DNA of 64,000 nt, taken from an uncultured Lachnospiraceae bacterium. Its GTDB lineage: Bacteria > Bacillota > Clostridia > Lachnospirales > Lachnospiraceae. The stretch spans positions 1 through 64,000 of the forward strand of contig CANPZL010000002.1 of the NCBI GenBank assembly GCA_947589055.1. The letters are read 5' to 3'. Positions within the stretch are counted from its first letter, which is position 1. Each line of letters starts with the position of its first letter. The translations under genes and the position numbers were made by a program. This document shows positions 1 through 64,000 of the stretch, one piece after another. The notes under the pieces are model-generated. The model was not told where the DNA came from and did not search any database. It saw only the letters and a program-made list of their open reading frames with translations.

Positions 1-1345
1 AAGCCTGTACCACGCCATGGTCTGTAATTGCGATTGCCTTATGGCCCCACGCTTTTGCCCGTTTGATGATCTTAGCAATATCGACTACGCTGTCCTTATC
101 GCTCATTACCGTATGCATATGTAACTCCACTCGTTTTTCCAACGAACGATCCACACGGGTCACCCGGTCATCACAAGCCTTTTTTATGCCCAGAATTGAG
201 CCTAAGGTAATCTCACCTGCGTAACTGTCATAGGAAACAATACCCTTGATCCGGTAAAATCCGTCCTTCTGAAATTCTTCCAGAAACAGCTCCAAATCGT
301 CGTTTGCCAGAAACACTTTGCCGCTGATCGTATCCGAAAAGTCCGTAATATGAAAGGTTACGATTGTTTTATTGTTTCGGATCTCTTTTGTTTCCAGCTT
401 AATGATCTGCCCCTGAAGCACCACCTCGCCAAGTTCCCCCTGAATTTCCGAAATCGGCATGGCTTCCCCGTCGCAGCTTCTGCCAAAGAAAACCTCCGGG
501 TCCTTCGCCGCATGAAGAGCGGAACGCCGAAAACTGCTTCGTCCCTCTTTTGCATAAGCGCCTGTCTTTCCGGAAGCTCCCGTTTGTTTTTCCTTCGTCT
601 CCTGCTGTCCTGACCTTTCTTTTACCTGAGTCGTCGTTTCCTTCCTATTCGTTTCCTTTCTATTCGTTTCCTCTTTCTCATCTTTCTTGGGATCAGAGGA
701 CGTTCTTAATAAATCCACATCGGACGCCTGCTCTTGTTCCAATGCACGAAGCCGCTCTAACTGCTGTCTTTTTTGCTCCTGCTCCTGAAGCAGTCTCCTC
801 TCGTGGGCTTCCCGCATAACAGTCTTATCCTCCTGCCGGAAGTTAAACCCTACCTGAATGGTTCTGCCAAACCGTTTCAAGAAAACATGAGTCAGAAAAT
901 CTTGTATTTCCGTATGCCGCATCTTTGCAAGTTCCGAATCCGGCAGCGGAATGGTGAGGACCGAGTCGTTCACCACCCATTCCTCATCCTTTACCAATAG
1001 ATAATCGATGGGGTCTTTCTCCTTTATCTCAAAGAGCAGACTGTCTGAATATTCCTCAAGTATGTCCTCTAACTGATACCGATCCGACAGATAATACACC
1101 ATCTGAAGCTCCATATCTTTTACCCCTCCGACTGCATTTCTGGCATAGGGCAGCAGCTCCTCCTGAAGCTGTTTCACATATCGGTGATGAATCAAATGAT
1201 GCGAGGCGGCATAGAGATGCAGGATTTGGGAATGCCGGCTAAATCTTACCTTTTCTATGAAGACATCCTCAAACTGTTCCCGAATGCTTCTGGAAGGCGT
1301 ATAGGCGGAAAACATTTGTAAAATACTGATTTTTCCTTCTCCCAT
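1..1345 (-). CDS. polC: DNA polymerase III alpha subunit PolC, N-terminal part
   Basis: Only the first 448 codons are inside the window; the gene runs off the left edge. PolC is the replicative polymerase of low-GC Gram-positives and carries its own proofreading exonuclease. The visible part contains the N-terminal domain, a charged linker rich in Glu, Lys and Gln with a repeated ETNRK near residues 224-234, and the start of the PHP domain near residue 405. That domain shows ELHMHTVMSDKDS and, at the edge, ITDHGVVQA. The ATG at 1345 sits behind a GGAAGGAGAG ribosome site. ispG ends 36 nt upstream, so polC is the last gene seen of the isoprenoid/membrane run. Confidence 0.96.
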   Translation of the reverse strand, partial: MGEGKISILQMFSAYTPSRSIREQFEDVFIEKVRFSRHSQILHLYAASHHLIHHRYVKQLQEELLPYARNAVGGVKDMELQMVYYLSDRYQLEDILEEYSDSLLFEIKEKDPIDYLLVKDEEWVVNDSVLTIPLPDSELAKMRHTEIQDFLTHVFLKRFGRTIQVGFNFRQEDKTVMREAHERRLLQEQEQKRQQLERLRALEQEQASDVDLLRTSSDPKKDEKEETNRKETNRKETTTQVKERSGQQETKEKQTGASGKTGAYAKEGRSSFRRSALHAAKDPEVFFGRSCDGEAMPISEIQGELGEVVLQGQIIKLETKEIRNNKTIVTFHITDFSDTISGKVFLANDDLELFLEEFQKDGFYRIKGIVSYDSYAGEITLGSILGIKKACDDRVTRVDRSLEKRVELHMHTVMSDKDSVVDIAKIIKRAKAWGHKAIAITDHGVVQA

Positions 1346-1381
1346 ATCGGTTTCTCTCCTTCCTTTGCGATCCGTTTGCTT

Positions 1382-2455
1382 CTATTCCTGTTTCCAATGA
1401 TCCAGTTCATATTGTAATGCAGTCAATAACTCGGTTTCCGGAAGTTTCCGCAGGATTTCTCCCCGTTTCATCAGAAGTCCTTCCCCGTTGCCGCCAGCGA
1501 TTCCCAGGTCCGCTTCCCTTGCTTCTCCCGGCCCGTTTACCACACAACCCATAACTGCTACTTTTATATTCAGATGCTCGTAATTGGCGGCTAGTTCCTC
1601 GACCTGATTCGCAAGCCCGATCAGATCGATCGAGGTCCGTCCGCAGGTCGGACAGGATACGACTTCAATTCCGCCTGTCCGAAGCTGTAATGTTTTTAAT
1701 ATCTGCTTTGCTGTCCAAACCTCCTGCACCGGATCACCGGTCAGGGATACCCGAATGGTGTCTCCTATGCCTTGATTTAAGATCATGGCAATTCCTGCGG
1801 AAGATTTTATCGTCCCACGCATGAGTGTTCCGGCTTCCGTGATGCCCACATGAAGGGGGTAGTCCGTCCTTTGGGCAATCAGAGAATGCGCCTTTACGCA
1901 CATCATAACGTCCGAGGACTTAATGCTGATTACCAGCTGTTGATAGTCCATATCCTCAATCATATGAATCTTATCCAGTGCACTTTCTACAAGTCCCTCC
2001 GCTGTTACTCCGTGGTATTTCTCTATCCGTTCTTTTTCCAGAGAACCACTGTTTACTCCGATCCGGATCGGAATGTTCCGTTCCTTTGCCACTTGAACCA
2101 CTGCTTTTACCTGTTCTCTGCCGCCGATATTTCCCGGATTGATACGGATTTTATCCGCACCGCTTTCCATCGCTAAGATCGCCAGACGATAATCAAAATG
2201 TATGTCTGCAACAATCGGAATATGGATTTCCTTTTTGATTTCCCCAATGGCACGGGCGGCCGCTTCATGATTGGCAGTACAGCGGATAATCTGACAGCCT
2301 GCATCTTCCAGACGATGAATCTGTTCAACCGTTTCCCGGATATTCTCCGTCTTTGTATTCGTCATGGATTGAATCAGAATGGGGTTTCCTCCTCCGATTA
2401 TCTGATTCCCAATGGGAATCATACGGGTATGCTTCCGGTCATAGAAACGTTCCAT
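1382..2455 (-). CDS. ispG: 4-hydroxy-3-methylbut-2-en-1-yl diphosphate synthase (IspG/GcpE)
   Basis: 357 aa, full length for the bacterial family. IspG converts MEcPP to HMBPP in the MEP isoprenoid pathway in the cytosol, using a [4Fe-4S] cluster. The TIM-barrel part contains IPIVADIHFDYR and DKIRINPGNIG. The C-terminal cluster ligands are visible as CPTCGR (Cys268, Cys271) and MGCVVNGPGEA (Cys304, Glu311). It lies downstream of rseP and upstream of polC. dxr, uppS and cdsA in the same run supply or use the same isoprenoid pool for undecaprenyl phosphate and phospholipid synthesis. Confidence 0.97.
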   Translation of the reverse strand: MERFYDRKHTRMIPIGNQIIGGGNPILIQSMTNTKTENIRETVEQIHRLEDAGCQIIRCTANHEAAARAIGEIKKEIHIPIVADIHFDYRLAILAMESGADKIRINPGNIGGREQVKAVVQVAKERNIPIRIGVNSGSLEKERIEKYHGVTAEGLVESALDKIHMIEDMDYQQLVISIKSSDVMMCVKAHSLIAQRTDYPLHVGITEAGTLMRGTIKSSAGIAMILNQGIGDTIRVSLTGDPVQEVWTAKQILKTLQLRTGGIEVVSCPTCGRTSIDLIGLANQVEELAANYEHLNIKVAVMGCVVNGPGEAREADLGIAGGNGEGLLMKRGEILRKLPETELLTALQYELDHWKQE

Positions 2456-2514
2456 ATTCTACCTCCCTGTATCCTCTAATCTTTCGTTTATCGGAAATGC
2501 TTTGCGCAATCCTG

Positions 2515-3594
2515 TTAAGAAATAAACAGATTGCGTATATCTTTAAATGTTACCAGTATCATAATCGCAAATAATAAAACAAAACCAATGGCATGGATAA
2601 TGGCTTCCTTTTCCTTTGGAATTGGTTTTCTGGTAATCAATTCCACAAGTAAGAACAAAAACCGTCCCCCGTCCAGCGCCGGAATCGGCAATAGATTCAT
2701 TACCCCCAGATTGGCGCTGATCAGGATCAGGAAATTGATCACATTTAACACAACGGTAAGAGAATCTCCGCTTTCCCGTGCTTCGTCCATAATACTGTTC
2801 ATCATATCTGCCGTACCGACAACACCGGACACCTGATTCAGCGCCACGTGCCCGGTCGCCAGCTTCACCAGACTGAATATGGTAGTCTTAATCCAATACC
2901 GCAGTTCTAACGCACTGTATTTGATGTTGTTCCAAATATTCGCACGGGTTCGGGTATAGATGCCATTTTCATAGTGATACCCGCCGGAAAGTCCCAGTTG
3001 ATAGACCCCGGTCTCCTCATTATATGTTGGTATGACAGAAACCGTATGCTCCTGTCCGTCTCTTAAAAAGGTCAGTGCAACCGGTTCTTCTGAAGAATAA
3101 AACTGCATAAAGACAGAAACCTCACGGAAATCGTAAATACGCTCCCCATTGATATGGGTAATCACATCTCCTTCTGCAATGCCGGCTGCCTCCGCACCGG
3201 TACCTTCTCCGACATAATTTATCTCACCGGTCAAATAGCCTGCCAGTCCGATCAACAGCATGGAAGCAAAAAAAGCCAGCAAAAAGTTAAAAACCGGTCC
3301 TGCCAGCACCACAGCGATCCTAGACCAGATCGGTTTGTTCGGAAAGGCTCTTTCATCCTCATTTTCCGCATCATCTTCTCCCAGCATCATACAGTATCCG
3401 CCGATTGGCAAGCAGCGAATCGAGTATTGCGTTTCACCTCTCTGGGTCTTAAAAATACAAGGGCCCATACCTATCGAAAACTCTATTACGCCGATCCCCA
3501 TCCACTTACACATAAGAAAATGTCCCAGCTCATGTATCATGATGATAATGCCAAAGACCAATATAATAACTAAGATATTAACGACTGTGTTCAA
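2515..3594 (-). CDS. rseP: RseP-type site-2 intramembrane zinc protease
   Basis: About 359 aa from the chosen start. Site-2 proteases cut membrane-bound anti-sigma factors and signal-peptide remnants. The zinc motif HELGH is at residues 21-25 in the first membrane helix. A PDZ domain follows in the middle (AEGDVITHINGERI), and the third zinc ligand is in NLLPIPALDGGRF near the C-terminus. An upstream ATG at 3621 would lengthen the protein by 9 codons. I prefer the TTG at 3594 because GGTGGAG lies just before it and the protein then begins directly at the first helix. With this start it overlaps the end of dxr by 17 nt, which suggests translational coupling. Confidence 0.93.
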   Translation of the reverse strand: MNTVVNILVIILVFGIIIMIHELGHFLMCKWMGIGVIEFSIGMGPCIFKTQRGETQYSIRCLPIGGYCMMLGEDDAENEDERAFPNKPIWSRIAVVLAGPVFNFLLAFFASMLLIGLAGYLTGEINYVGEGTGAEAAGIAEGDVITHINGERIYDFREVSVFMQFYSSEEPVALTFLRDGQEHTVSVIPTYNEETGVYQLGLSGGYHYENGIYTRTRANIWNNIKYSALELRYWIKTTIFSLVKLATGHVALNQVSGVVGTADMMNSIMDEARESGDSLTVVLNVINFLILISANLGVMNLLPIPALDGGRFLFLLVELITRKPIPKEKEAIIHAIGFVLLFAIMILVTFKDIRNLFIS

Positions 3595-4741
3595 ATCTCC
3601 ACCTGCTCTCGATATATTCATAGGTCCACTGCTCTGTTTCCAGAATTTCACCAACATCAGGATTTTCTATCTTTGTATGGGCATGGATACATTCCTCCAA
3701 TATCCGGTAAATATCCAAAAATGCTATTTTTTCCTCCAAAAATGCCGCTACCGCATATTCATTCGCAGCGTTCAGCACGGTCGGAAGACTTCCGCCTTCC
3801 CTTCCTGCCTGGTATGCCATCGAAAGCCCCTGAAATACCTGCATATCCGGTCGTTCAAAGGTGATGGAACCAAGAGTCGTAAAATCCAGTCGTTTTCCCG
3901 GAAGGGGCTTTCGCCGGGGATAAAACAGCGCATACTGAATCGGCAGCTTCATGTCCGGCGTTCCGAGCTGTGCCATTACAGCACCGTCCGCAAACTGTAC
4001 CATAGAATGAATCACACTCTGTGGCTGTACAACTACTTCGATGGAATCAAAATCCACGTCAAAGAGCCATTTGGCCTCGATTACCTCCAGCCCCTTATTT
4101 ACCATAGTAGCAGAATCAATGGTAATCTTACGTCCCATACTCCAGTTCGGATGCTTTAATGCATCCTTTACCGTCACCTGTGATAAATATGCCCGATCCC
4201 TTCCTCGAAACGGGCCGCCGGAAGCAGTCAGCAGGATCTTATCTATTTCCTTCCGATCCTCTCCATTCAAGCACTGAAAAATAGCGGAATGTTCGCTGTC
4301 TACCGGAAGGATCTGCACCTGATGCTGTTTTGCCAAAGGGATAATGATATGGCCGGCAGTCACTAAGGTCTCTTTATTTGCCAGTGCAATATCCTTTCCC
4401 GCCTTGATCGCCGCTATGGTAGGCTTTATTCCAATCATTCCTACAATGGCAGTTACCAATATATCGCTTTCCGCCTGTGCGGCAACTGCAAGCAGTCCCT
4501 CCATACCGAAAAGCACCTCTACCTGTAAATCCGCAATCATACGTTTAAGTGTAACCGCATTTTCTTCCTTCCATACTGCAACCAATGCGGGACGGAATTC
4601 CCGTATCTGCTGTTCCAGCAAGGTCAGATTGCTGCCGGCGGAAAGAGCAGTCACTTGAAATTCTTCGTTATAATTACGGATCACCTCTAAAGTCTGGGTC
4701 CCAATCGAACCGGTAGAACCTAGAATCGCTATCTTCTTCAA
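3578..4741 (-). CDS. dxr: 1-deoxy-D-xylulose 5-phosphate reductoisomerase
   Basis: 387 aa, usual length. Dxr is the first committed enzyme of the MEP pathway: it rearranges and reduces DXP to MEP with NADPH and a divalent metal. The N-terminal Rossmann motif ILGSTGSIGTQTLEV is at residues 6-20. The metal and substrate region shows PVDSEHSAIFQC, and the flexible-loop region shows NWSMGRKITIDSATMVNKGLEVIEA. The stop codon lies inside the proposed rseP start region, and cdsA ends 12 nt upstream. ispG in the same run acts later in the same pathway, so co-expression is likely. Confidence 0.97.
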   Translation of the reverse strand: MKKIAILGSTGSIGTQTLEVIRNYNEEFQVTALSAGSNLTLLEQQIREFRPALVAVWKEENAVTLKRMIADLQVEVLFGMEGLLAVAAQAESDILVTAIVGMIGIKPTIAAIKAGKDIALANKETLVTAGHIIIPLAKQHQVQILPVDSEHSAIFQCLNGEDRKEIDKILLTASGGPFRGRDRAYLSQVTVKDALKHPNWSMGRKITIDSATMVNKGLEVIEAKWLFDVDFDSIEVVVQPQSVIHSMVQFADGAVMAQLGTPDMKLPIQYALFYPRRKPLPGKRLDFTTLGSITFERPDMQVFQGLSMAYQAGREGGSLPTVLNAANEYAVAAFLEEKIAFLDIYRILEECIHAHTKIENPDVGEILETEQWTYEYIESRWRFEHSR

Positions 4742-4753
4742 AATATCTTCCTC

Positions 4754-5608
4754 CTAAAAGTACTTACGCAGTAAAAGTGTTACCAGATAATATACGATAG
4801 GGGCGGTAAAGATCATACTGTCGAATCGATCCAGAATTCCCCCATGTCCCGGTATCAGGTTCGAGTAATCCTTGATCCCGTGATTTCTCTTAATGGCAGA
4901 GGCCACCAAATCTCCAACCACTGCCGGAAAGGCTCCCAATCCGCAGATCAGGGCAAACAATGCCGGAAAATGATATGGGCTTGGTTCCGAAAAATGCTGA
5001 AAGATAAAGCCATATACAAAGCCACAGAGTGCCGCACCAAAGATTCCGCCGAAAAAGCCTTCCACACTTTTTTTCGGACTTAAATGTGGGAAAATCTTAT
5101 GCCTGCCGATCAGGATCCCCACCAGATATGCAAATATATCATTCCCGCAGGCACATAACAGGATCAGTACAACAAACAATCCGCCGTCCTTTGCCATACG
5201 GAGCTGGTAAATGTAGCCCAGACAAACAGCCACATAAAAAAAGGAAAAAAAGCTGTTCGTTACCTGCTTCGCCTCATGCTTGGGATAACGGATCACATAA
5301 ATGGTAAGTAATACCAGAAGATACAGGATACAGCAGGGAAGAATCAAAAAGGCTTGCCCAAAGTACAGCACAAGATCATACAGCAGGACAAACACATAAG
5401 TCACCGTTGCAAGAGAAGATTTATGCAGACCAAACACCCGCAGCAGTTCAAAAACGCCGCAGATCGAGATTAAAAGCAGCAGTACTGCCAGCGGCCAGCC
5501 GCCAAAATACAATGCAAGTGCCGAAATTCCGATCAAAAGGATCGTACTTCGCAACCGGATAAAGAAACTGGTTCGTTTCTCCTTCTTTTCATTCTCTAAC
5601 TCCGCCAT
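4754..5608 (-). CDS. cdsA: Phosphatidate cytidylyltransferase (CDP-diacylglycerol synthase)
   Basis: About 284 aa with several membrane helices. It makes CDP-diacylglycerol from phosphatidate and CTP, the branch point for phospholipids. The family signature is intact near the C-terminus: SAIKRNHGIKDYSN followed by LIPGHGGILDRFDS. The open frame extends upstream to 5647, but that would sit deep inside uppS. I chose the ATG at 5608 (MAELENEKKEK), which overlaps uppS by 20 nt and gives a short charged N-terminus before the first helix. Gene order uppS-cdsA-dxr-rseP is the common Firmicutes arrangement. Confidence 0.95.
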   Translation of the reverse strand: MAELENEKKEKRTSFFIRLRSTILLIGISALALYFGGWPLAVLLLLISICGVFELLRVFGLHKSSLATVTYVFVLLYDLVLYFGQAFLILPCCILYLLVLLTIYVIRYPKHEAKQVTNSFFSFFYVAVCLGYIYQLRMAKDGGLFVVLILLCACGNDIFAYLVGILIGRHKIFPHLSPKKSVEGFFGGIFGAALCGFVYGFIFQHFSEPSPYHFPALFALICGLGAFPAVVGDLVASAIKRNHGIKDYSNLIPGHGGILDRFDSMIFTAPIVYYLVTLLLRKYF

Positions 5609-6320
5609 ATCTTCGTTCCCTTCCGTTAAAATACCGTATTGCATCAATCAGGTCGTCTCTGGTAAAATCTGGCCAGAAAACATCTGTAAAATAAAATTCC
5701 GTATAGGCTAACTGCCATAACAGATAATTGGATAGTCTTTGTTCCCCGCTGGTACGAATCAACAGATCCGGATCCGGCATATAGGCGGTATCCAAATAGG
5801 AGGCAATTACCGATTCCTCTATGTTGTCCGGGTTCAAATTCCCTTCCTGCACTGCGGCAGATATTCGCCTTACTGCTCTGGTAATCTCATCACGGCTTCC
5901 ATAATTCAGAGCAATCGTCAGGGTAAGTCCCTGATTATCCTTACTCATTTCCCAAAGCTCATCAATCAGTACATTGATGTCATCCGCCAGCTTTGAACGA
6001 TCGCCAATGACACGAACGGTAAGCAGATTCCGCTTAATATGGGTTTTAAAGGATTTCAGATACTGGCGCAGGATATTCATAATGCCGGCGACTTCCTCCT
6101 CGGAACGTTTCCAGTTTTCAGTCGAAAACGCATAAACCGTCATATATTTCACGCCCAGATCTCCGGCATCCTGACATATCTGCTCAACGGTCTTTGCCCC
6201 CTGCATATGACCGTAGTTTCTCGGCATTCCCCGCTTTTTCGCCCATCTTCCGTTACCGTCTAAGATCACAGCTATATGTTCCGGAATGGTAAGACGTTCT
6301 CCGTTTATCTCTTTTTCCAT
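5589..6320 (-). CDS. uppS: Undecaprenyl diphosphate synthase (cis-prenyltransferase)
   Basis: 243 aa. UppS extends farnesyl diphosphate with isopentenyl units to the C55 lipid carrier used for peptidoglycan and wall glycans. The catalytic Asp21 lies in HIAVILDGNGRWAKKRG. YAFSTENWKR and DLLIRTSGEQRLSNYLLWQ are further family motifs. It follows frr after a 159-nt gap and overlaps cdsA. Together with dxr and ispG in this run it links isoprenoid supply to cell-wall lipid carrier synthesis. Confidence 0.97.
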   Translation of the reverse strand: MEKEINGERLTIPEHIAVILDGNGRWAKKRGMPRNYGHMQGAKTVEQICQDAGDLGVKYMTVYAFSTENWKRSEEEVAGIMNILRQYLKSFKTHIKRNLLTVRVIGDRSKLADDINVLIDELWEMSKDNQGLTLTIALNYGSRDEITRAVRRISAAVQEGNLNPDNIEESVIASYLDTAYMPDPDLLIRTSGEQRLSNYLLWQLAYTEFYFTDVFWPDFTRDDLIDAIRYFNGRERRYGGVRE

Positions 6321-6479
6321 ACTGTCTCCTTTTGATTTACGGTGGAATACATTCCATCTATATTCTCGACCGTCCTGTTTCAGAAGTAAATCCCTTCCTG
6401 CTTTACAAACCTACAAACACAGAAAGAGACAGATTCCTCTTGTCCCTCCCTGCTCACTTCCGACTATTTTCTTTTCTAC

Positions 6480-7025
6480 CTATACCGTCAGGATCTCTTT
6501 TGTCTTCTCCTCGACTGCCTGATCCACCTTATCTACGTATTTATCCGTCAGCTTCTGTACTTTTTCCTCCAGACTCTTTAACTCATCGTCTGATAATTCA
6601 CCATCTTTGTTCTGCTTCTTTATCGCATCGTTTGCGTCCCGCCGGATATTCCGGATTGCAACCTTTGCATTTTCGCCTTTTTTCTTTACATCTTTCGCCA
6701 TCTCCTTACGCCGGTCCTCTGTCAGTTCCGGAAAATTCAGACGAACAGCCTTTCCGTCGTTATTCGGCGTAATCCCAAGATCCGAACACAGAATAGCCTT
6801 TTCAATCTCCTTGATCAAAGAAGCCTCCCAGGGCTGGATCATTAAGGTTCTCGGTTCCGGAACGGAAATATTGGCTACCTGCTGTAAAGGGGTTGGCTGA
6901 CCGTAATAATCCACCCGCAGCTTATCCAGCACATGAGGATTGGCACGTCCTGCACGTATACCTGCAAACTCGCCTAACAGGCTGTCTAAGGATTTTTCCA
7001 TTTTTTCTTCATACTGCTCTAACAT
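6480..7025 (-). CDS. frr: Ribosome recycling factor
   Basis: 181 aa, close to the usual 185. RRF splits the post-termination ribosome together with EF-G. Family sequence includes LGEFAGIRAGRANPHVLD and GKAVRLNFPELTEDRRKEM, and the C-terminal coiled-coil arm is present. A TTG-initiated frame begins 18 nt earlier, but the AAGGAGGAA ribosome site lies inside that extension, so the ATG at 7025 is the start. It sits 27 nt after pyrH, the standard pyrH-frr pair. rpsB and tsf, which often precede this pair, are not upstream here. Confidence 0.97.
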   Translation of the reverse strand: MLEQYEEKMEKSLDSLLGEFAGIRAGRANPHVLDKLRVDYYGQPTPLQQVANISVPEPRTLMIQPWEASLIKEIEKAILCSDLGITPNNDGKAVRLNFPELTEDRRKEMAKDVKKKGENAKVAIRNIRRDANDAIKKQNKDGELSDDELKSLEEKVQKLTDKYVDKVDQAVEEKTKEILTV

Positions 7026-7052
7026 TCCGATTTCCTCCTTCAACTCTTGTTC

Positions 7053-7754
7053 TTATGCGTGAATGTATGTGCCGGTAAAGGTTCCGGTCAAAGCGTTTAC
7101 GATACTGTTTTCTCCCTGTAAACCAAACAGCTTCATCGGCATATGATTTTCCATTGCTAAAACTGCGGAAGCAAGGTCGATCACGCCTAACTTTTGGTCT
7201 ACAATATCTGCCATTTCCATGACATCAAATTTTCTTGCGTTTGGATTTATCTTCGGATCCGAATCATATACACCGTCAATGGCCTTTGCAGACAAAACCA
7301 CATCCGCTTCGATTTCAATCGCCATCAATATCGTAGCCATATCCGTTGAAAAATACGGATGCCCGGTACCGCCTGCAAAAAACACTACTTTTCCTGCCTG
7401 TAATGCCAAAAGGGCTTCGTCTTTCTGAAACGGTTTCGTCATCGTACCACAGACAAACGGCGTCATGATCAGGGAGTCGATTCCCTCTAACCGGAATATC
7501 TCCGCTACATAGATACAGTTCATGACCGTTGCCAGGATTCCGATCTGATCCGCCTTCACCCGATCCATATGCTGACTGGTTCTTCCTCTCCAGAAATTCC
7601 CGCCGCCGATCACAACAGCCAGTTCTTTTCCGGTGCTTAATACCTGCTTTATCTGACGGGCGACCTCTCGAACGGTCTCTTCATCAAATCCGGTTTTTTT
7701 GTCACCGGCAAGGGCTTCCCCGCTTAGCTTTAGCAAAATACGCGATTCGTTCAT
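7053..7754 (-). CDS. pyrH: UMP kinase
   Basis: 233 aa. PyrH phosphorylates UMP to UDP and belongs to the amino-acid-kinase fold, not the eukaryotic-type UMP/CMP kinases. Visible motifs are RILLKLSGEALAG at the N-terminus, VVIGGGNFWRGR for the phosphate-binding loop, and DADPK-like YDSDPKINPNA. It is followed by frr and preceded, 17 nt away, by the bactofilin gene. In many relatives rpsB-tsf stand at that position, so the block has been re-joined to a different upstream neighbour. Confidence 0.97.
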   Translation of the reverse strand: MNESRILLKLSGEALAGDKKTGFDEETVREVARQIKQVLSTGKELAVVIGGGNFWRGRTSQHMDRVKADQIGILATVMNCIYVAEIFRLEGIDSLIMTPFVCGTMTKPFQKDEALLALQAGKVVFFAGGTGHPYFSTDMATILMAIEIEADVVLSAKAIDGVYDSDPKINPNARKFDVMEMADIVDQKLGVIDLASAVLAMENHMPMKLFGLQGENSIVNALTGTFTGTYIHA

Positions 7755-7771
7755 TTCATTTACTCCTTACA

Positions 7772-8791
7772 TTATGCAAAAAAGCTCTTAACATCAATAT
7801 CCGAATAGCATTGTGAACAAAAGCCCTCAATCACAGCACCGTTATTGATCTGTACGGAACGGGACTTGATATTCCCCATAATGACTGCCGTAGAATCCAC
7901 GATCACCGGCCCCTTTACGTCCAGATCGCCGTTTACTGCACCGGCAATAACTGCCGACTGTGCCTCAATATTCCCCACGATCACAGAGCCAACCCCAATC
8001 TTGACGCTGCCGGCACTTACGATTTCACCGTTAATCTTTGCCGCATTGGCGTAAAGTTCACTGGCACTCACTTTTCCGTCAATCGCTCCGCTGACCACCA
8101 GCTTTCCGTAACAGCTGACGTCACCGGTTACCGTACCAAGCACATCAATGGAACCGTCCGTAAACACATTTCCTTCGATTCTGGTTCCCTTTGTGATATA
8201 GGCGGTACTGTCACTAGCCTCTTTTTCTACTTGCTCCGCCGGCTCGGAAACCGTTGTTGATTCGGATTCTGCTTCCGTCTCTTTTATTTTCGTAATCTCA
8301 ATGATCTTATCCTCTGCCACTTCGGTCTCCTCCTTCTCTAACTCCTTCTCCTCCGGTTCTTCCTCCTGTCGTTCAACTTCCGGCTCCGGAGTGGGAGCAG
8401 ATTCGAGGGGAGAAGCCTCTGTCTCCGCATCTTTTATCGGTTCCGCTTCCGGCAGAGGAGGCGTCGTCTCCGTTTCCGAATAGGCAGCGCTTGATGATTC
8501 CTCAGACGGTTTTGCCTCTTCATCTACGGTTTCTGATTCCTCATTCTCCAGATCGAATGCTTCCAGATCCGCCAGATCCACTTCGTCTAAGATTTCATCC
8601 TCATCCTTTAAGAATTCCTTCGTGTCGGCTTCTTCCTCCATCGTATTCACATATTCCTCGTCATTTGAAGAGGATTCCAGTGTATTTACCATATCCTCGT
8701 CGTCATATTCGCTCACCATCTCGTCATTTCCGGGAATCAGCTCATTCACTGCCTGCTTCATATCATTTTTAAAATCCTTAAAAAATCCCAT
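7772..8791 (-). CDS. Bactofilin with a long acidic N-terminal region
   Basis: 339 aa. The C-terminal third (about residues 200-325) is a bactofilin (DUF583) domain, seen as short beta-rung repeats such as TRIEGNVFTDGSIDVLGTV and IDGKVSASELYANAAKING. Bactofilins form non-nucleotide filaments that scaffold wall, motility or division machinery. Residues about 20-200 are low-complexity and strongly acidic, with long Glu/Asp/Ser/Thr runs and no predicted fold; typical bactofilins have only short tails there. The N-terminus (MGFFKDFKNDMKQAVNELI) is amphipathic and could bind membrane. It forms a likely operon with the small membrane protein 23 nt upstream. Its exact role is unknown. Confidence 0.85.
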   Translation of the reverse strand: MGFFKDFKNDMKQAVNELIPGNDEMVSEYDDEDMVNTLESSSNDEEYVNTMEEEADTKEFLKDEDEILDEVDLADLEAFDLENEESETVDEEAKPSEESSSAAYSETETTPPLPEAEPIKDAETEASPLESAPTPEPEVERQEEEPEEKELEKEETEVAEDKIIEITKIKETEAESESTTVSEPAEQVEKEASDSTAYITKGTRIEGNVFTDGSIDVLGTVTGDVSCYGKLVVSGAIDGKVSASELYANAAKINGEIVSAGSVKIGVGSVIVGNIEAQSAVIAGAVNGDLDVKGPVIVDSTAVIMGNIKSRSVQINNGAVIEGFCSQCYSDIDVKSFFA

Positions 8792-8814
8792 GTTTTCCTC
8801 CTAATCCAATCCTG

Positions 8815-9006
8815 CTATACGGAAATATAGGTTGCCATGCCATACAACTGATCCACCAGCTGGTTCAAATGAATAACCTGTACCAGCAGTACGATATTTA
8901 AAACTACCGATGCCAAAAGCAAAATAACCGCTGTCAGAAGCAACAGTTTCTTCATACGTTCGATTCGTTTTCTTCTTTTTGTACATTCTACAACCGGATC
9001 CGACAT
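8815..9006 (-). CDS. Small single-pass membrane protein upstream of bactofilin
   Basis: 63 aa. I see a basic N-terminus (KRRKRIERMKK), one hydrophobic helix at about residues 21-45 (LLLLTAVILLLASVVLNIVL), and a short outside tail. The start at 9006 is chosen because GAGGAA lies 5 nt upstream; an ATG two codons earlier is too close to it. The gene ends 23 nt before the bactofilin and shares a likely promoter at 9080. The pairing suggests a membrane partner or anchor for the filament, which is inference. I do not recognise a family. Confidence 0.6.
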   Translation of the reverse strand: MSDPVVECTKRRKRIERMKKLLLLTAVILLLASVVLNIVLLVQVIHLNQLVDQLYGMATYISV

Positions 9007-9079
9007 CTTCATTCCTCATATATCTTTCGTTTTCTGGACTCCTTTCGCATTCTTCTGCAAAGGTTTCACATATAGAGGC

Positions 9080-9088
9080 ATTATAGCA
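9080..9088 (-). promoter_or_regulatory. Extended -10 promoter for the bactofilin operon
   Basis: On the minus strand TGCTATAAT (TATAAT at 9080-9085 with the TGn extension) lies about 70 nt before the small membrane protein gene. No good -35 box is seen, as is usual with an extended -10. Confidence 0.5.
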
Positions 9089-9103
9089 CATATCACTCCA
9101 AAA

Positions 9104-9673
9104 TTACAGTGTAAAAAAGAAATTCTTCAAAATACTCTCTCCCTTTGGAGTTAAAATCGACTCCGGATGAAATTGCAGTCCATAGATCGGGAGATTCCGG
9201 TGACACACACCCATCACCTCTTTGTCCTGCGTCTTTGCGATTATCTGTAGACATTCCGGAAGCGTTTCCGGCAAAACCGCAAGGGAATGATACCGGGCCG
9301 CCTCGATTTGATCCGGCAGTCCTTTAAAGATCGGAACCTTGTTATCAATATCTACCAGTGACATTTTCCCGTGCATCAGTTTCTTTGCATAAGAAACGGT
9401 CGCTCCAAAGGCTTCGCAGATAGCCTGATGCCCAAGGCAGACCCCAAGTATGGGGATCTCCCCACCCAGCTCCTTTACGACAGCGATACAGACGCCGGCA
9501 TCTCTTGGCTTTCCCGGACCCGGAGAAAGAATGATAGAATCCGGCTTCATGGCTCGTATTTCCTCTACGGTATATGCATCATTCCGTATTACCTGAATAT
9601 CCGGACGCATAGAACCGATCAGTTGATATAGATTATAGGAAAAGCTGTCGTAGTTATCAATCAATAGAATCAT
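9104..9673 (-). CDS. trpG: Anthranilate synthase component II (glutamine amidotransferase)
   Basis: 189 aa class-I glutamine amidotransferase. It frees ammonia from glutamine for TrpE. The nucleophile Cys79 lies in GVCLGHQAICEAFG, and the His/Glu pair is in LQFHPESILTP (His169, Glu171). The start overlaps the end of trpE by 4 nt (ATGA), so the two are translationally coupled. The pair could also serve p-aminobenzoate synthesis (PabA), because this subunit is often shared and no other trp gene is in the window. Confidence 0.92.
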   Translation of the reverse strand: MILLIDNYDSFSYNLYQLIGSMRPDIQVIRNDAYTVEEIRAMKPDSIILSPGPGKPRDAGVCIAVVKELGGEIPILGVCLGHQAICEAFGATVSYAKKLMHGKMSLVDIDNKVPIFKGLPDQIEAARYHSLAVLPETLPECLQIIAKTQDKEVMGVCHRNLPIYGLQFHPESILTPKGESILKNFFFTL

Positions 9674-11154
9674 TTGTCGATCCCTCCTTGTGCCTCCTCC
9701 AATGCATTCATCACGGCTTTCGCCTTGTTAATACATTCCTGATATTCTTTTTCCGGTATGCTGTCCGCTACAATTCCCGCACCGCTCCGCACAAATACCT
9801 TTCCATTTTTCTTAAATGCCAGACGAATGGAGATGCAGGTATCCAGATTCCCTGTAAAATCCAAATAACCAATAGCACCGCCATAAATTCCCCGCTTATT
9901 ATTCTCCAGTTCATTGATGATCTCGCAGGCTCGAATCTTCGGCGCTCCGGACAGAGTTCCTGCCGGAAGAACCGCCTCTACCGCATCCAGAGCCGACAGA
10001 TCCTCTCGAAGCTCTCCACGCACGGTCGAGCCGATATGCATCACATGAGAATACCGTTCGATTGACATATATTTTTCTACAGACACCGTACCAAAGCGGC
10101 TGATCTTTCCTATATCATTTCTGCCTAAGTCAACCAGCATATTATGCTCCGAGCATTCCTTTTCATCTGCTAACAGTTCCCGTTCCAGCTGAATATCCTC
10201 CTCTTGGTCCCTTCCTCTGGGCCGGGTACCGGCAAGGGGAAACGTATGCAGCACACCGTCATACAGCTTCACAAGGGTTTCCGGCGATGCACCGGCAATC
10301 TCGATCGAATCACTGGAAAAATAAAACATATATGGCGACGGATTCAGGGTGCGGAGTACCCGATAGGTATCCAAAAGACTTCCCTGAAAGTCGGCTTCCA
10401 AACGATTTGAAAGCACAACCTGAAAAATATCTCCCTCCCGGATATAATTCTTTGCCTTTTCTACCATTTCACAAAACTGTTCCTTTTGGAACAAAGGCCG
10501 GAACGGAGAAGTCAAACAGCCCGGCTCCTGCTTTTTCGGCTTGCCCGTAAGGATCAGCCGGCTCATTTCCTCCAAAGCCTCCAGAGCCTTCGGATAGGAA
10601 GTATTCAAATCCTTTGTAGAGGCATTTGCGATCAATACAATCTTCTGTCGGAAATTATCAAAGCAGATTACCTTATCAAACAGCATAACATCGACATCGT
10701 TAAAATGTTCCTGGTCTTTTGCATCTAACTTTAACCCAGGCTCGCCGTATTTGATATAATCATAGGAAAAATACCCCACCAGTCCGCCGGTAAAGGAAGG
10801 CAGATCAGGCAGTCTGGGACTTTTATGCTCCTCAATTATCTGTTTTAAATATGAACCGGGGTGGTTTGTCTGGAAGGTTTTCCGATAGCCTTCTTCGTTA
10901 CTGACCGTTACATTGCCATTCAGACAGGTGATTTCCATGGTAGGATTATAGCCAAGAAAGGTATATCTGCCCCATTTTTGCGAATCCTCCACACTCTCCA
11001 GTATATAACAGTGGGTACTGGTATTTTGCAGGATCCGCAAAACCTCCACAGGGGTCCGCATATCCGAAAACATCTCGCAGGCGATTGGAATTACTTTATA
11101 ATTTCCCGTTTCAGCCAGCGTCCTTGCCTCCTCGATTGTAATTGGATGCTTCAT
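9670..11154 (-). CDS. trpE: Anthranilate synthase component I
   Basis: 494 aa, usual TrpE length. It makes anthranilate from chorismate with ammonia from TrpG, the first step of tryptophan synthesis. The N-terminal feedback-site motif is present as ILESVEDSQKWGRYTFLGY. The chorismate domain shows PETLVKLYDGVLHTFPLAGT, STVRGELRED and SGAPKIRACEIINELE. These favour TrpE over PabB. It stands 101 nt after the GNAT gene with a terminator-like hairpin between them. The remaining trp genes are not here, so trpEG is split from the rest of the pathway. Confidence 0.93.
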   Translation of the reverse strand: MKHPITIEEARTLAETGNYKVIPIACEMFSDMRTPVEVLRILQNTSTHCYILESVEDSQKWGRYTFLGYNPTMEITCLNGNVTVSNEEGYRKTFQTNHPGSYLKQIIEEHKSPRLPDLPSFTGGLVGYFSYDYIKYGEPGLKLDAKDQEHFNDVDVMLFDKVICFDNFRQKIVLIANASTKDLNTSYPKALEALEEMSRLILTGKPKKQEPGCLTSPFRPLFQKEQFCEMVEKAKNYIREGDIFQVVLSNRLEADFQGSLLDTYRVLRTLNPSPYMFYFSSDSIEIAGASPETLVKLYDGVLHTFPLAGTRPRGRDQEEDIQLERELLADEKECSEHNMLVDLGRNDIGKISRFGTVSVEKYMSIERYSHVMHIGSTVRGELREDLSALDAVEAVLPAGTLSGAPKIRACEIINELENNKRGIYGGAIGYLDFTGNLDTCISIRLAFKKNGKVFVRSGAGIVADSIPEKEYQECINKAKAVMNALEEAQGGIDK

Positions 11155-11177
11155 ACTCCGTCGCTCCTTTTCGTCAC

Positions 11178-11183
11178 ATTATA
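11178..11183 (-). promoter_or_regulatory. Possible -10 box before trpE
   Basis: TATAAT on the minus strand lies 24 nt before the trpE start codon and directly after the terminator T-tract. I see no convincing -35 at 17 nt, which would fall in the hairpin arm. If used, it would give a very short leader and bypass the hairpin. Confidence 0.3.
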
Positions 11184-11185
11184 TT

Positions 11186-11235
11186 TAAGAAAAGAGCGTT
11201 TCCGGTAATCCATTCCTCACGAATTACCGGAAACG
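11186..11235 (-). terminator. Terminator or attenuator hairpin in front of trpE
   Basis: A perfect 13-bp stem (CGTTTCCGGTAAT at 11197-11209 with its complement at 11223-11235) is followed on the minus strand by CTCTTTTCTT. It can end the GNAT transcript, or act as an attenuator for trpEG if transcription enters from upstream. No Trp-rich leader peptide was recognised. Confidence 0.75.
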
Positions 11236-11255
11236 TCTCATTGAAAGCCTGCACA

Positions 11256-11693
11256 TCAATGCTCATTCTGCTTTCTCATATATTGAATCATTCCCGGCCC
11301 CAGCGTTTCCGTCGGCCTTGCAAGAAATCCGTTTTTTTCATAAAAAATCTCCCGGCCTTTTGCACACATCAGGCAAAGCATAAGCTCGGTGTCCTCCATC
11401 TGAATCCGCTCTGCATATTCCTTTAATCTGCAAAGCACTGCCGTACCGACGCCTTGTCCTTGTGCCTCCGGTAACACGATCAGATCCTGTACATAGCAGA
11501 TCACCGCTCCGTCTCCAACCAATCGTCCCATTCCCACGCAGTGTCCGTTCCGATATGCCGTTATGATACATAGACTGTTTGCAAGCGCTTTCTTTGCCTG
11601 TTCCCGCTTTAAAGGCTTCCAGTTTACACCCGCACGCAGTGCCAAATAGGTATCTACATCCAGTTGATCCTGCTTTAGTGTTATCATATCCAT
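11256..11693 (-). CDS. GNAT-family N-acetyltransferase
   Basis: 145 aa, one GNAT domain. Beta-strand 4 and the acetyl-CoA pyrophosphate loop are visible as CYVQDLIVLPEAQGQGVGTAV (Q/R-x-x-G-x-G/A type), followed by the helix LCRLKEYAER. The C-terminal part has the usual FYEKNGF. The substrate cannot be told from sequence. GAAGGAT precedes the ATG at 11693. It lies 23 nt after hisF on the same strand and before the trpE hairpin, so it is probably the last gene of the hisH-hisF transcript. Confidence 0.85.
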   Translation of the reverse strand: MDMITLKQDQLDVDTYLALRAGVNWKPLKREQAKKALANSLCIITAYRNGHCVGMGRLVGDGAVICYVQDLIVLPEAQGQGVGTAVLCRLKEYAERIQMEDTELMLCLMCAKGREIFYEKNGFLARPTETLGPGMIQYMRKQNEH

Positions 11694-11716
11694 GTTTTAT
11701 CCTTCTTTTGAATATC

Positions 11717-12478
11717 TCAGAGCCGGACAGCAAGTCCACGCTCCCTCAGATATTGCTTTAATTCTTTGATTTCCAATTCCCTGTAATGAAACAAGGAGGC
11801 GGCTAAGGCAGCATCGGCTTTTCCTTCTGTTAATGCATCAAAAAAATGCTCCTTTGTTCCGGCGCCGCCAGAGGCGATTACCGGTATCTTGACCTGTTCA
11901 GAGATCTGCTTCGTCAAGGAAATATCATACCCCTCCTTTGTACCGTCACAATCCATGCTGGTAAGGAGGATTTCGCCTGCGCCCAGACGTTCTGCTTCCA
12001 TTGCCCATTCAACCGCATCTTTTCCTACGTCGATTCTTCCGCCATTTTTATAAATATTCCAACCGGAACCGTCCGCCCTTCGTCTGGCGTCGATCGCTAC
12101 CACAACGCATTGACTGCCAAACTTATCGGCAGCCTCTGCAATCAACCGGGGATTATCAATCGCTGACGAATTGATGGAAACCTTATCCGCTCCCTCACGT
12201 AAGATTACACGGAAATCTTCAACTGAACGGATACCGCCGCCAACCGTAAACGGAATAAAGACCGTTTCCGCTACCCGACGTACCATATCTACAACAATGT
12301 TTCTGGCGTCCGAGGAAGCTGTGATGTCCAGAAAAACAAGCTCATCGGCTCCTGCCCGGTCATAAACCGCACCGATCTCAACCGGATCACCGGCATCTTT
12401 CAGATTCACAAAATTTACGCCTTTCACGACCCGTCCGTTTTTAACATCCAGACAGGGAATAATCCGTTTCGTATGCAT
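11717..12478 (-). CDS. hisF: Imidazole glycerol phosphate synthase, cyclase subunit
   Basis: 253 aa TIM barrel. HisF uses ammonia from HisH to turn PRFAR into IGP and AICAR in histidine synthesis. Family motifs include [15 protein letters not shown] at the N-terminus, [19 protein letters not shown], and VVVAIDARR. The start codon follows directly after the hisH stop (12479/12478), which fits translational coupling of the two subunits. The rest of the his operon is absent from the window, so this pair stands apart from it. Confidence 0.96.
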
Positions 12479-13096
12479 CTACGCTTCCACCCCTATCTGA
12501 ATGAAATTCTGTAATATTTTAAGACCGATCTGCCCGCTTTTTTCCGGGTGGAACTGACAGGCAAACAGGTTGCCGCACTCCACCGAAGCATGAATCGGAA
12601 CGGAGTAAAAGGTAGTCGCCGCTACTTCTTCCTCCTTATCTGCCTGTAGATAATAGGAATGAACAAAATACACATAGGGATTCTCCGGCAGGTCTTGGAA
12701 CAATCTGGCATTCGGCTTCCATGTCAGGGAATTCCAGCCCATATGAGGGATCTTTAAACCGGGGGCGTCCGGAATTCGAAGAATCCTCCCCTTTAATAAT
12801 CCCAGACCGGCTACTCCCGGACTTTCTTCGCTGGACTCGAACAAAAGCTGCAGGCCCAGACAGATTCCCAGAAAAGGAATCTTCTGCTCCACCACATCAT
12901 AGATCGTCTGAATCAGCTTGTATTCACGAAGCTTCTGCATAGCATCTTTAAAATTTCCGACACCGGGCAAAATCACCCGGTCACTGTGCAATATCCTATC
13001 CCGATCTCTGGTGATACACGCCGTCTCCCCTAGATAATTCATTGCCTTTTCTACACTTTTTATATTTCCTGCGTCATAGTCAATAATTGCAATCAT
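12479..13096 (-). CDS. hisH: Imidazole glycerol phosphate synthase, glutaminase subunit
   Basis: 205 aa class-I glutamine amidotransferase partner of HisF. The nucleophile Cys is in FLGICLGLQLLFESSEE, and the His/Glu pair in CQFHPEKSGQIGLKIL. The glycine loop ILPGVGNFKDAM is intact. The open frame starts at 13129, inside the end of the upstream gene. I chose the ATG at 13096 (MIAIIDYDAGNIKS), which matches the family N-terminus and has GAGGAT upstream. It ends exactly where hisF begins. Confidence 0.96.
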   Translation of the reverse strand: MIAIIDYDAGNIKSVEKAMNYLGETACITRDRDRILHSDRVILPGVGNFKDAMQKLREYKLIQTIYDVVEQKIPFLGICLGLQLLFESSEESPGVAGLGLLKGRILRIPDAPGLKIPHMGWNSLTWKPNARLFQDLPENPYVYFVHSYYLQADKEEEVAATTFYSVPIHASVECGNLFACQFHPEKSGQIGLKILQNFIQIGVEA

Positions 13097-13118
13097 TTTT
13101 CTTATCCTCGGTCCGTTT

Positions 13119-14771
13119 TTATTGATCACCGGCTGATTCTGCTTCTGCCGAGCTTCCCATTTCCATAGTCAGGCTCTGGATTTTCGTTGTATACTCCGCC
13201 GATTCTAATAAAAGTATCTCTTTTGCCTCTGTCTCACTTAATCCATAAACGCTTGTTAATGCCTGCAAAATCTCTGTCCGGGCAAATTCCAGATCCGCCA
13301 CGATTCCCAGCTCCACTGCATCGTCATAATATTCATCATACTTATCCAGCCCCTGCAGCAGTGCGTCCAATGCTAGATCAGGGCGGTTCATCTTCACATA
13401 ATTCTCATACGCTTCATATTGCCGCTCCACATACATGACTGTATAGATCTTATCCTTTAACTCCTGATCCTTTTCCTTTACCTCAACGCCCAGAATCTCC
13501 CGATATGCCATTCCATATCTCTGACGTTCAAAATAATCGGTTGCCTTCGAGATGACCAGCGAATAATCAAACACAGAGGTTCCCAGGATAACCGTACCGC
13601 CAATCGCTAAAAAAAACAGCATGACGAACGTTACTAAGACTTTGTTTAATTTCTTATCCGGTCCTTCTTTTTCAAGTATCCGTTCTTCTTCCGCCTTTTT
13701 CTCCGCCTTCCTTGCGGTAAGCTTAGCGGTTTTCTTTTCCTTCTCTGTTTTCTTTTTGGCGTCCGACTCTGCCTTTTTCGCCTTCTTCTCTTCCTTCTTA
13801 GCCTGCTTTGCCTGCTGTTTTTCTTCCTTCTTGCGTGCAAGCTCGGCTAATTCTTCCGGAGTTGGTTCGTCGTCTTCCTCCTCCCCGAAGAGAATATCCA
13901 TAAATCCTTTTTTCTTTTTTGCTTTTCCAATGTCTTCTACCTCTGCTAACTCCGGAGGGATCTCAAAATCCGGTATCTCGTCGGCAGCAGGAATCCCGGC
14001 GGCTTCACTGTTCCCCTCCAAGCCCAGCATGGAAAACAGCTCGTTCATATCATCGGTTTCCTGTGTATCACCTTTTGAGGTTCCGGCTTCCGCCGCATCT
14101 TCCGTATCTGTCGACTCTATGCTTTCTTCCGAAACGCTGTCGTCATGTGTGTTCATCTCTTTCTTAGAAGACGTATCCGCAGTACCGAATACCTCCTCAA
14201 ACAGACTGTCAATGTCCGTGCCGGTATCCGTCTCCGATACAGATTCTTCCGGTTCTACGTTTCCCGCATTCTCCTGTGGCTCTGTATCCGTATCCGCTGT
14301 AATATCCAGCGTATTGATATACTCCGTATCATTCGGTGAATCGGACTGTGCTTCCGACTTTAACTGTTGAAATTCCCGTTCAAAGTCTGCATCTATCGAT
14401 TCATCCAAATAGTTTTCCTCTATACTTAACGCATTTATATCCTCCAATTCCTTTTGAAAGGAATTGGGATTCACATTCATACTGGTTACATCCAGATCAT
14501 CAAAGTCAATGTCGTCAAAATCCATTTTATCCATATCCAGATCTGCCTGCTCGTCCAGCTCGTCCAGCTCCGAAAGCGCTTCCATTGGTATCTCTGAATC
14601 CGACCATGCCACATCACGAATGGTTTTTGCATCTGCCGAAAGGCGCTCCTCTAATGAAGCATCCGTTGTTTCTCCCATATCATAAAGCGCATCTCCGGAT
14701 GACACTTCCGGTATGCCGCTGTTTCCGTTTTCCGCATTCTTCAGTAATTGGTCTAAATATTTTTCATCCAT
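13119..14771 (-). CDS. Large acidic single-pass membrane protein, unknown function
   Basis: 550 aa; I do not recognise a named family. Residues 1-275 are strongly acidic and low-complexity (Asp, Glu, Ser, Thr). Residues about 275-375 hold a Lys/Glu/Ala-rich stretch that looks like a long charged helix. One hydrophobic helix follows at about 377-398 (VLVTFVMLFFLAIGGTVIL). The C-terminal 150 residues are helical, with TPR-like spacing of Tyr and Ala (FERQRYGMAYREIL, LALDALLQGLDKY), and would face outside. It begins MDEKYLDQLLKNAE. It stands upstream of hisH on the same strand and has its own likely promoter. A sensor or scaffold role is possible but unproven. Confidence 0.7.
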   Translation of the reverse strand: MDEKYLDQLLKNAENGNSGIPEVSSGDALYDMGETTDASLEERLSADAKTIRDVAWSDSEIPMEALSELDELDEQADLDMDKMDFDDIDFDDLDVTSMNVNPNSFQKELEDINALSIEENYLDESIDADFEREFQQLKSEAQSDSPNDTEYINTLDITADTDTEPQENAGNVEPEESVSETDTGTDIDSLFEEVFGTADTSSKKEMNTHDDSVSEESIESTDTEDAAEAGTSKGDTQETDDMNELFSMLGLEGNSEAAGIPAADEIPDFEIPPELAEVEDIGKAKKKKGFMDILFGEEEDDEPTPEELAELARKKEEKQQAKQAKKEEKKAKKAESDAKKKTEKEKKTAKLTARKAEKKAEEERILEKEGPDKKLNKVLVTFVMLFFLAIGGTVILGTSVFDYSLVISKATDYFERQRYGMAYREILGVEVKEKDQELKDKIYTVMYVERQYEAYENYVKMNRPDLALDALLQGLDKYDEYYDDAVELGIVADLEFARTEILQALTSVYGLSETEAKEILLLESAEYTTKIQSLTMEMGSSAEAESAGDQ

Positions 14772-14803
14772 TGCATCACCTTCTTTAATACCGCTCTCTT
14801 GTT

Positions 14804-14832
14804 ACTATACAATAAGCCCCCCTAAAAAACAA
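14804..14832 (-). promoter_or_regulatory. Promoter for the 550-aa membrane protein gene
   Basis: On the minus strand TTGTTT (14827-14832), a 17-nt spacer and TATAGT (14804-14809) lie about 33 nt before the start codon. Confidence 0.5.
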
Positions 14833-14833
14833 G

Positions 14834-14862
14834 TTGCATTTCACGCAGAAATATTATAATAT
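14834..14862 (+). promoter_or_regulatory. Promoter for the DUF6465-like gene
   Basis: TTGCAT at 14834-14839 is followed by TATAAT at 14855-14860 (15-nt spacer) or the overlapping TAATAT (17-nt spacer). It is back to back with the minus-strand promoter at 14804-14832. Confidence 0.5.
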
Positions 14863-14913
14863 AAATGTGGTAAAAGCGCTATTGCTATTAAAGGTAGTAA
14901 AGGAGGGATTCGT

Positions 14914-15117
14914 ATGAAAGCAACTATGTATGTGGAATTTCAGGGAAAACAGTTAGACGAAAAAGAAATCGTTGCCACTGCAAAACGTATCTGGGTTGAC
15001 AACGGAAATAAGGCTTCTGACTTAAAAGCATTGAAGCTGTACATAAAACCGGAAGAAAACAAAGTGTACTATATCTTTAACGAAGAACAATACGGTGATT
15101 TTCCGTTGGGGGAATAA
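14914..15117 (+). CDS. Small DUF6465-like protein
   Basis: 67 aa, starting MKATMYVEFQGKQLDEKEI and ending with KLYIKPEENKVYYIF. This resembles the small DUF6465 proteins of Lachnospiraceae, whose function is unknown; the match is from memory. AAAGGAGGG lies 7 nt before the ATG, and a strong terminator follows directly, so it is a single-gene unit. It is rich in charged residues with no membrane segment. Confidence 0.8.
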   Translation: MKATMYVEFQGKQLDEKEIVATAKRIWVDNGNKASDLKALKLYIKPEENKVYYIFNEEQYGDFPLGE

Positions 15118-15126
15118 GAGCAGATC

Positions 15127-15159
15127 AGAGGGCTGTTGTAAACACAGTCCTCTTTTTTT
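15127..15159 (+). terminator. Terminator of the DUF6465-like gene
   Basis: AGAGG-G-CTGT pairs with ACAG-T-CCTCT over a 7-nt loop and is followed by seven T. It starts 10 nt after the stop codon. Confidence 0.85.
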
Positions 15160-15173
15160 GAAGGCATCCCCTG

Positions 15174-15219
15174 AAAAAAGGACACTTCAACGAACCATGT
15201 TTGTTGAAGTGTCCTTTTC
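15174..15219 (-). terminator. Terminator of cheV, possibly bidirectional
   Basis: A 16-bp perfect stem (15176-15191 with 15203-15218) is followed on the minus strand by six T. It lies 16 nt after the cheV stop. Confidence 0.85.
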
Positions 15220-15233
15220 AGATACAAGAACAA

Positions 15234-16142
15234 CTACTCTGCCTGTTCCAGCAATTCATCAATGATACGAACCAGATCGCCGATCTCCGGCTTAGAGACT
15301 TGGGCATTAGCACCCAGCATCTCGCCTTTCCGTTTCATATCCTCGTTAATCAAAGAAGAGAAAATGACAATCGGAATATTCTTCAGTTCATCATCTTCCC
15401 GAACCAGACGCAGCAGCCTGTGTCCGTCCATAACCGGCATCTCAATATCCGTGATCAACAGCTTGATGCCATATTGAATTCCTTTGTTCTTTTTCAGCTT
15501 ACAGATGACCTCCCATGCCTCCTGTCCATTTGCCTTTACGGTCAGATTGGTATAGCCGGCACGTTCCAGAGAATCCCGGATCATTGCAGAAAGCATCGGG
15601 GAATCCTCTGCAATCAGGATCGGAACATCACTGCGGCTCCGCTCGCCCAATTCATCTATCTCCGATACTTTTAAGCTGGTTTCCGGACAGATTTCTTCTA
15701 CGATCCGTTCAAAATCCAAAATCAGAATCAAACGATCCTCCAGCTTGATAATACCGGTTGACATACCGGTTCCGTTTGCGTTTATCGTAACATCCGGCTT
15801 AACAATATCCTTCCAGGATACCCGATGAATCCCCAAAACCTGCTCCACATGGAATGCAATGTGCAGATTATTGAAATTCGTGATGATCATCATATCCGAA
15901 TCTGATTCCATATCCCTGTCATATCCCAAGATTCCGAATAAATCCATTACCGTAATAATATCCCCTCTCGGCATGAACATGCCCTCAATGCAGGGATGGG
16001 AATTGGGGATAGGTGTGATCGGCTGCATGGTAAGGATTTCCTTTACCTTTGCCACGTTAATTCCATAATAATTGCCGCCTACAATGAATTCCAACACCTC
16101 TAATTCATTCGTTCCGCTTTCCAGTAAAATATTTGTATCCAA
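15234..16142 (-). CDS. cheV: Chemotaxis coupling protein CheV
   Basis: 302 aa. CheV joins a CheW domain (residues about 12-155) to a response-regulator receiver domain (about 172-300). It couples chemoreceptors to CheA and helps adaptation when phosphorylated. The CheW part shows LEFIVGGNYYGINVAKVKEI and the receiver part LIAEDSPM with phospho-acceptor Asp232 in LLITDIEMPVMDG and the conserved Lys in VSKPEI. No other chemotaxis or flagellar gene is in the window, so it stands alone, followed by its own terminator. It implies a chemotactic, probably motile, host. Confidence 0.95.
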   Translation of the reverse strand: MDTNILLESGTNELEVLEFIVGGNYYGINVAKVKEILTMQPITPIPNSHPCIEGMFMPRGDIITVMDLFGILGYDRDMESDSDMMIITNFNNLHIAFHVEQVLGIHRVSWKDIVKPDVTINANGTGMSTGIIKLEDRLILILDFERIVEEICPETSLKVSEIDELGERSRSDVPILIAEDSPMLSAMIRDSLERAGYTNLTVKANGQEAWEVICKLKKNKGIQYGIKLLITDIEMPVMDGHRLLRLVREDDELKNIPIVIFSSLINEDMKRKGEMLGANAQVSKPEIGDLVRIIDELLEQAE

Positions 16143-16154
16143 TTCGATTCCTCC

Positions 16155-16916
16155 CTATTGTATATGTATCGTACCTGACCGCTCCTGATATGATGCCTGC
16201 AATTCCAATGTTTCAATGTCATCTGTCAAAGCATCTGAAATTTGAAAGATCAAAACCGCCGACTGTTCATCCCCTGCCGCTATGGTACTGCGGTATGTAC
16301 CCAAATCGTCAATCAGGATAGTAAGCATCGGTCGGGCCGCCTTTGTTCCATTCATTAACAGCTTATATTCCAGCTCCGCATTTAATAGATCCACTTCAAG
16401 ATTCTGGCCGGTCAGATTCTTCAGATCAAACCGCACTACCAGAAGCTGATAGCCATCTTCTGCTTCCAAATAAATAAAGGTTCCTTCCTGATCATAGGAA
16501 GGGTAATAATCCACAATGGAATAACTGTCATAGCAAATAGACGCTCCCTCCATACCGATCAGCTCTGCCAAATCTGTAATGATTTCATCGGACACTGCCG
16601 CCGTAGAAGCCGAAGCTTCTGTAGACGGCGTATCCAAATCCTTTGTTTCTGTCTCTTCTTCCGTAGTACGCTCCTGCGATACAGCTTCCGTATCTGTTGC
16701 CTCTGTTGCCTCCGTTGTATCAGGCACTTCCGTATCCGTCGTAGTTTCCCAGTCTGCATCCTCAAACTGGCTTTCATAATTCCTGTCGTATTTCAGTAAC
16801 AAATCCGCCGCATACTCAGCTATGATCCGATTTTGTTCTTCCGACAGATTCACCCCACAGCCGGACAGCGTAACAGATAGAATGAGAAGTGCGGACAGAC
16901 ATAGCAGCCTCTTCAC
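16155..16916 (-). CDS. Lipoprotein with Thr/Glu-rich linker, unknown function
   Basis: 253 aa. A lipoprotein signal is clear: KRLLCLSALLILSVTLSGC with Cys20 as the lipidated residue. Residues about 55-105 form a Thr/Glu-rich linker typical of exported proteins of this group. The C-terminal half (about 110-253) looks like an immunoglobulin-like beta domain that compares ligand-free and bound states (YQLLVVRFDLKNLTGQNLEV), as in extracellular DUF4352-type lipoproteins. The function is unknown. It lies 12 nt upstream of cheV and downstream of the two-component kinase on the same strand. Confidence 0.75.
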   Translation of the reverse strand: MKRLLCLSALLILSVTLSGCGVNLSEEQNRIIAEYAADLLLKYDRNYESQFEDADWETTTDTEVPDTTEATEATDTEAVSQERTTEEETETKDLDTPSTEASASTAAVSDEIITDLAELIGMEGASICYDSYSIVDYYPSYDQEGTFIYLEAEDGYQLLVVRFDLKNLTGQNLEVDLLNAELEYKLLMNGTKAARPMLTILIDDLGTYRSTIAAGDEQSAVLIFQISDALTDDIETLELQASYQERSGTIHIQ

Positions 16917-16968
16917 TTGTACACCTCCGTATAATAATATATAATTTTATCACGTTTCCGATCTATCA

Positions 16969-18432
16969 TCAAGAAATATCCGTATCCAAATTCAAATAAA
17001 ATTCCACACCGCCGGAAACATTCCGAACCCCATAGGCCTTTCCGTGTGCTTCCATTGCCGCAGCAACCACCGCCAACCCGATTCCGCTTCCTCCGTATTC
17101 TCTGGTTCTCGCCTTGTCTACCTTATAAAATTTGATCCAAAGCTTATCCAATTCTTCTTCCGGAATCGGCATACCGGTATTAAATACTACCAGTTGTACC
17201 TCTTTTTCCAATGACAGGAAACGTATCGCAATCCTTCCGCCCGGCGACACATAATGAATGGCATTGGTTATATAATTCGTGACTGCTTCCTCGATCAGAA
17301 ACTCATCTGCCCAGACAAAAATCGGGCCTTCCGCCTGTATATCAAGTGTAGCATCCGTTTTATCTATCAAAATATCCGACGCAGTACAGATATTCCGAAC
17401 CAGTTCTACCAGATCGAACCGGCTCATCTCTACCTTGTTCTGCCCAAATTCCAGTTCATTCAAAGAAAGAAGTTTCTTTACCATATTGTTCATCTTATTT
17501 GCTTCATCGATAATGACATCACAGTAGAATTCCCTGCTTTCCGAATCTTCATTTATACTTTCCTTTAATCCTTCCGCATATCCCTGAATCAATGCAATCG
17601 GCGTCTTTAATTCATGGGAAACATGGGACAAAAACTCTTTTCGCATCTCGTCAATCTGTATCTTGTTTTCAATATCATGATGCAGCTCATTATTTGCAGT
17701 TTTCAAAGCGGAAATGGTAGACTCTAACTTTGTGGAAAGACGGTTCATACTCTCTCCCAGCTCACCAACCTCATCTTTTGTCTTTACCGTTACTCTGGCA
17801 TCAAAGTCCAGATTCGACATCTGCTTTGCCACTACCGCCATATCATGAATCGGTTTTGTGAAATAACGGCTGATACAGGAAATCACGATCGCTGCCAACA
17901 GCAAAATAGAAAGACTGAAATACAGAAATATCCGGTTTGTAAACACTGCACTGTTATTGATCGCATCCATAGAGGTTCGGATCACGACCAGATACCCATT
18001 GCTTAAGTAACCTGTCAAGTCAAAATACCCGGTATCCATACGATCATCCTGATGCACCTCAATAATATATGGTTTTCCTTCGGAAAGAAAGCCGGGGTTT
18101 GCAATCAGCTTTGTCATAGATTTTAAGCTGTCAAACATCAAGCCCTCTTCGTTGGTAGTGGTATAGATTTTCTCAACACCGTCGCTCACGACAATGATCG
18201 CATTATCCGGATTATTCAAGCCTTCAAATCCAAGCTTCAATTCTTCATCTGTCCACTGACTGTTGGAAAACAGCGTATCAACCTGAGTATAAAGACTGAC
18301 CAAATTATCTTCCGCCCTTTGCTCAAACCAGAAAAAGGAACCATGATGATACAAAATCCAGCTTCCAACGATGATAACGGTTATAAAAAAAATAGACACC
18401 AGTGTTAATTTAAACTGAATGGAACGTCTCAT
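16969..18432 (-). CDS. Membrane sensor histidine kinase
   Basis: 487 aa. There are two membrane helices (about 8-28 and 168-190) flanking an outside sensor domain of about 140 residues, then a HAMP domain (about 190-242), the phospho-acceptor His273 in SHELKTPIALIQGYAEG, and an ATPase domain with N and G boxes (EEAVTNYITNAIHYV, YGGSGIGLAVV). It is an OmpR-class kinase. Its start overlaps the response-regulator stop by 4 nt. The signal cannot be told from sequence; neighbouring lipoproteins suggest an envelope cue, which is inference. Confidence 0.94.
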   Translation of the reverse strand: MRRSIQFKLTLVSIFFITVIIVGSWILYHHGSFFWFEQRAEDNLVSLYTQVDTLFSNSQWTDEELKLGFEGLNNPDNAIIVVSDGVEKIYTTTNEEGLMFDSLKSMTKLIANPGFLSEGKPYIIEVHQDDRMDTGYFDLTGYLSNGYLVVIRTSMDAINNSAVFTNRIFLYFSLSILLLAAIVISCISRYFTKPIHDMAVVAKQMSNLDFDARVTVKTKDEVGELGESMNRLSTKLESTISALKTANNELHHDIENKIQIDEMRKEFLSHVSHELKTPIALIQGYAEGLKESINEDSESREFYCDVIIDEANKMNNMVKKLLSLNELEFGQNKVEMSRFDLVELVRNICTASDILIDKTDATLDIQAEGPIFVWADEFLIEEAVTNYITNAIHYVSPGGRIAIRFLSLEKEVQLVVFNTGMPIPEEELDKLWIKFYKVDKARTREYGGSGIGLAVVAAAMEAHGKAYGVRNVSGGVEFYLNLDTDIS

Positions 18433-19109
18433 TTTGACACCTCAAACTTATATCCCATCCCCCAGATCGTCTTGATATACTCCCCTTTGTCCTTCAGTTT
18501 GCTCCGCAGCTTTTTCACATGGGTATCAATAGTCCTGGCATCTCCAAAATAATCATAATTCCAGACATTATTTAGAATCTTCTCTCTGGAGAGTGCCACT
18601 CCCTGATTCAAAAAAAAGTAATGAAGAAGTTCAAATTCCTTAAAGCTAAGCTCTACCGGTTCTCCATCAATCTTTACCATATGTGCATTTACATCCATTT
18701 CAATGCCACCCGCCTGTAACACCTTTGATTCCTGTGCAGGATTGGTTCGCCGAAGCACTGCTTCCACCCTTGCCACAAGGATCTTAGGGCTGAACGGTTT
18801 CGTAATATATTCATCAATTCCCAGTTCAAAGCCCGTCAGCTCGTCCCGCTCATCCGCCTTTGCCGTCAACATGATGATCGGGACCTTGGAATACTGCCGG
18901 ATTTCCCGGCATACTTCCCAGCCATCCAGTTTTGGCATCATCACATCTAAAATAACCAGAGAAATATCCTTATTTGCAAAAAATACCTCGATCGCCTCTT
19001 CCCCGTCGCCTGCTTCCAAAACCTGAAAATCCTGATGTACCAGAAAATCCCGAACCAGCTTCCGCATCCTGCTTTCATCATCGACGACCAGTATTTTTAT
19101 CTTTTCCAT
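18429..19109 (-). CDS. OmpR/PhoB-family response regulator
   Basis: 226 aa from the chosen start. The receiver domain (residues 1-120) has the acidic pocket VVDDES, phospho-acceptor Asp55 in LVILDVMMPK and Lys104 in ITKPFSP. The C-terminal winged helix (about 130-226) shows LSFKEFELLHYFFLNQG and GDARTIDTHVKKLRSKL. The open frame extends to 19277, but the ATG at 19109 (MEKIKILVVDDE) has GGGGG 7 nt upstream and fits the family. It overlaps the kinase gene by 4 nt. Confidence 0.95.
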   Translation of the reverse strand: MEKIKILVVDDESRMRKLVRDFLVHQDFQVLEAGDGEEAIEVFFANKDISLVILDVMMPKLDGWEVCREIRQYSKVPIIMLTAKADERDELTGFELGIDEYITKPFSPKILVARVEAVLRRTNPAQESKVLQAGGIEMDVNAHMVKIDGEPVELSFKEFELLHYFFLNQGVALSREKILNNVWNYDYFGDARTIDTHVKKLRSKLKDKGEYIKTIWGMGYKFEVSK

Positions 19110-19171
19110 ATTCATACCCCCACAGTGGTTTTCCAAAAGCATACGAAAAGAATATGTTGAAAATGTGAAAT

Positions 19172-19798
19172 CTATTCGGAATTTTCTTCCGTAAGAGCTT
19201 CCGTATCTGCCTGTCCTCCAAGCTCCGCCTCTCTGGCCCGTAGCTCCGCTTCCCTTCTGGTTAAATCTTCCTCCCATGCTGCATAACGGTTTAATATCTT
19301 ATTTTCTGTATTGATATAACCTACGTTGGGATTCAATACTGTAATGGCAAACATGATTGCAATTACCAGAGCCAGAGCGATCACCGAGATCAGATACTTT
19401 CTCCGAGCGATTTCAAGCCGTTGATTTTCCTTTGTCAAAAGCTCCAGTTGCTCCTGTTTCCCTCTGGGCATTCCGTTTGAGGGCAGAACATAGATCAAAG
19501 GCACCTCCTGCTGAGGGATATTCATTTCATCTACCAGATATTCACGAAATTCTCCAAGAAACTGCAGGCCGATCGGTGTTTTAAACACCTGCTCCTTTAC
19601 CAGACGATCATAAAGAGCCGAGAGTTCTTCCGGTTGATCAAAATTGATCTTTTCCTTCAGCCGCTCGATATTATTTTGCTCCCGCAGGGCTTCCTTTGCA
19701 TCCCGGTAATCATCAAACAAAAAGCCGCCGACTCTACGTTCTTCCTCGTCCGGTATGTGCATTAGTGGTTCCGAATCCTTCGTATTCTGATTTTCCAT
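19172..19798 (-). CDS. Single-pass membrane protein with coiled-coil segments, unknown
   Basis: 208 aa; no family recognised. The first 130 residues are soluble and charged (FLFDDYRDAKEALREQNNIE, a pattern of long helices). One membrane helix follows at about residues 135-155 (LISVIALALVIAIMFAIT). A short outside part ends in a Glu/Arg/Ala coiled coil (RREAELRAREAELGG). The start at 19798 has AAAGGAG 8 nt upstream; an in-frame ATG 33 nt earlier lacks a site. It lies 62 nt upstream of the response regulator and could share its transcript. Confidence 0.7.
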   Translation of the reverse strand: MENQNTKDSEPLMHIPDEEERRVGGFLFDDYRDAKEALREQNNIERLKEKINFDQPEELSALYDRLVKEQVFKTPIGLQFLGEFREYLVDEMNIPQQEVPLIYVLPSNGMPRGKQEQLELLTKENQRLEIARRKYLISVIALALVIAIMFAITVLNPNVGYINTENKILNRYAAWEEDLTRREAELRAREAELGGQADTEALTEENSE

Positions 19799-19829
19799 AG
19801 GCCGCTCCTTTCTTTTCCCTGCCTTTTCC

Positions 19830-19838
19830 ATTATAGCA
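19830..19838 (-). promoter_or_regulatory. Extended -10 promoter
   Basis: TGCTATAAT on the minus strand (TATAAT at 19830-19835) lies about 32 nt before the 19798 start and directly follows the terminator of the lipoprotein gene. It probably drives the membrane protein and two-component genes. Confidence 0.5.
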
Positions 19839-19877
19839 AAAAGGGGTGTACAAACGCTACCGTCTGAACACCCTTTT
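19837..19877 (-). terminator. Terminator of the 178-aa lipoprotein gene
   Basis: On the minus strand AAAAGGGTGT pairs with ACACCCCTTTT across an 18-nt loop (one bulged base), ending in TTTTTGC. It begins just after the stop codon. Confidence 0.7.
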
Positions 19878-19879
19878 GT

Positions 19880-20416
19880 TTATTCTGTTTCCTGTATAGA
19901 ATCTGTAGGAGCCTCCGATGCATCTACTAAAGTGATCTCATGCTCGACTGCCAGTGCATTCAACTGACTTTCATACTCAGAAAACAAGGATTCCGATTCT
20001 ACAATCAGGCTATCCGCTTCATTCAGCAGATCCGTATCACAGGCTTCAATGGCCTCCGCCACTTTGGAAAGAGCATTCAGCTGTTTCTTTGCGCCATCAA
20101 CACAGATTGCTTTCACTTCCTGTACCTCCGGCGTCTCAGCAGGCACCGCATCCAGTTGTGCAAGATATTCCTCATACTTCGGTATAATGGAATCCCGCAA
20201 TGCACTTAAGAGCTGTTGAGAATCCGCCTCCTCGTCGGCGACATAAACATTATATTCATTGATAGCCGCTTTTTGAAGATTCTGCGTATCCGCCATGTCT
20301 GTCAGATATATATATAAATCCTCTTTTACCGCATCTGCTTTACCGCAGGCGGACAAGCTAAACATCAGCCCTGCCAGCAGCAATGCCGCAATCTGTCTTT
20401 TACTTTTGATCTTCAT
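19880..20416 (-). CDS. Small lipoprotein, unknown function
   Basis: 178 aa. The signal peptide RQIAALLLAGLMFSLSAC ends in a lipobox (LSAC, Cys24). The mature part is almost entirely helical and acidic, with spaced Ala and Leu (LLSALRDSIIPKYEEYLAQL, KKQLNALSKVAEAIEACD), like a three-helix bundle. No family is recognised. It is a single-gene unit: a terminator follows at once and larC ends 63 nt upstream. Confidence 0.75.
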   Translation of the reverse strand: MKIKSKRQIAALLLAGLMFSLSACGKADAVKEDLYIYLTDMADTQNLQKAAINEYNVYVADEEADSQQLLSALRDSIIPKYEEYLAQLDAVPAETPEVQEVKAICVDGAKKQLNALSKVAEAIEACDTDLLNEADSLIVESESLFSEYESQLNALAVEHEITLVDASEAPTDSIQETE

Positions 20417-20479
20417 AACGCTTCCTCTGTATTCTCATTTATAGTTGCTTACACATTTTAGCACAGAAACAGATAAAAT

Positions 20480-21727
20480 TCAATAACCTTTCCTTTGAAT
20501 TTCTTTCCGCACCGCTTCCAGACTGATGTTCTGCTCTCTGGCGATACGGGCGAGCTCCTCATATTCATACTTAGCCCGCAGCACTCCATATCCTTTTGAC
20601 GTTTTTTTGCATATCGGTCCATATGCGCTTTCTACTACTTCGCTTTCTCGTTCCAAAACATATCGTTCCATTCGGCTGCCCCGGATTCCAATAGTGGTAG
20701 TGTGTTGAAAGATTAAGGGAATAAGCGTTTCCTTTGTCTGCTCTGAACAAAGCACATGCAATACGATACCCGGCCGGGACTTTTTCATGCCCGCCGGTAT
20801 GGTAAATACTTCCAATGCCCCCGCTTCCAGCAGGCGCTCCATTGCAAAACCAATATCCTCTCCTGTCATATCATCTATATTGCAGCATAGCTCCCATACA
20901 GAGGAACGGGTATCCTCCGTTTCACCCAGCATGGCACGGACACAGTTAGCCGCCGGATAATCCTTTCTCCCCATACCATACCCTACAGCCTTTAACCGCA
21001 TCACCGGCATCGCACCAAAACGTGTGGCAAAATACTGTAACAGTGCAGCGCCGGTAGGCGTACAAAGCTCTCCCTGTATACTTCCTCCATAAACGGGTGC
21101 TTCTTTTAAGATCCATGCAGTCGCCGGTGCCGGAACCGGCAAAATACCGTGAGCGCACTGCACCTGCCCGCTTCCTACATGAATCGGGGAAACGATGATC
21201 TCCTCCACCGCAAGCTGGTCAAGCAGATAACAGACAGCGGTAATATCCGCTACAGCGTCCAGCGTACCCACTTCGTGGAAATGGATCTGTGATACGGGAA
21301 CGCCATGCACCTTACTTTCTGCTTCTGCGATCAGGCCATATACTGCCAACGCATCTTCCTTCACCTTATCCGGCAGTTTCAAACCATAAAGTATATCCCG
21401 GATCGCATGCAGACTGGTATGAACATGTTCTTTCTGATGCTCATGATCATGGAAATGCCCATGTGCCGGTGCCTGTCCATGCACATGCTCATGACTATGT
21501 TCGATTCCGTCAAATGCTCCTTCTTCTTTTCCATGCACCAATACCGAAACATAGGTTCCTTTTATTCCGCATTTTTGTATGCTTTCCTTTCGATATTCCA
21601 CATCCGGAATTCCCAGTCGGTTCAGTGCCTCTATCTGACTATCCATATCCGGAAACAGCTCTAACAACGCACCGGTCAGCATATCCCCTGCCGCACCCAT
21701 GCCGCAATCCAAGTATAGCGTTTTCAT
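20480..21727 (-). CDS. larC: Nickel-pincer cofactor biosynthesis protein LarC
   Basis: 415 aa. LarC is the cyclometallase that inserts nickel into the pincer cofactor of lactate racemase and related LarA enzymes. Family sequence includes YLDCGMGAAGDMLTGALLEL at the N-terminus, SQIHFHEVGTLDAVADITAV, and ELCTPTGAALL. A His-rich metal-binding stretch lies at about residues 77-107. In some lactobacilli LarC needs a programmed frameshift between two parts; here it is one continuous frame. Its start overlaps the larB stop by 4 nt. larE, needed for the same cofactor, is broken nearby. Confidence 0.94.
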   Translation of the reverse strand: MKTLYLDCGMGAAGDMLTGALLELFPDMDSQIEALNRLGIPDVEYRKESIQKCGIKGTYVSVLVHGKEEGAFDGIEHSHEHVHGQAPAHGHFHDHEHQKEHVHTSLHAIRDILYGLKLPDKVKEDALAVYGLIAEAESKVHGVPVSQIHFHEVGTLDAVADITAVCYLLDQLAVEEIIVSPIHVGSGQVQCAHGILPVPAPATAWILKEAPVYGGSIQGELCTPTGAALLQYFATRFGAMPVMRLKAVGYGMGRKDYPAANCVRAMLGETEDTRSSVWELCCNIDDMTGEDIGFAMERLLEAGALEVFTIPAGMKKSRPGIVLHVLCSEQTKETLIPLIFQHTTTIGIRGSRMERYVLERESEVVESAYGPICKKTSKGYGVLRAKYEYEELARIAREQNISLEAVRKEIQRKGY

Positions 21728-22479
21728 TTCTTTCCCTCCATATGATTGATCATACTCGCAAAGTAACCGGCACCAAATCCGTTATCAATATTGACCACCG
21801 AAACACCGCTGGCACAGGAATTTAACATAGAAAGTAATGCCGAAAGCCCATGAAAAGATGCGCCATAGCCCACACTGGTCGGAACCGCTATCACGGGACA
21901 ATCCGCCAGCCCTCCGATCACGCTTGCCAATGCACCCTCCATACCGGCGATAGCGATAATAACGCTTGCTTCCATCAATATTTCCTTGTATGCCAGAAGC
22001 CGATGAAGTCCGGCTACCCCTACGTCATACAGACGAATCACCTCGTTGCCTAGTATCTCAGCAGTCAGCGCCGCTTCCTCTGCTACCGGAATATCACTTG
22101 TGCCTCCGGTAGCCACGACAATACTGCCGATCCCGTTCGGAACCGGTCGTTCCCCCAAGATTCCGATCCTGGCTGTTTCATAGTAGACCAGCGGAACCTG
22201 TTTTTTAAGCGTCGCAGCCGCCTCCGGATCCAAGCGTGTGATCAGGATCCGTTCCTGTCCGTTCCTTCGCATGGTTTCAATGATTCCAAGCATCTGTTCC
22301 GGTGTTTTTCCGGCTCCATAAATCACCTCCGAAGCCCCCTGTCGCACTCTCCGATGCAAATCTACCTTTGCAAACCCTATATCCTCATACGGAGCAGTTT
22401 TCAACTTTAAGAGGGCATCTTCTACAGACAAAGCTCCCTGTCTTACCGCCTCCAATATTTCCTTTGTTTCGTTTTGCAT
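21724..22479 (-). CDS. larB: Nickel-pincer cofactor biosynthesis protein LarB
   Basis: 251 aa. LarB carboxylates and hydrolyses nicotinic acid adenine dinucleotide to start pincer cofactor synthesis. It resembles PurE in its C-terminal half: VVATGGTSDIPVAEEAAL, VYDVGVAG-type RLYDVGVAGLHR, IAIAGMEGALASVIGGL and PVIAVPTSVGYGASF. The N-terminal motif is EILEAVRQGALSVEDAL. It is translationally coupled to larC. The upstream membrane-protein gene is 130 nt away with a hairpin between, so larBC may have its own promoter. Confidence 0.95.
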   Translation of the reverse strand: MQNETKEILEAVRQGALSVEDALLKLKTAPYEDIGFAKVDLHRRVRQGASEVIYGAGKTPEQMLGIIETMRRNGQERILITRLDPEAAATLKKQVPLVYYETARIGILGERPVPNGIGSIVVATGGTSDIPVAEEAALTAEILGNEVIRLYDVGVAGLHRLLAYKEILMEASVIIAIAGMEGALASVIGGLADCPVIAVPTSVGYGASFHGLSALLSMLNSCASGVSVVNIDNGFGAGYFASMINHMEGKK

Positions 22480-22567
22480 CCCTTACCTCCAAGCCAATGC
22501 TTTTTATTTGTCGATTGCCGGATAAAACAATATCCGGCGGTCCTGTCCGATTCAAAATGGAATTTGT

Positions 22568-22603
22568 AAAAGCGGTCTTGCCAACCTTTTGCAAAACCGC
22601 TTT
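22568..22603 (-). terminator. Hairpin between the membrane-protein pair and larB
   Basis: AAAGCGGT and TTGC arms pair with their complements across a short loop; on the minus strand TTTTACAAATT follows. The T-tract is weak, so this may be a partial terminator or a processing site. Confidence 0.5.
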
Positions 22604-22608
22604 CTGCT

Positions 22609-22926
22609 CTAATCCTTTTTCTGAAACAGGGATTTTTTTATCACTCCCTTTGGATCCTGAATCAGCAGGATCACCAGCCATATGACCATTCCCAATGCAA
22701 CGACGGAAAGTCCCAGATAGAGATCATTCAGCATATCATAAGGCGCCGGAGTAAAAAACGCTGCCTGAAGCTCTACATATTCAAATATGGCATCAACCAG
22801 CCACATCAGAGAAGCTCCCCAGTATATCCAGCATAGAATCCCTATCTTCATTTCATCTTCCGGTGCGTTTTTATACCAGATAATCGTGCTGATAATAGCA
22901 GCAAATACCGTTGTCAATAATGTCAT
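22609..22926 (-). CDS. Small membrane protein next to larBC, unknown function
   Basis: 105 aa with three hydrophobic segments at about residues 2-17, 28-48 and 66-90, and a charged tail (DPKGVIKKSLFQKKD). Tyr/Trp-rich stretches (IGILCWIYWGASLMWLVDAI) sit in the second helix. No family is recognised. It follows the 132-aa membrane protein by 12 nt and certainly shares its transcript. The two may form a complex; a link to nickel-pincer synthesis is suggested only by position. Confidence 0.7.
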   Translation of the reverse strand: MTLLTTVFAAIISTIIWYKNAPEDEMKIGILCWIYWGASLMWLVDAIFEYVELQAAFFTPAPYDMLNDLYLGLSVVALGMVIWLVILLIQDPKGVIKKSLFQKKD

Positions 22927-22938
22927 CTGTCCAGCTCC

Positions 22939-23337
22939 TTACTTTTCGGACTTCCAGGAACGCAGTACCTTCTTTTCCGTTCCGGAAACCACCGCTACTA
23001 TCCCCAGCCATACCAGAGTTACTACTCCTGCCATGGCAATCCCGGCTGTCGCCATTTCCTGAAACATTTCAACCATGTCAGCCGGACTCCCTGCGGCTGT
23101 CAGAAATGGGAACCACGGAACGACCTCCCCGTGCCAGATGTGTTCAAATGCCAGCAGAGCGGAGCCTCCCCACAGCATATTGGAAAGCCAGTTCAGCTTT
23201 CTTGAAAACGGGATCCGTTCTACCGCTTCCGCCTCTTTTATGTTGAAAGTATCCTGCTTTTCCTCGTTTGCCTTCATGGTTTTTCCAACGATCGTTGTCA
23301 CCACTGCTTCCGTAACCGGTACAAGAAAACAAGCCAT
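22939..23337 (-). CDS. Small membrane protein next to larBC, unknown function
   Basis: 132 aa. The N-terminus MACFLVPVTEAVVTTIVGK forms a short hydrophobic helix, then a polar stretch, then two helices at about 48-68 and 94-116. The motif LLAFEHIWHGEVVPWFPFL holds two His and two Glu that could bind metal or heme, which is inference. I recall similar proteins in other Clostridia, without a known role. TAGGAGGG lies 8 nt before the ATG, and a good promoter is at 23439-23467. It leads the two-gene unit upstream of larBC. Confidence 0.72.
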   Translation of the reverse strand: MACFLVPVTEAVVTTIVGKTMKANEEKQDTFNIKEAEAVERIPFSRKLNWLSNMLWGGSALLAFEHIWHGEVVPWFPFLTAAGSPADMVEMFQEMATAGIAMAGVVTLVWLGIVAVVSGTEKKVLRSWKSEK

Positions 23338-23438
23338 AAATTTTCCCTCCTAACGATAAACCTTAAATACCTCGGCATACGCCATCCAGACTCCATCTGT
23401 ATGACGGTTGACCGAAACCATTTCCTGTGTTATATTCA

Positions 23439-23467
23439 AGCATAAATAAATTAAGCGTTTTTGTCAA
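23439..23467 (-). promoter_or_regulatory. Promoter of the two small membrane-protein genes
   Basis: On the minus strand TTGACA (23462-23467), a 17-nt spacer and TATGCT (23439-23444) precede a leader of about 95 nt. The -35 box overlaps the first codons of the larE remnant. Confidence 0.65.
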
Positions 23468-23866
23468 GAAATTCCAAACACGCAGACAGAAAAGAACAGA
23501 CATTAGAAGCCTATCTGTCAGAGCCTGGTAACGTAATGGCAGCTTTTTCTTCCGGTGTGGATTCTACCTTTTTACTGAAAACCGCTCATGACCTTTTAGG
23601 AGAAAAGGCGGTTGCAGTCACGGCCCGCTCCTGTTCCTTTCCCCAACGGGTCGTCAAAATCCCAGAAACCGTTGTTATCTCTGCAAACGGGAGTTGTTTT
23701 CCAAATTCCGAGAGCAAGAATTGAGGTTCTTCCAGATGAATTTCAAAGACTGCTCCAAGATGATATGGCTAAACGGATATATCAAACCCTGTTGGGACTT
23801 GGCTTCACCTATGTCACGTTTGATCTGGGCGGCTACCAATCCGGCAGTATGAATAAGACGCTGTAA
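23461..23866 (+). pseudogene. larE: larE remnant (ATP-dependent sacrificial sulfur transferase), internally deleted
   Basis: LarE inserts sulfur into the pincer cofactor and is normally about 270 aa. Here the N-terminal part survives in one frame (AFSSGVDSTFLLKTAHDLLG, then AVTARSCSFPQR), to about 23650. The C-terminal 48 residues survive in another frame (ARIEVLPDEFQRLLQDD, LGFTYVTFDLGGYQSGSMN) from about 23718 to 23866. Roughly 150 residues between are missing and the frames do not match. The PP-loop motif SGGxDS has become SSGVDS. The only start is a TTG without a ribosome site. A terminator remains at the end. This is a decayed gene, not a short real one. Confidence 0.88.
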
Positions 23867-23894
23867 ATCGTGCAGGGATTTCAGCGTCTTTTTT
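23854..23894 (+). terminator. Terminator at the end of the larE remnant
   Basis: AAGACGCTG pairs with CAGCGTCTT over an 18-nt loop, followed by a run of T. The left arm includes the last larE codons. Confidence 0.75.
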
Positions 23895-23908
23895 TCCGAC
23901 AGATAGAA

Positions 23909-25444
23909 TTACATTTCTTCTTGTTTCAGGGCTTCCTCTGCCTCCTTTTGCAGCCTTTCGTCATAGGAAAGCAACGGTTTTTCTTTTTTTCCTTTTATTC
24001 GCCGATTCACATAGTTTGCGGTAATCCTCGCCACTAACGGGAATAAAGAAATCACACCGATCAGGTTCGGCACCATCATCAGTCCGTTAAACGTATCCGA
24101 AATATCCCATGCCAGCGAAGACGTCATGACCGCACCGGAAATGATCATCAGAACAAAGATAACCTTATATACCTTCACCGCTTTTTCACCAAGCAGATAC
24201 TCAACTGCTTTGGCGCCATACTGAGACCAGCCTAAAACCGTGGTGAATGCAAAGAGAAGCATGGCGACTGCGATAAAGATTTCACCAAAATATCCAAATA
24301 CATTGCCAAATGCCTGGGAAACCAGCGTGGCATCATTTACTTCACCTATCGGAAGACCGGTTTCCAAATCAATATATCCGGAGGAAAGAACTACGATCGC
24401 AGTAATGGTACAGACTACGAAGGTATCAAAAAACACCTCAAAGATTCCCCACATTCCCTGTTTTACCGGTTCCTTTACGTTAGAGGCAGAATGTACCATG
24501 ACCGAAGAACCAAGTCCGGCTTCATTTGAGAATACCCCTCGCTTACAGCCCTGGGTAATCACCTGACGAATCGCAACCCCTGCCGCACCGCCTGCAACTG
24601 CCTTCACGCCAAAGGCAAATCGGAAGATTGCCGCAAACATCGCACCGACGGTATTGATATGTATAACAAACACAATCAAAGCTCCTACTATGTACGCTAC
24701 CGCCATAAAGGGAATAACCTTTTCCGCCACCGCTGCGATACGCTGTAAACCACCGATAATGATCAAGCCGGCAAGGATCATCAATACCAGTCCGATCAAA
24801 AGGTTGATCATCGGAACTCCAAATACTTCCCCTAATTCCACATGACTGAAAAAAGCGGATTCCAGATTCAGTACAATCTTGTTTACCTGTCCCATGTTTC
24901 CAATCCCAAAGGAAGCCAAGATTGTAAAAATGGAAAAGAATACGGCCAATACGGAAGCAATGCCCTTGCAGTATTTTTTACTTCCAAGTCCGTCTTTTAA
25001 ATAATACATGGCGCCGCCGGACCATTCGCCGGCCTGATTTCTTCTTCGATAATAGATACCAAGTACGTTTTCAGAAAAATTGGTCATCATTCCAAAAAAG
25101 GCGGCCACCCACATCCAGAATACCGCACCGGGCCCTCCGATCACGATTGCGGCGGAAACACCGGCAATATTTCCGGTTCCGATCGTCGCTGCCAAAGCGG
25201 TACAAAGAGCCTGAAACTGGGAAATCGTTTTCTTATCCGTTTTCTTGGTTGCCGAGCTGTTTTTCTGAAATACGCTTCCAATCGTTTCCTGCCACCAGTG
25301 TTTCAAATGCGAAATCTGAAAAAATCGAGTGGAACAGGTCATTAAGATACCGGTTCCGATCAGTAGAATCAAGCCAATCTTTACCCAAACAAAATCATTG
25401 ATCACATTATTGATATTTGTAAGCTGTTCAAAAAACCGTTCCAT
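23909..25444 (-). CDS. AGCS-family amino-acid:sodium (or proton) symporter
   Basis: 511 aa with about eleven membrane helices. The alanine/glycine:cation symporter family takes up Ala, Gly or Gln with Na+. Motifs include ALAATIGTGNIAGVSAAI, IGGPGAVFWMWVAAFFGM, GEWSGGAMYYLKDG, and KRGVFSNEAGLGSSVMVH. The C-terminus is charged. It is a single-gene unit with a likely promoter at 25518-25547. The substrate cannot be set between alanine, glycine and glutamine from sequence alone. Confidence 0.93.
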   Translation of the reverse strand: MERFFEQLTNINNVINDFVWVKIGLILLIGTGILMTCSTRFFQISHLKHWWQETIGSVFQKNSSATKKTDKKTISQFQALCTALAATIGTGNIAGVSAAIVIGGPGAVFWMWVAAFFGMMTNFSENVLGIYYRRRNQAGEWSGGAMYYLKDGLGSKKYCKGIASVLAVFFSIFTILASFGIGNMGQVNKIVLNLESAFFSHVELGEVFGVPMINLLIGLVLMILAGLIIIGGLQRIAAVAEKVIPFMAVAYIVGALIVFVIHINTVGAMFAAIFRFAFGVKAVAGGAAGVAIRQVITQGCKRGVFSNEAGLGSSVMVHSASNVKEPVKQGMWGIFEVFFDTFVVCTITAIVVLSSGYIDLETGLPIGEVNDATLVSQAFGNVFGYFGEIFIAVAMLLFAFTTVLGWSQYGAKAVEYLLGEKAVKVYKVIFVLMIISGAVMTSSLAWDISDTFNGLMMVPNLIGVISLFPLVARITANYVNRRIKGKKEKPLLSYDERLQKEAEEALKQEEM

Positions 25445-25517
25445 AGTTCCTCCTCAAAAAGTTTTTTGTTTGTATCGTCAAAATTCTTTTATTTTTCCTT
25501 TGTTTCTGCATGGGGTT

Positions 25518-25547
25518 CTTATACGGAATCACAAAAAATATATACAA
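25518..25547 (-). promoter_or_regulatory. Promoter of the AGCS symporter gene
   Basis: On the minus strand TTGTAT (25542-25547), an 18-nt spacer and TATAAG (25518-25523) lie 74 nt before the start codon. Confidence 0.5.
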
Positions 25548-25568
25548 TCATACACTGGATTATGATTC

Positions 25569-25597
25569 TTGACAAGAAAAACTTTGACATCTATAAG
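25569..25597 (+). promoter_or_regulatory. Promoter of the ArsB/CitM-like permease gene
   Basis: TTGACA at 25569-25574, a 17-nt spacer and TATAAG at 25592-25597 lie 52 nt before the ATG. It is back to back with the symporter promoter. Confidence 0.65.
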
Positions 25598-25649
25598 GTT
25601 TCATTATAGGATTTAATCAGATTTTATTAGAACCTGCGGGAGAAACGAC

Positions 25650-26768
25650 ATGAAAAAAATCCTTTTCTATATCAAACAGGAACCTGTTTTTATTATTTCC
25701 TTTCTTGCGGCGGTAATCAGCTGCTTTTTTGTACCGCCCAGCCTGGATTACATCGAATATATCGATTTTCGGACGCTGGCACTTCTGTATGCGCTGATGG
25801 TCGTTGTTGCCGGTCTGAACAAAGCCGGTATCTTTACCGCCTTTGCCCATACGCTCTGTCTTCGAGCAAAAAATATCCGTATGATCGGTATGTTATTGAT
25901 ATGTCTTTGTTTTTTCAGTTCCATGCTGATCACAAACGACGTAGCCCTGCTAACCTTTGTTCCTTTCTCCATAATCGTATTAAATATAGCCGGTAACGAT
26001 AACGATCTGCTCCGGATCGTCGTTCTGGAAACCGTAGCCGCCAATCTGGGAAGTATGCTGACACCGGTCGGTAACCCACAGAATCTATATCTGTATTCCT
26101 TCTACAACCTAACGTTTCCCGCTTTCTTAAGTATAACCTTTCCGGTATGGCTGCTCTCTTTTTTCCTGTTGCTTGGAAGCTCTTGTTTCCTTCCAAACAC
26201 ACATTTACCCGCCTTTCCGGAACAAAAGCAGAAGGTAGATACTAAATCCCTTATTATATATCTTTGTTTGTTTATCCTCTGCCTGCTTACCGTTATCCGG
26301 ATCCTTCCATGGCCGATCCTGTTGCTGATCCTGCTTCTGGTTCTTCTGCTTTACGACCGGCATACGCTTATGAAAGCAGACTTTTTCCTTTTATTGACCT
26401 TTGTAGCATTTTTCATTTTTGCAGGAAATCTTTCTAAGATCCCTAAACTTAACAGCCTATTGCAAGCGATGTTATCGGGAAGAGAGTATTGGACGGCGCT
26501 TTTGACCAGTCAGATCATCAGCAATGTGCCAGCAGCGCTTTTACTTTCCAACTTTACGGACAATGCCAGATCCTTGATCATGGGTGTGGATATTGGCGGG
26601 CTTGGGACCCCGATCGCCAGCCTGGCCAGCCTGATCAGTCTGAAGCTGTATTCCCAGACGAAACGTGCTAAGACAGGAAGATATATGTTGGAGTTTATAG
26701 TGATAAGCCTGCTCCTGTTAGTCATTCTTTCCGTTTTTCAGTTGAACATTCCAAACCTCTTTCCATAG
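25650..26768 (+). CDS. ArsB/NhaD/CitM-superfamily permease
   Basis: 372 aa, ten or so membrane helices, shorter than full SLC13 carriers. The family motifs are in the two half-repeats: FFSSMLITNDVALLTFVPF with NLGSMLTPVGNPQNLYLY in the first, and SNVPAALLLSNF with GVDIGGLGTPIASLASLI in the second. These match the anion-permease fold with Asn-Pro loops. The cargo could be an organic acid or inorganic anion and cannot be set from sequence. The start at 25650 follows ACCTGCGGGAG. A terminator follows about 185 nt downstream. Confidence 0.85.
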   Translation: MKKILFYIKQEPVFIISFLAAVISCFFVPPSLDYIEYIDFRTLALLYALMVVVAGLNKAGIFTAFAHTLCLRAKNIRMIGMLLICLCFFSSMLITNDVALLTFVPFSIIVLNIAGNDNDLLRIVVLETVAANLGSMLTPVGNPQNLYLYSFYNLTFPAFLSITFPVWLLSFFLLLGSSCFLPNTHLPAFPEQKQKVDTKSLIIYLCLFILCLLTVIRILPWPILLLILLLVLLLYDRHTLMKADFFLLLTFVAFFIFAGNLSKIPKLNSLLQAMLSGREYWTALLTSQIISNVPAALLLSNFTDNARSLIMGVDIGGLGTPIASLASLISLKLYSQTKRAKTGRYMLEFIVISLLLLVILSVFQLNIPNLFP

Positions 26769-27094
26769 CCGGTTTAACGGATCCATCGAATCTTATAAAT
26801 CAATCTGTTCAAAGTCGTTTATTGCCTGACACATAGAAATTGTGGTCAACCATGCAAAAACCGCTACGCCCGTTACATTCTTTTTCTTTTATCTGTCAAC
26901 AGGTATCCTGCAAACCTGTAACGCCTTTCCTATCCGAGATACACATACAAAAGGCGAAGATACCGGTAAAAGTATCTCCGCCCTGTTTTTTTACTTATTT
27001 TCCTATCCACTTGGTCGGCTGTTTCGTTTTTTCATATTCGGCTGACAAACAAGATCATAAATGCAGCAAGCCGCCTGCGGCGGCTCATAAAGAA
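26769..27094. other. Intergenic stretch between permease and tmRNA
   Basis: 326 nt without a convincing gene. It holds a terminator at 26953-26992 and, just after the tmRNA 3' end, a GC-rich 7-bp hairpin (27070-27087). Short open frames here have no ribosome site or family match. Confidence 0.6.
26953..26992 (+). terminator. Terminator downstream of the permease
   Basis: GGCG-A-AGATAC pairs with GTATCT-C-CGCC across an 8-nt loop and is followed by CTG and seven T. Confidence 0.7.
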
Positions 27095-27439
27095 TGGAGC
27101 TGGCGGGAATCGAACCCGCGTCCGAAGACCCTTCCATTACAGTTTCTCCCATCACAGTCCGCATACATGGATTCCCTCAGACCACTGCCTGCGAACGGGC
27201 TATGGTCTTTGGTAGCTTCATAAATCTTCGACTGCCGCAAAGCTTAAGCAGCCGAGTGCCCCGTATCGATGAAGCCGGTAATCTCAGACTACGGGAAATC
27301 CGAGGCCGACTGCCGCCCTTAGGCAGCTAATGCAAATTTTTCGTCTGCGTTTATATTTAGATTTCCAAGTTTTAATGTGGTCCTGGTCCACAGATGGCTT
27401 CCATAATTTCAAAATCCCCGTCGAAACCAGTACAACCCC
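27095..27439 (-). ncRNA. ssrA: tmRNA (transfer-messenger RNA)
   Basis: About 345 nt. The mature 5' end is GGGGTTGTACTGGTTTCGAC and the 3' end reads GGTTCGATTCCCGCCAGCTC plus CA, and the 7-bp acceptor stem pairs with one G-U on each side of the middle. CCA is not encoded (TTC follows the discriminator A). The tag frame is GCA GAC GAA AAA TTT GCA TTA GCT GCC TAA, giving ADEKFALAA after the alanine from the tmRNA itself. It rescues stalled ribosomes with SmpB, whose gene lies close upstream. RNase R, also nearby, degrades the released mRNA. Confidence 0.95.
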
Positions 27440-27513
27440 GAATGTTTAAAAAGAATACATTTTTATCCAGATTGCATGGTACAGACGAATGTTTGATCTT
27501 GTATTCTAATCCA

Positions 27514-27542
27514 ATGATATGCTATCTTTATACATTTGTCAA
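27514..27542 (-). promoter_or_regulatory. Promoter of the tmRNA precursor
   Basis: On the minus strand TTGACA (27537-27542), a 17-nt spacer and TATCAT (27514-27519). Transcription would begin about 70 nt before the mature 5' end, so a 5' leader must be removed. Confidence 0.65.
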
Positions 27543-27612
27543 TCCAGACCCGGCAGCTTTCATTTCAGTCAGAGTTTTCTTTTCCATTCCGGCGAATCGC
27601 TTTCTGGGAAAT

Positions 27613-27888
27613 TTACTCCTGCTGTTGATCGGATTCCTGTATCTGACGGTTGATTTCCTGTAAAAACTCGTCATCGTAACCGGTTCCGCTCTGCTGATTG
27701 ACTGCGTCGCCCTTCTTTTCCTGGTAGGTGGGATACAGCACATATTTTCCAAGCAGGAAACCAAGCCCACCCCCGAAAACAAGACAGCCGGCAACGATCC
27801 AAACCATCTGGATCATGCCTTTCTTTTTCTGCTTATTCTTTCGTTTCTTCTTATCCGCCTTATGCCGGTCAACCTTCTTTTGACTCAT
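27613..27888 (-). CDS. Small basic membrane protein between smpB and ssrA
   Basis: 91 aa. A highly basic N-terminus (RHKADKKKRKNKQKKKG) precedes one hydrophobic helix at about residues 26-48 (MVWIVAGCLVFGGGLGFLLG) and a short polar tail. The ATG at 27888 has AAAGGAG 7 nt upstream; an earlier ATG has none. It lies 29 nt after smpB and before the tmRNA promoter. No family recognised. Positively charged inside face could touch RNA or ribosomes, which is inference. Confidence 0.65.
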   Translation of the reverse strand: MSQKKVDRHKADKKKRKNKQKKKGMIQMVWIVAGCLVFGGGLGFLLGKYVLYPTYQEKKGDAVNQQSGTGYDDEFLQEINRQIQESDQQQE

Positions 27889-27917
27889 TTTATACTCCTT
27901 TCCGTTTTCCATAACGA

Positions 27918-28388
27918 TTATTGCAGGTTACGAATCTTAAACTCTTTTTCCGCTTCACGCTTCTGATCCTTCTTGGCAATATCCTGCCGCTTGTCATATA
28001 GCTTCTTTCCTCTTGCCAGTCCGATTTCTACCTTTACCAGACTATCTTTAAAATATACCCGAAGCGGAACGATCGTATATCCTTTTTCCTTTGACTGTCC
28101 CATCAGCCGCTGGATCTCCGATTTGTGCAGCAGCAGTTTTCTGGTACGCAGAGGATCCTTGTTAAAAATGTTTCCCTTTTCATAAGGACTGATATGCATC
28201 TGATATATATATATTTCACCATCTTCAATTCCTACATAAGATTCCTTAATACTGCAATGTCCCATACGAAGTGCCTTTACCTCCGTTCCGGCTAATGCAA
28301 TGCCCGCCTCGTAGGTATCCTCGATAAAATAGTCAAAATAAGCCTTTTTGTTATTTGCGATCAATCGGCTTCCCTTTGCCTTTGCCAT
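27918..28388 (-). CDS. smpB: SsrA-binding protein SmpB
   Basis: 156 aa. SmpB binds tmRNA and enters the decoding centre of stalled ribosomes. Family motifs are present: [39 protein letters not shown], and the C-terminal [19 protein letters not shown], whose helix enters the mRNA channel. It overlaps the 3' end of rnr by 38 nt in another frame; GGAGGGAAG before its ATG lies inside rnr. The tmRNA gene follows on the same strand. Confidence 0.97.
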
Positions 28389-30552
28389 TTGCTTCCCTCC
28401 TGCTCCCGCCGCCTTCTTCCGGCTCCGGCACTATTACAAAATCAATCGTCTTTAAAATCGGATCTGCCGCCTTTACCATAACGGAAACCTTCTGCCCCAA
28501 TGTATATACCGTTCCGGTTTCTTGCCCTATCATAGCATATTTTTCCTCATTATAACAGTAATAATCATCTTCCAGATTCGTCACATGAACCAATCCCTCT
28601 ATGGTATTTGACAGTTCTACGAACATTCCCCATGCATGGATACCGGAAATCACACCGGTATAGCACTCTCCGATTCGTTTGGACATATACTGAACCTTTT
28701 TTAATTTTTCAACCTCACGCTCCGCTTCATCTGCCCGACGTTCCAGTTTTGAGCAATCCTCCGCAAGTCCCGGCAGCAGCCGCTCATAATGGGCGATCCG
28801 TTTTGCATTCAGATTCCCATGCAGATTTTCTTTTATGATACGATGAATCTGCAAGTCCGGATACCGTCGGATCGGTGAAGTGAAGTGGCAGTAATACTGC
28901 GTAGACAATCCAAAATGCCCGGTGCAGACCGTTGTATACCTGGCCTGCTTCATGGAACGAAGGGTCAGTCGGCTAATCATAGCTTCCTCCGGTGTACCGG
29001 CAATCCGTCCAAGCAGCTTTTGAAATTCCTTAGGATGCATATGTTCGGTTCCTGCCTTAAAATAGTATCCGAAGTTGGAAATAAGAATACGAAGTCCTTT
29101 GATCTTTTCTTCGTCCGGCGCTTCATGGGTACGATAGACAAAGGGAAGCTCCTGCCAGAAATAATCCTCCGCTACCGTTTCATTTGCGATCAGCATAAAG
29201 TCTTCAATGATCTTATGCGCCGCCAGTCGCTCATAGGCACGAATCTCCACAGGCATACCCTTTTTATCTAAGATAATCTGGGACTCCGGAAAATCAAAAT
29301 CAATGGATCCCCGCTTGTCCCTCCTGCTCCGCAGCAGCTCTGCCAGCTCCTGCATGGCGTTCAGCATTGGAAGAAAGTCTCTGTACTCCTCCATCGCTTT
29401 TTCATCCTGATCTACCAAAACCTGATTAACCTTCGTATAAGACATTCTTTTGTCTACCCGAATAACCGATTCCGCAATCTCATGCTTTACTACTCTACCC
29501 TTTTCATCAAGTTCCATGATACAGCTTAAGGTTAAACGATCCTCTCCCTGATTCAAAGAGCAGATTCCATTAGACAGCTTATGGGGAAGCATCGGTATCA
29601 CCCGGTCTACCAGATAAACACTGGTTCCCCGACGAATCGCTTCCTTGTCAAGAGGCGAATACTCCGTTACATAATGGGAAACGTCCGCAATATGGACCCC
29701 AAGTTCATAGCCTTTGTCCAGCCGGCGCAGGGTAATCGCATCGTCCAGATCCTTCGCATCTTCTCCATCAATGGTTACGGTCTGCCAAGTCCGTAAATCT
29801 TTCCTTCCTGCCACTGCCGTACCATCGACCGTATCTGGCAGACGTTCTGCCTGTCGAAGCACTATATCGTCAAATTCAACCGGAAGCTCATAGGTGCGTA
29901 CCACAGATAATACATCCGTTGCAGGATCATTGATATGCCCTAAGATTTCCGTTATCCTTCCTTCCGGATTCTTATTCCCGCTTCCATAATCCGTTATCCG
30001 AACGACTACCTTATTTCCTTTCACCGCACCCTTCGTCCATGCTCCCGGTACATAAATATCCTGCTGGAACTTCTGATTATCCGGCACGACGAACCCAAAT
30101 CCTTTTCCGGGTTCAAAGGTTCCTACCAGCTCTTGAATCCCATGTGAAAGGATCCGGACGATCTCGCCTTCCCGCCGTTTCCCTGCCTGTGCTTCCGGAT
30201 TCGTTATCCGCATCAGGACGGCATCCATATGTTTAGCACCGTTGCATTGCTTCTCCGGAATAAAATAATCCTCCGTTTCCCCTTCTACCGTCACAAATCC
30301 AAAGCCTCTGCTGTTTCCCGTGAAAGTACCGCATACCATCTGCGGTTCCAGCTTTTGAAATTTTCCTCTGGGCGTTTTCATAATAACACCCTCTTGGACC
30401 AGTTCATTCAGAATCCGGGAAAGGATCGGACGTTCATCCTGTGTGATCTGAAAGAAATATGCCAATTCCTTATATTTCATTGGCTTATAATCGGAACGGA
30501 ATATAAATTCCCGTATCTTTTCTTTTTGCTCCTGGTATAACTGTTCGCTCAT
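28351..30552 (-). CDS. rnr: Ribonuclease R
   Basis: About 733 aa. RNase R is a processive 3'-5' exonuclease that can unwind structured RNA and works with tmRNA-SmpB. Domains in order: N-terminal winged helix ([12 protein letters not shown]), cold-shock domains ([20 protein letters not shown] and [11 protein letters not shown]), the RNB catalytic domain with metal Asp residues in [17 protein letters not shown], an S1 domain ([20 protein letters not shown]) and a basic tail. The start at 30552 has GGAGGAAG; an upstream frame start at 30582 does not. A hairpin separates it from secG. Confidence 0.96.
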
Positions 30553-30569
30553 TCTTCCTCCAAAAAATG

Positions 30570-30595
30570 AAAGCTGCCGCATATGCGACAGCTTT
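30570..30595 (-). terminator. Hairpin between secG and rnr
   Basis: A near-perfect palindrome (12-bp arms AAAGCTGTCGCA/TGCGGCAGCTTT on the minus strand) followed by CATTTTTT. It may end the secG transcript partly, with rnr reached by read-through. Confidence 0.6.
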
Positions 30596-30609
30596 TTATC
30601 TATGATTGA

Positions 30610-30840
30610 TTAAACAATCCCTAATCCTAATACTAAGGCCAGAACAAAGAACAAAACAGCAAGTACCGTAGTGACGGTTACCAGTACGGATTCCTTTGAA
30701 CGCCCTTTATTCTTACTCCAATAGGTCTCTGACCCACCGATGGAGCTTGATAACCCATTATTTTTGCCTTCCTGCATTAAAACGAGAACTGCCATAACGA
30801 CTGAAATCACTAAAAATATAATTGTAAGTGCAAGGTTCAT
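30610..30840 (-). CDS. secG: Preprotein translocase subunit SecG
   Basis: 76 aa. SecG is the small third subunit of the SecYEG channel. Two hydrophobic helices (about 4-24 and 52-75) flank the conserved loop VLMQEGKNNGLSSSIGGSET, which is typical. The gene order eno-secG-rnr-smpB is common in Firmicutes. A good promoter lies upstream at 30876-30904. Confidence 0.95.
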   Translation of the reverse strand: MNLALTIIFLVISVVMAVLVLMQEGKNNGLSSSIGGSETYWSKNKGRSKESVLVTVTTVLAVLFFVLALVLGLGIV

Positions 30841-30875
30841 ATCTACACCTCCGTTCTAAAACTCAACTAGAGATG

Positions 30876-30904
30876 ATTTTAACACAGGGATTTATGAAAT
30901 TCAA
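30876..30904 (-). promoter_or_regulatory. Promoter of secG
   Basis: On the minus strand TTGAAT (30899-30904), a 17-nt spacer and TAAAAT (30876-30881), 36 nt before the start codon. Confidence 0.6.
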
Positions 30905-30934
30905 GCAATTTTTCTTACTATTAAGAATTTTGTC

Positions 30935-32233
<1,299 letters not shown>

Positions 32234-32410
32234 CTAGAACAATCGTTTTTATTAGTAAGTATGCACAGATATGCGAGAGATTATACGTATTTTCGTGCAT
32301 CTTCTGATAAGAAGCAAATTGTTTAGCAGTGTGAATCTTTGGATTCAGAAAAACCAGTGCCACAGTTATAAAGATAAGCGGACCTGCGATAATGACTATT
32401 GGCAGCGTTC

Positions 32411-33976
32411 TTAATTTTTAGCCGCTGTATCCTTTGGAATCAGCAGGGATTTTCCCGTCATTTCTTTCGGCTGCGGCAGACCCATGATCTCCAATAGCGT
32501 AGGTGCAATATCCGCCAGACAACCGCCTTCCCGCAGGGTATATCCATCATCATAATTTACCAGAATAAACGGAACCGGATTCGTCGTATGTGCAGTATGC
32601 GGAGCTCCTGTCTCATAATCAATCATCTTTTCAGCATTTCCATGATCTGCACAGATAAAGAGAACGCCGCCCGCTTCTTTTACTGCTTCTACAGCTGCGC
32701 CTACGCACTGGTCCACCCGTTCTACTGCTTTGATGGCAGCGGGGATAACGCCGGTATGTCCTACCATATCCGGATTTGCAAAATTTATGATAATCACATC
32801 ATACGCTCCGGATTTTATGGCATCAACCAGATTGACGCCTACCTCCGGCGCACTCATTTCCGGCTGTAGGTCATAGGTAGCAACCGCCGGAGATTTTACC
32901 AGCGTACGGCTCTCATTTTTATTCGGCTCCTCTACGCCACCGTTAAAGAAAAAGGTAACATGCGCATATTTTTCCGTTTCTGCCAGCCGCAGCTGTGTCT
33001 TTCCCATAGCCGCCAGATATTCGCCGAAGGTATTCGTAACCGTTTCTTTCTTGAAGGCTACATACTTGTTTCCAATGGTTTCATCATAATCCGTAAAGCA
33101 GACATAGGTCAGGGGAATCCTTCCGTTCCGGCGCTCGAATCCCGTAAACTCATCATCACAAAATGCTCTGGTGATCTCTCTGGCACGATCCGGACGGAAA
33201 TTAAAGAAGATAACCGAATCATTCGGTTTTACCAATGATACCGGCTTACCATTTTCATCTACAAGTACAGTGGGAAGCACAAATTCATCAGTTATATCCT
33301 TGGCATAGGAATCCTCCATTGCCTGAACCGCATCGGTAGCAGTCTCACCTTCCCCATAGACAAGGGAAGCGTATGCCTTTTCGACCCGATCCCACCGATT
33401 ATCCCGATCCATAGCATAATAACGTCCGGATAGGGAAGCGATCTTTCCGACACCGATTTCTTTCATTTTCTGCTCCAGTTCAGCCACAAAATCCTTTCCG
33501 GAAGCCGGCGGCGTATCACGACCGTCAAAAAACGGATGCACATAAACGTTTTCTACGCCCTGACGCTTACAAAGCTCCAAAAGACCATATAAATGGGTAT
33601 TATGACTGTGTACACCGCCATCGGATAGCAGTCCCCATAAATGAAGATCCGAATGGTTCTTTTTCACATTATTGATCGCACGAAGCAGTTCTTCATTCTC
33701 AAAAAAGTCCCCGTCTTCAATGGATTTCGTGATACGGGTCAATTCCTGATAAACGATACGTCCTGCACCGATATTCAAGTGTCCCACCTCGGAATTACCC
33801 ATCTGTCCATCGGGAAGTCCTACCGCCAGACCGGAAGCATTTCCTTTTACAAAGGGACATTCCTTCATCAATTTGTCCATGACCGGGGTATTCGCCTGTG
33901 CTATGGCATTTCCTTCTACCCTGTCATTTAACCCATAACCGTCAAGCACCATTAGTACAACTGGTTTCCTACTCAT
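32411..33976 (-). CDS. gpmI: Phosphoglycerate mutase, cofactor-independent (iPGM)
   Basis: 521 aa. iPGM interconverts 3- and 2-phosphoglycerate using two Mn2+ ions and a phosphoserine. The catalytic Ser62 lies in GLPDGQMGNSEVGHLNIGAG. Other family parts are VLMVLDGYGLNDR, FDGRDTPPASG, FFNFRPDRAREI, DMVGHTG and ADHGNAEKM. The ATG at 33976 has AAAGGAG 8 nt upstream; an open frame reaches 34066 but is not needed. A good promoter is at 34029-34057. It is followed by eno. Confidence 0.98.
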   Translation of the reverse strand: MSRKPVVLMVLDGYGLNDRVEGNAIAQANTPVMDKLMKECPFVKGNASGLAVGLPDGQMGNSEVGHLNIGAGRIVYQELTRITKSIEDGDFFENEELLRAINNVKKNHSDLHLWGLLSDGGVHSHNTHLYGLLELCKRQGVENVYVHPFFDGRDTPPASGKDFVAELEQKMKEIGVGKIASLSGRYYAMDRDNRWDRVEKAYASLVYGEGETATDAVQAMEDSYAKDITDEFVLPTVLVDENGKPVSLVKPNDSVIFFNFRPDRAREITRAFCDDEFTGFERRNGRIPLTYVCFTDYDETIGNKYVAFKKETVTNTFGEYLAAMGKTQLRLAETEKYAHVTFFFNGGVEEPNKNESRTLVKSPAVATYDLQPEMSAPEVGVNLVDAIKSGAYDVIIINFANPDMVGHTGVIPAAIKAVERVDQCVGAAVEAVKEAGGVLFICADHGNAEKMIDYETGAPHTAHTTNPVPFILVNYDDGYTLREGGCLADIAPTLLEIMGLPQPKEMTGKSLLIPKDTAAKN

Positions 33977-34028
33977 CTTTCTATCTCCTTTGAATCCATT
34001 TTGTAAAACGATTGATTTCACTTGTTTT

Positions 34029-34057
34029 ATCTTAGCATATTCATTCCCTGCCTTCAA
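34029..34057 (-). promoter_or_regulatory. Promoter of gpmI
   Basis: On the minus strand TTGAAG (34052-34057), a 17-nt spacer and TAAGAT (34029-34034) preceded by TGC, so also an extended -10. Confidence 0.65.
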
Positions 34058-34135
34058 GATTTTCATTCAAAACTTAAGGGAATACGCCTTCGATATTCCA
34101 CAGGTTTAAGGATAGTAGAATCCCTTTCATCGTGG

Positions 34136-34141
34136 TATAAT
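34136..34141 (+). promoter_or_regulatory. Extended -10 promoter of the NlpC/P60-like lipoprotein
   Basis: TGGTATAAT on the plus strand, 75 nt before the start codon at 34217; -35 is weak. Confidence 0.5.
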
Positions 34142-34216
34142 AACAAAAAACGTACCGATGATGCTGCGCAGGTGCCGGCAATCAGACAAACAAAATCCAA
34201 GAAAAGAGAATCGGAA

Positions 34217-35431
34217 ATGAAACATAAGCATTTTTTATTCTATACTATCGTCATTATCTTCGCCTGCTCCGGCTGTTTACAGCAAAATGCTCCGGAGCCT
34301 TCCACTGTGAACGAAGCAACAGCAGTCACCGAAACAGATACGGTGCCTCCCGTCGTAACCTTAAAGCAACGCTATGTTCTGACCAGTGACCTTTCTAACT
34401 GCCCGCCGGAAAGTATTGTTTCAGAAATCGAGGACACCGATACCTGTACCCTTGCTTTTACCCGGTTTGAACGAACCGGAGATCTGTATACTTTAGAAAC
34501 CACCTCTTTAGAGGATCTTACCAATGGCATTTCCCTCCCCTGTGACCAGGAACAACTGCAAACACTGGGGTCAGAAACGATTCCCACAGAGGCTGGTATT
34601 TATCGTATGGTTTTATCGGCAACAGATGCACATGGCAATTCCCGTCTGGAAGAAGTCTGTCTGATTCTGGATCCGGAACGGCTGCTGAAAGGAGATCCGG
34701 AAAACATCGGAAAGGAACTTCCCGGACCGGCTACTGTAAAAGCAATGCTTTCTGCCGCTGTCAAGCCTGCGGGAGCATGCCTGTATGTATGGGGCGGCGG
34801 CTGGAATGAGGAGGATACTGCCGCCGGTATCGAAGCCATGACGCTGGATGTCAGCCCCAGATGGTATGAATTCTTCTGTGAAAATGACAGCGGCTATCAA
34901 TACGAACGGACACGGTATCAGATACACGATGGTCTTGATTGCAGCGGCTTTGTCGGTTATGTTACATATCAGATTTTTGGAGATGCCTATAGCGACACCG
35001 GATATGTCTATAAAGCCGGTCAGATTCCCTACACCTATCAGGAGCTGTTCGGAGGGGAATTTCATGAGAGCTGGGAGGTATCGGATTACCGCCCCTGTGA
35101 CATCATGGGAAAAAACGGTCATGTATATCTGGTGATCGGAGAATGCGATGACGGAAGCGTTCTATTTGTCCATGCTTCACCGCCAGCTGTATCCCTATGC
35201 GGAACTCCAACTCCGGCAGGCAGCATGTCCAGTCAGGCAATCGCACTGGCAAAACAGTATATGTCAGCGTACAGAAGCGAATGCTACAACCGGTATGATA
35301 CCTGTTACCGAGATGGCAGCTTTCTTACCGACTATTATCAATTTCGATGGGATTCCTCTGTTCTTACCGACCCGGACGGATACCGGGAAATGTCAGTAGA
35401 AGAAATTCTGGCAGATTTGTTTCAGGAATGA
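34217..35431 (+). CDS. Lipoprotein with C-terminal NlpC/P60-like cysteine peptidase domain
   Basis: 404 aa. The signal peptide FLFYTIVIIFACSGC has a lipobox with Cys at residue 18. Residues about 45-165 look like a beta-rich cadherin/DUF5011-type domain (AGIYRMVLSATDAHGNSRLE). The C-terminal domain has an NlpC/P60 pattern: GLDCSGFVGYVTYQIFG with Cys242, and NGHVYLVIGECDDGSVLFVH with His302. Such enzymes cut peptidoglycan stem peptides. VWGGGW precedes the Cys as expected. An upstream frame reaches 34022 but the ATG at 34217 gives the signal peptide. It lies alone on the plus strand between tpiA and gpmI. Confidence 0.82.
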   Translation: MKHKHFLFYTIVIIFACSGCLQQNAPEPSTVNEATAVTETDTVPPVVTLKQRYVLTSDLSNCPPESIVSEIEDTDTCTLAFTRFERTGDLYTLETTSLEDLTNGISLPCDQEQLQTLGSETIPTEAGIYRMVLSATDAHGNSRLEEVCLILDPERLLKGDPENIGKELPGPATVKAMLSAAVKPAGACLYVWGGGWNEEDTAAGIEAMTLDVSPRWYEFFCENDSGYQYERTRYQIHDGLDCSGFVGYVTYQIFGDAYSDTGYVYKAGQIPYTYQELFGGEFHESWEVSDYRPCDIMGKNGHVYLVIGECDDGSVLFVHASPPAVSLCGTPTPAGSMSSQAIALAKQYMSAYRSECYNRYDTCYRDGSFLTDYYQFRWDSSVLTDPDGYREMSVEEILADLFQE

Positions 35432-35450
35432 CAATTCACAGGCTAACAAC

Positions 35451-35502
35451 AAAAAACACTCCCTTTCTGACGTATTTTCTATCAAAAAGGAAGTGTTTTT
35501 TT
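35451..35502. terminator. Bidirectional terminator between the lipoprotein gene and tpiA
   Basis: AAACACT and CCTTTT arms pair across an 18-nt loop with runs of six or more A/T on both sides, so it can end both converging transcripts. Confidence 0.75.
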
Positions 35503-35518
35503 ACGGATTCTTCCGTGT

Positions 35519-36271
35519 TTATTTGTTATAGTTTACGATTTTGCCAAACTCCGGCTTAAGCGATGCACCGCCAACCAAACCGCCATCAATATCCGGTTTT
35601 GCAAGAAGCTCTGCTGCATTTCCCGCATTCATAGAACCGCCATACTGGATACGGATCGCATCTGCGGTAGCCGCATCATAGATTTCGCCGATCACCTGAC
35701 GAATCGCTGCACAAACCTCTTCCGCCTGATCGGACGTCGCAGTTTTTCCAGTGCCGATTGCCCAGATAGGCTCATATGCGATGACCGCTTCCTTTGCCTG
35801 ATCCGCAGTTACATCTAAAAATGCAATCTTGATCTGCTGACGGATCCAGTCGATAGTAATTCCCTGCTCTCTTTGTGTTAAGGATTCCCCACAGCAGATG
35901 ATCGGGGTAATGCCATGCTCAAACGCCTTTAAGACCTTCTTATTAACCGTTTCATCTGTCTCGGCAAAATACTCTCTCCGTTCGGAATGTCCGATGATAA
36001 CATATTGAACGCCTAAGTCCGTCAACATATTGGGAGCGATTTCTCCGGTATAAGCACCGCTCTCCTGAAAATACATATTTTCCGCACCAATCTTAATATT
36101 ACTTCCCTTTACCGCCTCGATTGCCGCCGGTATATCGATTGCCGGTACGCAAAATACTACATCAACTTCATCATTTGCTACCAACGGTTTTAATTCATTG
36201 ATTAACGCAACTGCCTCACTGGGCGTTTTATTCATTTTCCAGTTGCCAGCAATAATTTTTTTTCTTGCCAT
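35519..36271 (-). CDS. tpiA: Triosephosphate isomerase
   Basis: 250 aa TIM barrel. It interconverts dihydroxyacetone phosphate and glyceraldehyde 3-phosphate. Catalytic residues are visible: Lys12 in AGNWKMNKT, His95 in [11 protein letters not shown] and Glu167 in [12 protein letters not shown]. The open frame reaches 36319, but AAGGAGAAG lies just before the ATG at 36271. It follows a DUF3592 gene that separates it from pgk. Confidence 0.98.
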
Positions 36272-36322
36272 GATCTTCTCCTTCCTTTTGTGCTTTCGTC
36301 CAACTGTGTTCGTCCGCATATT

Positions 36323-36823
36323 TTATTGTTGGTTTGCTTCTCCTTGCACATTGGCCATCTGCTTTTTATAGGATTTGATTAAAACGATCCCAATGACCAG
36401 AAATCCCGCGCCAAATACCAACAGCAGGATCATACAAACTACCGCCACGCCGGAAAACACTCCGCCAAGTGTGCCAAAAGTAGCTTCCTTTAGTTCCGGA
36501 ACCTGACATTCGGCCGGATCCGTATCATTGTAGTAAACCGTTATGGACGTTCCGACCGGATATTTGATGGCATGAACCATGGAAAAGTCTGCCTGATAAG
36601 TAACCCCATCTACTGTATATTCGATCGTGGTCGTATCATCTACCTCTATCACCTCACCCGTACAGGTAACTGTGGTCGGTTCATTTAAAAAGTCATCCTC
36701 TGCTGTGGAAATTAAGCGAAATCCTGTTCCCAGCACTCCAAAAACAAAACCATACAGCAAAGCTAAAAACAAAGAAAATCCACCAATAATAATTAAAATA
36801 ATACCAATTACTTTTTTATACAT
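36323..36823 (-). CDS. DUF3592-type membrane protein inside the glycolytic cluster
   Basis: 166 aa. One helix lies at about residues 5-28 and another at about 125-152, with a beta domain between them: VTCTGEVIEVDDTTTIEYTV, then YPVGTSITVYYNDTDPAECQ. This is the DUF3592 layout, of unknown function, with the beta domain outside the membrane. The start at 36823 has GAAAGGG upstream; the frame runs on to 36862 inside pgk. It lies 13 nt after pgk and 51 nt before tpiA, so it is co-transcribed with glycolytic genes. That placement is unusual. Confidence 0.75.
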   Translation of the reverse strand: MYKKVIGIILIIIGGFSLFLALLYGFVFGVLGTGFRLISTAEDDFLNEPTTVTCTGEVIEVDDTTTIEYTVDGVTYQADFSMVHAIKYPVGTSITVYYNDTDPAECQVPELKEATFGTLGGVFSGVAVVCMILLLVFGAGFLVIGIVLIKSYKKQMANVQGEANQQ

Positions 36824-36836
36824 AAGTGCCCTTTCA

Positions 36837-38042
36837 CTATTTATCATTTGCAGCCGCAACACCCGGAAGTTCTTTTCCTTCTAAGAATTCCAAAGAAGCA
36901 CCGCCACCGGTGGAAATATGGGTCATCTTATCCCCAAAGCCTAATTGATTAACTGCCGCAGCGGAATCACCACCGCCGATTATCGTTGTTGCATCTGTCT
37001 CTGCCAGTGCCTTTGCTACTGCTATCGTACCTGCCGCTAACGTAGGATTCTCAAATACCCCCATCGGCCCATTCCATACAACAGTCTTTGCAGACTTCAC
37101 AGCATCGGCAAACAGCTCAGCCGTCTTTGTTCCAATGTCTAATCCTTCCATGTCGGACGGAATCGCATCTGCCGAAACAACGGATACTTCTACCGGTCCG
37201 TCAATCGGATTCGGGAAATCAGCCGCAATCGTGGTATCTACCGGAAGCAGAAGTTTCTTGCCAAGCTTGTTCGCTTTCTCGATCATTTCCTTGCAATAAT
37301 CAATCTTGGAATCATCAACCAGAGATTTTCCAACCTCTTTTCCCTGTGCTTTTAAGAATGTATACGCCATACCGCCGCCGATGATCAACGTATCACACTT
37401 CTCCAACAGGTTAGAGATAACATTTAACTTATCCGCAACCTTTGCACCGCCAAGAATCGCTACAAACGGACGTACCGGATTTTCCACCGCATTTCCTAAG
37501 AAATCGATTTCCTTCTGCATTAAGTATCCTACTACTGCCGTGTCAACCAATGCGCTGACCCCGACATTTGAACAATGCGCCCGATGGGCAGTACCAAATG
37601 CATCATTTACAAATACATCGCAAAGGCTTGCCAGTTCCTTGCTGAACGCTTCTCCGTTCTTTGTTTCCTCTGCTCTATAACGGGTATTTTCCAGTAAAAC
37701 AATCTCCCCATCCTGCATTGCTTCAACTGCCGCCTTGGCATTCGGCCCTACTACTTCCGGATCCGCAGCAAAGGTTACTTTCTGTCCTAACAGTTCTGAT
37801 AACCGTACAGCTACAGGCGCCAAGGATAACTCCGGCTTCGGCTCTCCCTTCGGCTTTCCTAAATGGGAACAAAGAATAACCTTTCCTCCATCTGCCACTA
37901 ACTTTTTGATGGTAGGCAATGCAGCTACCAGACGATTCTCATCGGTAATCTTACCTTCCTTTAAAGGTACGTTAAAATCACAGCGTACCAGCACACGTTT
38001 TCCTTTTACATTGATATCATCGACTGACTTTTTGTTTAGCAT
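36837..38042 (-). CDS. pgk: Phosphoglycerate kinase
   Basis: 401 aa. Pgk makes ATP and 3-phosphoglycerate from 1,3-bisphosphoglycerate. Family motifs: [70 protein letters not shown], and the nucleotide loop [14 protein letters not shown]. The ATG at 38042 has AAAGGAG 8 nt upstream. A strong terminator separates it from gapA, so it may have its own promoter or rely on partial read-through. Confidence 0.98.
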
Positions 38043-38152
38043 TCTTTTGCTCCTTTCACACATTTCTTTTCATTTTCCACCCAATACACTGATCTATGTG
38101 TTATCGGGTCTGTTTCAAAAGAATCCTTTTTGTTTCTCCTGAAACGAATAAA

Positions 38153-38182
38153 AGGGCCCGGTCCAAAAGACCGGACCCTAAA
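38153..38182 (-). terminator. Terminator of gapA
   Basis: On the minus strand AGGG-T-CCGGTC pairs with GACCGG-G-CCCT around a 5-nt loop, then TTTTATTC. Confidence 0.8.
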
Positions 38183-38207
38183 GGTCAAATACAGATTGGA
38201 ATTAGAA

Positions 38208-39230
38208 TTAGCCTAATTCTGCGAAGTACTTAATGGTACGAACCATCTGGCTGGTGTAAGAATTCTCATTATCATACCATGAAACAACCTGTACCTCGTA
38301 TAAATCATCCGAAATCTGAGCTACCATAGTCTGTGTAGCATCAAATAAGGAACCGTATCTCATACCAATAATATCAGAAGATACGATCTGCTCTTCGTTG
38401 TAACCAAAGGATTCAGAAGCGGCTGCCTTCATTGCGGCATTGATACCGTCTTTTGTTAAGCCTGCCTTCTTAACCACTGCTGTCAGGATCGTAGTAGACC
38501 CGGTCGGAACCGGAACACGCTGTGCGGAACCGATCAATTTTCCGTTCAATTCCGGAATAACCAGACCGATTGCCTTAGCAGCACCGGTAGAGTTCGGAAC
38601 GATGTTCACTGCTGCTGCACGGGCTCTTCTTAAGTCGCCCTTTCTATGCGGACCGTCCAATACCATCTGATCACCGGTATATGCATGGATGGTAGCCATG
38701 ATACCAGACTGGATCGGTGCATAATCATTTAATGCCTTTGCCATAGGAGCCAAGCAGTTCGTGGTACAAGAAGCTGCAGAAATAATCTTGTCATCCGTTG
38801 TTAAAGTCTTCTCATTTACACTGTAAACAATGGTCTTTAAGTCATTACCAGCCGGAGCGGAAATAACAACCTTCTTAGCACCTGCGTCAATATGTGCCTG
38901 TGATTTTGCCTTTGATACATAGAAACCGGTACACTCTAATACAACATCAACGTCCAGCTCACCCCAAGGAAGCTCTGCTGCATTTGCCATTGCATAAATC
39001 TTTAAGGTCTTGCCGCACACGGTAATCGTACCAGCCTCATCATCCGCTGACACCTGATCTGCATACTGATACTTGCCCTGAGATGAATCATACTTTAATA
39101 AGTGTGCTAACATTGAAGGCTTTGTCAAGTCGTTGATCGCAACAACTTCGTATCCTTCTGCATCAAACATCTGTCTGAATGCAAGACGACCAATCCGTCC
39201 AAATCCATTAATCGCAACTTTTACTGCCAT
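38208..39230 (-). CDS. gapA: Glyceraldehyde 3-phosphate dehydrogenase, type I
   Basis: 340 aa. GapA oxidises and phosphorylates glyceraldehyde 3-phosphate with NAD+. The NAD motif [14 protein letters not shown] is at the N-terminus, the catalytic Cys155 is in [17 protein letters not shown], and NWYDNE-type [16 protein letters not shown] is at the end. Acidic Asp34 in AINDLT fits NAD preference. CAGGAGGAA lies before the ATG. It has a promoter at 39404-39432 and an unusually structured leader of about 165 nt. Confidence 0.98.
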
Positions 39231-39293
39231 TTAAAATTCCTCCTGTATAGTGATATTAATTTTATAATACACCGTCTTACGGCGGCTATTAAT

Positions 39294-39330
39294 CCTTGTC
39301 ACCAACCATAGGTTGCTGACCTACGCACGC
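39294..39330 (-). repeat. Direct repeat A in the gapA leader, forms a hairpin
   Basis: 37 nt, identical to repeat B at 35 positions. The core 39298-39320 folds as GTCA-x-CAACC / GGTTG-x-TGAC with a 3-nt loop and one mismatched pair. Its right end (GCACGC, 39325-39330) also pairs with GCGTGC at 39335-39340. Confidence 0.85.
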
Positions 39331-39351
39331 ATCAGCGTGCTTCCTTATTTC

Positions 39352-39388
39352 CCTTGTCACCAACCGTAGGTTGCTGACCTGCGCACGC
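39352..39388 (-). repeat. Direct repeat B in the gapA leader, forms a hairpin
   Basis: 37 nt, 35 matching repeat A 58 nt away. One of the two changes is in the 3-nt loop, so the hairpin (39356-39378) is kept exactly. Confidence 0.85.
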
Positions 39389-39403
39389 TTAAAACTCATT
39401 CAT

Positions 39404-39432
39404 ATTGTACTGTCTTTTTCCAAAAATTTCAA
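39404..39432 (-). promoter_or_regulatory. Promoter of gapA
   Basis: On the minus strand TTGAAA (39427-39432), a 17-nt spacer and TACAAT (39404-39409). Transcription would start near 39397, so both repeats are in the RNA leader. Confidence 0.7.
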
Positions 39433-39502
39433 GCCTATTTTAAGAAAAAGTAAGAACTATCCGTCGACAGCATTAGCATATGTTTTTTTCCGCATTTTAT
39501 GC

Positions 39503-39508
39503 TATACT
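39503..39508 (+). promoter_or_regulatory. Extended -10 promoter of the PHP phosphatase gene
   Basis: TGCTATACT on the plus strand (TATACT at 39503-39508) lies about 30 nt before the ATG, leaving a short leader with TAGGAGGG. Confidence 0.5.
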
Positions 39509-39538
39509 GGTGCTATATCGTTGTTAGGAGGGATTTTC

Positions 39539-40354
39539 ATGATAATCGCCGATTGCCACCTGCATTCTGAGTTTTCCAGTGATTCCCATGCCCGGATCGC
39601 CGATCTGCTTCATCAGGCGGTACAAAAAGGAATGCACTGCTTCTATCTGACCGACCATCATGATATAGACTTCCCGCCGGAAGCCGCCGGCGGACTGGAC
39701 TTCCAACTGGATACTTCCCGTTATCTGGATTGTCTTTCCGACTTAAAGGAACAGTACCGGGGACAGATTGAGATCAGAACCGGAGTAGAGTTAGGTCTGA
39801 TGAGCCATATTTCTGATCGATTAAAGGCATATACCACCCGATATTCGTTTGATTTTATTATCGGCTCTTCCCATCTGGTAGACGGCATGGATCCTTATTA
39901 TCCTGAATATTATAAGGGACGAAGCCAGACAGAGGCATACCGGGCATATTTTGCTTCCATCTATGAAAATATCCAAGCGTTTCAAGACTATGACGTTTAT
40001 GGACATTTAGATTATGTAGTTCGATATGGCCCTACCAAAAACAGCAACTGGAATTTTGCCGACTATGCTGATTTATTTGAACAGATACTCAAAACACTCA
40101 TTGCACAGGGAAAAGGGATTGAACTCAATACAGCCGGATTATATAAGGGGCTTGGCTATCCCCACCCCCACAGAGATATTTTGAACCGCTACAAAGAGCT
40201 GGGCGGTGAAATCATTACCATTGGAAGCGACGCTCACAGTCCGGAATATCTGGGATATGGTTTCGGACTGGCGGAAGAACTTTTGCTTGACTGCGGTTTC
40301 CGTTATTATACCCTGTTCCATGATCGAAAACCGGAATTTCTCCCGTTAGGCTGA
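39539..40354 (+). CDS. PHP-domain phosphatase, histidinol-phosphatase (HisJ/HisK) type
   Basis: 271 aa. The polymerase-and-histidinol-phosphatase fold binds three metals. Ligand motifs are ADCHLHSEFSSDSHA, LTDHHDIDFP, IIGSSHLVDG, VYGHLDYVVRYG and TIGSDAHSPEYLGYGF. This set and the length fit HisJ-type histidinol-phosphatase, the penultimate step of histidine synthesis. Other phosphoesterase substrates are possible in this superfamily. AGGAGGG lies 7 nt before the ATG at 39539; the frame runs on upstream without a site. hisH and hisF are also orphans in this window. Confidence 0.85.
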   Translation: MIIADCHLHSEFSSDSHARIADLLHQAVQKGMHCFYLTDHHDIDFPPEAAGGLDFQLDTSRYLDCLSDLKEQYRGQIEIRTGVELGLMSHISDRLKAYTTRYSFDFIIGSSHLVDGMDPYYPEYYKGRSQTEAYRAYFASIYENIQAFQDYDVYGHLDYVVRYGPTKNSNWNFADYADLFEQILKTLIAQGKGIELNTAGLYKGLGYPHPHRDILNRYKELGGEIITIGSDAHSPEYLGYGFGLAEELLLDCGFRYYTLFHDRKPEFLPLG

Positions 40355-40389
40355 TATTTATGGAAACTTTTATTCCACCGGCAAAAACA

Positions 40390-40442
40390 GGAACCGGCCT
40401 CCCGTACACCAGATCATAGATTCAAGTGTCGGAGACGGTTCC
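40390..40442 (-). terminator. Terminator downstream of the nifS-type gene
   Basis: GGAACCG and CTCC arms pair with CGGTTCC and GGAG across a long loop; on the minus strand TGTTTTTG follows. It may also serve the PHP gene converging from the left. Confidence 0.55.
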
Positions 40443-40503
40443 TTTGCCTCCGAAACCATTTCCTTTCATTGATTTAATTGGAAGGGTCCCTTTGTTCCCA
40501 ATC

Positions 40504-41709
40504 CTATTTCAGTGTTCCGTCTTCATCAGGAGTCTTTTCCTGCTTTTGATAATCCTCATATTCCGGGGATTCTTTCCGCAGTTCTTCAATAACGATCTTC
40601 AATACGTCCACCGCATGATCCGCCTCCTCCAGAGTATTTTCTTCTCCCAATGTCAGCCGCAGGACACCGTTTTTATATTCCCCAGGCACACCCAGAGCTT
40701 CGATCACATGCGAGGGAGCCGTAGAGCTGGAATTGCAGGCTGACCCGCCGGAAGCCCAGATGTGTTCCATATCCAGCATAATCAAAAGCGATTCACTGTT
40801 AATAAAACGGAACGCAACATTTATATTATTCGGCAGCCGATACCATCGGTGTCCATTTAATCTGGTAAACGGGATTTCTTCTGTAATCCGCTGTATCATA
40901 TAATCCCGTAAGAAGGTTTCCCGTTTTCTCCTTTCTTCCATCGTCTGCACCGCCAGCTCTAAGGCTTTTCCCATTCCGACGATTCCAGGTACATTTTCCG
41001 TACCTGCCCGTAATCCCCGTTCCTGACCGCCGCCTTCCAAAAGACTGCGCAAGGGGATTCCCTTTCTGGCATAAAGAAAGCCTACCCCTTTAGGGCCTCC
41101 GAATTTGTGAGCGCTGGCGCTTAGCAGATCAATCTGTTCCTTTCGTACATCGATTGGCACCTGACCGCAGGCCTGAACCGCATCCGTATGAAACGGGATC
41201 CCATATGTCCGTGCAAGCATACCAATCTCCGTTATCGGCTGCAGCGTCCCGATTTCATTGTTCGCATACATGATCGAAATAAGAGAAGTATTTCTGCGAA
41301 TTGCTCTCTTCAGATCATTTATACGGATCCGCCCTCGTTTGTCAACCGGCAGATAAGTAACAGGGATACCGCTTTGTTCCAATCGCTTACAGGTGTGGAA
41401 AATAGCGTGATGCTCGATGGATGAAGTGATGATATGTCCCGGAATTCTCCCGTTTTTTCTTCCCAGAGCATTTAGTGCCCAATTATCCGATTCCGTTCCG
41501 CCGGAAGTAAAATAGATTTCCTCCGGCTCCGCACCGATTGCTCCGGCAATCCCTTCCCGTATTTCTTCAATTTTCTTTCGCACCTCCTGACTGCTCTGGT
41601 ACACACTGGAGGGATTATAGTATTCCTCTGTCAAATAAGGACGCATAGCCTCCGCCACCTCCGGCTTGACCGGTGTGGTAGCTGCATGATCCAGATAGAT
41701 TCCCGACAT
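40504..41709 (-). CDS. Cysteine desulfurase, NifS/IscS class I
   Basis: 401 aa PLP enzyme. It takes sulfur from cysteine for Fe-S clusters and tRNA thiolation. PLP Lys202 lies in SASAHKFGGPKGVGF, substrate-binding RAGTENVPGIVG follows, and the persulfide Cys325 is in ASGGSACNSSST on a mobile loop of class-I type. The N-terminus is IYLDHAATTPVKPEV. No thiI, mnmA or iscU is adjacent. It is divergent from the SpoVB-like gene with 86 nt between them. Confidence 0.95.
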   Translation of the reverse strand: MSGIYLDHAATTPVKPEVAEAMRPYLTEEYYNPSSVYQSSQEVRKKIEEIREGIAGAIGAEPEEIYFTSGGTESDNWALNALGRKNGRIPGHIITSSIEHHAIFHTCKRLEQSGIPVTYLPVDKRGRIRINDLKRAIRRNTSLISIMYANNEIGTLQPITEIGMLARTYGIPFHTDAVQACGQVPIDVRKEQIDLLSASAHKFGGPKGVGFLYARKGIPLRSLLEGGGQERGLRAGTENVPGIVGMGKALELAVQTMEERRKRETFLRDYMIQRITEEIPFTRLNGHRWYRLPNNINVAFRFINSESLLIMLDMEHIWASGGSACNSSSTAPSHVIEALGVPGEYKNGVLRLTLGEENTLEEADHAVDVLKIVIEELRKESPEYEDYQKQEKTPDEDGTLK

Positions 41710-41795
41710 GGTTTTTTCAACTCCTAACCTTGTTTCTTGTCATGATTTTATGAAACCCCCATATAATGAAAATAAGAACCGTTTAAGGCTGTTCT

Positions 41796-43145
41796 ATGAC
41801 TTCTTCTGTTAAGAACTCCATTATCAAAGGCACCTTTATTCTTACCGTTGCTGGGATCCTATCCCGCTTTTTAGGGTTCTATAATAGGATATTCCTGACT
41901 AACCTGTTCGGTGCCAGAGAACTTGGCATCTACCAGATGATCTTCCCGGTTTATATGGTTATATTCAGCTTCTGCTGTCAGGGAATCCAGACTGCCCTGA
42001 CCCGTCAGGTTGCCCGTCCGGATTTCCAATCCGAACATTCCCGAAGCTGTCTTCTTCGGTATGCCCTTACCTTGTCCGTAATCTTATCCCTTTTATGCAG
42101 CCTCCTTATGTTTTTTTTCGCAGACTGGGTCAGCTATCAGCTCCTGCATTCCATTGAATGTGCCGATTGCCTGCGGATCCTGTCTCTTGCCTTTCCCTTT
42201 GTATCGGTAAAGGGCTGTATCACCGGTTATTATATCGGACTGCAAAAATCCGGTGTCACTGCATGGAGCCAGCTAATCGAACAGGTTGCCAAGATCGGAG
42301 GCGTTTATCTTCTTGCAACCTTTGTCCTTACCGGTGAGCCCAAGGCATATTTCGGGGTATATGGAGTGGTGATTGGTGAAATGGTATCCTGTCTATGGAT
42401 GGTATTTTCCTATCTTCATTCCCGTATCCGGGAACCCATTCCACCCTCCGGCTGCCAGCCCCGCTCTCTCTATGGAAGGGAGCTGCTTCGGGATTCCCTT
42501 CCTCTGACAGCGAACCGGCTTTCCTTAACTGCCTTGCAAAGTTTGGAAGCAATTCTGATCCCACATATGCTGAACCTGTATTTTCAAAACGGGGATGCCT
42601 CCCTTGCCCTCTACGGGACTTTGACGGGTATGGTGCTTCCCTGCATCATGTTCCCTACTACGATCACCATCTCCCTTTCCACCATGCTGCTCCCCGCCAT
42701 TTCTGCGGAATACAGCAGTGAAAACCTGAGCAGTATTCGTCGAATGATCAAAAAAAGCATCTGGTTTTGCCTTTTGATCGGTTTTGCAAGCACTGCCTAT
42801 CTTCTCCTGTTTGGAAAATGGACCGGTCAATTCCTGTTTGGAAGTGAAACAGCCGGTGAACTGTTGTTTCAATTTGCACTGCTTTGTCCCTTTATCTATC
42901 TGTCCTCCTGCCTTGCCAGTATCATTAACGGTATGGGGAAAGCCGCTTTGAATCTTCTGTTTTCCATTCTTGGAATCGGAATTCGTATTGGATTTATACT
43001 ATGGCTGGTTCCTAATATCGGCTTAAAGGGGTATATGTGGGGCATGATGCTCAGCTATCTGATCCAAACCGGACTGTTAGCCTTCCATATCAGTCGCAGT
43101 GTTTCGCAGGATTCGTCGCCTTCAAAGGAATCAGTAACTGCTTAG
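41796..43145 (+). CDS. SpoVB-like polysaccharide/lipid flippase (MVF/MATE superfamily)
   Basis: 449 aa with about 14 membrane helices. The N-terminus KGTFILTVAGILSRFLGFYN and RELGIYQMIFPVYMV match the SpoVB branch of the oligosaccharide flippase superfamily, linked to spore cortex or wall precursor export in Bacillus. It could also be a MurJ-type lipid II flippase; the SpoVB reading fits better. A TATAAT lies about 30 nt upstream. It is a single plus-strand gene between nifS and the ABC cluster. Confidence 0.85.
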   Translation: MTSSVKNSIIKGTFILTVAGILSRFLGFYNRIFLTNLFGARELGIYQMIFPVYMVIFSFCCQGIQTALTRQVARPDFQSEHSRSCLLRYALTLSVILSLLCSLLMFFFADWVSYQLLHSIECADCLRILSLAFPFVSVKGCITGYYIGLQKSGVTAWSQLIEQVAKIGGVYLLATFVLTGEPKAYFGVYGVVIGEMVSCLWMVFSYLHSRIREPIPPSGCQPRSLYGRELLRDSLPLTANRLSLTALQSLEAILIPHMLNLYFQNGDASLALYGTLTGMVLPCIMFPTTITISLSTMLLPAISAEYSSENLSSIRRMIKKSIWFCLLIGFASTAYLLLFGKWTGQFLFGSETAGELLFQFALLCPFIYLSSCLASIINGMGKAALNLLFSILGIGIRIGFILWLVPNIGLKGYMWGMMLSYLIQTGLLAFHISRSVSQDSSPSKESVTA

Positions 43146-43164
43146 TCTTATTATCAGAAAAAAA

Positions 43165-43198
43165 CAGAGCATATGGCTTTAATGGGCCATATGCTCTG
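43165..43198 (-). terminator. Terminator of the GldA/F/G-like operon
   Basis: CAGAGCATATGGC pairs perfectly with its complement (13 bp) around an 8-nt loop; seven T follow on the minus strand. Confidence 0.85.
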
Positions 43199-43220
43199 CT
43201 TTGCGATTGAACAGATCGCT

Positions 43221-44936
43221 TCATACATCTGTTTCATTCGTTTCCGTATCTTCCTGTATTTCTTCCTGCCGATTCTCTGTCTCCTTTTCCTCTTTCATCG
43301 CTTCCTCTATCGCCGGCTGGATATTATCTTCTTTGCTGCGCTGCATGGTCTGCGAACGCTTCCGTCTGTGAAGCACGATCATCACTCCACATACGATAAT
43401 CAAAACCGGGATCCCTATGATGGCAATTCCACTGATAACCGTTACTTCCCTTGAAGAAAATACATTGCCTCCATCCGAAATCTCTTTGCCACGAATGGAA
43501 ATCTTATCCGCATCGCCAACCAGATAATCCAGTCCGTTTATAAAGAAATCACCGTTATTGCCGGTCGTAATCTCATTCGCCTCGTCTGCAAGCACATTTG
43601 AGGACGCCAGTACAAAAATGCTCCCACCGTTTTCCTTCTTAGAAACTGCCGACAGATAAAACGGACCTACAATATCCTCGTCCTCCCGTGATACGGATTC
43701 TGAATAGACGTCAACCTTCGAAAAGGCATAATCCGAGGTTTCCAGAATACCCGTGACCGCATATCCGGACTTTTCCTTTAATAACAACCCCTTTGAGATT
43801 GGAATCAAGACCGCCATTCTCGCTTCATACATATCATGAGTGATTTCCGTATCCAGCACATTTGGCAGCAGATAGGTAGGAGTCGCCGAATCCGAGCTTC
43901 CGCCATAGATCATATTGATATTCTGTTCCATGACGATACCGTCCGCTACCGTAATCCCGTAATCCGCCATCAGATCTTCAAGATTTGATAATGCGGCGGC
44001 AGGTTCCATAATATAATAGATATTTCCTCCCTGATCCAGATACTTCCGCAGCTTATCGCAATCCTCTTTTGAAAAATCCGTTGTTGGGGCATGAATCAGA
44101 ACAATATCCGCATCTTCCGGTATCTCATCTAAGTTTAAGAGCTGCAGATCCTCCAATGAAAAATTATCCCGGAGAATACCGGTCTGAATGGTGGCAGGCA
44201 GGGATAACTCATTATGTCCGGTGGTTTGATAGATAACCGAAGTCTCACCGTCATTTAAGGTGTTAATGGCGGCGGTTATCAATGGTTCAAACTCCAAAAC
44301 CGCCGTATAAGTGCCATCTGTACGGGCTTCCGTTTTATAATACTCTTCTGCGTCCAGATAAATGCCTTCGTCCCCACAGACTACAATCAGGCTGTCCGGA
44401 TTTACTTCCGTTGAAGTACTGACATATTCATAGGGAAAACTCGGATACAGGGTCAAATCCCGGTATGCGATCTGAATATGACTGCTTTCCTTTTCATACT
44501 GCTTTAATATCTGCTGATAACCAATGGGAAAGCCTTCTTGGGAATCCAGCACATAAATGGTTATATCCTGCTCTAACCCGTTTATGATACTTTTACTCTG
44601 GTCGGAAATGGTATAGATCTTTTCCTGAGACAGATCCCATGAAATCTGTAACCGTTCCAGTAATACATTCAACAACACTCCAAAAGCCAGCACAGCTACT
44701 ACCAGTATGGCAGAACGGATTCCAATCTTTACTCTCGGATTCTTCGATTCTTCCTCGTTAGCAGTTCCCGCCTCCGATTCTTTCTCTTCCGCTGATTCCG
44801 CCTCTGGTTTTTCCGTTTCTATAGTTTCCATTTTCTCCGGATTGATGTATTCTTCCTGTAATACCCCGGTTTGACTTATAACTTCCTCGGATCGGATTTC
44901 CTTTTTCTTTTTACTGTCTTTCTTATCCTTTTTCAT
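43221..44936 (-). CDS. GldG-like ABC-system auxiliary membrane protein
   Basis: 571 aa. A charged N-terminal region of about 70 residues precedes a membrane helix (about 75-95, SAILVVAVLAFGVLLNVLLE). A large outside part follows with YTISDQSKSIINGLEQDITI and the glutamine-amidotransferase-like fold HNELSLPATIQTGI and VLIHAPTTDFSKEDCDKLRK, ending in a helix at about 505-527 (IAIIGIPVLIIVCGVMIVLH) and an acidic tail. This is the ABC_transp_aux (GldG) layout. The ATG at 44936 has AGGAGG; the frame begins 9 nt earlier. It is the third gene after the ATPase and permease. Function in Firmicutes is unknown. Confidence 0.85.
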   Translation of the reverse strand: MKKDKKDSKKKKEIRSEEVISQTGVLQEEYINPEKMETIETEKPEAESAEEKESEAGTANEEESKNPRVKIGIRSAILVVAVLAFGVLLNVLLERLQISWDLSQEKIYTISDQSKSIINGLEQDITIYVLDSQEGFPIGYQQILKQYEKESSHIQIAYRDLTLYPSFPYEYVSTSTEVNPDSLIVVCGDEGIYLDAEEYYKTEARTDGTYTAVLEFEPLITAAINTLNDGETSVIYQTTGHNELSLPATIQTGILRDNFSLEDLQLLNLDEIPEDADIVLIHAPTTDFSKEDCDKLRKYLDQGGNIYYIMEPAAALSNLEDLMADYGITVADGIVMEQNINMIYGGSSDSATPTYLLPNVLDTEITHDMYEARMAVLIPISKGLLLKEKSGYAVTGILETSDYAFSKVDVYSESVSREDEDIVGPFYLSAVSKKENGGSIFVLASSNVLADEANEITTGNNGDFFINGLDYLVGDADKISIRGKEISDGGNVFSSREVTVISGIAIIGIPVLIIVCGVMIVLHRRKRSQTMQRSKEDNIQPAIEEAMKEEKETENRQEEIQEDTETNETDV

Positions 44937-44948
44937 CGGAAACACCTC

Positions 44949-45824
44949 CTATCGCCATCTGCGTCGTTCCACTGCCTGCGTTGCCAGAAACAAACAAAGT
45001 CCTGCTACCGTTAGCAGATACACGATGGAAGAGAGATTTAACATTCCGTTTAGGAACTCTTCATATCGCTTTTCAATGGAAATCCAGTTCAAACAGGTCG
45101 TCAATCCATATGCAAACCAATCCGTTTTCCAGAAATAACACCCAACCGTGATTGCCGCTCCGACTAGAAGCGTTACCGCCGAAATCCAAAGTTTCCTAGT
45201 ATCAAAGTAAAACAACAATGCGATCCCAATGATGATAATTCCAAAGAAAATGAAAGTTGGCACGGTTCCGTCGGGCAATAAAGATACCAGACTGCTGAAA
45301 AATAAAACCAGAATACCGGTAACAGCACTGATGATTCCGGCAACCACCGGTTCCTCCGTCAGACTGGAAATCATGGTTCCGATCGCCATCATACAGGCGG
45401 AATACAGGAACATACCTACATAACCGCTGACGGTATTTGCGATCGGAAGGGTTCCGTTACAGGCAATCACCACCGGAAAGACAGTAATGACTGCCAACCC
45501 TGCCATAAAGACAGTGAGACAAGCCAGATACTTCCCCAGCACGATTTCCCATACAGAAACCGGTGCCGTTAGCAGCAGCTGATCCGTCTTATGCTTCTTT
45601 TCTTCAGCGAACAGCCGCATCGTAAGGATCGGGATCACAATTCCATATAAAAATAGCATATAAAAGCTATTGCTCAACACATAACCGGCAAAATCACTAT
45701 ACCCGTACAAAATATTGGTAATTGAAAAGAAAATGCCTGTAATGCAGACAAACAAAGCCAGAAATACATACGCCTGCATGGAGGTAAAATACGCCTTTAG
45801 CTCCCGCTTATAAATCGCAATCAT
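44949..45824 (-). CDS. GldF-like ABC-2 permease
   Basis: 291 aa with six membrane helices and the ABC-2 pattern: IYKRELKAYFTSMQAYVFLA at the N-terminus, LTMRLFAEEKKHKTDQLLLT in the first inside loop and TAPVSVWEIVLGKYLACL. It overlaps the ATPase gene by 4 nt and lies 12 nt before the GldG-like gene. The three-gene order ATPase-permease-auxiliary is that of GldAFG. Cargo is unknown. Confidence 0.9.
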   Translation of the reverse strand: MIAIYKRELKAYFTSMQAYVFLALFVCITGIFFSITNILYGYSDFAGYVLSNSFYMLFLYGIVIPILTMRLFAEEKKHKTDQLLLTAPVSVWEIVLGKYLACLTVFMAGLAVITVFPVVIACNGTLPIANTVSGYVGMFLYSACMMAIGTMISSLTEEPVVAGIISAVTGILVLFFSSLVSLLPDGTVPTFIFFGIIIIGIALLFYFDTRKLWISAVTLLVGAAITVGCYFWKTDWFAYGLTTCLNWISIEKRYEEFLNGMLNLSSIVYLLTVAGLCLFLATQAVERRRWR

Positions 45825-46765
45825 TTGGATTCCTCCTTTCCGGTCAGCTTTATAAAGACCTCTTCCAAGGATAATTGTTCCACATTCACGCTGTATACGA
45901 TCATCTGCCGCTTTGCAAACTGCATAAATAATGCATCTCGAATATCCTCTTCCCGTGCAGATATGACCTGAAATTCATACACATCCGTTTCCACTTCACC
46001 GATCAAAGAAAACTCCTTAATAAAATCCGTTTCCCTAAGTATCTTATGAATCTCCTTTTTATCTCCCTTTACCACCAGCCGCAGCCGCTTATGATTGGAA
46101 TTTTCCTCGGAAAGCTGCTTAGTTTCATCCTCTGCTTTTACTTTTCCATCATCTAAAATGATGATATGATCGCAAACAGATTCGATTTCCGATAAGATAT
46201 GGGAGCTTAATATAACCGTATGCGTTCCACCCAGAGAACGGATCTGTTCCCGCATTTCAATAATCTGATTGGGATCCAGTCCGACCATCGGTTCATCCAA
46301 GATCAACAGGGGCGGTTTCCCTACCAAAGCCTGCGCCAATCCTACCCGTTGCTTAAATCCTTTTGATAACTGTTTTATCAGGACGTTTTCCCGTTCAGAC
46401 AGATTCGTCTGACCCATAACCGTTTCCGCTTCCTGTCTTGCCTCCCGTTTTTTTAAGCCCTTTAATTCTCCGGCAAACTGAAGGTATTCCCGCACCGTCA
46501 TGTTTTCATAAAGCGGCGGTTGTTCCGGAAGATAGCCAAGATAACGTTTTGCTTCCTTTGGTTTTTCCAAGCTGTTGATGCCATGAATCCAGACCTGCCC
46601 GGAAGTTGCCGATAAATATCCGGTTATGATATTCATTGTTGTGGACTTTCCCGCACCGTTTTGCCCAAGAAGTCCCACGATCTGTCCTTCCTCTACATGG
46701 AAGCTGATTCCCTTTAACGCCTCGTGGCTGCCATAATTTTTCACTAAGTTTTCCACCAGCAGCAT
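45821..46765 (-). CDS. GldA-like ABC transporter ATPase
   Basis: 314 aa. The Walker A motif GQNGAGKST is at residues 34-42 (LLGQNGAGKSTTMNIITGY). The Q-loop has LPEQPPLYENMTV, the ABC signature is LSKGFKQRVGLAQALVG, and Walker B is LLILDEPMVGLDPNQ. A C-terminal extension of about 80 residues (from about 225) is typical of ABC-2 exporters. It leads the GldA/F/G-like operon. The M16 peptidase gene ends 94 nt upstream on the same strand. Confidence 0.94.
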   Translation of the reverse strand: MLLVENLVKNYGSHEALKGISFHVEEGQIVGLLGQNGAGKSTTMNIITGYLSATSGQVWIHGINSLEKPKEAKRYLGYLPEQPPLYENMTVREYLQFAGELKGLKKREARQEAETVMGQTNLSERENVLIKQLSKGFKQRVGLAQALVGKPPLLILDEPMVGLDPNQIIEMREQIRSLGGTHTVILSSHILSEIESVCDHIIILDDGKVKAEDETKQLSEENSNHKRLRLVVKGDKKEIHKILRETDFIKEFSLIGEVETDVYEFQVISAREEDIRDALFMQFAKRQMIVYSVNVEQLSLEEVFIKLTGKEESK

Positions 46766-46859
46766 ACTGACTTCCTCCTACTCTCTAATCTGCTTCGAAT
46801 TCTTATATGTTGTGCCATTACATCGTCCAGCATACATAAAAAATACGTCTAAACTGTGT

Positions 46860-48119
46860 TTAAAATAAATGGATTTGATTTTCCAATTCCGGATTTTCTT
46901 CCAGATTTCCTACCAGCGTTCCGCTTGCCAGCTCCGGCCGGCAGAATTCCTCCATATATGCGACCACATCATCCCGTGTTACCTGTTTTAATTCTTCGAG
47001 CATCTCTTCTATCGACAACAGACGTCCCATATACACCAGACATCTTGCATTATGATTCATACGATTATGGGTACTCTCCATAGATAAGAGAAGTTCGGAA
47101 CGGATCTGGAAATAGCTCTGCTCCAGTTCCGCCTGTTCGGGTCCTTCCAAAGTAAGCTGTTTTATTGCCCCCATAATCTCACTGCACACCTGTTCTACAT
47201 TTTCCACACTGGTTCCGCAATAAATCTGAAAAATACCGGTCTGATGATAACTGCTTCCATAGGAATACAGGCTATAGCACAAGCCCTGCTCCTCTCGAAT
47301 CCGCTGAAACAAGCGGGAACAGGAGCTTCCTCCCAGGATATTATTCATCATGGACAAGGCATAGCTTTTGCTATCCGTATGGGAAACTCCGGGAAACCCG
47401 ATACAGATATGCACCTGTTCCATTTCCTTATGAAAGCAGGCTCTTGCCGGCCGATATAGCGGCGCCTCCAACCGCTTTTGCGGCGTTCCTTCCGGCAGCC
47501 CGCCAAAGCACTGCTCCAGCAGCGTATAGATGGCTTCCGGCTCCACATTTCCGGCAACGGAAAGCACCATTCTCCGGGCAGTATAATGCTCTTTCCAAAA
47601 TGCGATCAATTCTTCTCTTGAAATGCTTTTAACCTGTTTCTCACTGCCGGAAATGATAAATCCCAGCGGATGATTGCCCCAGACCAGCTTTTGCAGCTGC
47701 TCCTGTACCAAATCCTCCGGTGAATCCTCATACATATCAATCTCATCTAAGATCACGCCTTTTTCCTTTTGCAGATCGGCTTCGGCAAACAGGGAATGGG
47801 TCAGCATATCTCCCATCAGCTCTGCCATTACCGGTAACTGCTCATCTAGCACCCTGCCATAAAAGCAGGTCATTTCCTTTGCAGTATATGCATTCATGTC
47901 ATCTCCAAGCAGTGCTGTTTCTCTGGCGATTTCCCTTGCGCTCCGGCTTTCCGTTCCCTTAAAGAGCATATGCTCCAGCATATGGGAAATCCCATTCTGC
48001 CGATCCGTCTCATATCCGGAGCCTGCTTCAACATAAATGCCCAATGCTGCTGAACGCACATTGGGCATAGTTTCAATGACCACTCGTATTCCATTGGACA
48101 AAACCTTATTCACTATCAT
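46860..48119 (-). CDS. M16-family zinc metallopeptidase (processing-peptidase type)
   Basis: 419 aa. The inverted zinc motif HxxEH is HMLEHMLFKGT (His46, Glu49, His50), with the third ligand in the EKGVILDEIDMYEDSP region. The C-terminal half is the non-catalytic twin domain. It resembles the B. subtilis YmxG/MlpA type; that gene often lies near polynucleotide phosphorylase, which is not here. The ATG at 48119 has AAAGGAT 8 nt upstream. It ends 94 nt before the ABC operon and follows xerD by 26 nt. Substrate unknown. Confidence 0.92.
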   Translation of the reverse strand: MIVNKVLSNGIRVVIETMPNVRSAALGIYVEAGSGYETDRQNGISHMLEHMLFKGTESRSAREIARETALLGDDMNAYTAKEMTCFYGRVLDEQLPVMAELMGDMLTHSLFAEADLQKEKGVILDEIDMYEDSPEDLVQEQLQKLVWGNHPLGFIISGSEKQVKSISREELIAFWKEHYTARRMVLSVAGNVEPEAIYTLLEQCFGGLPEGTPQKRLEAPLYRPARACFHKEMEQVHICIGFPGVSHTDSKSYALSMMNNILGGSSCSRLFQRIREEQGLCYSLYSYGSSYHQTGIFQIYCGTSVENVEQVCSEIMGAIKQLTLEGPEQAELEQSYFQIRSELLLSMESTHNRMNHNARCLVYMGRLLSIEEMLEELKQVTRDDVVAYMEEFCRPELASGTLVGNLEENPELENQIHLF

Positions 48120-48145
48120 CAACAATATCCTTTATCCGGCAAGCC

Positions 48146-49030
48146 CTATCCCCTTGCTCTGGGATGCGCCTGATCATAAACTTCTTTCAATCGAACTGCA
48201 CTTTTCTTCTTATAGATCTGGGTGGTGGAAATATCGGAATGGCCCAGCATTTCCTGAACCGCTTTTAAATCCGCACCGTTATCCACCAGATGCGTGGCAA
48301 ACGAATGGCGTATCATGTGAGGGGTAATATCCTTCTCAATCCCCGCCTTTGCCGCATAATGCTTGATAATCTTCCAGAATCCCTGCCTTGTCATGGAAGT
48401 TCCCTGACAGTTGGAAAACAGATAGTCCGAATCCTGACACAAGCGGTCTCTTGCCTCCTCCATATACCGGATCAACGCCTCTTTTGCCACAGACTCAAAG
48501 GGAATGATCCGTTCCCGCTCCCCATCCCGACAGCAGATATAGTTCATACGAAGATTAACATCACTGACCTTTAACGAAATCAACTCCGAGACCCGGATAC
48601 CAGTGGCATACAAAAGCTCTAACATCGCCTTATCCCGCAGCTCTTTTACACTGCTTCCGTTTGGCTGTTCCAGTAAAAGATTTACCTCTTCTATCGTTAA
48701 GGTTTCCGGTATCTTCTTTTCTACCTTCGGCGGCTTCAGACGCTCGGACGGATCCTGAGAAATCCGGCCCTGCCGCAGCAGATACATAAAAAACGCACGA
48801 ATCGACGCAATGCTTCTGGAAATAGTCGCAGTGGATAAGCCCTGCTTTTCCAAATACAGGACATATGTAGTCAGATTTGTTGCTGTAATTTCCTCAACAG
48901 AATTCTTTCCTTGTTCTTTCATGAAATTCTCAAGCTTTGTCAAATCCCGGATATAAGCAGAAACCGTATTTTCACTGGAGTGTTTCACACTGCTTAAATA
49001 GTCCTGAAAATGTTCTATTTCTTCCTTCAT
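48146..49030 (-). CDS. xerD: Site-specific tyrosine recombinase, XerD type
   Basis: 294 aa, XerD length. Xer recombinases resolve chromosome dimers at dif. The N-terminal core-binding domain shows HFQDYLSSVKHSSENTVSAY. Catalytic motifs are ATGIRVSELISLKVSD (Arg), HMIRHSFATHLVDNG (His-x-x-Arg) and LGHSDISTTQIYK (Tyr). The frame reaches 49141, but AAAGGAAATG sits before the ATG at 49030. NudF, SpoIIM-like protein and XerD in a row match the Bacillus gene order. It is a chromosomal recombinase, not a mobile-element integrase. Confidence 0.93.
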   Translation of the reverse strand: MKEEIEHFQDYLSSVKHSSENTVSAYIRDLTKLENFMKEQGKNSVEEITATNLTTYVLYLEKQGLSTATISRSIASIRAFFMYLLRQGRISQDPSERLKPPKVEKKIPETLTIEEVNLLLEQPNGSSVKELRDKAMLELLYATGIRVSELISLKVSDVNLRMNYICCRDGERERIIPFESVAKEALIRYMEEARDRLCQDSDYLFSNCQGTSMTRQGFWKIIKHYAAKAGIEKDITPHMIRHSFATHLVDNGADLKAVQEMLGHSDISTTQIYKKKSAVRLKEVYDQAHPRARG

Positions 49031-49184
49031 CCAACATTTCCTTTCAAAATACGTCGATACAGCTTTCATTATAATTAGAATTCCATGTAAAATCAAATAG
49101 TTTTTTTTACGTAAGATCCGATGAATTCTCAGAACTACCAAATCTTGTACTTCAATGTTTACCTTCCACCAGATGTGGCATAAA

Positions 49185-49727
49185 TTATTTTTCCAGCCAT
49201 TGGAGCAGCTCCGGCGATATATAGATTTCCAACAGGATTCCGATCACAGTAACTACCAGAGGCAATACGATACATTGCAGTACCACTGTTCCTTTCTTCC
49301 CCTCCCGGCTGCCATTTTCCTTTCCCAGAAGGAACAAAAAAACAGCCAGTACATAGAAAATCCCCTGTGGCAGAAAACAGGCGACCGCCAAAAGCAATCC
49401 CTGTATTCCCAGCCGCATGGTTTCCAAAGAAAGAAGCATTCCCCATATAAAACCACCAAAGAAGGTAAGCACAAAGGCAAGTAAAACAGAATTACAAAAA
49501 AAACCGACGGCAAGAAGTCCAAGAAACTGGAATCCTCTTTGCCGGAACAGATACCCGGCCAACGCCCTGCGTTCCTGTAAAACCCAACTGTAGACAGGAT
49601 ATTGGTCCAGAACAAAAATCTCCAGACTTTCCGGCTTCCAGTGCATCATACCGTTTGCAAATAATGTTCCCAGAATGATTCCGATAAATCCGCAAAAAAT
49701 GAACCGGGATATTCGTACCTCCTTCAT
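49185..49727 (-). CDS. SpoIIM-like membrane protein
   Basis: 180 aa with five hydrophobic segments (about 8-25, 65-80, 85-105, 112-135, 150-172). The N-terminus RFIFCGFIGIILGTLFANG and the internal FLLAFVLTFFGGFIWGMLLS-like stretch fit the SpoIIM/DUF95 layout, where SpoIIM forms part of the engulfment complex DMP. The call rests on topology, length and synteny (between nudF and xerD, as in Bacillus), so it is moderate. The gap to xerD is 154 nt. Confidence 0.65.
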   Translation of the reverse strand: MKEVRISRFIFCGFIGIILGTLFANGMMHWKPESLEIFVLDQYPVYSWVLQERRALAGYLFRQRGFQFLGLLAVGFFCNSVLLAFVLTFFGGFIWGMLLSLETMRLGIQGLLLAVACFLPQGIFYVLAVFLFLLGKENGSREGKKGTVVLQCIVLPLVVTVIGILLEIYISPELLQWLEK

Positions 49728-49812
49728 AGCTACCTCCGCCCTCTTTCCACTACCGGAAAAAATAAGCCGGAGCCATGTCCGACTTATACTATATATGCAG
49801 GAAGTCCCAAAA

Positions 49813-50367
49813 TTATTCGATTCCCGTTTTCCGATTCAACTGCTGAATCTGATAATGCAAGATTGCGATAATCGTTTTCCCATCTACGATTTCCTTTCGT
49901 TGGACCATATCCAATGCCTCCTCCAACGGGAAATGATAGATTTCGATAAATTCCTCCGGATCCAGATGCCGCTCACAAGGGATCAGGCCTTCCGCAAGAA
50001 AAATATCCGTCTTTTGACTACAGGCACCGATTGACCCATATGCCTGTGCTACAAACTCCAGCCGCTCTGCACGATACCCGGCTTCTTCCTCCAGCTCCCG
50101 TCTCGCACAGATCTCACCGGTACTGTCCTCCGGCTCCTTTAGCCCTGCCGGTATCTCATATACTTCCCGATCCACAGAATTCCGATACTGACGTATCAAT
50201 ACCAGCTTTCCCTTCTCATCAATCGGCAGGACTGCCGCACCATCGCCCAGACGCACCAGATCATACACCACCTGTCTTCCATTGGGTAGTTCCAGATGAT
50301 CTTCATACAGTTCAGCCAGCTTTCCCTGATAAACTAAATGTTCTCCTAACTTTTTATAGATTGCCAT
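49813..50367 (-). CDS. nudF: Nudix hydrolase, ADP-ribose pyrophosphatase type
   Basis: 184 aa. It hydrolyses ADP-ribose to AMP and ribose 5-phosphate. The Nudix box is intact (GLKEPEDSTGEICARRELEE followed by EAGY), with the three catalytic Glu of REXXEE. The N-terminal LVRLGDGAAVLPID and IRQYRN are typical of this branch. It lies between the aspartate aminotransferase gene (6 nt upstream) and the SpoIIM-like gene. Confidence 0.92.
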   Translation of the reverse strand: MAIYKKLGEHLVYQGKLAELYEDHLELPNGRQVVYDLVRLGDGAAVLPIDEKGKLVLIRQYRNSVDREVYEIPAGLKEPEDSTGEICARRELEEEAGYRAERLEFVAQAYGSIGACSQKTDIFLAEGLIPCERHLDPEEFIEIYHFPLEEALDMVQRKEIVDGKTIIAILHYQIQQLNRKTGIE

Positions 50368-50373
50368 GATCCG

Positions 50374-51576
50374 CTATGCCTCCAGCGTATTTAAAAATTC
50401 CTCTAACCGATCCAGACCTTTCGCAATCTGTTCCATGGAAATAGCATAAGAAAGCCGGACATGATTATCAATTCCAAAATCTTCACAGGGAACCAATGCC
50501 ACATTAAAGTCATTGACCATGATCTCCGCCATTTGAGCTGCGGAACCAACCGGCACACCTTTATATTTCATTTCCACCGCTTTGGTTACATCTAAGAACA
50601 CATAAAATGCTCCTTTCGGCTCCACACAGGTTAGATATGGCATCTTTCCAATCCGTTCCACCATGTATTTACGACGTTCATTAAACTGCTCATTCATATA
50701 TTGCACCCGATCCTGCGGACCGCTGATCGCCTCCAAAGCCGCCTTTTGTGCAATGGAATTCGGATTGGATGCGCTGTGGCTCTGAATGCTGCCCATCAGT
50801 TTTGCTATCTCCGGAGAAGACCCGGTATACCCGATCCGCCAGCCAGTCATGGAATAACTCTTAGAAACTCCGCTGACCGTAATGGTATGGGCATAAATTT
50901 CCGGATTCAGACTGGCAATACTGATATGCTCTGCACCATCATAGGTCAGATATTCATACATTTCATCCGAAACGACATAGATATTCTTTTTCACAACAAA
51001 ATCTGCGATCGCCTCTAATTCAGATCTGCTATAGAGCATACCGGTAGGATTACATGGAGAATTCAACACCAATGCCTTTGTGTGCTCCGTCATAGCTTCC
51101 TCCAGCTCCTTAACAGTAACCTTATATCCGTTTTCCTGTTTGGTAGGAACAGCCACCGGGATACCGTCCTGAAGCTTTACCATCTCCGGATAACTCAACC
51201 AGTAGGGTGCCGGAATCAATACCTCGTCGCCCGGATTCAAGATAGCAGCAAACACGTTAATCAAAGAGTGCTTTCCTCCATTGCTGATTACGATCTGCTC
51301 CGGAGCATACTCCAAACCGTTAAAATCATGAAACTTACGACTGATTGCCTGCTTTAATTCTAATGTACCGGAGGCCGGCGTATACTTTGTAAAACCATCA
51401 TGAATTGCTTGGATTGCCGCCTGATTGATATTATCCGGTGTGTTAAAATCCGGTTCTCCTGCGCCGAATCCTACCACGTCAATCCCCTGTGCCTTCAATT
51501 CCTTTGCCTTCGCTGTAATCGCCAATGTCGATGATGGCTTTACAGCCTGTGCTTTTTTCGATAGCGTTAATGCCAT
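50374..51576 (-). CDS. Aspartate aminotransferase, class I
   Basis: 400 aa PLP enzyme of the thermophilic aspartate aminotransferase type (Iγ-like). It transfers the amino group between aspartate and 2-oxoglutarate. Visible parts: GFGAGEPDFNTPDNI, SNGGKHSLINVFAAIL, NSPCNPTGMLY, PLP Lys in TVSGVSKSYSMTGWRIGY, and NDFNVALVPCEDFG near the end. The ATG at 51576 or the GTG 9 nt before it may be used. Two overlapping promoter-like signals lie just upstream. Confidence 0.95.
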   Translation of the reverse strand: MALTLSKKAQAVKPSSTLAITAKAKELKAQGIDVVGFGAGEPDFNTPDNINQAAIQAIHDGFTKYTPASGTLELKQAISRKFHDFNGLEYAPEQIVISNGGKHSLINVFAAILNPGDEVLIPAPYWLSYPEMVKLQDGIPVAVPTKQENGYKVTVKELEEAMTEHTKALVLNSPCNPTGMLYSRSELEAIADFVVKKNIYVVSDEMYEYLTYDGAEHISIASLNPEIYAHTITVSGVSKSYSMTGWRIGYTGSSPEIAKLMGSIQSHSASNPNSIAQKAALEAISGPQDRVQYMNEQFNERRKYMVERIGKMPYLTCVEPKGAFYVFLDVTKAVEMKYKGVPVGSAAQMAEIMVNDFNVALVPCEDFGIDNHVRLSYAISMEQIAKGLDRLEEFLNTLEA

Positions 51577-51593
51577 TCCCTCCACCGTCCTTC

Positions 51594-51622
51594 GTTATAA
51601 TCTCAAATCATCACTTTTTCAA
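51594..51622 (-). promoter_or_regulatory. Promoter of the aminotransferase gene
   Basis: On the minus strand TTGAAA (51617-51622), a 17-nt spacer and TATAAC (51594-51599). A second candidate (TTGCAA, 17 nt, TACTAT) lies about 35 nt further upstream. Confidence 0.5.
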
Positions 51623-51678
51623 CTTTTTTATAGTAATATAATCCCGCCCTTTTTGCAAGCCTTTTAAATTGAAAGAAA

Positions 51679-51709
51679 CCGCCATGATGTCAAACTGACA
51701 CCATGGCGG
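51679..51709 (-). terminator. Terminator of rny
   Basis: CCGCCATG-TGTC arms pair with GACA-CATGGCGG around a 4-nt loop with one mismatch, then TTTCTTTC on the minus strand. Confidence 0.75.
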
Positions 51710-51750
51710 ATAATTCAACTCTTCGTGCTTCGATGATTCCATGTTTTCAC

Positions 51751-53301
51751 TTACTTTGCAATGTCGGTCGCACGGGATTCACGAATCAGACTTACTTTAA
51801 TCTGTCCGGGATATTCCAGCTCGCTTTCAATCTGCTTTGCAATATCACGAGCCAAAACAACCATATCCGCATCTCCGACCTGCTCCGGAACTACCATGAT
51901 ACGAATCTCTCTACCTGCCTGAATAGCAAAAGACTTATCTACACCGCTAAAGCCATTGGCAATCGACTCTAGCTGCGTTAACCTTGTTGTATATGTTTCT
52001 AATGTTTCCCTTCTTGCACCCGGTCTTGCCGCCGAAATAGTATCCGCAGCCTGTACAATGCAGGCGATCAGGGATTCCGGCTCCACATCACCGTGATGGG
52101 ACTCTACCGCATTGATCACAATCGGAGATTCCTTATACTTTCGGCATAAATCTACACCGATTGAAATGTGGGAACCTTCCATTTCATGATCCACTGATTT
52201 TCCAATATCATGAAGCAGACCAGCTCGTTTCGCCATACGAACATCTACGCCGATTTCACCTGCAAGCAGCCCACATAACTGAGCAACTTCAATCGAATGC
52301 TTTAACGCATTCTGGCCATAGCTGGTACGGAATTTCATCTTACCTAGTAATCGAACCAATTCCGGGTGAATGCCATGTACACCGACTTCCAAAGTCGCAT
52401 TCTCGCCTTCTTCCCGCATCATGGTCTCAACTTCTTTCTGGGCCTTTTCAACCATTTCTTCAATTCTTGCCGGGTGAATCCGCCCATCGACAATCAGCTT
52501 CTCTAATGCAATCCTTGCTACTTCCCGCCTGATCGGATCAAAGCTTGACAAAATTACAGCTTCCGGCGTGTCATCAATAATCAAATCTACACCGGTCAAG
52601 GTTTCCAGAGTACGGATATTCCTTCCCTCTCGGCCAATGATCCTGCCTTTCATTTCGTCATTTGGCAGCTGTACTAAGGAGATGGTCGCTTCCGCTACAT
52701 GGTCTGCCGCACACTTTTGTATGGCGTTTACCACATACTCCTTTGCTTTTTTGCCGGCCTCTTCCTTTGCCCGGCTCTCCATTTCCTTGATCATCACTGC
52801 GGTTTCATGTTTTACTTCATCTTCAACCGTTTGAATTAAATAATCTTTTGCTTGTTCAGAGGTCAATCCGGAGATTCTCTCCAGTTCCTGTAGTCGCCTT
52901 GCCTGAAGCTCTTCTACCTTTGCTTTCTGCTTATCCAGAGAAGCTTCCTTTGCAGCCAGTGCCGCTTCCTTCTTCTCCATCTGCTCAGCCTTACGATCCA
53001 GATTCTCTTCCTTTGAAAGAACTCGCTTTTCCAGCCGCTGTACTTCATTCCGTCGATCCTTTATTTCTTTGTCGAATTCGTTCTTGATACGAAGATTTTC
53101 TTCCTTTGCATCAAGCAAAGCTTCACGCTTTTTCGCCTCAGCGGTTTTCAGTGCTTCATCAATAATTTCTCGAGCTTTATCTTCAGCTTTTCCAGTCTTA
53201 CTTTCAGCTACGTTTTTACGATATGCAATCGCAGCAAACCAAGTAAGAACCGCAACAACTAATACTATAACAGCACAAATTATATATTGAATCGGGTCCA
53301 C
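51751..53301 (-). CDS. rny: Ribonuclease Y
   Basis: 516 aa. RNase Y is the membrane-bound endoribonuclease that starts mRNA decay in Firmicutes. Domains in order: N-terminal membrane helix ([20 protein letters not shown]), a long coiled coil (about 30-200), a KH RNA-binding domain ([19 protein letters not shown]), and an HD catalytic domain ([18 protein letters not shown]). The start is GTG at 53301, and its ribosome site AGGAGG lies in a small inverted repeat. A good promoter is at 53349-53377. Confidence 0.97.
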
Positions 53302-53314
53302 AGGAGCACCTCCT
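53302..53314 (-). promoter_or_regulatory. Ribosome site of rny inside a 5-bp inverted repeat
   Basis: AGGAGGTGCTCCT reads as AGGAG/CTCCT arms with a 3-nt loop, directly before the GTG start. It could hide the ribosome site when folded. Confidence 0.5.
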
Positions 53315-53348
53315 TATTTAGTTTTCATTGTACGAATACAACATAACA

Positions 53349-53377
53349 ATTTTATACTCATTTGTGCCTTATGTCAA
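53349..53377 (-). promoter_or_regulatory. Promoter of rny
   Basis: On the minus strand TTGACA (53372-53377), a 17-nt spacer and TAAAAT (53349-53354). Confidence 0.7.
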
Positions 53378-53445
53378 GCATTTTAGAAAATCATTTTAAC
53401 TTTTATACCCTATTCCAACGTCCGTTTTTTCCTTAATATTCTTGT

Positions 53446-53910
53446 TTAACAAGGGGTCAGGACTTCTTCCGGCTCCAACGCCTTCCGAATCTTAGAATAG
53501 GAATAGCCCTTTTGCATCAGATATGCAGCCGCCTTCCGACGAATGACCGGATCTGTCCGATCCTTATTCCGCATATATTTGTCCACTGCCTTTCTTAACA
53601 GCGTATCCTCGTCATACTGGCAGCGTTCCAGGTAATCCTCAAGATTCTCACTGGAAATTCCCTTCTGGTACAAACGGATTTTTAACTGCTTACGATTCAG
53701 ACGTCTGCAATGGCTTTCAATATACTGTTCCAGAAACCGTTCATCATCTATATAGTGATACTCCTTTAAAAAGCAAAGTACTTTTTCCGTAGTCGTATCG
53801 GAATATCCCTTTTTCTCTAGTTTTTGCCGAAGCTGCCATTCCGTCTGATCACACCGGGTCAGGCTCCGCAATGCATATTCCTTTGCCTGTTTCCATTCTT
53901 CCTGCTTCAC
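53446..53910 (-). CDS. recX: Regulatory protein RecX
   Basis: 154 aa, within the short end of the family. RecX curbs RecA filament growth. It has the triple three-helix repeats typical of Rec[40 protein letters not shown], and [20 protein letters not shown]. It overlaps the recA stop by 4 nt, the common recA-recX arrangement. No separate promoter is needed. Confidence 0.9.
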
Positions 53911-54938
53911 TGCCCGTTATCCTCGCTCTTCTTTTCGGAAGGGACACTAATCCCGCATTTTTCCCGCACCTGACGTTCTACCTCTTCTAAAATCTCCGGA
54001 TTCTCTTTTAAGTAAGTCTTGGCATTTTCTCTACCCTGACCGATCTTTTCTCCCAGATAAGCAAACCATGCTCCTGATTTCTGAATGACCTCATGGGCAA
54101 CTGCAAGATCCAATATATCTCCCTCTCTGGAGATTCCTTCGCCGAACATAATGTCGAATTCTGCCTCTTTAAATGGCGGCGCTACTTTATTCTTAACCAC
54201 CTTGACACGGGTCCGGTTTCCAACCACTTCCGTTCCCTTTTTCAGCGTTTCAATCCGGCGTACATCCAGACGGATTGACGCATAGAATTTCAATGCCCGT
54301 CCTCCTGTCGTGGTCTCCGGATTTCCAAACATGATACCGATCTTTTCCCGAAGCTGATTGATAAAGATTACGATACAGTTGGATTTGCTGATCACTGCTG
54401 TCAGCTTCCGCAATGCTTGGGACATAAGCCGAGCCTGAAGTCCTACATGGGAATCGCCCATCTCCCCGTCGATTTCAGCCTTGGGAACCAAAGCGGCAAC
54501 CGAGTCAACGATTATGATGTCCACTGCACCGGAACGAACCATCGTTTCGGCAATCTCCATCGCCTGCTCGCCATTATCCGGCTGGGATATGTATAAGTTA
54601 TCAATATCGACGCCGATATTTTTTGCATAAACAGGATCCAATGCGTGTTCCGCATCAATAAAGCCTGCGATCCCGCCCTGCTTTTGCACCTGTGCAACTG
54701 CATGAAGGGCCACGGTTGTCTTACCACTGGACTCCGGACCGTAGATCTCTACGATTCTTCCCTTTGGCAGACCGCCCAGACCCAAAGCCAGATCCAGACT
54801 CAGGGAGCCGGTCGAAACCGTCTCAATGTTCATGCTTTCACTGGAGTCTCCCAGTTTCATGACAGAGCCTTTTCCATATTGACGTTCAATCTGTGCTAAA
54901 GCGGCATCTAACGCTTTTAATTTTTCTTCACTTGCCAT
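53907..54938 (-). CDS. recA: RecA recombinase
   Basis: 343 aa. RecA drives homologous strand exchange and triggers the SOS response. The Walker A motif is in [20 protein letters not shown], Walker B in [17 protein letters not shown], and the L2 loop region in [20 protein letters not shown]. The C-terminus is acidic ([10 protein letters not shown]). TAGGAGGA precedes the ATG, and an SOS box with a promoter lies within 75 nt upstream. Confidence 0.99.
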
Positions 54939-54953
54939 AATATCCTCCTAAAT

Positions 54954-54967
54954 AAAACGTATGTTCG
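54954..54967 (-). promoter_or_regulatory. LexA (SOS) box in front of recA
   Basis: CGAACATACGTTTT matches the Gram-positive SOS consensus CGAACRNRYGTTYG at 13 of 14 positions. It lies just after the -10 box, where LexA would block transcription. Confidence 0.8.
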
Positions 54968-54980
54968 ATTTCTGTTTATA

Positions 54981-55009
54981 ATCGTAATATATTTCCCGGT
55001 TTCTGTCAA
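54981..55009 (-). promoter_or_regulatory. Promoter of recA
   Basis: On the minus strand TTGACA (55004-55009), a 17-nt spacer and TACGAT (54981-54986). The SOS box begins 13 nt downstream of the -10 box. Confidence 0.6.
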
Positions 55010-55180
55010 CTGATTTTTCAGACAGAATCATTCTCCACCCTCCTTCTTGCTGAGGATAGCATCATACCTTGCCAAATGATGGCAAAACCGGATTTTTTTT
55101 ATTATAACAGATAAAGTTAAATATGTAAATATTTTTTTGTTCTTTTAAGACCCGACCGCAGATCGATCGGATAATATTTA

Positions 55181-55209
55181 TTTACAATCGACCGGGATTT
55201 CGTTAAAAT
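55181..55209 (+). promoter_or_regulatory. Promoter of tmcAL
   Basis: TTTACA (55181-55186), a 17-nt spacer and TAAAAT (55204-55209), about 67 nt before the start codon. Confidence 0.6.
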
Positions 55210-55276
55210 GAACTGTATCAACGAAAGCTTATCTGACGTACCTGTGTAACTATAGAACCGAAAGGAGCCAACGGCT

Positions 55277-56563
55277 ATGAATATCACAGCAGTGATCGCA
55301 GAATACGATCCTTTTCATAACGGACACGCATATCAGCTACGAGAAGCCAGACGTCTGACTGGTGCGGACTATATCCTCGTCGTCATGAACGGAGATTTTA
55401 TGCAGCGTGGCCTCCCTGCCTGCTGGAATAAATACTCCCGTGCCTGTATGGCACTCCAAAACGGGGCGGATGCCGTCTTGGAGCTTCCGGTTCTATACGG
55501 AACCGCCAGTGCGGAATTCTTTGCCTATGGCGGCGTCCGGCTTCTTCATCAGTTAGGCTGTATTGACCAGCTGTGTTTTGGCTGTGAAACGGATGATCTT
55601 GTACTTTTACAAAGGATTGCAGACCTTCTTCTGTCAGAACCGGATGTATATCAAAGCACTCTGCATCAATGTCTGTCACAGGGAATGTCCTTTCCAAAGG
55701 CCAGAATGCAAGGTATCCTCGCAGTGTTCAAAAATGAGGATTTACTGACGGGACATATGGATCTTTCGAAACTAAATGTATTATTAAACAGTCCCAATAC
55801 CATTCTTGGAATCGAATACCTAAAGGCCCTCCGGACTTTGGATAGTCCAATCCGCCCGGTTCCCTGCCGACGAATGGACGAGGGGTATCATGCAGAAACA
55901 CTTTCAACCCCCTATGCCCCTGCTACTGCAATCCGCAAGGAATATATTCAAAACGGATGCACGCCTGCATTAAAGCAAACGATCCCCCCTTCGGTTTATG
56001 ACTACTTAAAGCAAGCCTGTCAAACCTCCGCTCCGATTACCATGGAGGACTTCTATCCTTATCTGCAATATGCCCTTTGGAAGCCTTCCCAGTCCCTGAC
56101 GGATTATCTGGATATTCATGATGCGTTGGCAAACCGCATTACCGAGTGCTTTCGGCCGGAAGCCTCCTATTCTGAACTGATGCATGAAATTTCCTGCAAA
56201 CAGCTTACCAATACACGCATCCAACGTGCGTTTCTTCACATATTACTGGACATCAAAAAAGAAGAGGCTATGCGCCAGCTTTCCTCCGGCAGTATGCACT
56301 ATGCCCGGCTGTTAGCAGTACGCCGGAATGCGTTTCCCCTCTTAAAGAAACTGAAACATTCCAGTGAAATCCCCATCATCAACCGCTTGGCAAGTGGGAA
56401 ACGAAGGCTGGAGACTGCGGGGAACCATATGGGTGTTTCCCTTTTAAATCTGGACATTTCCTCCGCTTTCCTGTATGAGCTGGTAAAAAGTCAAAAATAT
56501 GGAATCCCTGCGGTCAATGAATATACGAAAGGTATTCTCTTTGATGATTCCTGTCATGAATGA
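55277..56563 (+). CDS. tmcAL: tRNA(Met) cytidine acetate ligase TmcAL
   Basis: 428 aa. TmcAL (YlbM family) acetylates the wobble cytidine of elongator tRNA-Met with acetate and ATP. The nucleotidyltransferase core shows AVIAEYDPFHNGHAYQLREA (the HxGH-type site) and VVMNGDFMQRGLPACWNKY. GTASAEFFAYGGVRLLHQL and LGIEYLKALRTLDS are also family parts. AAAGGAG lies before the ATG. It overlaps nothing functional; ylbJ begins 46 nt after its stop. This pair is adjacent in Bacillus as well. Confidence 0.93.
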   Translation: MNITAVIAEYDPFHNGHAYQLREARRLTGADYILVVMNGDFMQRGLPACWNKYSRACMALQNGADAVLELPVLYGTASAEFFAYGGVRLLHQLGCIDQLCFGCETDDLVLLQRIADLLLSEPDVYQSTLHQCLSQGMSFPKARMQGILAVFKNEDLLTGHMDLSKLNVLLNSPNTILGIEYLKALRTLDSPIRPVPCRRMDEGYHAETLSTPYAPATAIRKEYIQNGCTPALKQTIPPSVYDYLKQACQTSAPITMEDFYPYLQYALWKPSQSLTDYLDIHDALANRITECFRPEASYSELMHEISCKQLTNTRIQRAFLHILLDIKKEEAMRQLSSGSMHYARLLAVRRNAFPLLKKLKHSSEIPIINRLASGKRRLETAGNHMGVSLLNLDISSAFLYELVKSQKYGIPAVNEYTKGILFDDSCHE

Positions 56564-56609
56564 TACCCGCCTGTCATATATTATTTCAAACACACCTATA
56601 GGGATGCTC

Positions 56610-57578
56610 ATGGATTTTTCCCGGACTCATAAAAAAATCAATCGGGAAGCCCTGCTTCCGATTCTAGTCATCTTCCTTCTGGTTTCGCTCCTGCTCTCCA
56701 TGCTGTTTCATGTTACCATCGTTATAGAAGGCGCTCATACCGGTTTGGAACTATGGTACGAATCCGTGCTTCCTTCCATTCTTCCTTTCATGATCATCAC
56801 CAGCCTGCTGCTTCAACAGGTGAAAGGAAACGGAATCTGCTATCTCGGACTTTTTTGCGGACTTCCCGTAGGCGCCAATCTGGTCAATCAACAGATAAAT
56901 ACCGGCCGGCTTTCCCTTTCCTCCGGGAATGCCCTGCTTTGTATCTGCAACATCACCAGTCCTATGTTTATCAGCGGTTATATTTTAAACCAAACACTCC
57001 ATCATCAGGTTGCCGGCTGGAAATTCTTTCTGGTAATCTATATCCCATTACTGCTTTATGGAAGCCTTCATATCTGTAAATGCCGCTTGTTCTCGAACCG
57101 GCCCAAAACCAAGCATATGAAAGGCAAAGGGACAACACCTTTTTCTTCCGATCCTCTTACCGATCAAAAAGCATCTGCCAGCCAAAGGTCTTTCACCCAG
57201 ATGCCTTCGGAACCGAAAACCTTTGAGGACATTATCCGGCATTCCCTACAGGTTATACTGATGGTCGGGGTATATATCATGCTGTTTTGTATTCTCATTC
57301 ACTTCTTGTTAAATTGGCTGCCTTCCGGAATGCTCCTTCCCAAGCTGGTTACCTGTTCCTTAGAAATTACGAACGGAATCCATCTTCTCATGCAGCTTCC
57401 CATATCATTCCAGCAAAAAACAGCCCTCATTGCCGGTCTGACCTCCTTTGGCGGAATCTGTAGCCTGCTACAGACCAAAAGCGTCCTGACCGAACAGGGA
57501 CTGTCTATGCTCCATTATATCCTTATCAAGCTGGGAATGGGAGGTATCAGCTATCTCCTAGCCTTGCTTTGGTTATAG
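56610..57578 (+). CDS. ylbJ: YlbJ-like sporulation membrane protein (nucleoside-gate fold)
   Basis: 322 aa with about eight membrane helices. The family (YlbJ, sigma-E-controlled, needed for spore cortex in Bacillus) has the gate domain: YESVLPSILPFMIITSLLL and CGLPVGANLVNQQINTGRLS, then a second half with LEITNGIHLLM and AGLTSFGGICSLLQTKSVL. The start at 56610 has TAGGG 6 nt upstream; the frame runs back into tmcAL. It ends 4 nt from the convergent coiled-coil gene, with no terminator between. Confidence 0.88.
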   Translation: MDFSRTHKKINREALLPILVIFLLVSLLLSMLFHVTIVIEGAHTGLELWYESVLPSILPFMIITSLLLQQVKGNGICYLGLFCGLPVGANLVNQQINTGRLSLSSGNALLCICNITSPMFISGYILNQTLHHQVAGWKFFLVIYIPLLLYGSLHICKCRLFSNRPKTKHMKGKGTTPFSSDPLTDQKASASQRSFTQMPSEPKTFEDIIRHSLQVILMVGVYIMLFCILIHFLLNWLPSGMLLPKLVTCSLEITNGIHLLMQLPISFQQKTALIAGLTSFGGICSLLQTKSVLTEQGLSMLHYILIKLGMGGISYLLALLWL

Positions 57579-57582
57579 TCTG

Positions 57583-58311
57583 CTATTCTCCAAATAAATC
57601 GTCTTCTTCCTCCTCATATTCAAAGGCTTCCTCTTCCGGCTCTTCTTCAGCCGGCGCATACTCCGGCTGAGACTGCTGCGTATATTCCGGCTCCTCCGGT
57701 GTAAAAGCGCTGTCGACATATTGCGGCTCCGGGGTGACTTCCGGCTGCTGTGCCTGAAGCATAGCCAAATGCTGTTCTTCGATTTCCTTCCGGTTTGCAT
57801 CAATGACCACCGCATTATTCTGAAGAGATTCGATCAGATTCTCATAGTTCGTCCGTTCTACTTCCATTGTAGCCTGTATGTATTTCTGAATATCATCCAG
57901 CATACCGGTCGTATAATCCATCATACTAAGCCGAATCTCCGCCGCCTCCGCATTTGCCTGTTCAATAATGGAATTCCGATCCATATTCGCCTGTTTCAAA
58001 ATCTCTTCCGCCTGTATATTGGCAAGCGCTACGATCTCACTTTCATCTACCAGACGTCTTGCTTCGTTCGACGCCTCGGTAATGATGGATTCCGCTCTGG
58101 TTCTGGCATCCGTCATGATACCTTCTTTATTCCGCATGATCTTTTTGCTTCGTTCCAGTTCACTTGGCATCTTCAGGCGTAGTTCATTCAACATTGCCTC
58201 CAGCTCACTTTTTGGCACACTGATCCGATCCGATGAAAAAGCCACATACTTACAGCTGTCAATAAACATCTCTATTTCATTAATCATATCCTCTACGCCT
58301 TTTTTGCCCAT
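57583..58311 (-). CDS. Coiled-coil protein resembling ATP-synthase subunit B/H, unknown role
   Basis: 242 aa. Residues about 1-170 are one long helical, Glu/Ala/Arg-rich region (EGIMTDARTRAESIITEASN, IIEQANAEAAEIRLSMMDY) like the stalk helices of F- or V-type ATPase subunits. The remaining 70 residues are Pro/Glu/Tyr-rich and end EEEEDDLFGE. There is no membrane helix, and no ATPase genes are nearby. The N-terminus FSSDRISVPKSELEAMLNEL resembles DivIVA-like starts in this family. AGGAGGAT precedes the ATG. It lies 48 nt after coaD. Confidence 0.75.
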   Translation of the reverse strand: MGKKGVEDMINEIEMFIDSCKYVAFSSDRISVPKSELEAMLNELRLKMPSELERSKKIMRNKEGIMTDARTRAESIITEASNEARRLVDESEIVALANIQAEEILKQANMDRNSIIEQANAEAAEIRLSMMDYTTGMLDDIQKYIQATMEVERTNYENLIESLQNNAVVIDANRKEIEEQHLAMLQAQQPEVTPEPQYVDSAFTPEEPEYTQQSQPEYAPAEEEPEEEAFEYEEEEDDLFGE

Positions 58312-58359
58312 TTTAGATCCTCCTGATTTTTACTTACTATCCCTGTTTCCAGATGATTT

Positions 58360-58848
58360 CTAATCCTGTTCTTTTCTTTGTTTTGCAAGGAGCATCGGAA
58401 CAACATTTTCCGGTACAAAGGGGGTAACATCCACTCCATAACGGGCATATTCCTTCACGATACTAGAGCTTAAATATGAATATTCGATACTTGTCGTCAG
58501 AAAAACCGTATCTACCTCTTTTGCCACAATCCGATTACTCTGAGCAATCTGCAGCTCATATTCAAAATCCGTTACCGCCCGCAATCCTCTGACAATCACA
58601 TTTGTATGCATCTGCCTTGCAAAATCAATCAACAAACCGGAAAATGCGGTTACCCTGCAATTCGGAATTGCCTTTGTCGATTCCTCTAACATATTAACAC
58701 GTTCTTCCACAGAAAACAATGGAGATTTCGCACTGTTTATCAATACGCCTATAATTATCTCGTCAAAGATTTCTGAGGAACGCCTGATAATATCCATATG
58801 TCCCAACGTTACCGGATCAAAGCTGCCGGCATAGATTGCACGTCTCAT
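58360..58848 (-). CDS. coaD: Phosphopantetheine adenylyltransferase
   Basis: 162 aa. CoaD makes dephospho-CoA from 4'-phosphopantetheine and ATP, the penultimate step of coenzyme A synthesis. The nucleotidyltransferase motif is [20 protein letters not shown] (HxGH-type), with [20 protein letters not shown] and the C-terminal [19 protein letters not shown]. It overlaps rsmD by 4 nt, the frequent rsmD-coaD pair. Confidence 0.97.
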
Positions 58849-59447
58849 GCTAGTTCCTCCTGCCTCATTCTTCTTTTCTCATTCGGTTCCTTTCCACATA
58901 ACCGCAGAAAGGTATGTTTATTCGTCTTATATTCCTTTACCCGATAGATTTCAAAGGGAAGCGCCTCCAGATATGCAAACCGGGTATCCAGATCCGATTC
59001 CACCACGATCCGGGTTCTCTCTCCAACCAGAGGTGAATGGCTCAAAGCATACAATACCTCCTGCTCCAAGCCCTGCCTATAAGGGGGATCCATAAAGATC
59101 CAGTCAAACGCTTCGTGGTCTTTTGCCAAAGAACGGACAGCACTGACGGCATCCATAATCAGAATATGCCCCTTTGCTTCCAGACGGGTGTGGATAAGAT
59201 TTTCCCGTATCACTGCTCCTGCCTTTCTGGAAGAATCGACAAAATACGCCTGCTTTGCCCCTCGGCTCAGTGCCTCGATTCCAATGCCGCCACTGCCGCT
59301 GAATAGATCCAGAAACTCGCAGTCTGCAAGCTCCGGTGCCAGAATGTTGAACAGGGTTTCCTTGATCCGGTCTGTAGTCGGCCGTGTTGTCTGTCCCGGA
59401 ACTGTTTTTAATTGTAAACGCCCAGCGGTGCCTGCGATCACTCTCAT
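58845..59447 (-). CDS. rsmD: 16S rRNA (guanine966-N2)-methyltransferase RsmD
   Basis: 200 aa. RsmD methylates G966 in the small ribosomal subunit. The SAM motif is [20 protein letters not shown] and the catalytic DPPY motif is in [17 protein letters not shown]. It begins with [18 protein letters not shown], a family N-terminus. The ATG at 59447 has CAGGGAAA upstream and follows the stop of the cellulase gene by 1 nt. The frame extends to 59501 inside the cellulase. Confidence 0.95.
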
Positions 59448-59448
59448 G

Positions 59449-60969
59449 CTAATTTCCCTGTATCTGATTCCGAATCCATTTTCCGGTTTCTGACAGTTCA
59501 TCTTCCGTCCAGCCGGAGGTCTTGGAACAGCCGGACTGGATCAATGCCGAAGTTTCCGCCTTATTAGAAAGACTCCATGAACAATAGCTTAATTGATTAC
59601 TGTCAATCAAATCAAACCATTTTTCCGCTTGATTTAAATCGTTTGCTCCGTTACCGGAAGCATCACACAGACTGAATTCCGAAACAAAGACCGGCAGGCC
59701 ATGATCCAATGCATACGTCACCTTGTTCCGTATATTATCCGTATGGGTAGCCGCATAGAAATGCACCGCATACATGATGTTACTCTGTCCGGTAATCGGA
59801 TCGTCCGCTACAATGTCCACATCCTGCGACCAGGTAGGCGTTCCTACGATGATGATCGCATCCTTATCATTTTTCCGAATGATGGGGATAATATCCTCCG
59901 CATAAGGCTTAACATTTCCTGCCCAGGTAGCGCCGCCATTCGGCTCGTTACAGATTTCATATAAAACATTATCATAATCCGCATACTTTGCAGACATTTC
60001 GGCAAAGAATTTCTCTGCTTCTCCCTGATTGATCAACGGATCCGTGTCATGCAGGATATGCCAGTCAATGATTACATACATACCCAGCTCCGTCGCATAG
60101 TTTACACCGTTATCGATCAGGGTCTTTAACTGCTCCTGGTCTCCCCCGCTGCAATATCCGCCGGATTCATCCGTGTACATGGCAAGCCGGATGACATTTC
60201 CGCCCCAATCGTCCCGAATGGTCTGGAACGCATCTTTGTTTACATATTCCGGGAACCATGCAAGTCCGTGGGTACTGACCCCCTTTAACTGATAAGCTTC
60301 TCCATGTTCATCTACAAGCTGGGTTCCTTCTACCTGTAAAGCGCCATGATTTTCCAGCGGAGTACCGGATTCCGGTTCCGGACGTTCCTCCGGCTTAATT
60401 TCTTCCGTGGTCGTTTCTTCCGTACTTGCTGCTAACGCAGTTCCATCCTGTTTCTTTCCGTCTACATAATAAGCGGCGATTTCCGGTGTGATCTTAGACG
60501 GGGTATTCATATTAAAGCCGACTTCGATCTGTCCGCCCTTACTTACTGCTGCTCCCCAGTCGGTTGCAGTGACCGTAAGCACACTGCCTTCTATATCTGT
60601 TTCACAGCCCCATGTATCCGTTACGCTGCTGCCTTCCGGTACTTCAAGCTCTGCCTTCCATTCCTTTACATCCGCATCGCTTTTGTTGATAAAGGTAATG
60701 TTATAGGTTCCACCATAGGCGCCGTCGCTTCCCCATGAGCTTCCCAAAACAACCCGTATCTCATAAGCCGCCGAGACTTCTTCCGCAGACTCCGTTTCCG
60801 ACTTGTTTTCCTGTGTTGACGTATCTGCAGAATCTGCAACAGTCTCTGATGACGGATTCGTACCGGAGTTACCCTTTCCGATGTTAATACCGATTACCAG
60901 AGCCGCCACTACCGCCAGCAGGGCAAGTGCACTGATAATCAACTGTTTTTTATGTTCCTTCAGCCACAT
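59449..60969 (-). CDS. Membrane-anchored GH5 cellulase with CBM2-like domain
   Basis: 506 aa. An N-terminal helix (about 9-29, LIISALALLAVVAALVIGIN) acts as signal or anchor. A Ser/Thr/Glu linker follows, then a CBM2-like cellulose-binding domain (about 68-165, with VTDTWGCETD and GGQIEVGFNM). After a second linker a GH5 catalytic domain (about 207-506) has acid/base Glu342 in YEICNEPNGG and nucleophile Glu431 in PVFVSEFSLCDASGN; VIIDWHILHD is the GH5_2 type. It cleaves beta-1,4-glucan. It is one nt before rsmD, so a housekeeping operon follows a cellulase gene. Confidence 0.92.
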   Translation of the reverse strand: MWLKEHKKQLIISALALLAVVAALVIGINIGKGNSGTNPSSETVADSADTSTQENKSETESAEEVSAAYEIRVVLGSSWGSDGAYGGTYNITFINKSDADVKEWKAELEVPEGSSVTDTWGCETDIEGSVLTVTATDWGAAVSKGGQIEVGFNMNTPSKITPEIAAYYVDGKKQDGTALAASTEETTTEEIKPEERPEPESGTPLENHGALQVEGTQLVDEHGEAYQLKGVSTHGLAWFPEYVNKDAFQTIRDDWGGNVIRLAMYTDESGGYCSGGDQEQLKTLIDNGVNYATELGMYVIIDWHILHDTDPLINQGEAEKFFAEMSAKYADYDNVLYEICNEPNGGATWAGNVKPYAEDIIPIIRKNDKDAIIIVGTPTWSQDVDIVADDPITGQSNIMYAVHFYAATHTDNIRNKVTYALDHGLPVFVSEFSLCDASGNGANDLNQAEKWFDLIDSNQLSYCSWSLSNKAETSALIQSGCSKTSGWTEDELSETGKWIRNQIQGN

Positions 60970-61030
60970 AGTATCCTCTCCTTTACGTTTCCTTTCCTTC
61001 TCAATATTCCCCGCATAGATTACTCCTAGT

Positions 61031-61039
61031 AGTATAGCA
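61031..61039 (-). promoter_or_regulatory. Extended -10 promoter before the cellulase gene
   Basis: TGCTATACT on the minus strand (TATACT at 61031-61036) lies about 62 nt before the start codon. The -35 is weak. Confidence 0.45.
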
Positions 61040-61096
61040 TTCTTTTATTCAAAACACCAGTATCACTTATGCATTTCCTTTTTTCATTGAGACTGC

Positions 61097-63127
61097 CTAC
61101 AGGTTCCATGCCATATCCAGTTTTTCTTCCAGCTTGGGATGCCGAATATGTTCAAAATCATAATGCGTTTCACTAAGATACCGGATTGCTTCCTGTGCCT
61201 GTTTCAATAGCTCCGAATGCTCATAAATATCTGCTAAACGAAACAATACCTCACCGCTTTGACGCACTCCAAAGAAATCGCCGGCTCCCCGAAGCCGCAA
61301 GTCCTCATTGGCAATATAAAATCCATCATTGGAATGATTAACAACCTCTAATCGTTCCTTTGCCTCCTCCTGTTTTGAAGTATTGATCATAATACAATAA
61401 GACTGTGCATTTCCCCGTCCTACCCTGCCCCGAAGCTGATGCAGCTGGGCAAGTCCAAAACGCTCCGCATTTTCTATCATCATAACCGTAGCATTGGGAT
61501 TGTCGATTCCGACCTCGATCACGGTAGTGGAAACCAATACCTGAATTTGATTTTGATAAAACGCCTCCATGATCTGATTTTTTTCCTTTGCAGACATTTT
61601 CCCGTGAAGATAAGCAACTTCAATCGACGGGCTGAGGCAGATACGCAGCTGGTTCGCATAATCCATTACATTTTCCATTTCCGTCTCTTCCCTGCCCTCC
61701 ACCATAGGACAGATCACATATGCCTGATGTCCGGTCATTATCTCCTTTTCAATAAAGCGATAAGCGGTTCCTCTGGAGTCTGCTCCTACTACACAATTCT
61801 TGATCGGCAGACGGGAAGCAGGCATCTCATCCATAATTGAAATATCCAAATCCCCATACAGGATAATCGCAAGTGTTCTGGGAATCGGGGTTGCGCTCAT
61901 AACCAGGATATGGGGTGCCTTTCCCTTTTCGGATAGCTGCTCCCTCTGCCGCACTCCGAACCGGTGCTGTTCATCTGTCACCACCAAAGCCAGATTCCCG
62001 AACTGAACCTTATCCTGAATGATGGCGTGGGTTCCGATCACAAGATCAATTTCATGATCCTTCAGCTCCTGATAAATCTTCCGTTTCTCCTTTAAGGGCG
62101 TGGAACCGGTCAATAAGGCAAGTCGTATCGGAAATGGCTTTAAAAGCTGCAAAACCGTCTCGTAATGCTGCTTTGCCAATACCTCTGTAGGTGCCATAAA
62201 TGCCCCCTGAAATCCGGCTTCTATCACCATAAGCAATGCCAGCACAGCTACAATGGTTTTTCCGGACCCTACATCCCCCTGTACCAGACGATTCATCACA
62301 GAATTCCCCCGCAAATCCTCTTGAATCTCTTGAAACGTCCGTTTCTGGGCTTTCGTCAGATCGTAAGGCAGGCTGGCAATCAGCCGGTCACAATATGTGC
62401 CTTTGGGTATAACATACCGATTTTCCAACCGGGCTTGTTGCAGCTCCAGTCGGTGCATGGCCAGTAAAAAGACAAAAAATTCATCAAAGATCAATCGCTT
62501 TCTTGCAAGCTCCAACTGCCCATAATCAACCGGAAAATGAATCTGACGGACAGCTTCCCGGTATTCCATCAGGGAAAACCGCTTTACAAGCTCCTCCGGC
62601 AGATATTCTTCCAGATTCCGTATCACGCCTCCCGCCGCTTTCATGTCCTTTTGTATCCGTTTGTTTGTCAAACCTTCTGTCAACGGATATACCGGCTGCA
62701 GTTCCTTTCGTTTTTCCAGATACTGCGCCTCGGTATAGTATTCCGGATGTTCCATTACCTTCTGATAATTTTGAACGGTAACCGTTCCTACAAAAATATA
62801 GGTCTGACCGATGTGAAATACCTTTTTGATATAGGGTGAATTAAACCAAAGCATCTTCACCGAGCCGGTAAAGTCCTTTGCCATAAACGTTGAAACATTT
62901 AATGTCCGCAGTTTCTTAATTTCCACATAAGAATTCACCGTTGCCCGGATCGCTACCCGTTCGCCTACCGGAAGCCTGTCGATGTCCACCGGTTCTCCAT
63001 ATGCCAGATAATATCTGGGATAATGCTCCAACAACTGCTCAATCGTATTTATCTTTAGCCTTCGATAAGCGGCAGCGGTCTTATCACCGATACCTTTTAT
63101 TTCCTGAATTGAATCTGTCAGTTCCAT
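61097..63127 (-). CDS. recG: ATP-dependent DNA helicase RecG
   Basis: 676 aa. RecG remodels stalled forks and Holliday junctions. The N-terminal wedge/OB domain has HPRYYLAYGEPVDI-like LEHYPRYYLAYGEPVD. Helicase motifs follow: Walker A GDVGSGKTIVAVLALL, DEQHRFGVRQREQL, SATPIPRTLA, and the second domain with TTVIEVGIDNPNATV and QLRGRVGRG. The ATG at 63127 has GAGGAG upstream. rsmD and coaD are frequent neighbours of recG; here the cellulase gene sits between. Confidence 0.97.
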   Translation of the reverse strand: MELTDSIQEIKGIGDKTAAAYRRLKINTIEQLLEHYPRYYLAYGEPVDIDRLPVGERVAIRATVNSYVEIKKLRTLNVSTFMAKDFTGSVKMLWFNSPYIKKVFHIGQTYIFVGTVTVQNYQKVMEHPEYYTEAQYLEKRKELQPVYPLTEGLTNKRIQKDMKAAGGVIRNLEEYLPEELVKRFSLMEYREAVRQIHFPVDYGQLELARKRLIFDEFFVFLLAMHRLELQQARLENRYVIPKGTYCDRLIASLPYDLTKAQKRTFQEIQEDLRGNSVMNRLVQGDVGSGKTIVAVLALLMVIEAGFQGAFMAPTEVLAKQHYETVLQLLKPFPIRLALLTGSTPLKEKRKIYQELKDHEIDLVIGTHAIIQDKVQFGNLALVVTDEQHRFGVRQREQLSEKGKAPHILVMSATPIPRTLAIILYGDLDISIMDEMPASRLPIKNCVVGADSRGTAYRFIEKEIMTGHQAYVICPMVEGREETEMENVMDYANQLRICLSPSIEVAYLHGKMSAKEKNQIMEAFYQNQIQVLVSTTVIEVGIDNPNATVMMIENAERFGLAQLHQLRGRVGRGNAQSYCIMINTSKQEEAKERLEVVNHSNDGFYIANEDLRLRGAGDFFGVRQSGEVLFRLADIYEHSELLKQAQEAIRYLSETHYDFEHIRHPKLEEKLDMAWNL

Positions 63128-63144
63128 AAGGCTCCTCTCTCCTG

Positions 63145-63930
63145 TCATTCTACCTCTGGCATCTCACTGTCACTGGTGTTCGTATAAAACTCCGTTGGCT
63201 GCATATCCGCATTTCCCTGAATGTATATTCTTCCATCATCGTATATTCGTATTTCACATTTGGCTTCATCGAAGGGCGGCCAATAGGCATACCATCTTCT
63301 TCCGTTTTCTATGGGCGTTTCTTCTATTTCTCCCAATTCAATTACATTCTTAAACACCTCTGTATAACTGTCACCCAACAATTCTGAAATCGTCGCTAAT
63401 TCTTCGTCTGTAAAGATTTCTCCCACATCCGTACAATTTGTGTATTCCGGCTCCCCCTGTATATAAGTGCCTTCTGCGGTTCCCCATCCGCCTCCGCCAA
63501 ATATCCAGCGAATCCCTTCCTCGTGTTCGATCTCTATCCTGTCATCAAAAAAGTGAAAGTATACTCCCACATCCTCTACCGAATCCGAAACCATGCTTAC
63601 CAGCTCGTCATCATAGAGTACCGCAAGATCTTTGTCAATAAACTCGGCCGTTCCTTCCAATACTCCGCCATAAATACTATATAATACATCTACTTCTACA
63701 TGAAAAGAATCCTCCTTCCAGTCGGTGATCCTTATTCTCGCCCATTCATAAGAGGGACAGCCGGTCCGATACCATTCCCAAACATCGGCCTCCTCCTGAT
63801 AGTCGATCGCTAGACAGGGAGGCAAAATCAGGTTCCTGTCTTCAGACATCTCTGTATTTATCTTACTACTCTGACAGCCAACACAAAAAGCCAACAATAC
63901 GCCTAACAACAGGCCAATGCATCGTTTCAA
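63145..63930 (-). CDS. Lipoprotein of unknown function
   Basis: About 261 aa from a TTG at 63930. The signal KRCIGLLLGVLLAFCVGC ends in a lipobox (Cys19). The mature part is acidic and rich in Tyr and Trp (YQEEADVWEWYRTG, GVYFHFFDDRIEIEHEEG), mostly beta, with a Gly-rich GGGGWG. No family recognised. No in-frame ATG exists near the signal; GGTGG before the TTG supports this start, and the frame opens at 63978. It ends 18 nt before recG. Confidence 0.65.
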   Translation of the reverse strand: MKRCIGLLLGVLLAFCVGCQSSKINTEMSEDRNLILPPCLAIDYQEEADVWEWYRTGCPSYEWARIRITDWKEDSFHVEVDVLYSIYGGVLEGTAEFIDKDLAVLYDDELVSMVSDSVEDVGVYFHFFDDRIEIEHEEGIRWIFGGGGWGTAEGTYIQGEPEYTNCTDVGEIFTDEELATISELLGDSYTEVFKNVIELGEIEETPIENGRRWYAYWPPFDEAKCEIRIYDDGRIYIQGNADMQPTEFYTNTSDSEMPEVE

Positions 63931-64000
63931 ATATCCACCAATCCTTTCAAAAACTTTATATAAAGCCGCCGGAAGCAAGCACAGGCGTCACCGGACGCTC

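Follow-up and report, generated by a model that had tools for sequence, protein, structure and literature searches.

A pair of small membrane proteins encoded in the lar locus of an uncultured Lachnospiraceae bacterium, here called A and B, probably constitutes a two-subunit module for the uptake of nickel, perhaps also of cobalt, that replaces the importer NikMNQO. This reading draws on the pairing of the two genes, their linkage to unrelated sets of nickel genes, the mutual exclusion of A and NikMN, the place that A-B and NikMNQO share in lar operons, and a type of repressor common to both. Few nickel importers are known, and Clostridia are believed to depend mainly on ECF-type systems; A-B may well represent a new family of nickel uptake proteins, unrelated to the known importers.

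The window, that is, the whole stretch of 64,000 nucleotides that was analysed, carries the pair on its minus strand in the order A, B, larB, larC. Protein A (22939..23337; 132 aa with three predicted transmembrane segments, defined by its open reading frame and the family alignment) is followed after 12 nt by protein B (22609..22926; 105 aa, three helices and a short C-terminal helix), and each is preceded by a good Shine-Dalgarno sequence. Downstream of B, on the same strand, lie larB (21724..22479; NCBIfam NF033503, 290 bits) and larC (20480..21727; NCBIfam TIGR00299 and NF052512, with the LarC1 and LarC2 domains), both intact. On the other side and divergent to A, a larE remnant occupies 23461..23866 of the plus strand, with larE sequence recognisable from about 23488 to 23863. 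It retains its N- and C-terminal parts but has lost the middle and is frameshifted. The preliminary description had placed two small membrane proteins of 132 and 105 aa, 12 nt apart, between larB and a remnant of larE. The minus-strand coordinates, the NCBIfam matches, the larE sequence on the opposite strand with its deletion and frameshifts, and the absence of an intact larE elsewhere in the assembly bear this out, and neither protein family is described in the databases searched.

At least 391 relatives of A, spread over Clostridia and Negativicutes, were found in GTDB genomes taken at one per species. Given these relatives, the identities to typical homologues (~60% for A, ~70% for B) and the many invariant residues, A and B are, to judge from sequence, genuine genes and not chance open reading frames. 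In A, the invariant residues are M1, C3, W50, E65, H66, W68, H69, G70, E71, P74, E94 and W110 (alignment A1). Residues 65-71, EHIWHGE (23125..23145, minus strand; coordinates derived from the reading frame), lie where TM2 ends and make up a candidate metal site. The His/Glu/Trp motif noticed earlier, EHIWHGEVVPWFPFL, is thus indeed present, and EHxWHGE is kept in 136/137 homologues of A. The N-terminus M-A-C-F (23326..23337, minus strand), in which M1 and C3 are invariant in the alignment, is a possible further ligand. In B, W17, Y18, W36, W42, D45, N67, W83 and D91 are invariant and E49 is nearly so; the conserved acidic residues of D45-AIF-E49 lie in TM2 (22780..22794, minus strand, from alignment and reading frame). 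Both proteins have three hydrophobic segments, and their basic residues cluster in the first loop and at the C-terminal end. Because of this distribution and the positive-inside rule, we infer an N-out/C-in orientation for both, with the N-terminus and the TM2-TM3 loop outside. B was predicted with confidence as a three-helix membrane protein (pLDDT 93.7); the model of A is weak (pLDDT 70), which counts against the uptake reading.

Sequence searches of A and B against Pfam, NCBIfam, PADLOC and the PDB returned no family match. The Pfam scans took in A, B and all 73/61 members of their families, and none of these contained the CbiM (PF01891) or PDGLE (PF13190) domains; weak Pfam matches of A and B were scattered over unrelated families and were not accepted. 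Neither protein matched the CbtA and CbtB profiles (Pfam, NCBIfam), the Lar_N domain (PF09861) of the LarA superfamily or any anti-phage defence profile of PADLOC, and the NiCoT, UreH and HupE/UreJ profiles of Pfam and NCBIfam found no match among the window proteins at E values up to 10. A CbiQ-type T component or an ECF ATPase was encoded neither among the window genes at 19880-25444 nor in the lar-linked loci, and NikQ/NikO-type genes were seen only in loci without A. The fold matches of B were generic three-helix membrane proteins (VTC, DgkA) with Z <= ~7, scores that carry no meaning for helical bundles. A and B look alike by eye; a relation as paralogues was nevertheless rejected, as profile comparison scored no better than column-shuffled controls. 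That A and B show neither homology nor a significant fold match to known transporters counts against the uptake reading.

Profile search and neighbourhood analysis revealed that B follows A in 85/87 loci. Moreover, lar genes, scored as larB, larC or larE within ~2.5 kb on the same strand, lie beside A-B in 81/121 loci with enough flanking sequence (window included). About one third of the scorable loci have no nickel gene nearby, which counts against the uptake reading. The proximity recurs across bacterial classes and in varied orders, namely A-B-larB-larC, A-B-larB-larC-larE, A-B-larE-larB-larC and A-B-larC, the third of which is also found in Acidaminococcus (Negativicutes, L050) and in further groups of the phylum (L200, L201). 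Mapped by parsimony onto a tree of 138 A sequences, the lar linkage requires 19 changes, at least five of them on well-supported branches, indicating that it was lost or remade several times and retained in many lineages. Homologues of the pair thus do not keep away from lar genes, and this repeated lar and nickel linkage excludes, as the main explanation, that A-B is an independent unit that merely landed there. In family f11, several loci carry A without an adjoining B (L153, L162, L171, L172, L173, L187, L192), and an ArsP_1 permease or a DUF362 protein follows A instead. These copies may reflect a different use of A, and they count against a two-subunit uptake module.

The linkage of A-B to genes for nickel enzymes, or for the maturation of these, is not confined to lar and extends to NiFe hydrogenase and cooS. 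In five species of one genus, at loci without lar genes, A and B head an operon of the order A-B-protease-hypF-hypD-hypE-hydrogenase, and in one locus (L139) both NiFe hydrogenase subunits are encoded downstream of the A-B/hyp operon. In G161, a genome from the same family as the window genome, A-B comes directly after cooS, which encodes the nickel CO dehydrogenase and is itself preceded by an ABC transporter. The same order is found on plasmid pRUMAL02 of Ruminococcus albus 7 (Oscillospiraceae), where genes for a substrate-binding protein, a permease and an ATPase are followed by cooS, A and B, with A beginning 13 nt after cooS; the substrate-binding proteins of these two cooS loci are 67.5% identical. 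Across whole genomes, CODH is not enriched together with A (8/50 genomes with A vs 31/195 without), so that only the local linkage to cooS counts. A link to cobalamin genes is seen once, in G249, where A-B precedes cobT, cobU and cobS. Further metal-related neighbours, each assigned by Pfam at a single locus, are a ZIP transporter, a CobW-type GTPase and FeoA, and a second FeoA-like gene was assigned by eye (L073); many of the remaining loci have no informative neighbour. All but one of the 50 genomes with A in a sample of 245 carry LarB, LarC, LarE, CODH or a hydrogenase-maturation gene. In the exception (G129), A lies on a 5-kb contig whose neighbouring genes match another genus, and this copy may be contamination. 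The earlier suggestion of a tie to the nickel-pincer system is therefore right as regards nickel and too narrow as regards lar, since A-B is also linked to hydrogenase, CODH and cobalamin genes.

In the same sample of 245 genomes of the order (50 with A, 195 without), the survey of nickel importers covered CbiM and its long form. The long form corresponds to a NikM-NikN fusion (NikMN), as 8/8 Pfam-tested proteins contained CbiM plus PDGLE. NikMN was present in 0/50 genomes with A vs 41/195 without, counts that ignore kinship; among genomes with LarB, it was present in 0/39 with A vs 29/93 without. Counting CbiM of any length in the latter set gave 7/39 vs 46/93. Within the four genera that include genomes with and without A, NikMN occurred in 0/12 members with A vs 10/13 without; shared descent makes these counts non-independent, and when whole genera are counted the exclusion does not reach significance. 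Nine genomes with A do have some CbiM, in all cases the short form; one of these genes (G239) is cut off at a contig end in an assembly that is 9% contaminated. Where A is absent, NikMNQO is found inside lar operons, in the orders larB-larC-larE-nikMNQO (L267), larE-larB-larC-nikMNQO (L268, L269), nikMNQO-larC-larE-larB (L277) and nikMNQO-DUF3842-larC-larE-larB (L278). Thus, A-B holds the place of NikMNQO.

We propose that A and B form a small inner-membrane unit that would import Ni2+, and possibly Co2+, for cytoplasmic nickel enzymes and cofactors. A would capture the ion at the outer face via EHxWHGE, perhaps together with Cys3 and E94, and B, in contact with A, would add the membrane acidic residues D45 and E49 to the ion path. 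As no ATPase is encoded alongside A-B, transport would be secondary or channel-like. Of the options raised in the preliminary description, a small nickel-tied transport module is thus the best supported; the redox role considered there found no support. If uptake is indeed the function, A-B would explain the nickel supply to CO dehydrogenase, hydrogenase and the nickel-pincer pathway in gut and rumen bacteria, including the cultured Lachnospira eligens and Ruminococcus albus 7, and, with ~240 residues in all, would offer a metal transporter of very small size for study. The pair has the accessions WP_041688969 and WP_012740807 in Lachnospira eligens, and WP_013483715 and WP_013483714 in Ruminococcus albus 7.

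The ECF nickel/cobalt importers NikMNQO and CbiMNQO resemble A-B in their place in the lar operon, their association with nickel and cobalt gene sets and their small extra subunits, and NikM, like A, is conserved from Met1 (MHMADAL in NikM, MACF in A). They differ in having four components, whereas A-B consists of two proteins of ~3 TM segments without an ATPase and without sequence match to CbiM, PDGLE, CbiQ or CbiO. NiCoT, UreH and HupE/UreJ (PMC2667541) are secondary transporters that, like A-B, have no ATPase, carry a His/acidic motif in a membrane segment and are linked to nickel enzymes; however, they are single larger proteins (eight TM segments in NiCoT), and A-B has no Pfam match to them. 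CbtAB is likewise a two-gene system predicted from the same kind of genomic linkage (PMC2667541), but the predicted Cbt transporters have been described mostly in Proteobacteria and Actinobacteria and are tied to B12 (PMC2667541), whereas A-B is mainly nickel-tied, belongs to Firmicutes and does not match them.

The main rival to uptake is a membrane nickel chaperone, in which A-B would bind nickel delivered by a separate importer and pass it to LarC, HypA/B or the CODH maturation machinery. The same linkage to nickel gene sets would be expected for such a protein, and it would fit a pair that is small and lacks an ATPase or a large permease. We nevertheless regard it as rather unlikely, since a chaperone would be expected alongside NikMN, while A stands in for the transporter NikMNQO both in lar operons and within genera.

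The distribution of LarA bears on a second possibility, namely that A-B is the missing partner of the nickel-pincer nucleotide (NPN) other than LarA, an enzyme or carrier in the membrane that would use the product of LarBCE. LarA is missing in 38/39 genomes with A and LarB vs 56/93 LarB genomes without A, and ~15% of genomes have been reported to contain larBCE without larA, for which NPN-binding proteins yet to be recognised were suggested (PMC11796402). A-B also flags larBCE loci of genomes that lack LarA, in which what uses the cofactor is a recognised puzzle. However, A-B is found beside hydrogenase or together with CODH in genomes that have neither LarB nor LarE, which makes an NPN role less likely, and the window genome keeps A and B intact even though its larE is broken; we give this explanation little credence. 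Weak LarA matches in two genomes with A (G161, G248) turned out to be cross-matches to DUF362 proteins, a family whose Pfam clan also includes LarA (LarA_N; PMC11770544). A protein that combines an N-terminal hydrophobic segment with the domains Cu_amine_oxidN1 and DUF362 is encoded directly upstream of A in family f11 (L153 6703-8154, L164 8503-9966, L151 6537-7985 and others), in some cases before larE/larB, with an ArsP_1 permease downstream. This protein could be a LarA-like NPN user, which we note as a lead rather than a result.

That A-B is a redox unit of the membrane, such as a haem or quinone protein, which serves hydrogenase, CODH and lactate or hydroxyacid metabolism is as improbable as the NPN role of the pair. 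Two conserved His residues of A near the membrane face and the redox nature of CODH and hydrogenase would be in line with it, but H66 and H69 lie together at the end of one helix, unlike a haem pair that spans the membrane, larBCE is concerned with cofactor synthesis and involves no electron transfer, and no quinone or cytochrome family was matched.

A His-rich repressor of the CsoR/RcnR type adjoins both NikMNQO (L273) and A-B (L019, L023/L150), the proteins being 58-64% identical. E. coli RcnR controls an exporter, and the repressor beside some copies of A-B might suggest export of nickel or cobalt to protect cells during nickel enzyme production; this is very improbable, as the importer NikMNQO has the same type of repressor beside it, the pair replaces an importer, and an exporter is not expected within biosynthetic operons.

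In the assembly of the window genome (2.27 Mb, 98.7% complete), intact larE, LarA, CbiM/NikM and CODH were looked for and none was found. With larB and larC intact, larE a remnant and LarA not found, the nickel-pincer pathway of this genome is apparently interrupted at sulfur insertion. The locus may be at an early stage of decay, the pair may serve a nickel protein other than LarA and CODH, or the missing 1-2% of the assembly may hold an intact larE. With larE broken and LarA and CODH not found, no nickel client was identified in this genome, which counts against the uptake reading. Two species of the same genus carry intact larBCE together with A-B (L040 and L049, corresponding to G003 and G005 by matching coordinates).

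Upstream of A, a sigma-70-like sequence, TTGACA-17-TATGCT (23439..23467, minus strand), matches at 10/12 positions, and its -35 element overlaps the TTG start of the larE remnant ORF, as described before. It is a plausible promoter of A; the strength formerly ascribed to it is less secure, since promoter-like sites are not enriched in the region (5 vs 5.4 in shuffled sequence). Neither nickel-cobalt nor cobalamin riboswitches were detected near A, and a TPP riboswitch located ~1.9 kb away from A in L149 is part of a thiamine-type ABC operon. In genus g43, the sequence ~120 nt upstream of A contains a conserved palindrome, TATTCC-N5-GGAATA with N16-GAAT after it, even though the neighbouring genes differ (L142 8487, L145 8489, L144 8550, L195 2309, L181 1654 and L143); a single near-perfect copy is present in ~760 kb of G161, so that mapping defined no regulon.

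Three further features of the neighbourhood were observed. A DUF3842 gene lies upstream of A in >20 loci and is also found at L276 10791-11201, L278 5777-6199 and L280 7839-8285; recurring in lar operons with A-B or with NikMNQO, it may encode an unrecognised part of the nickel-pincer pathway. There are two distinct larE lineages, one usually located after larC and the other, which is shorter and diverged, lying between B and larB (L024, L026, L049, L050, L151, L156, L194 and others). Finally, anion-permease-like membrane proteins of ~370 aa are encoded no more than a few kb from A-B in several genomes (window 25650-26768; L144 6564-7694; L140, L195, L027), those of the window and L144 being 44% identical.
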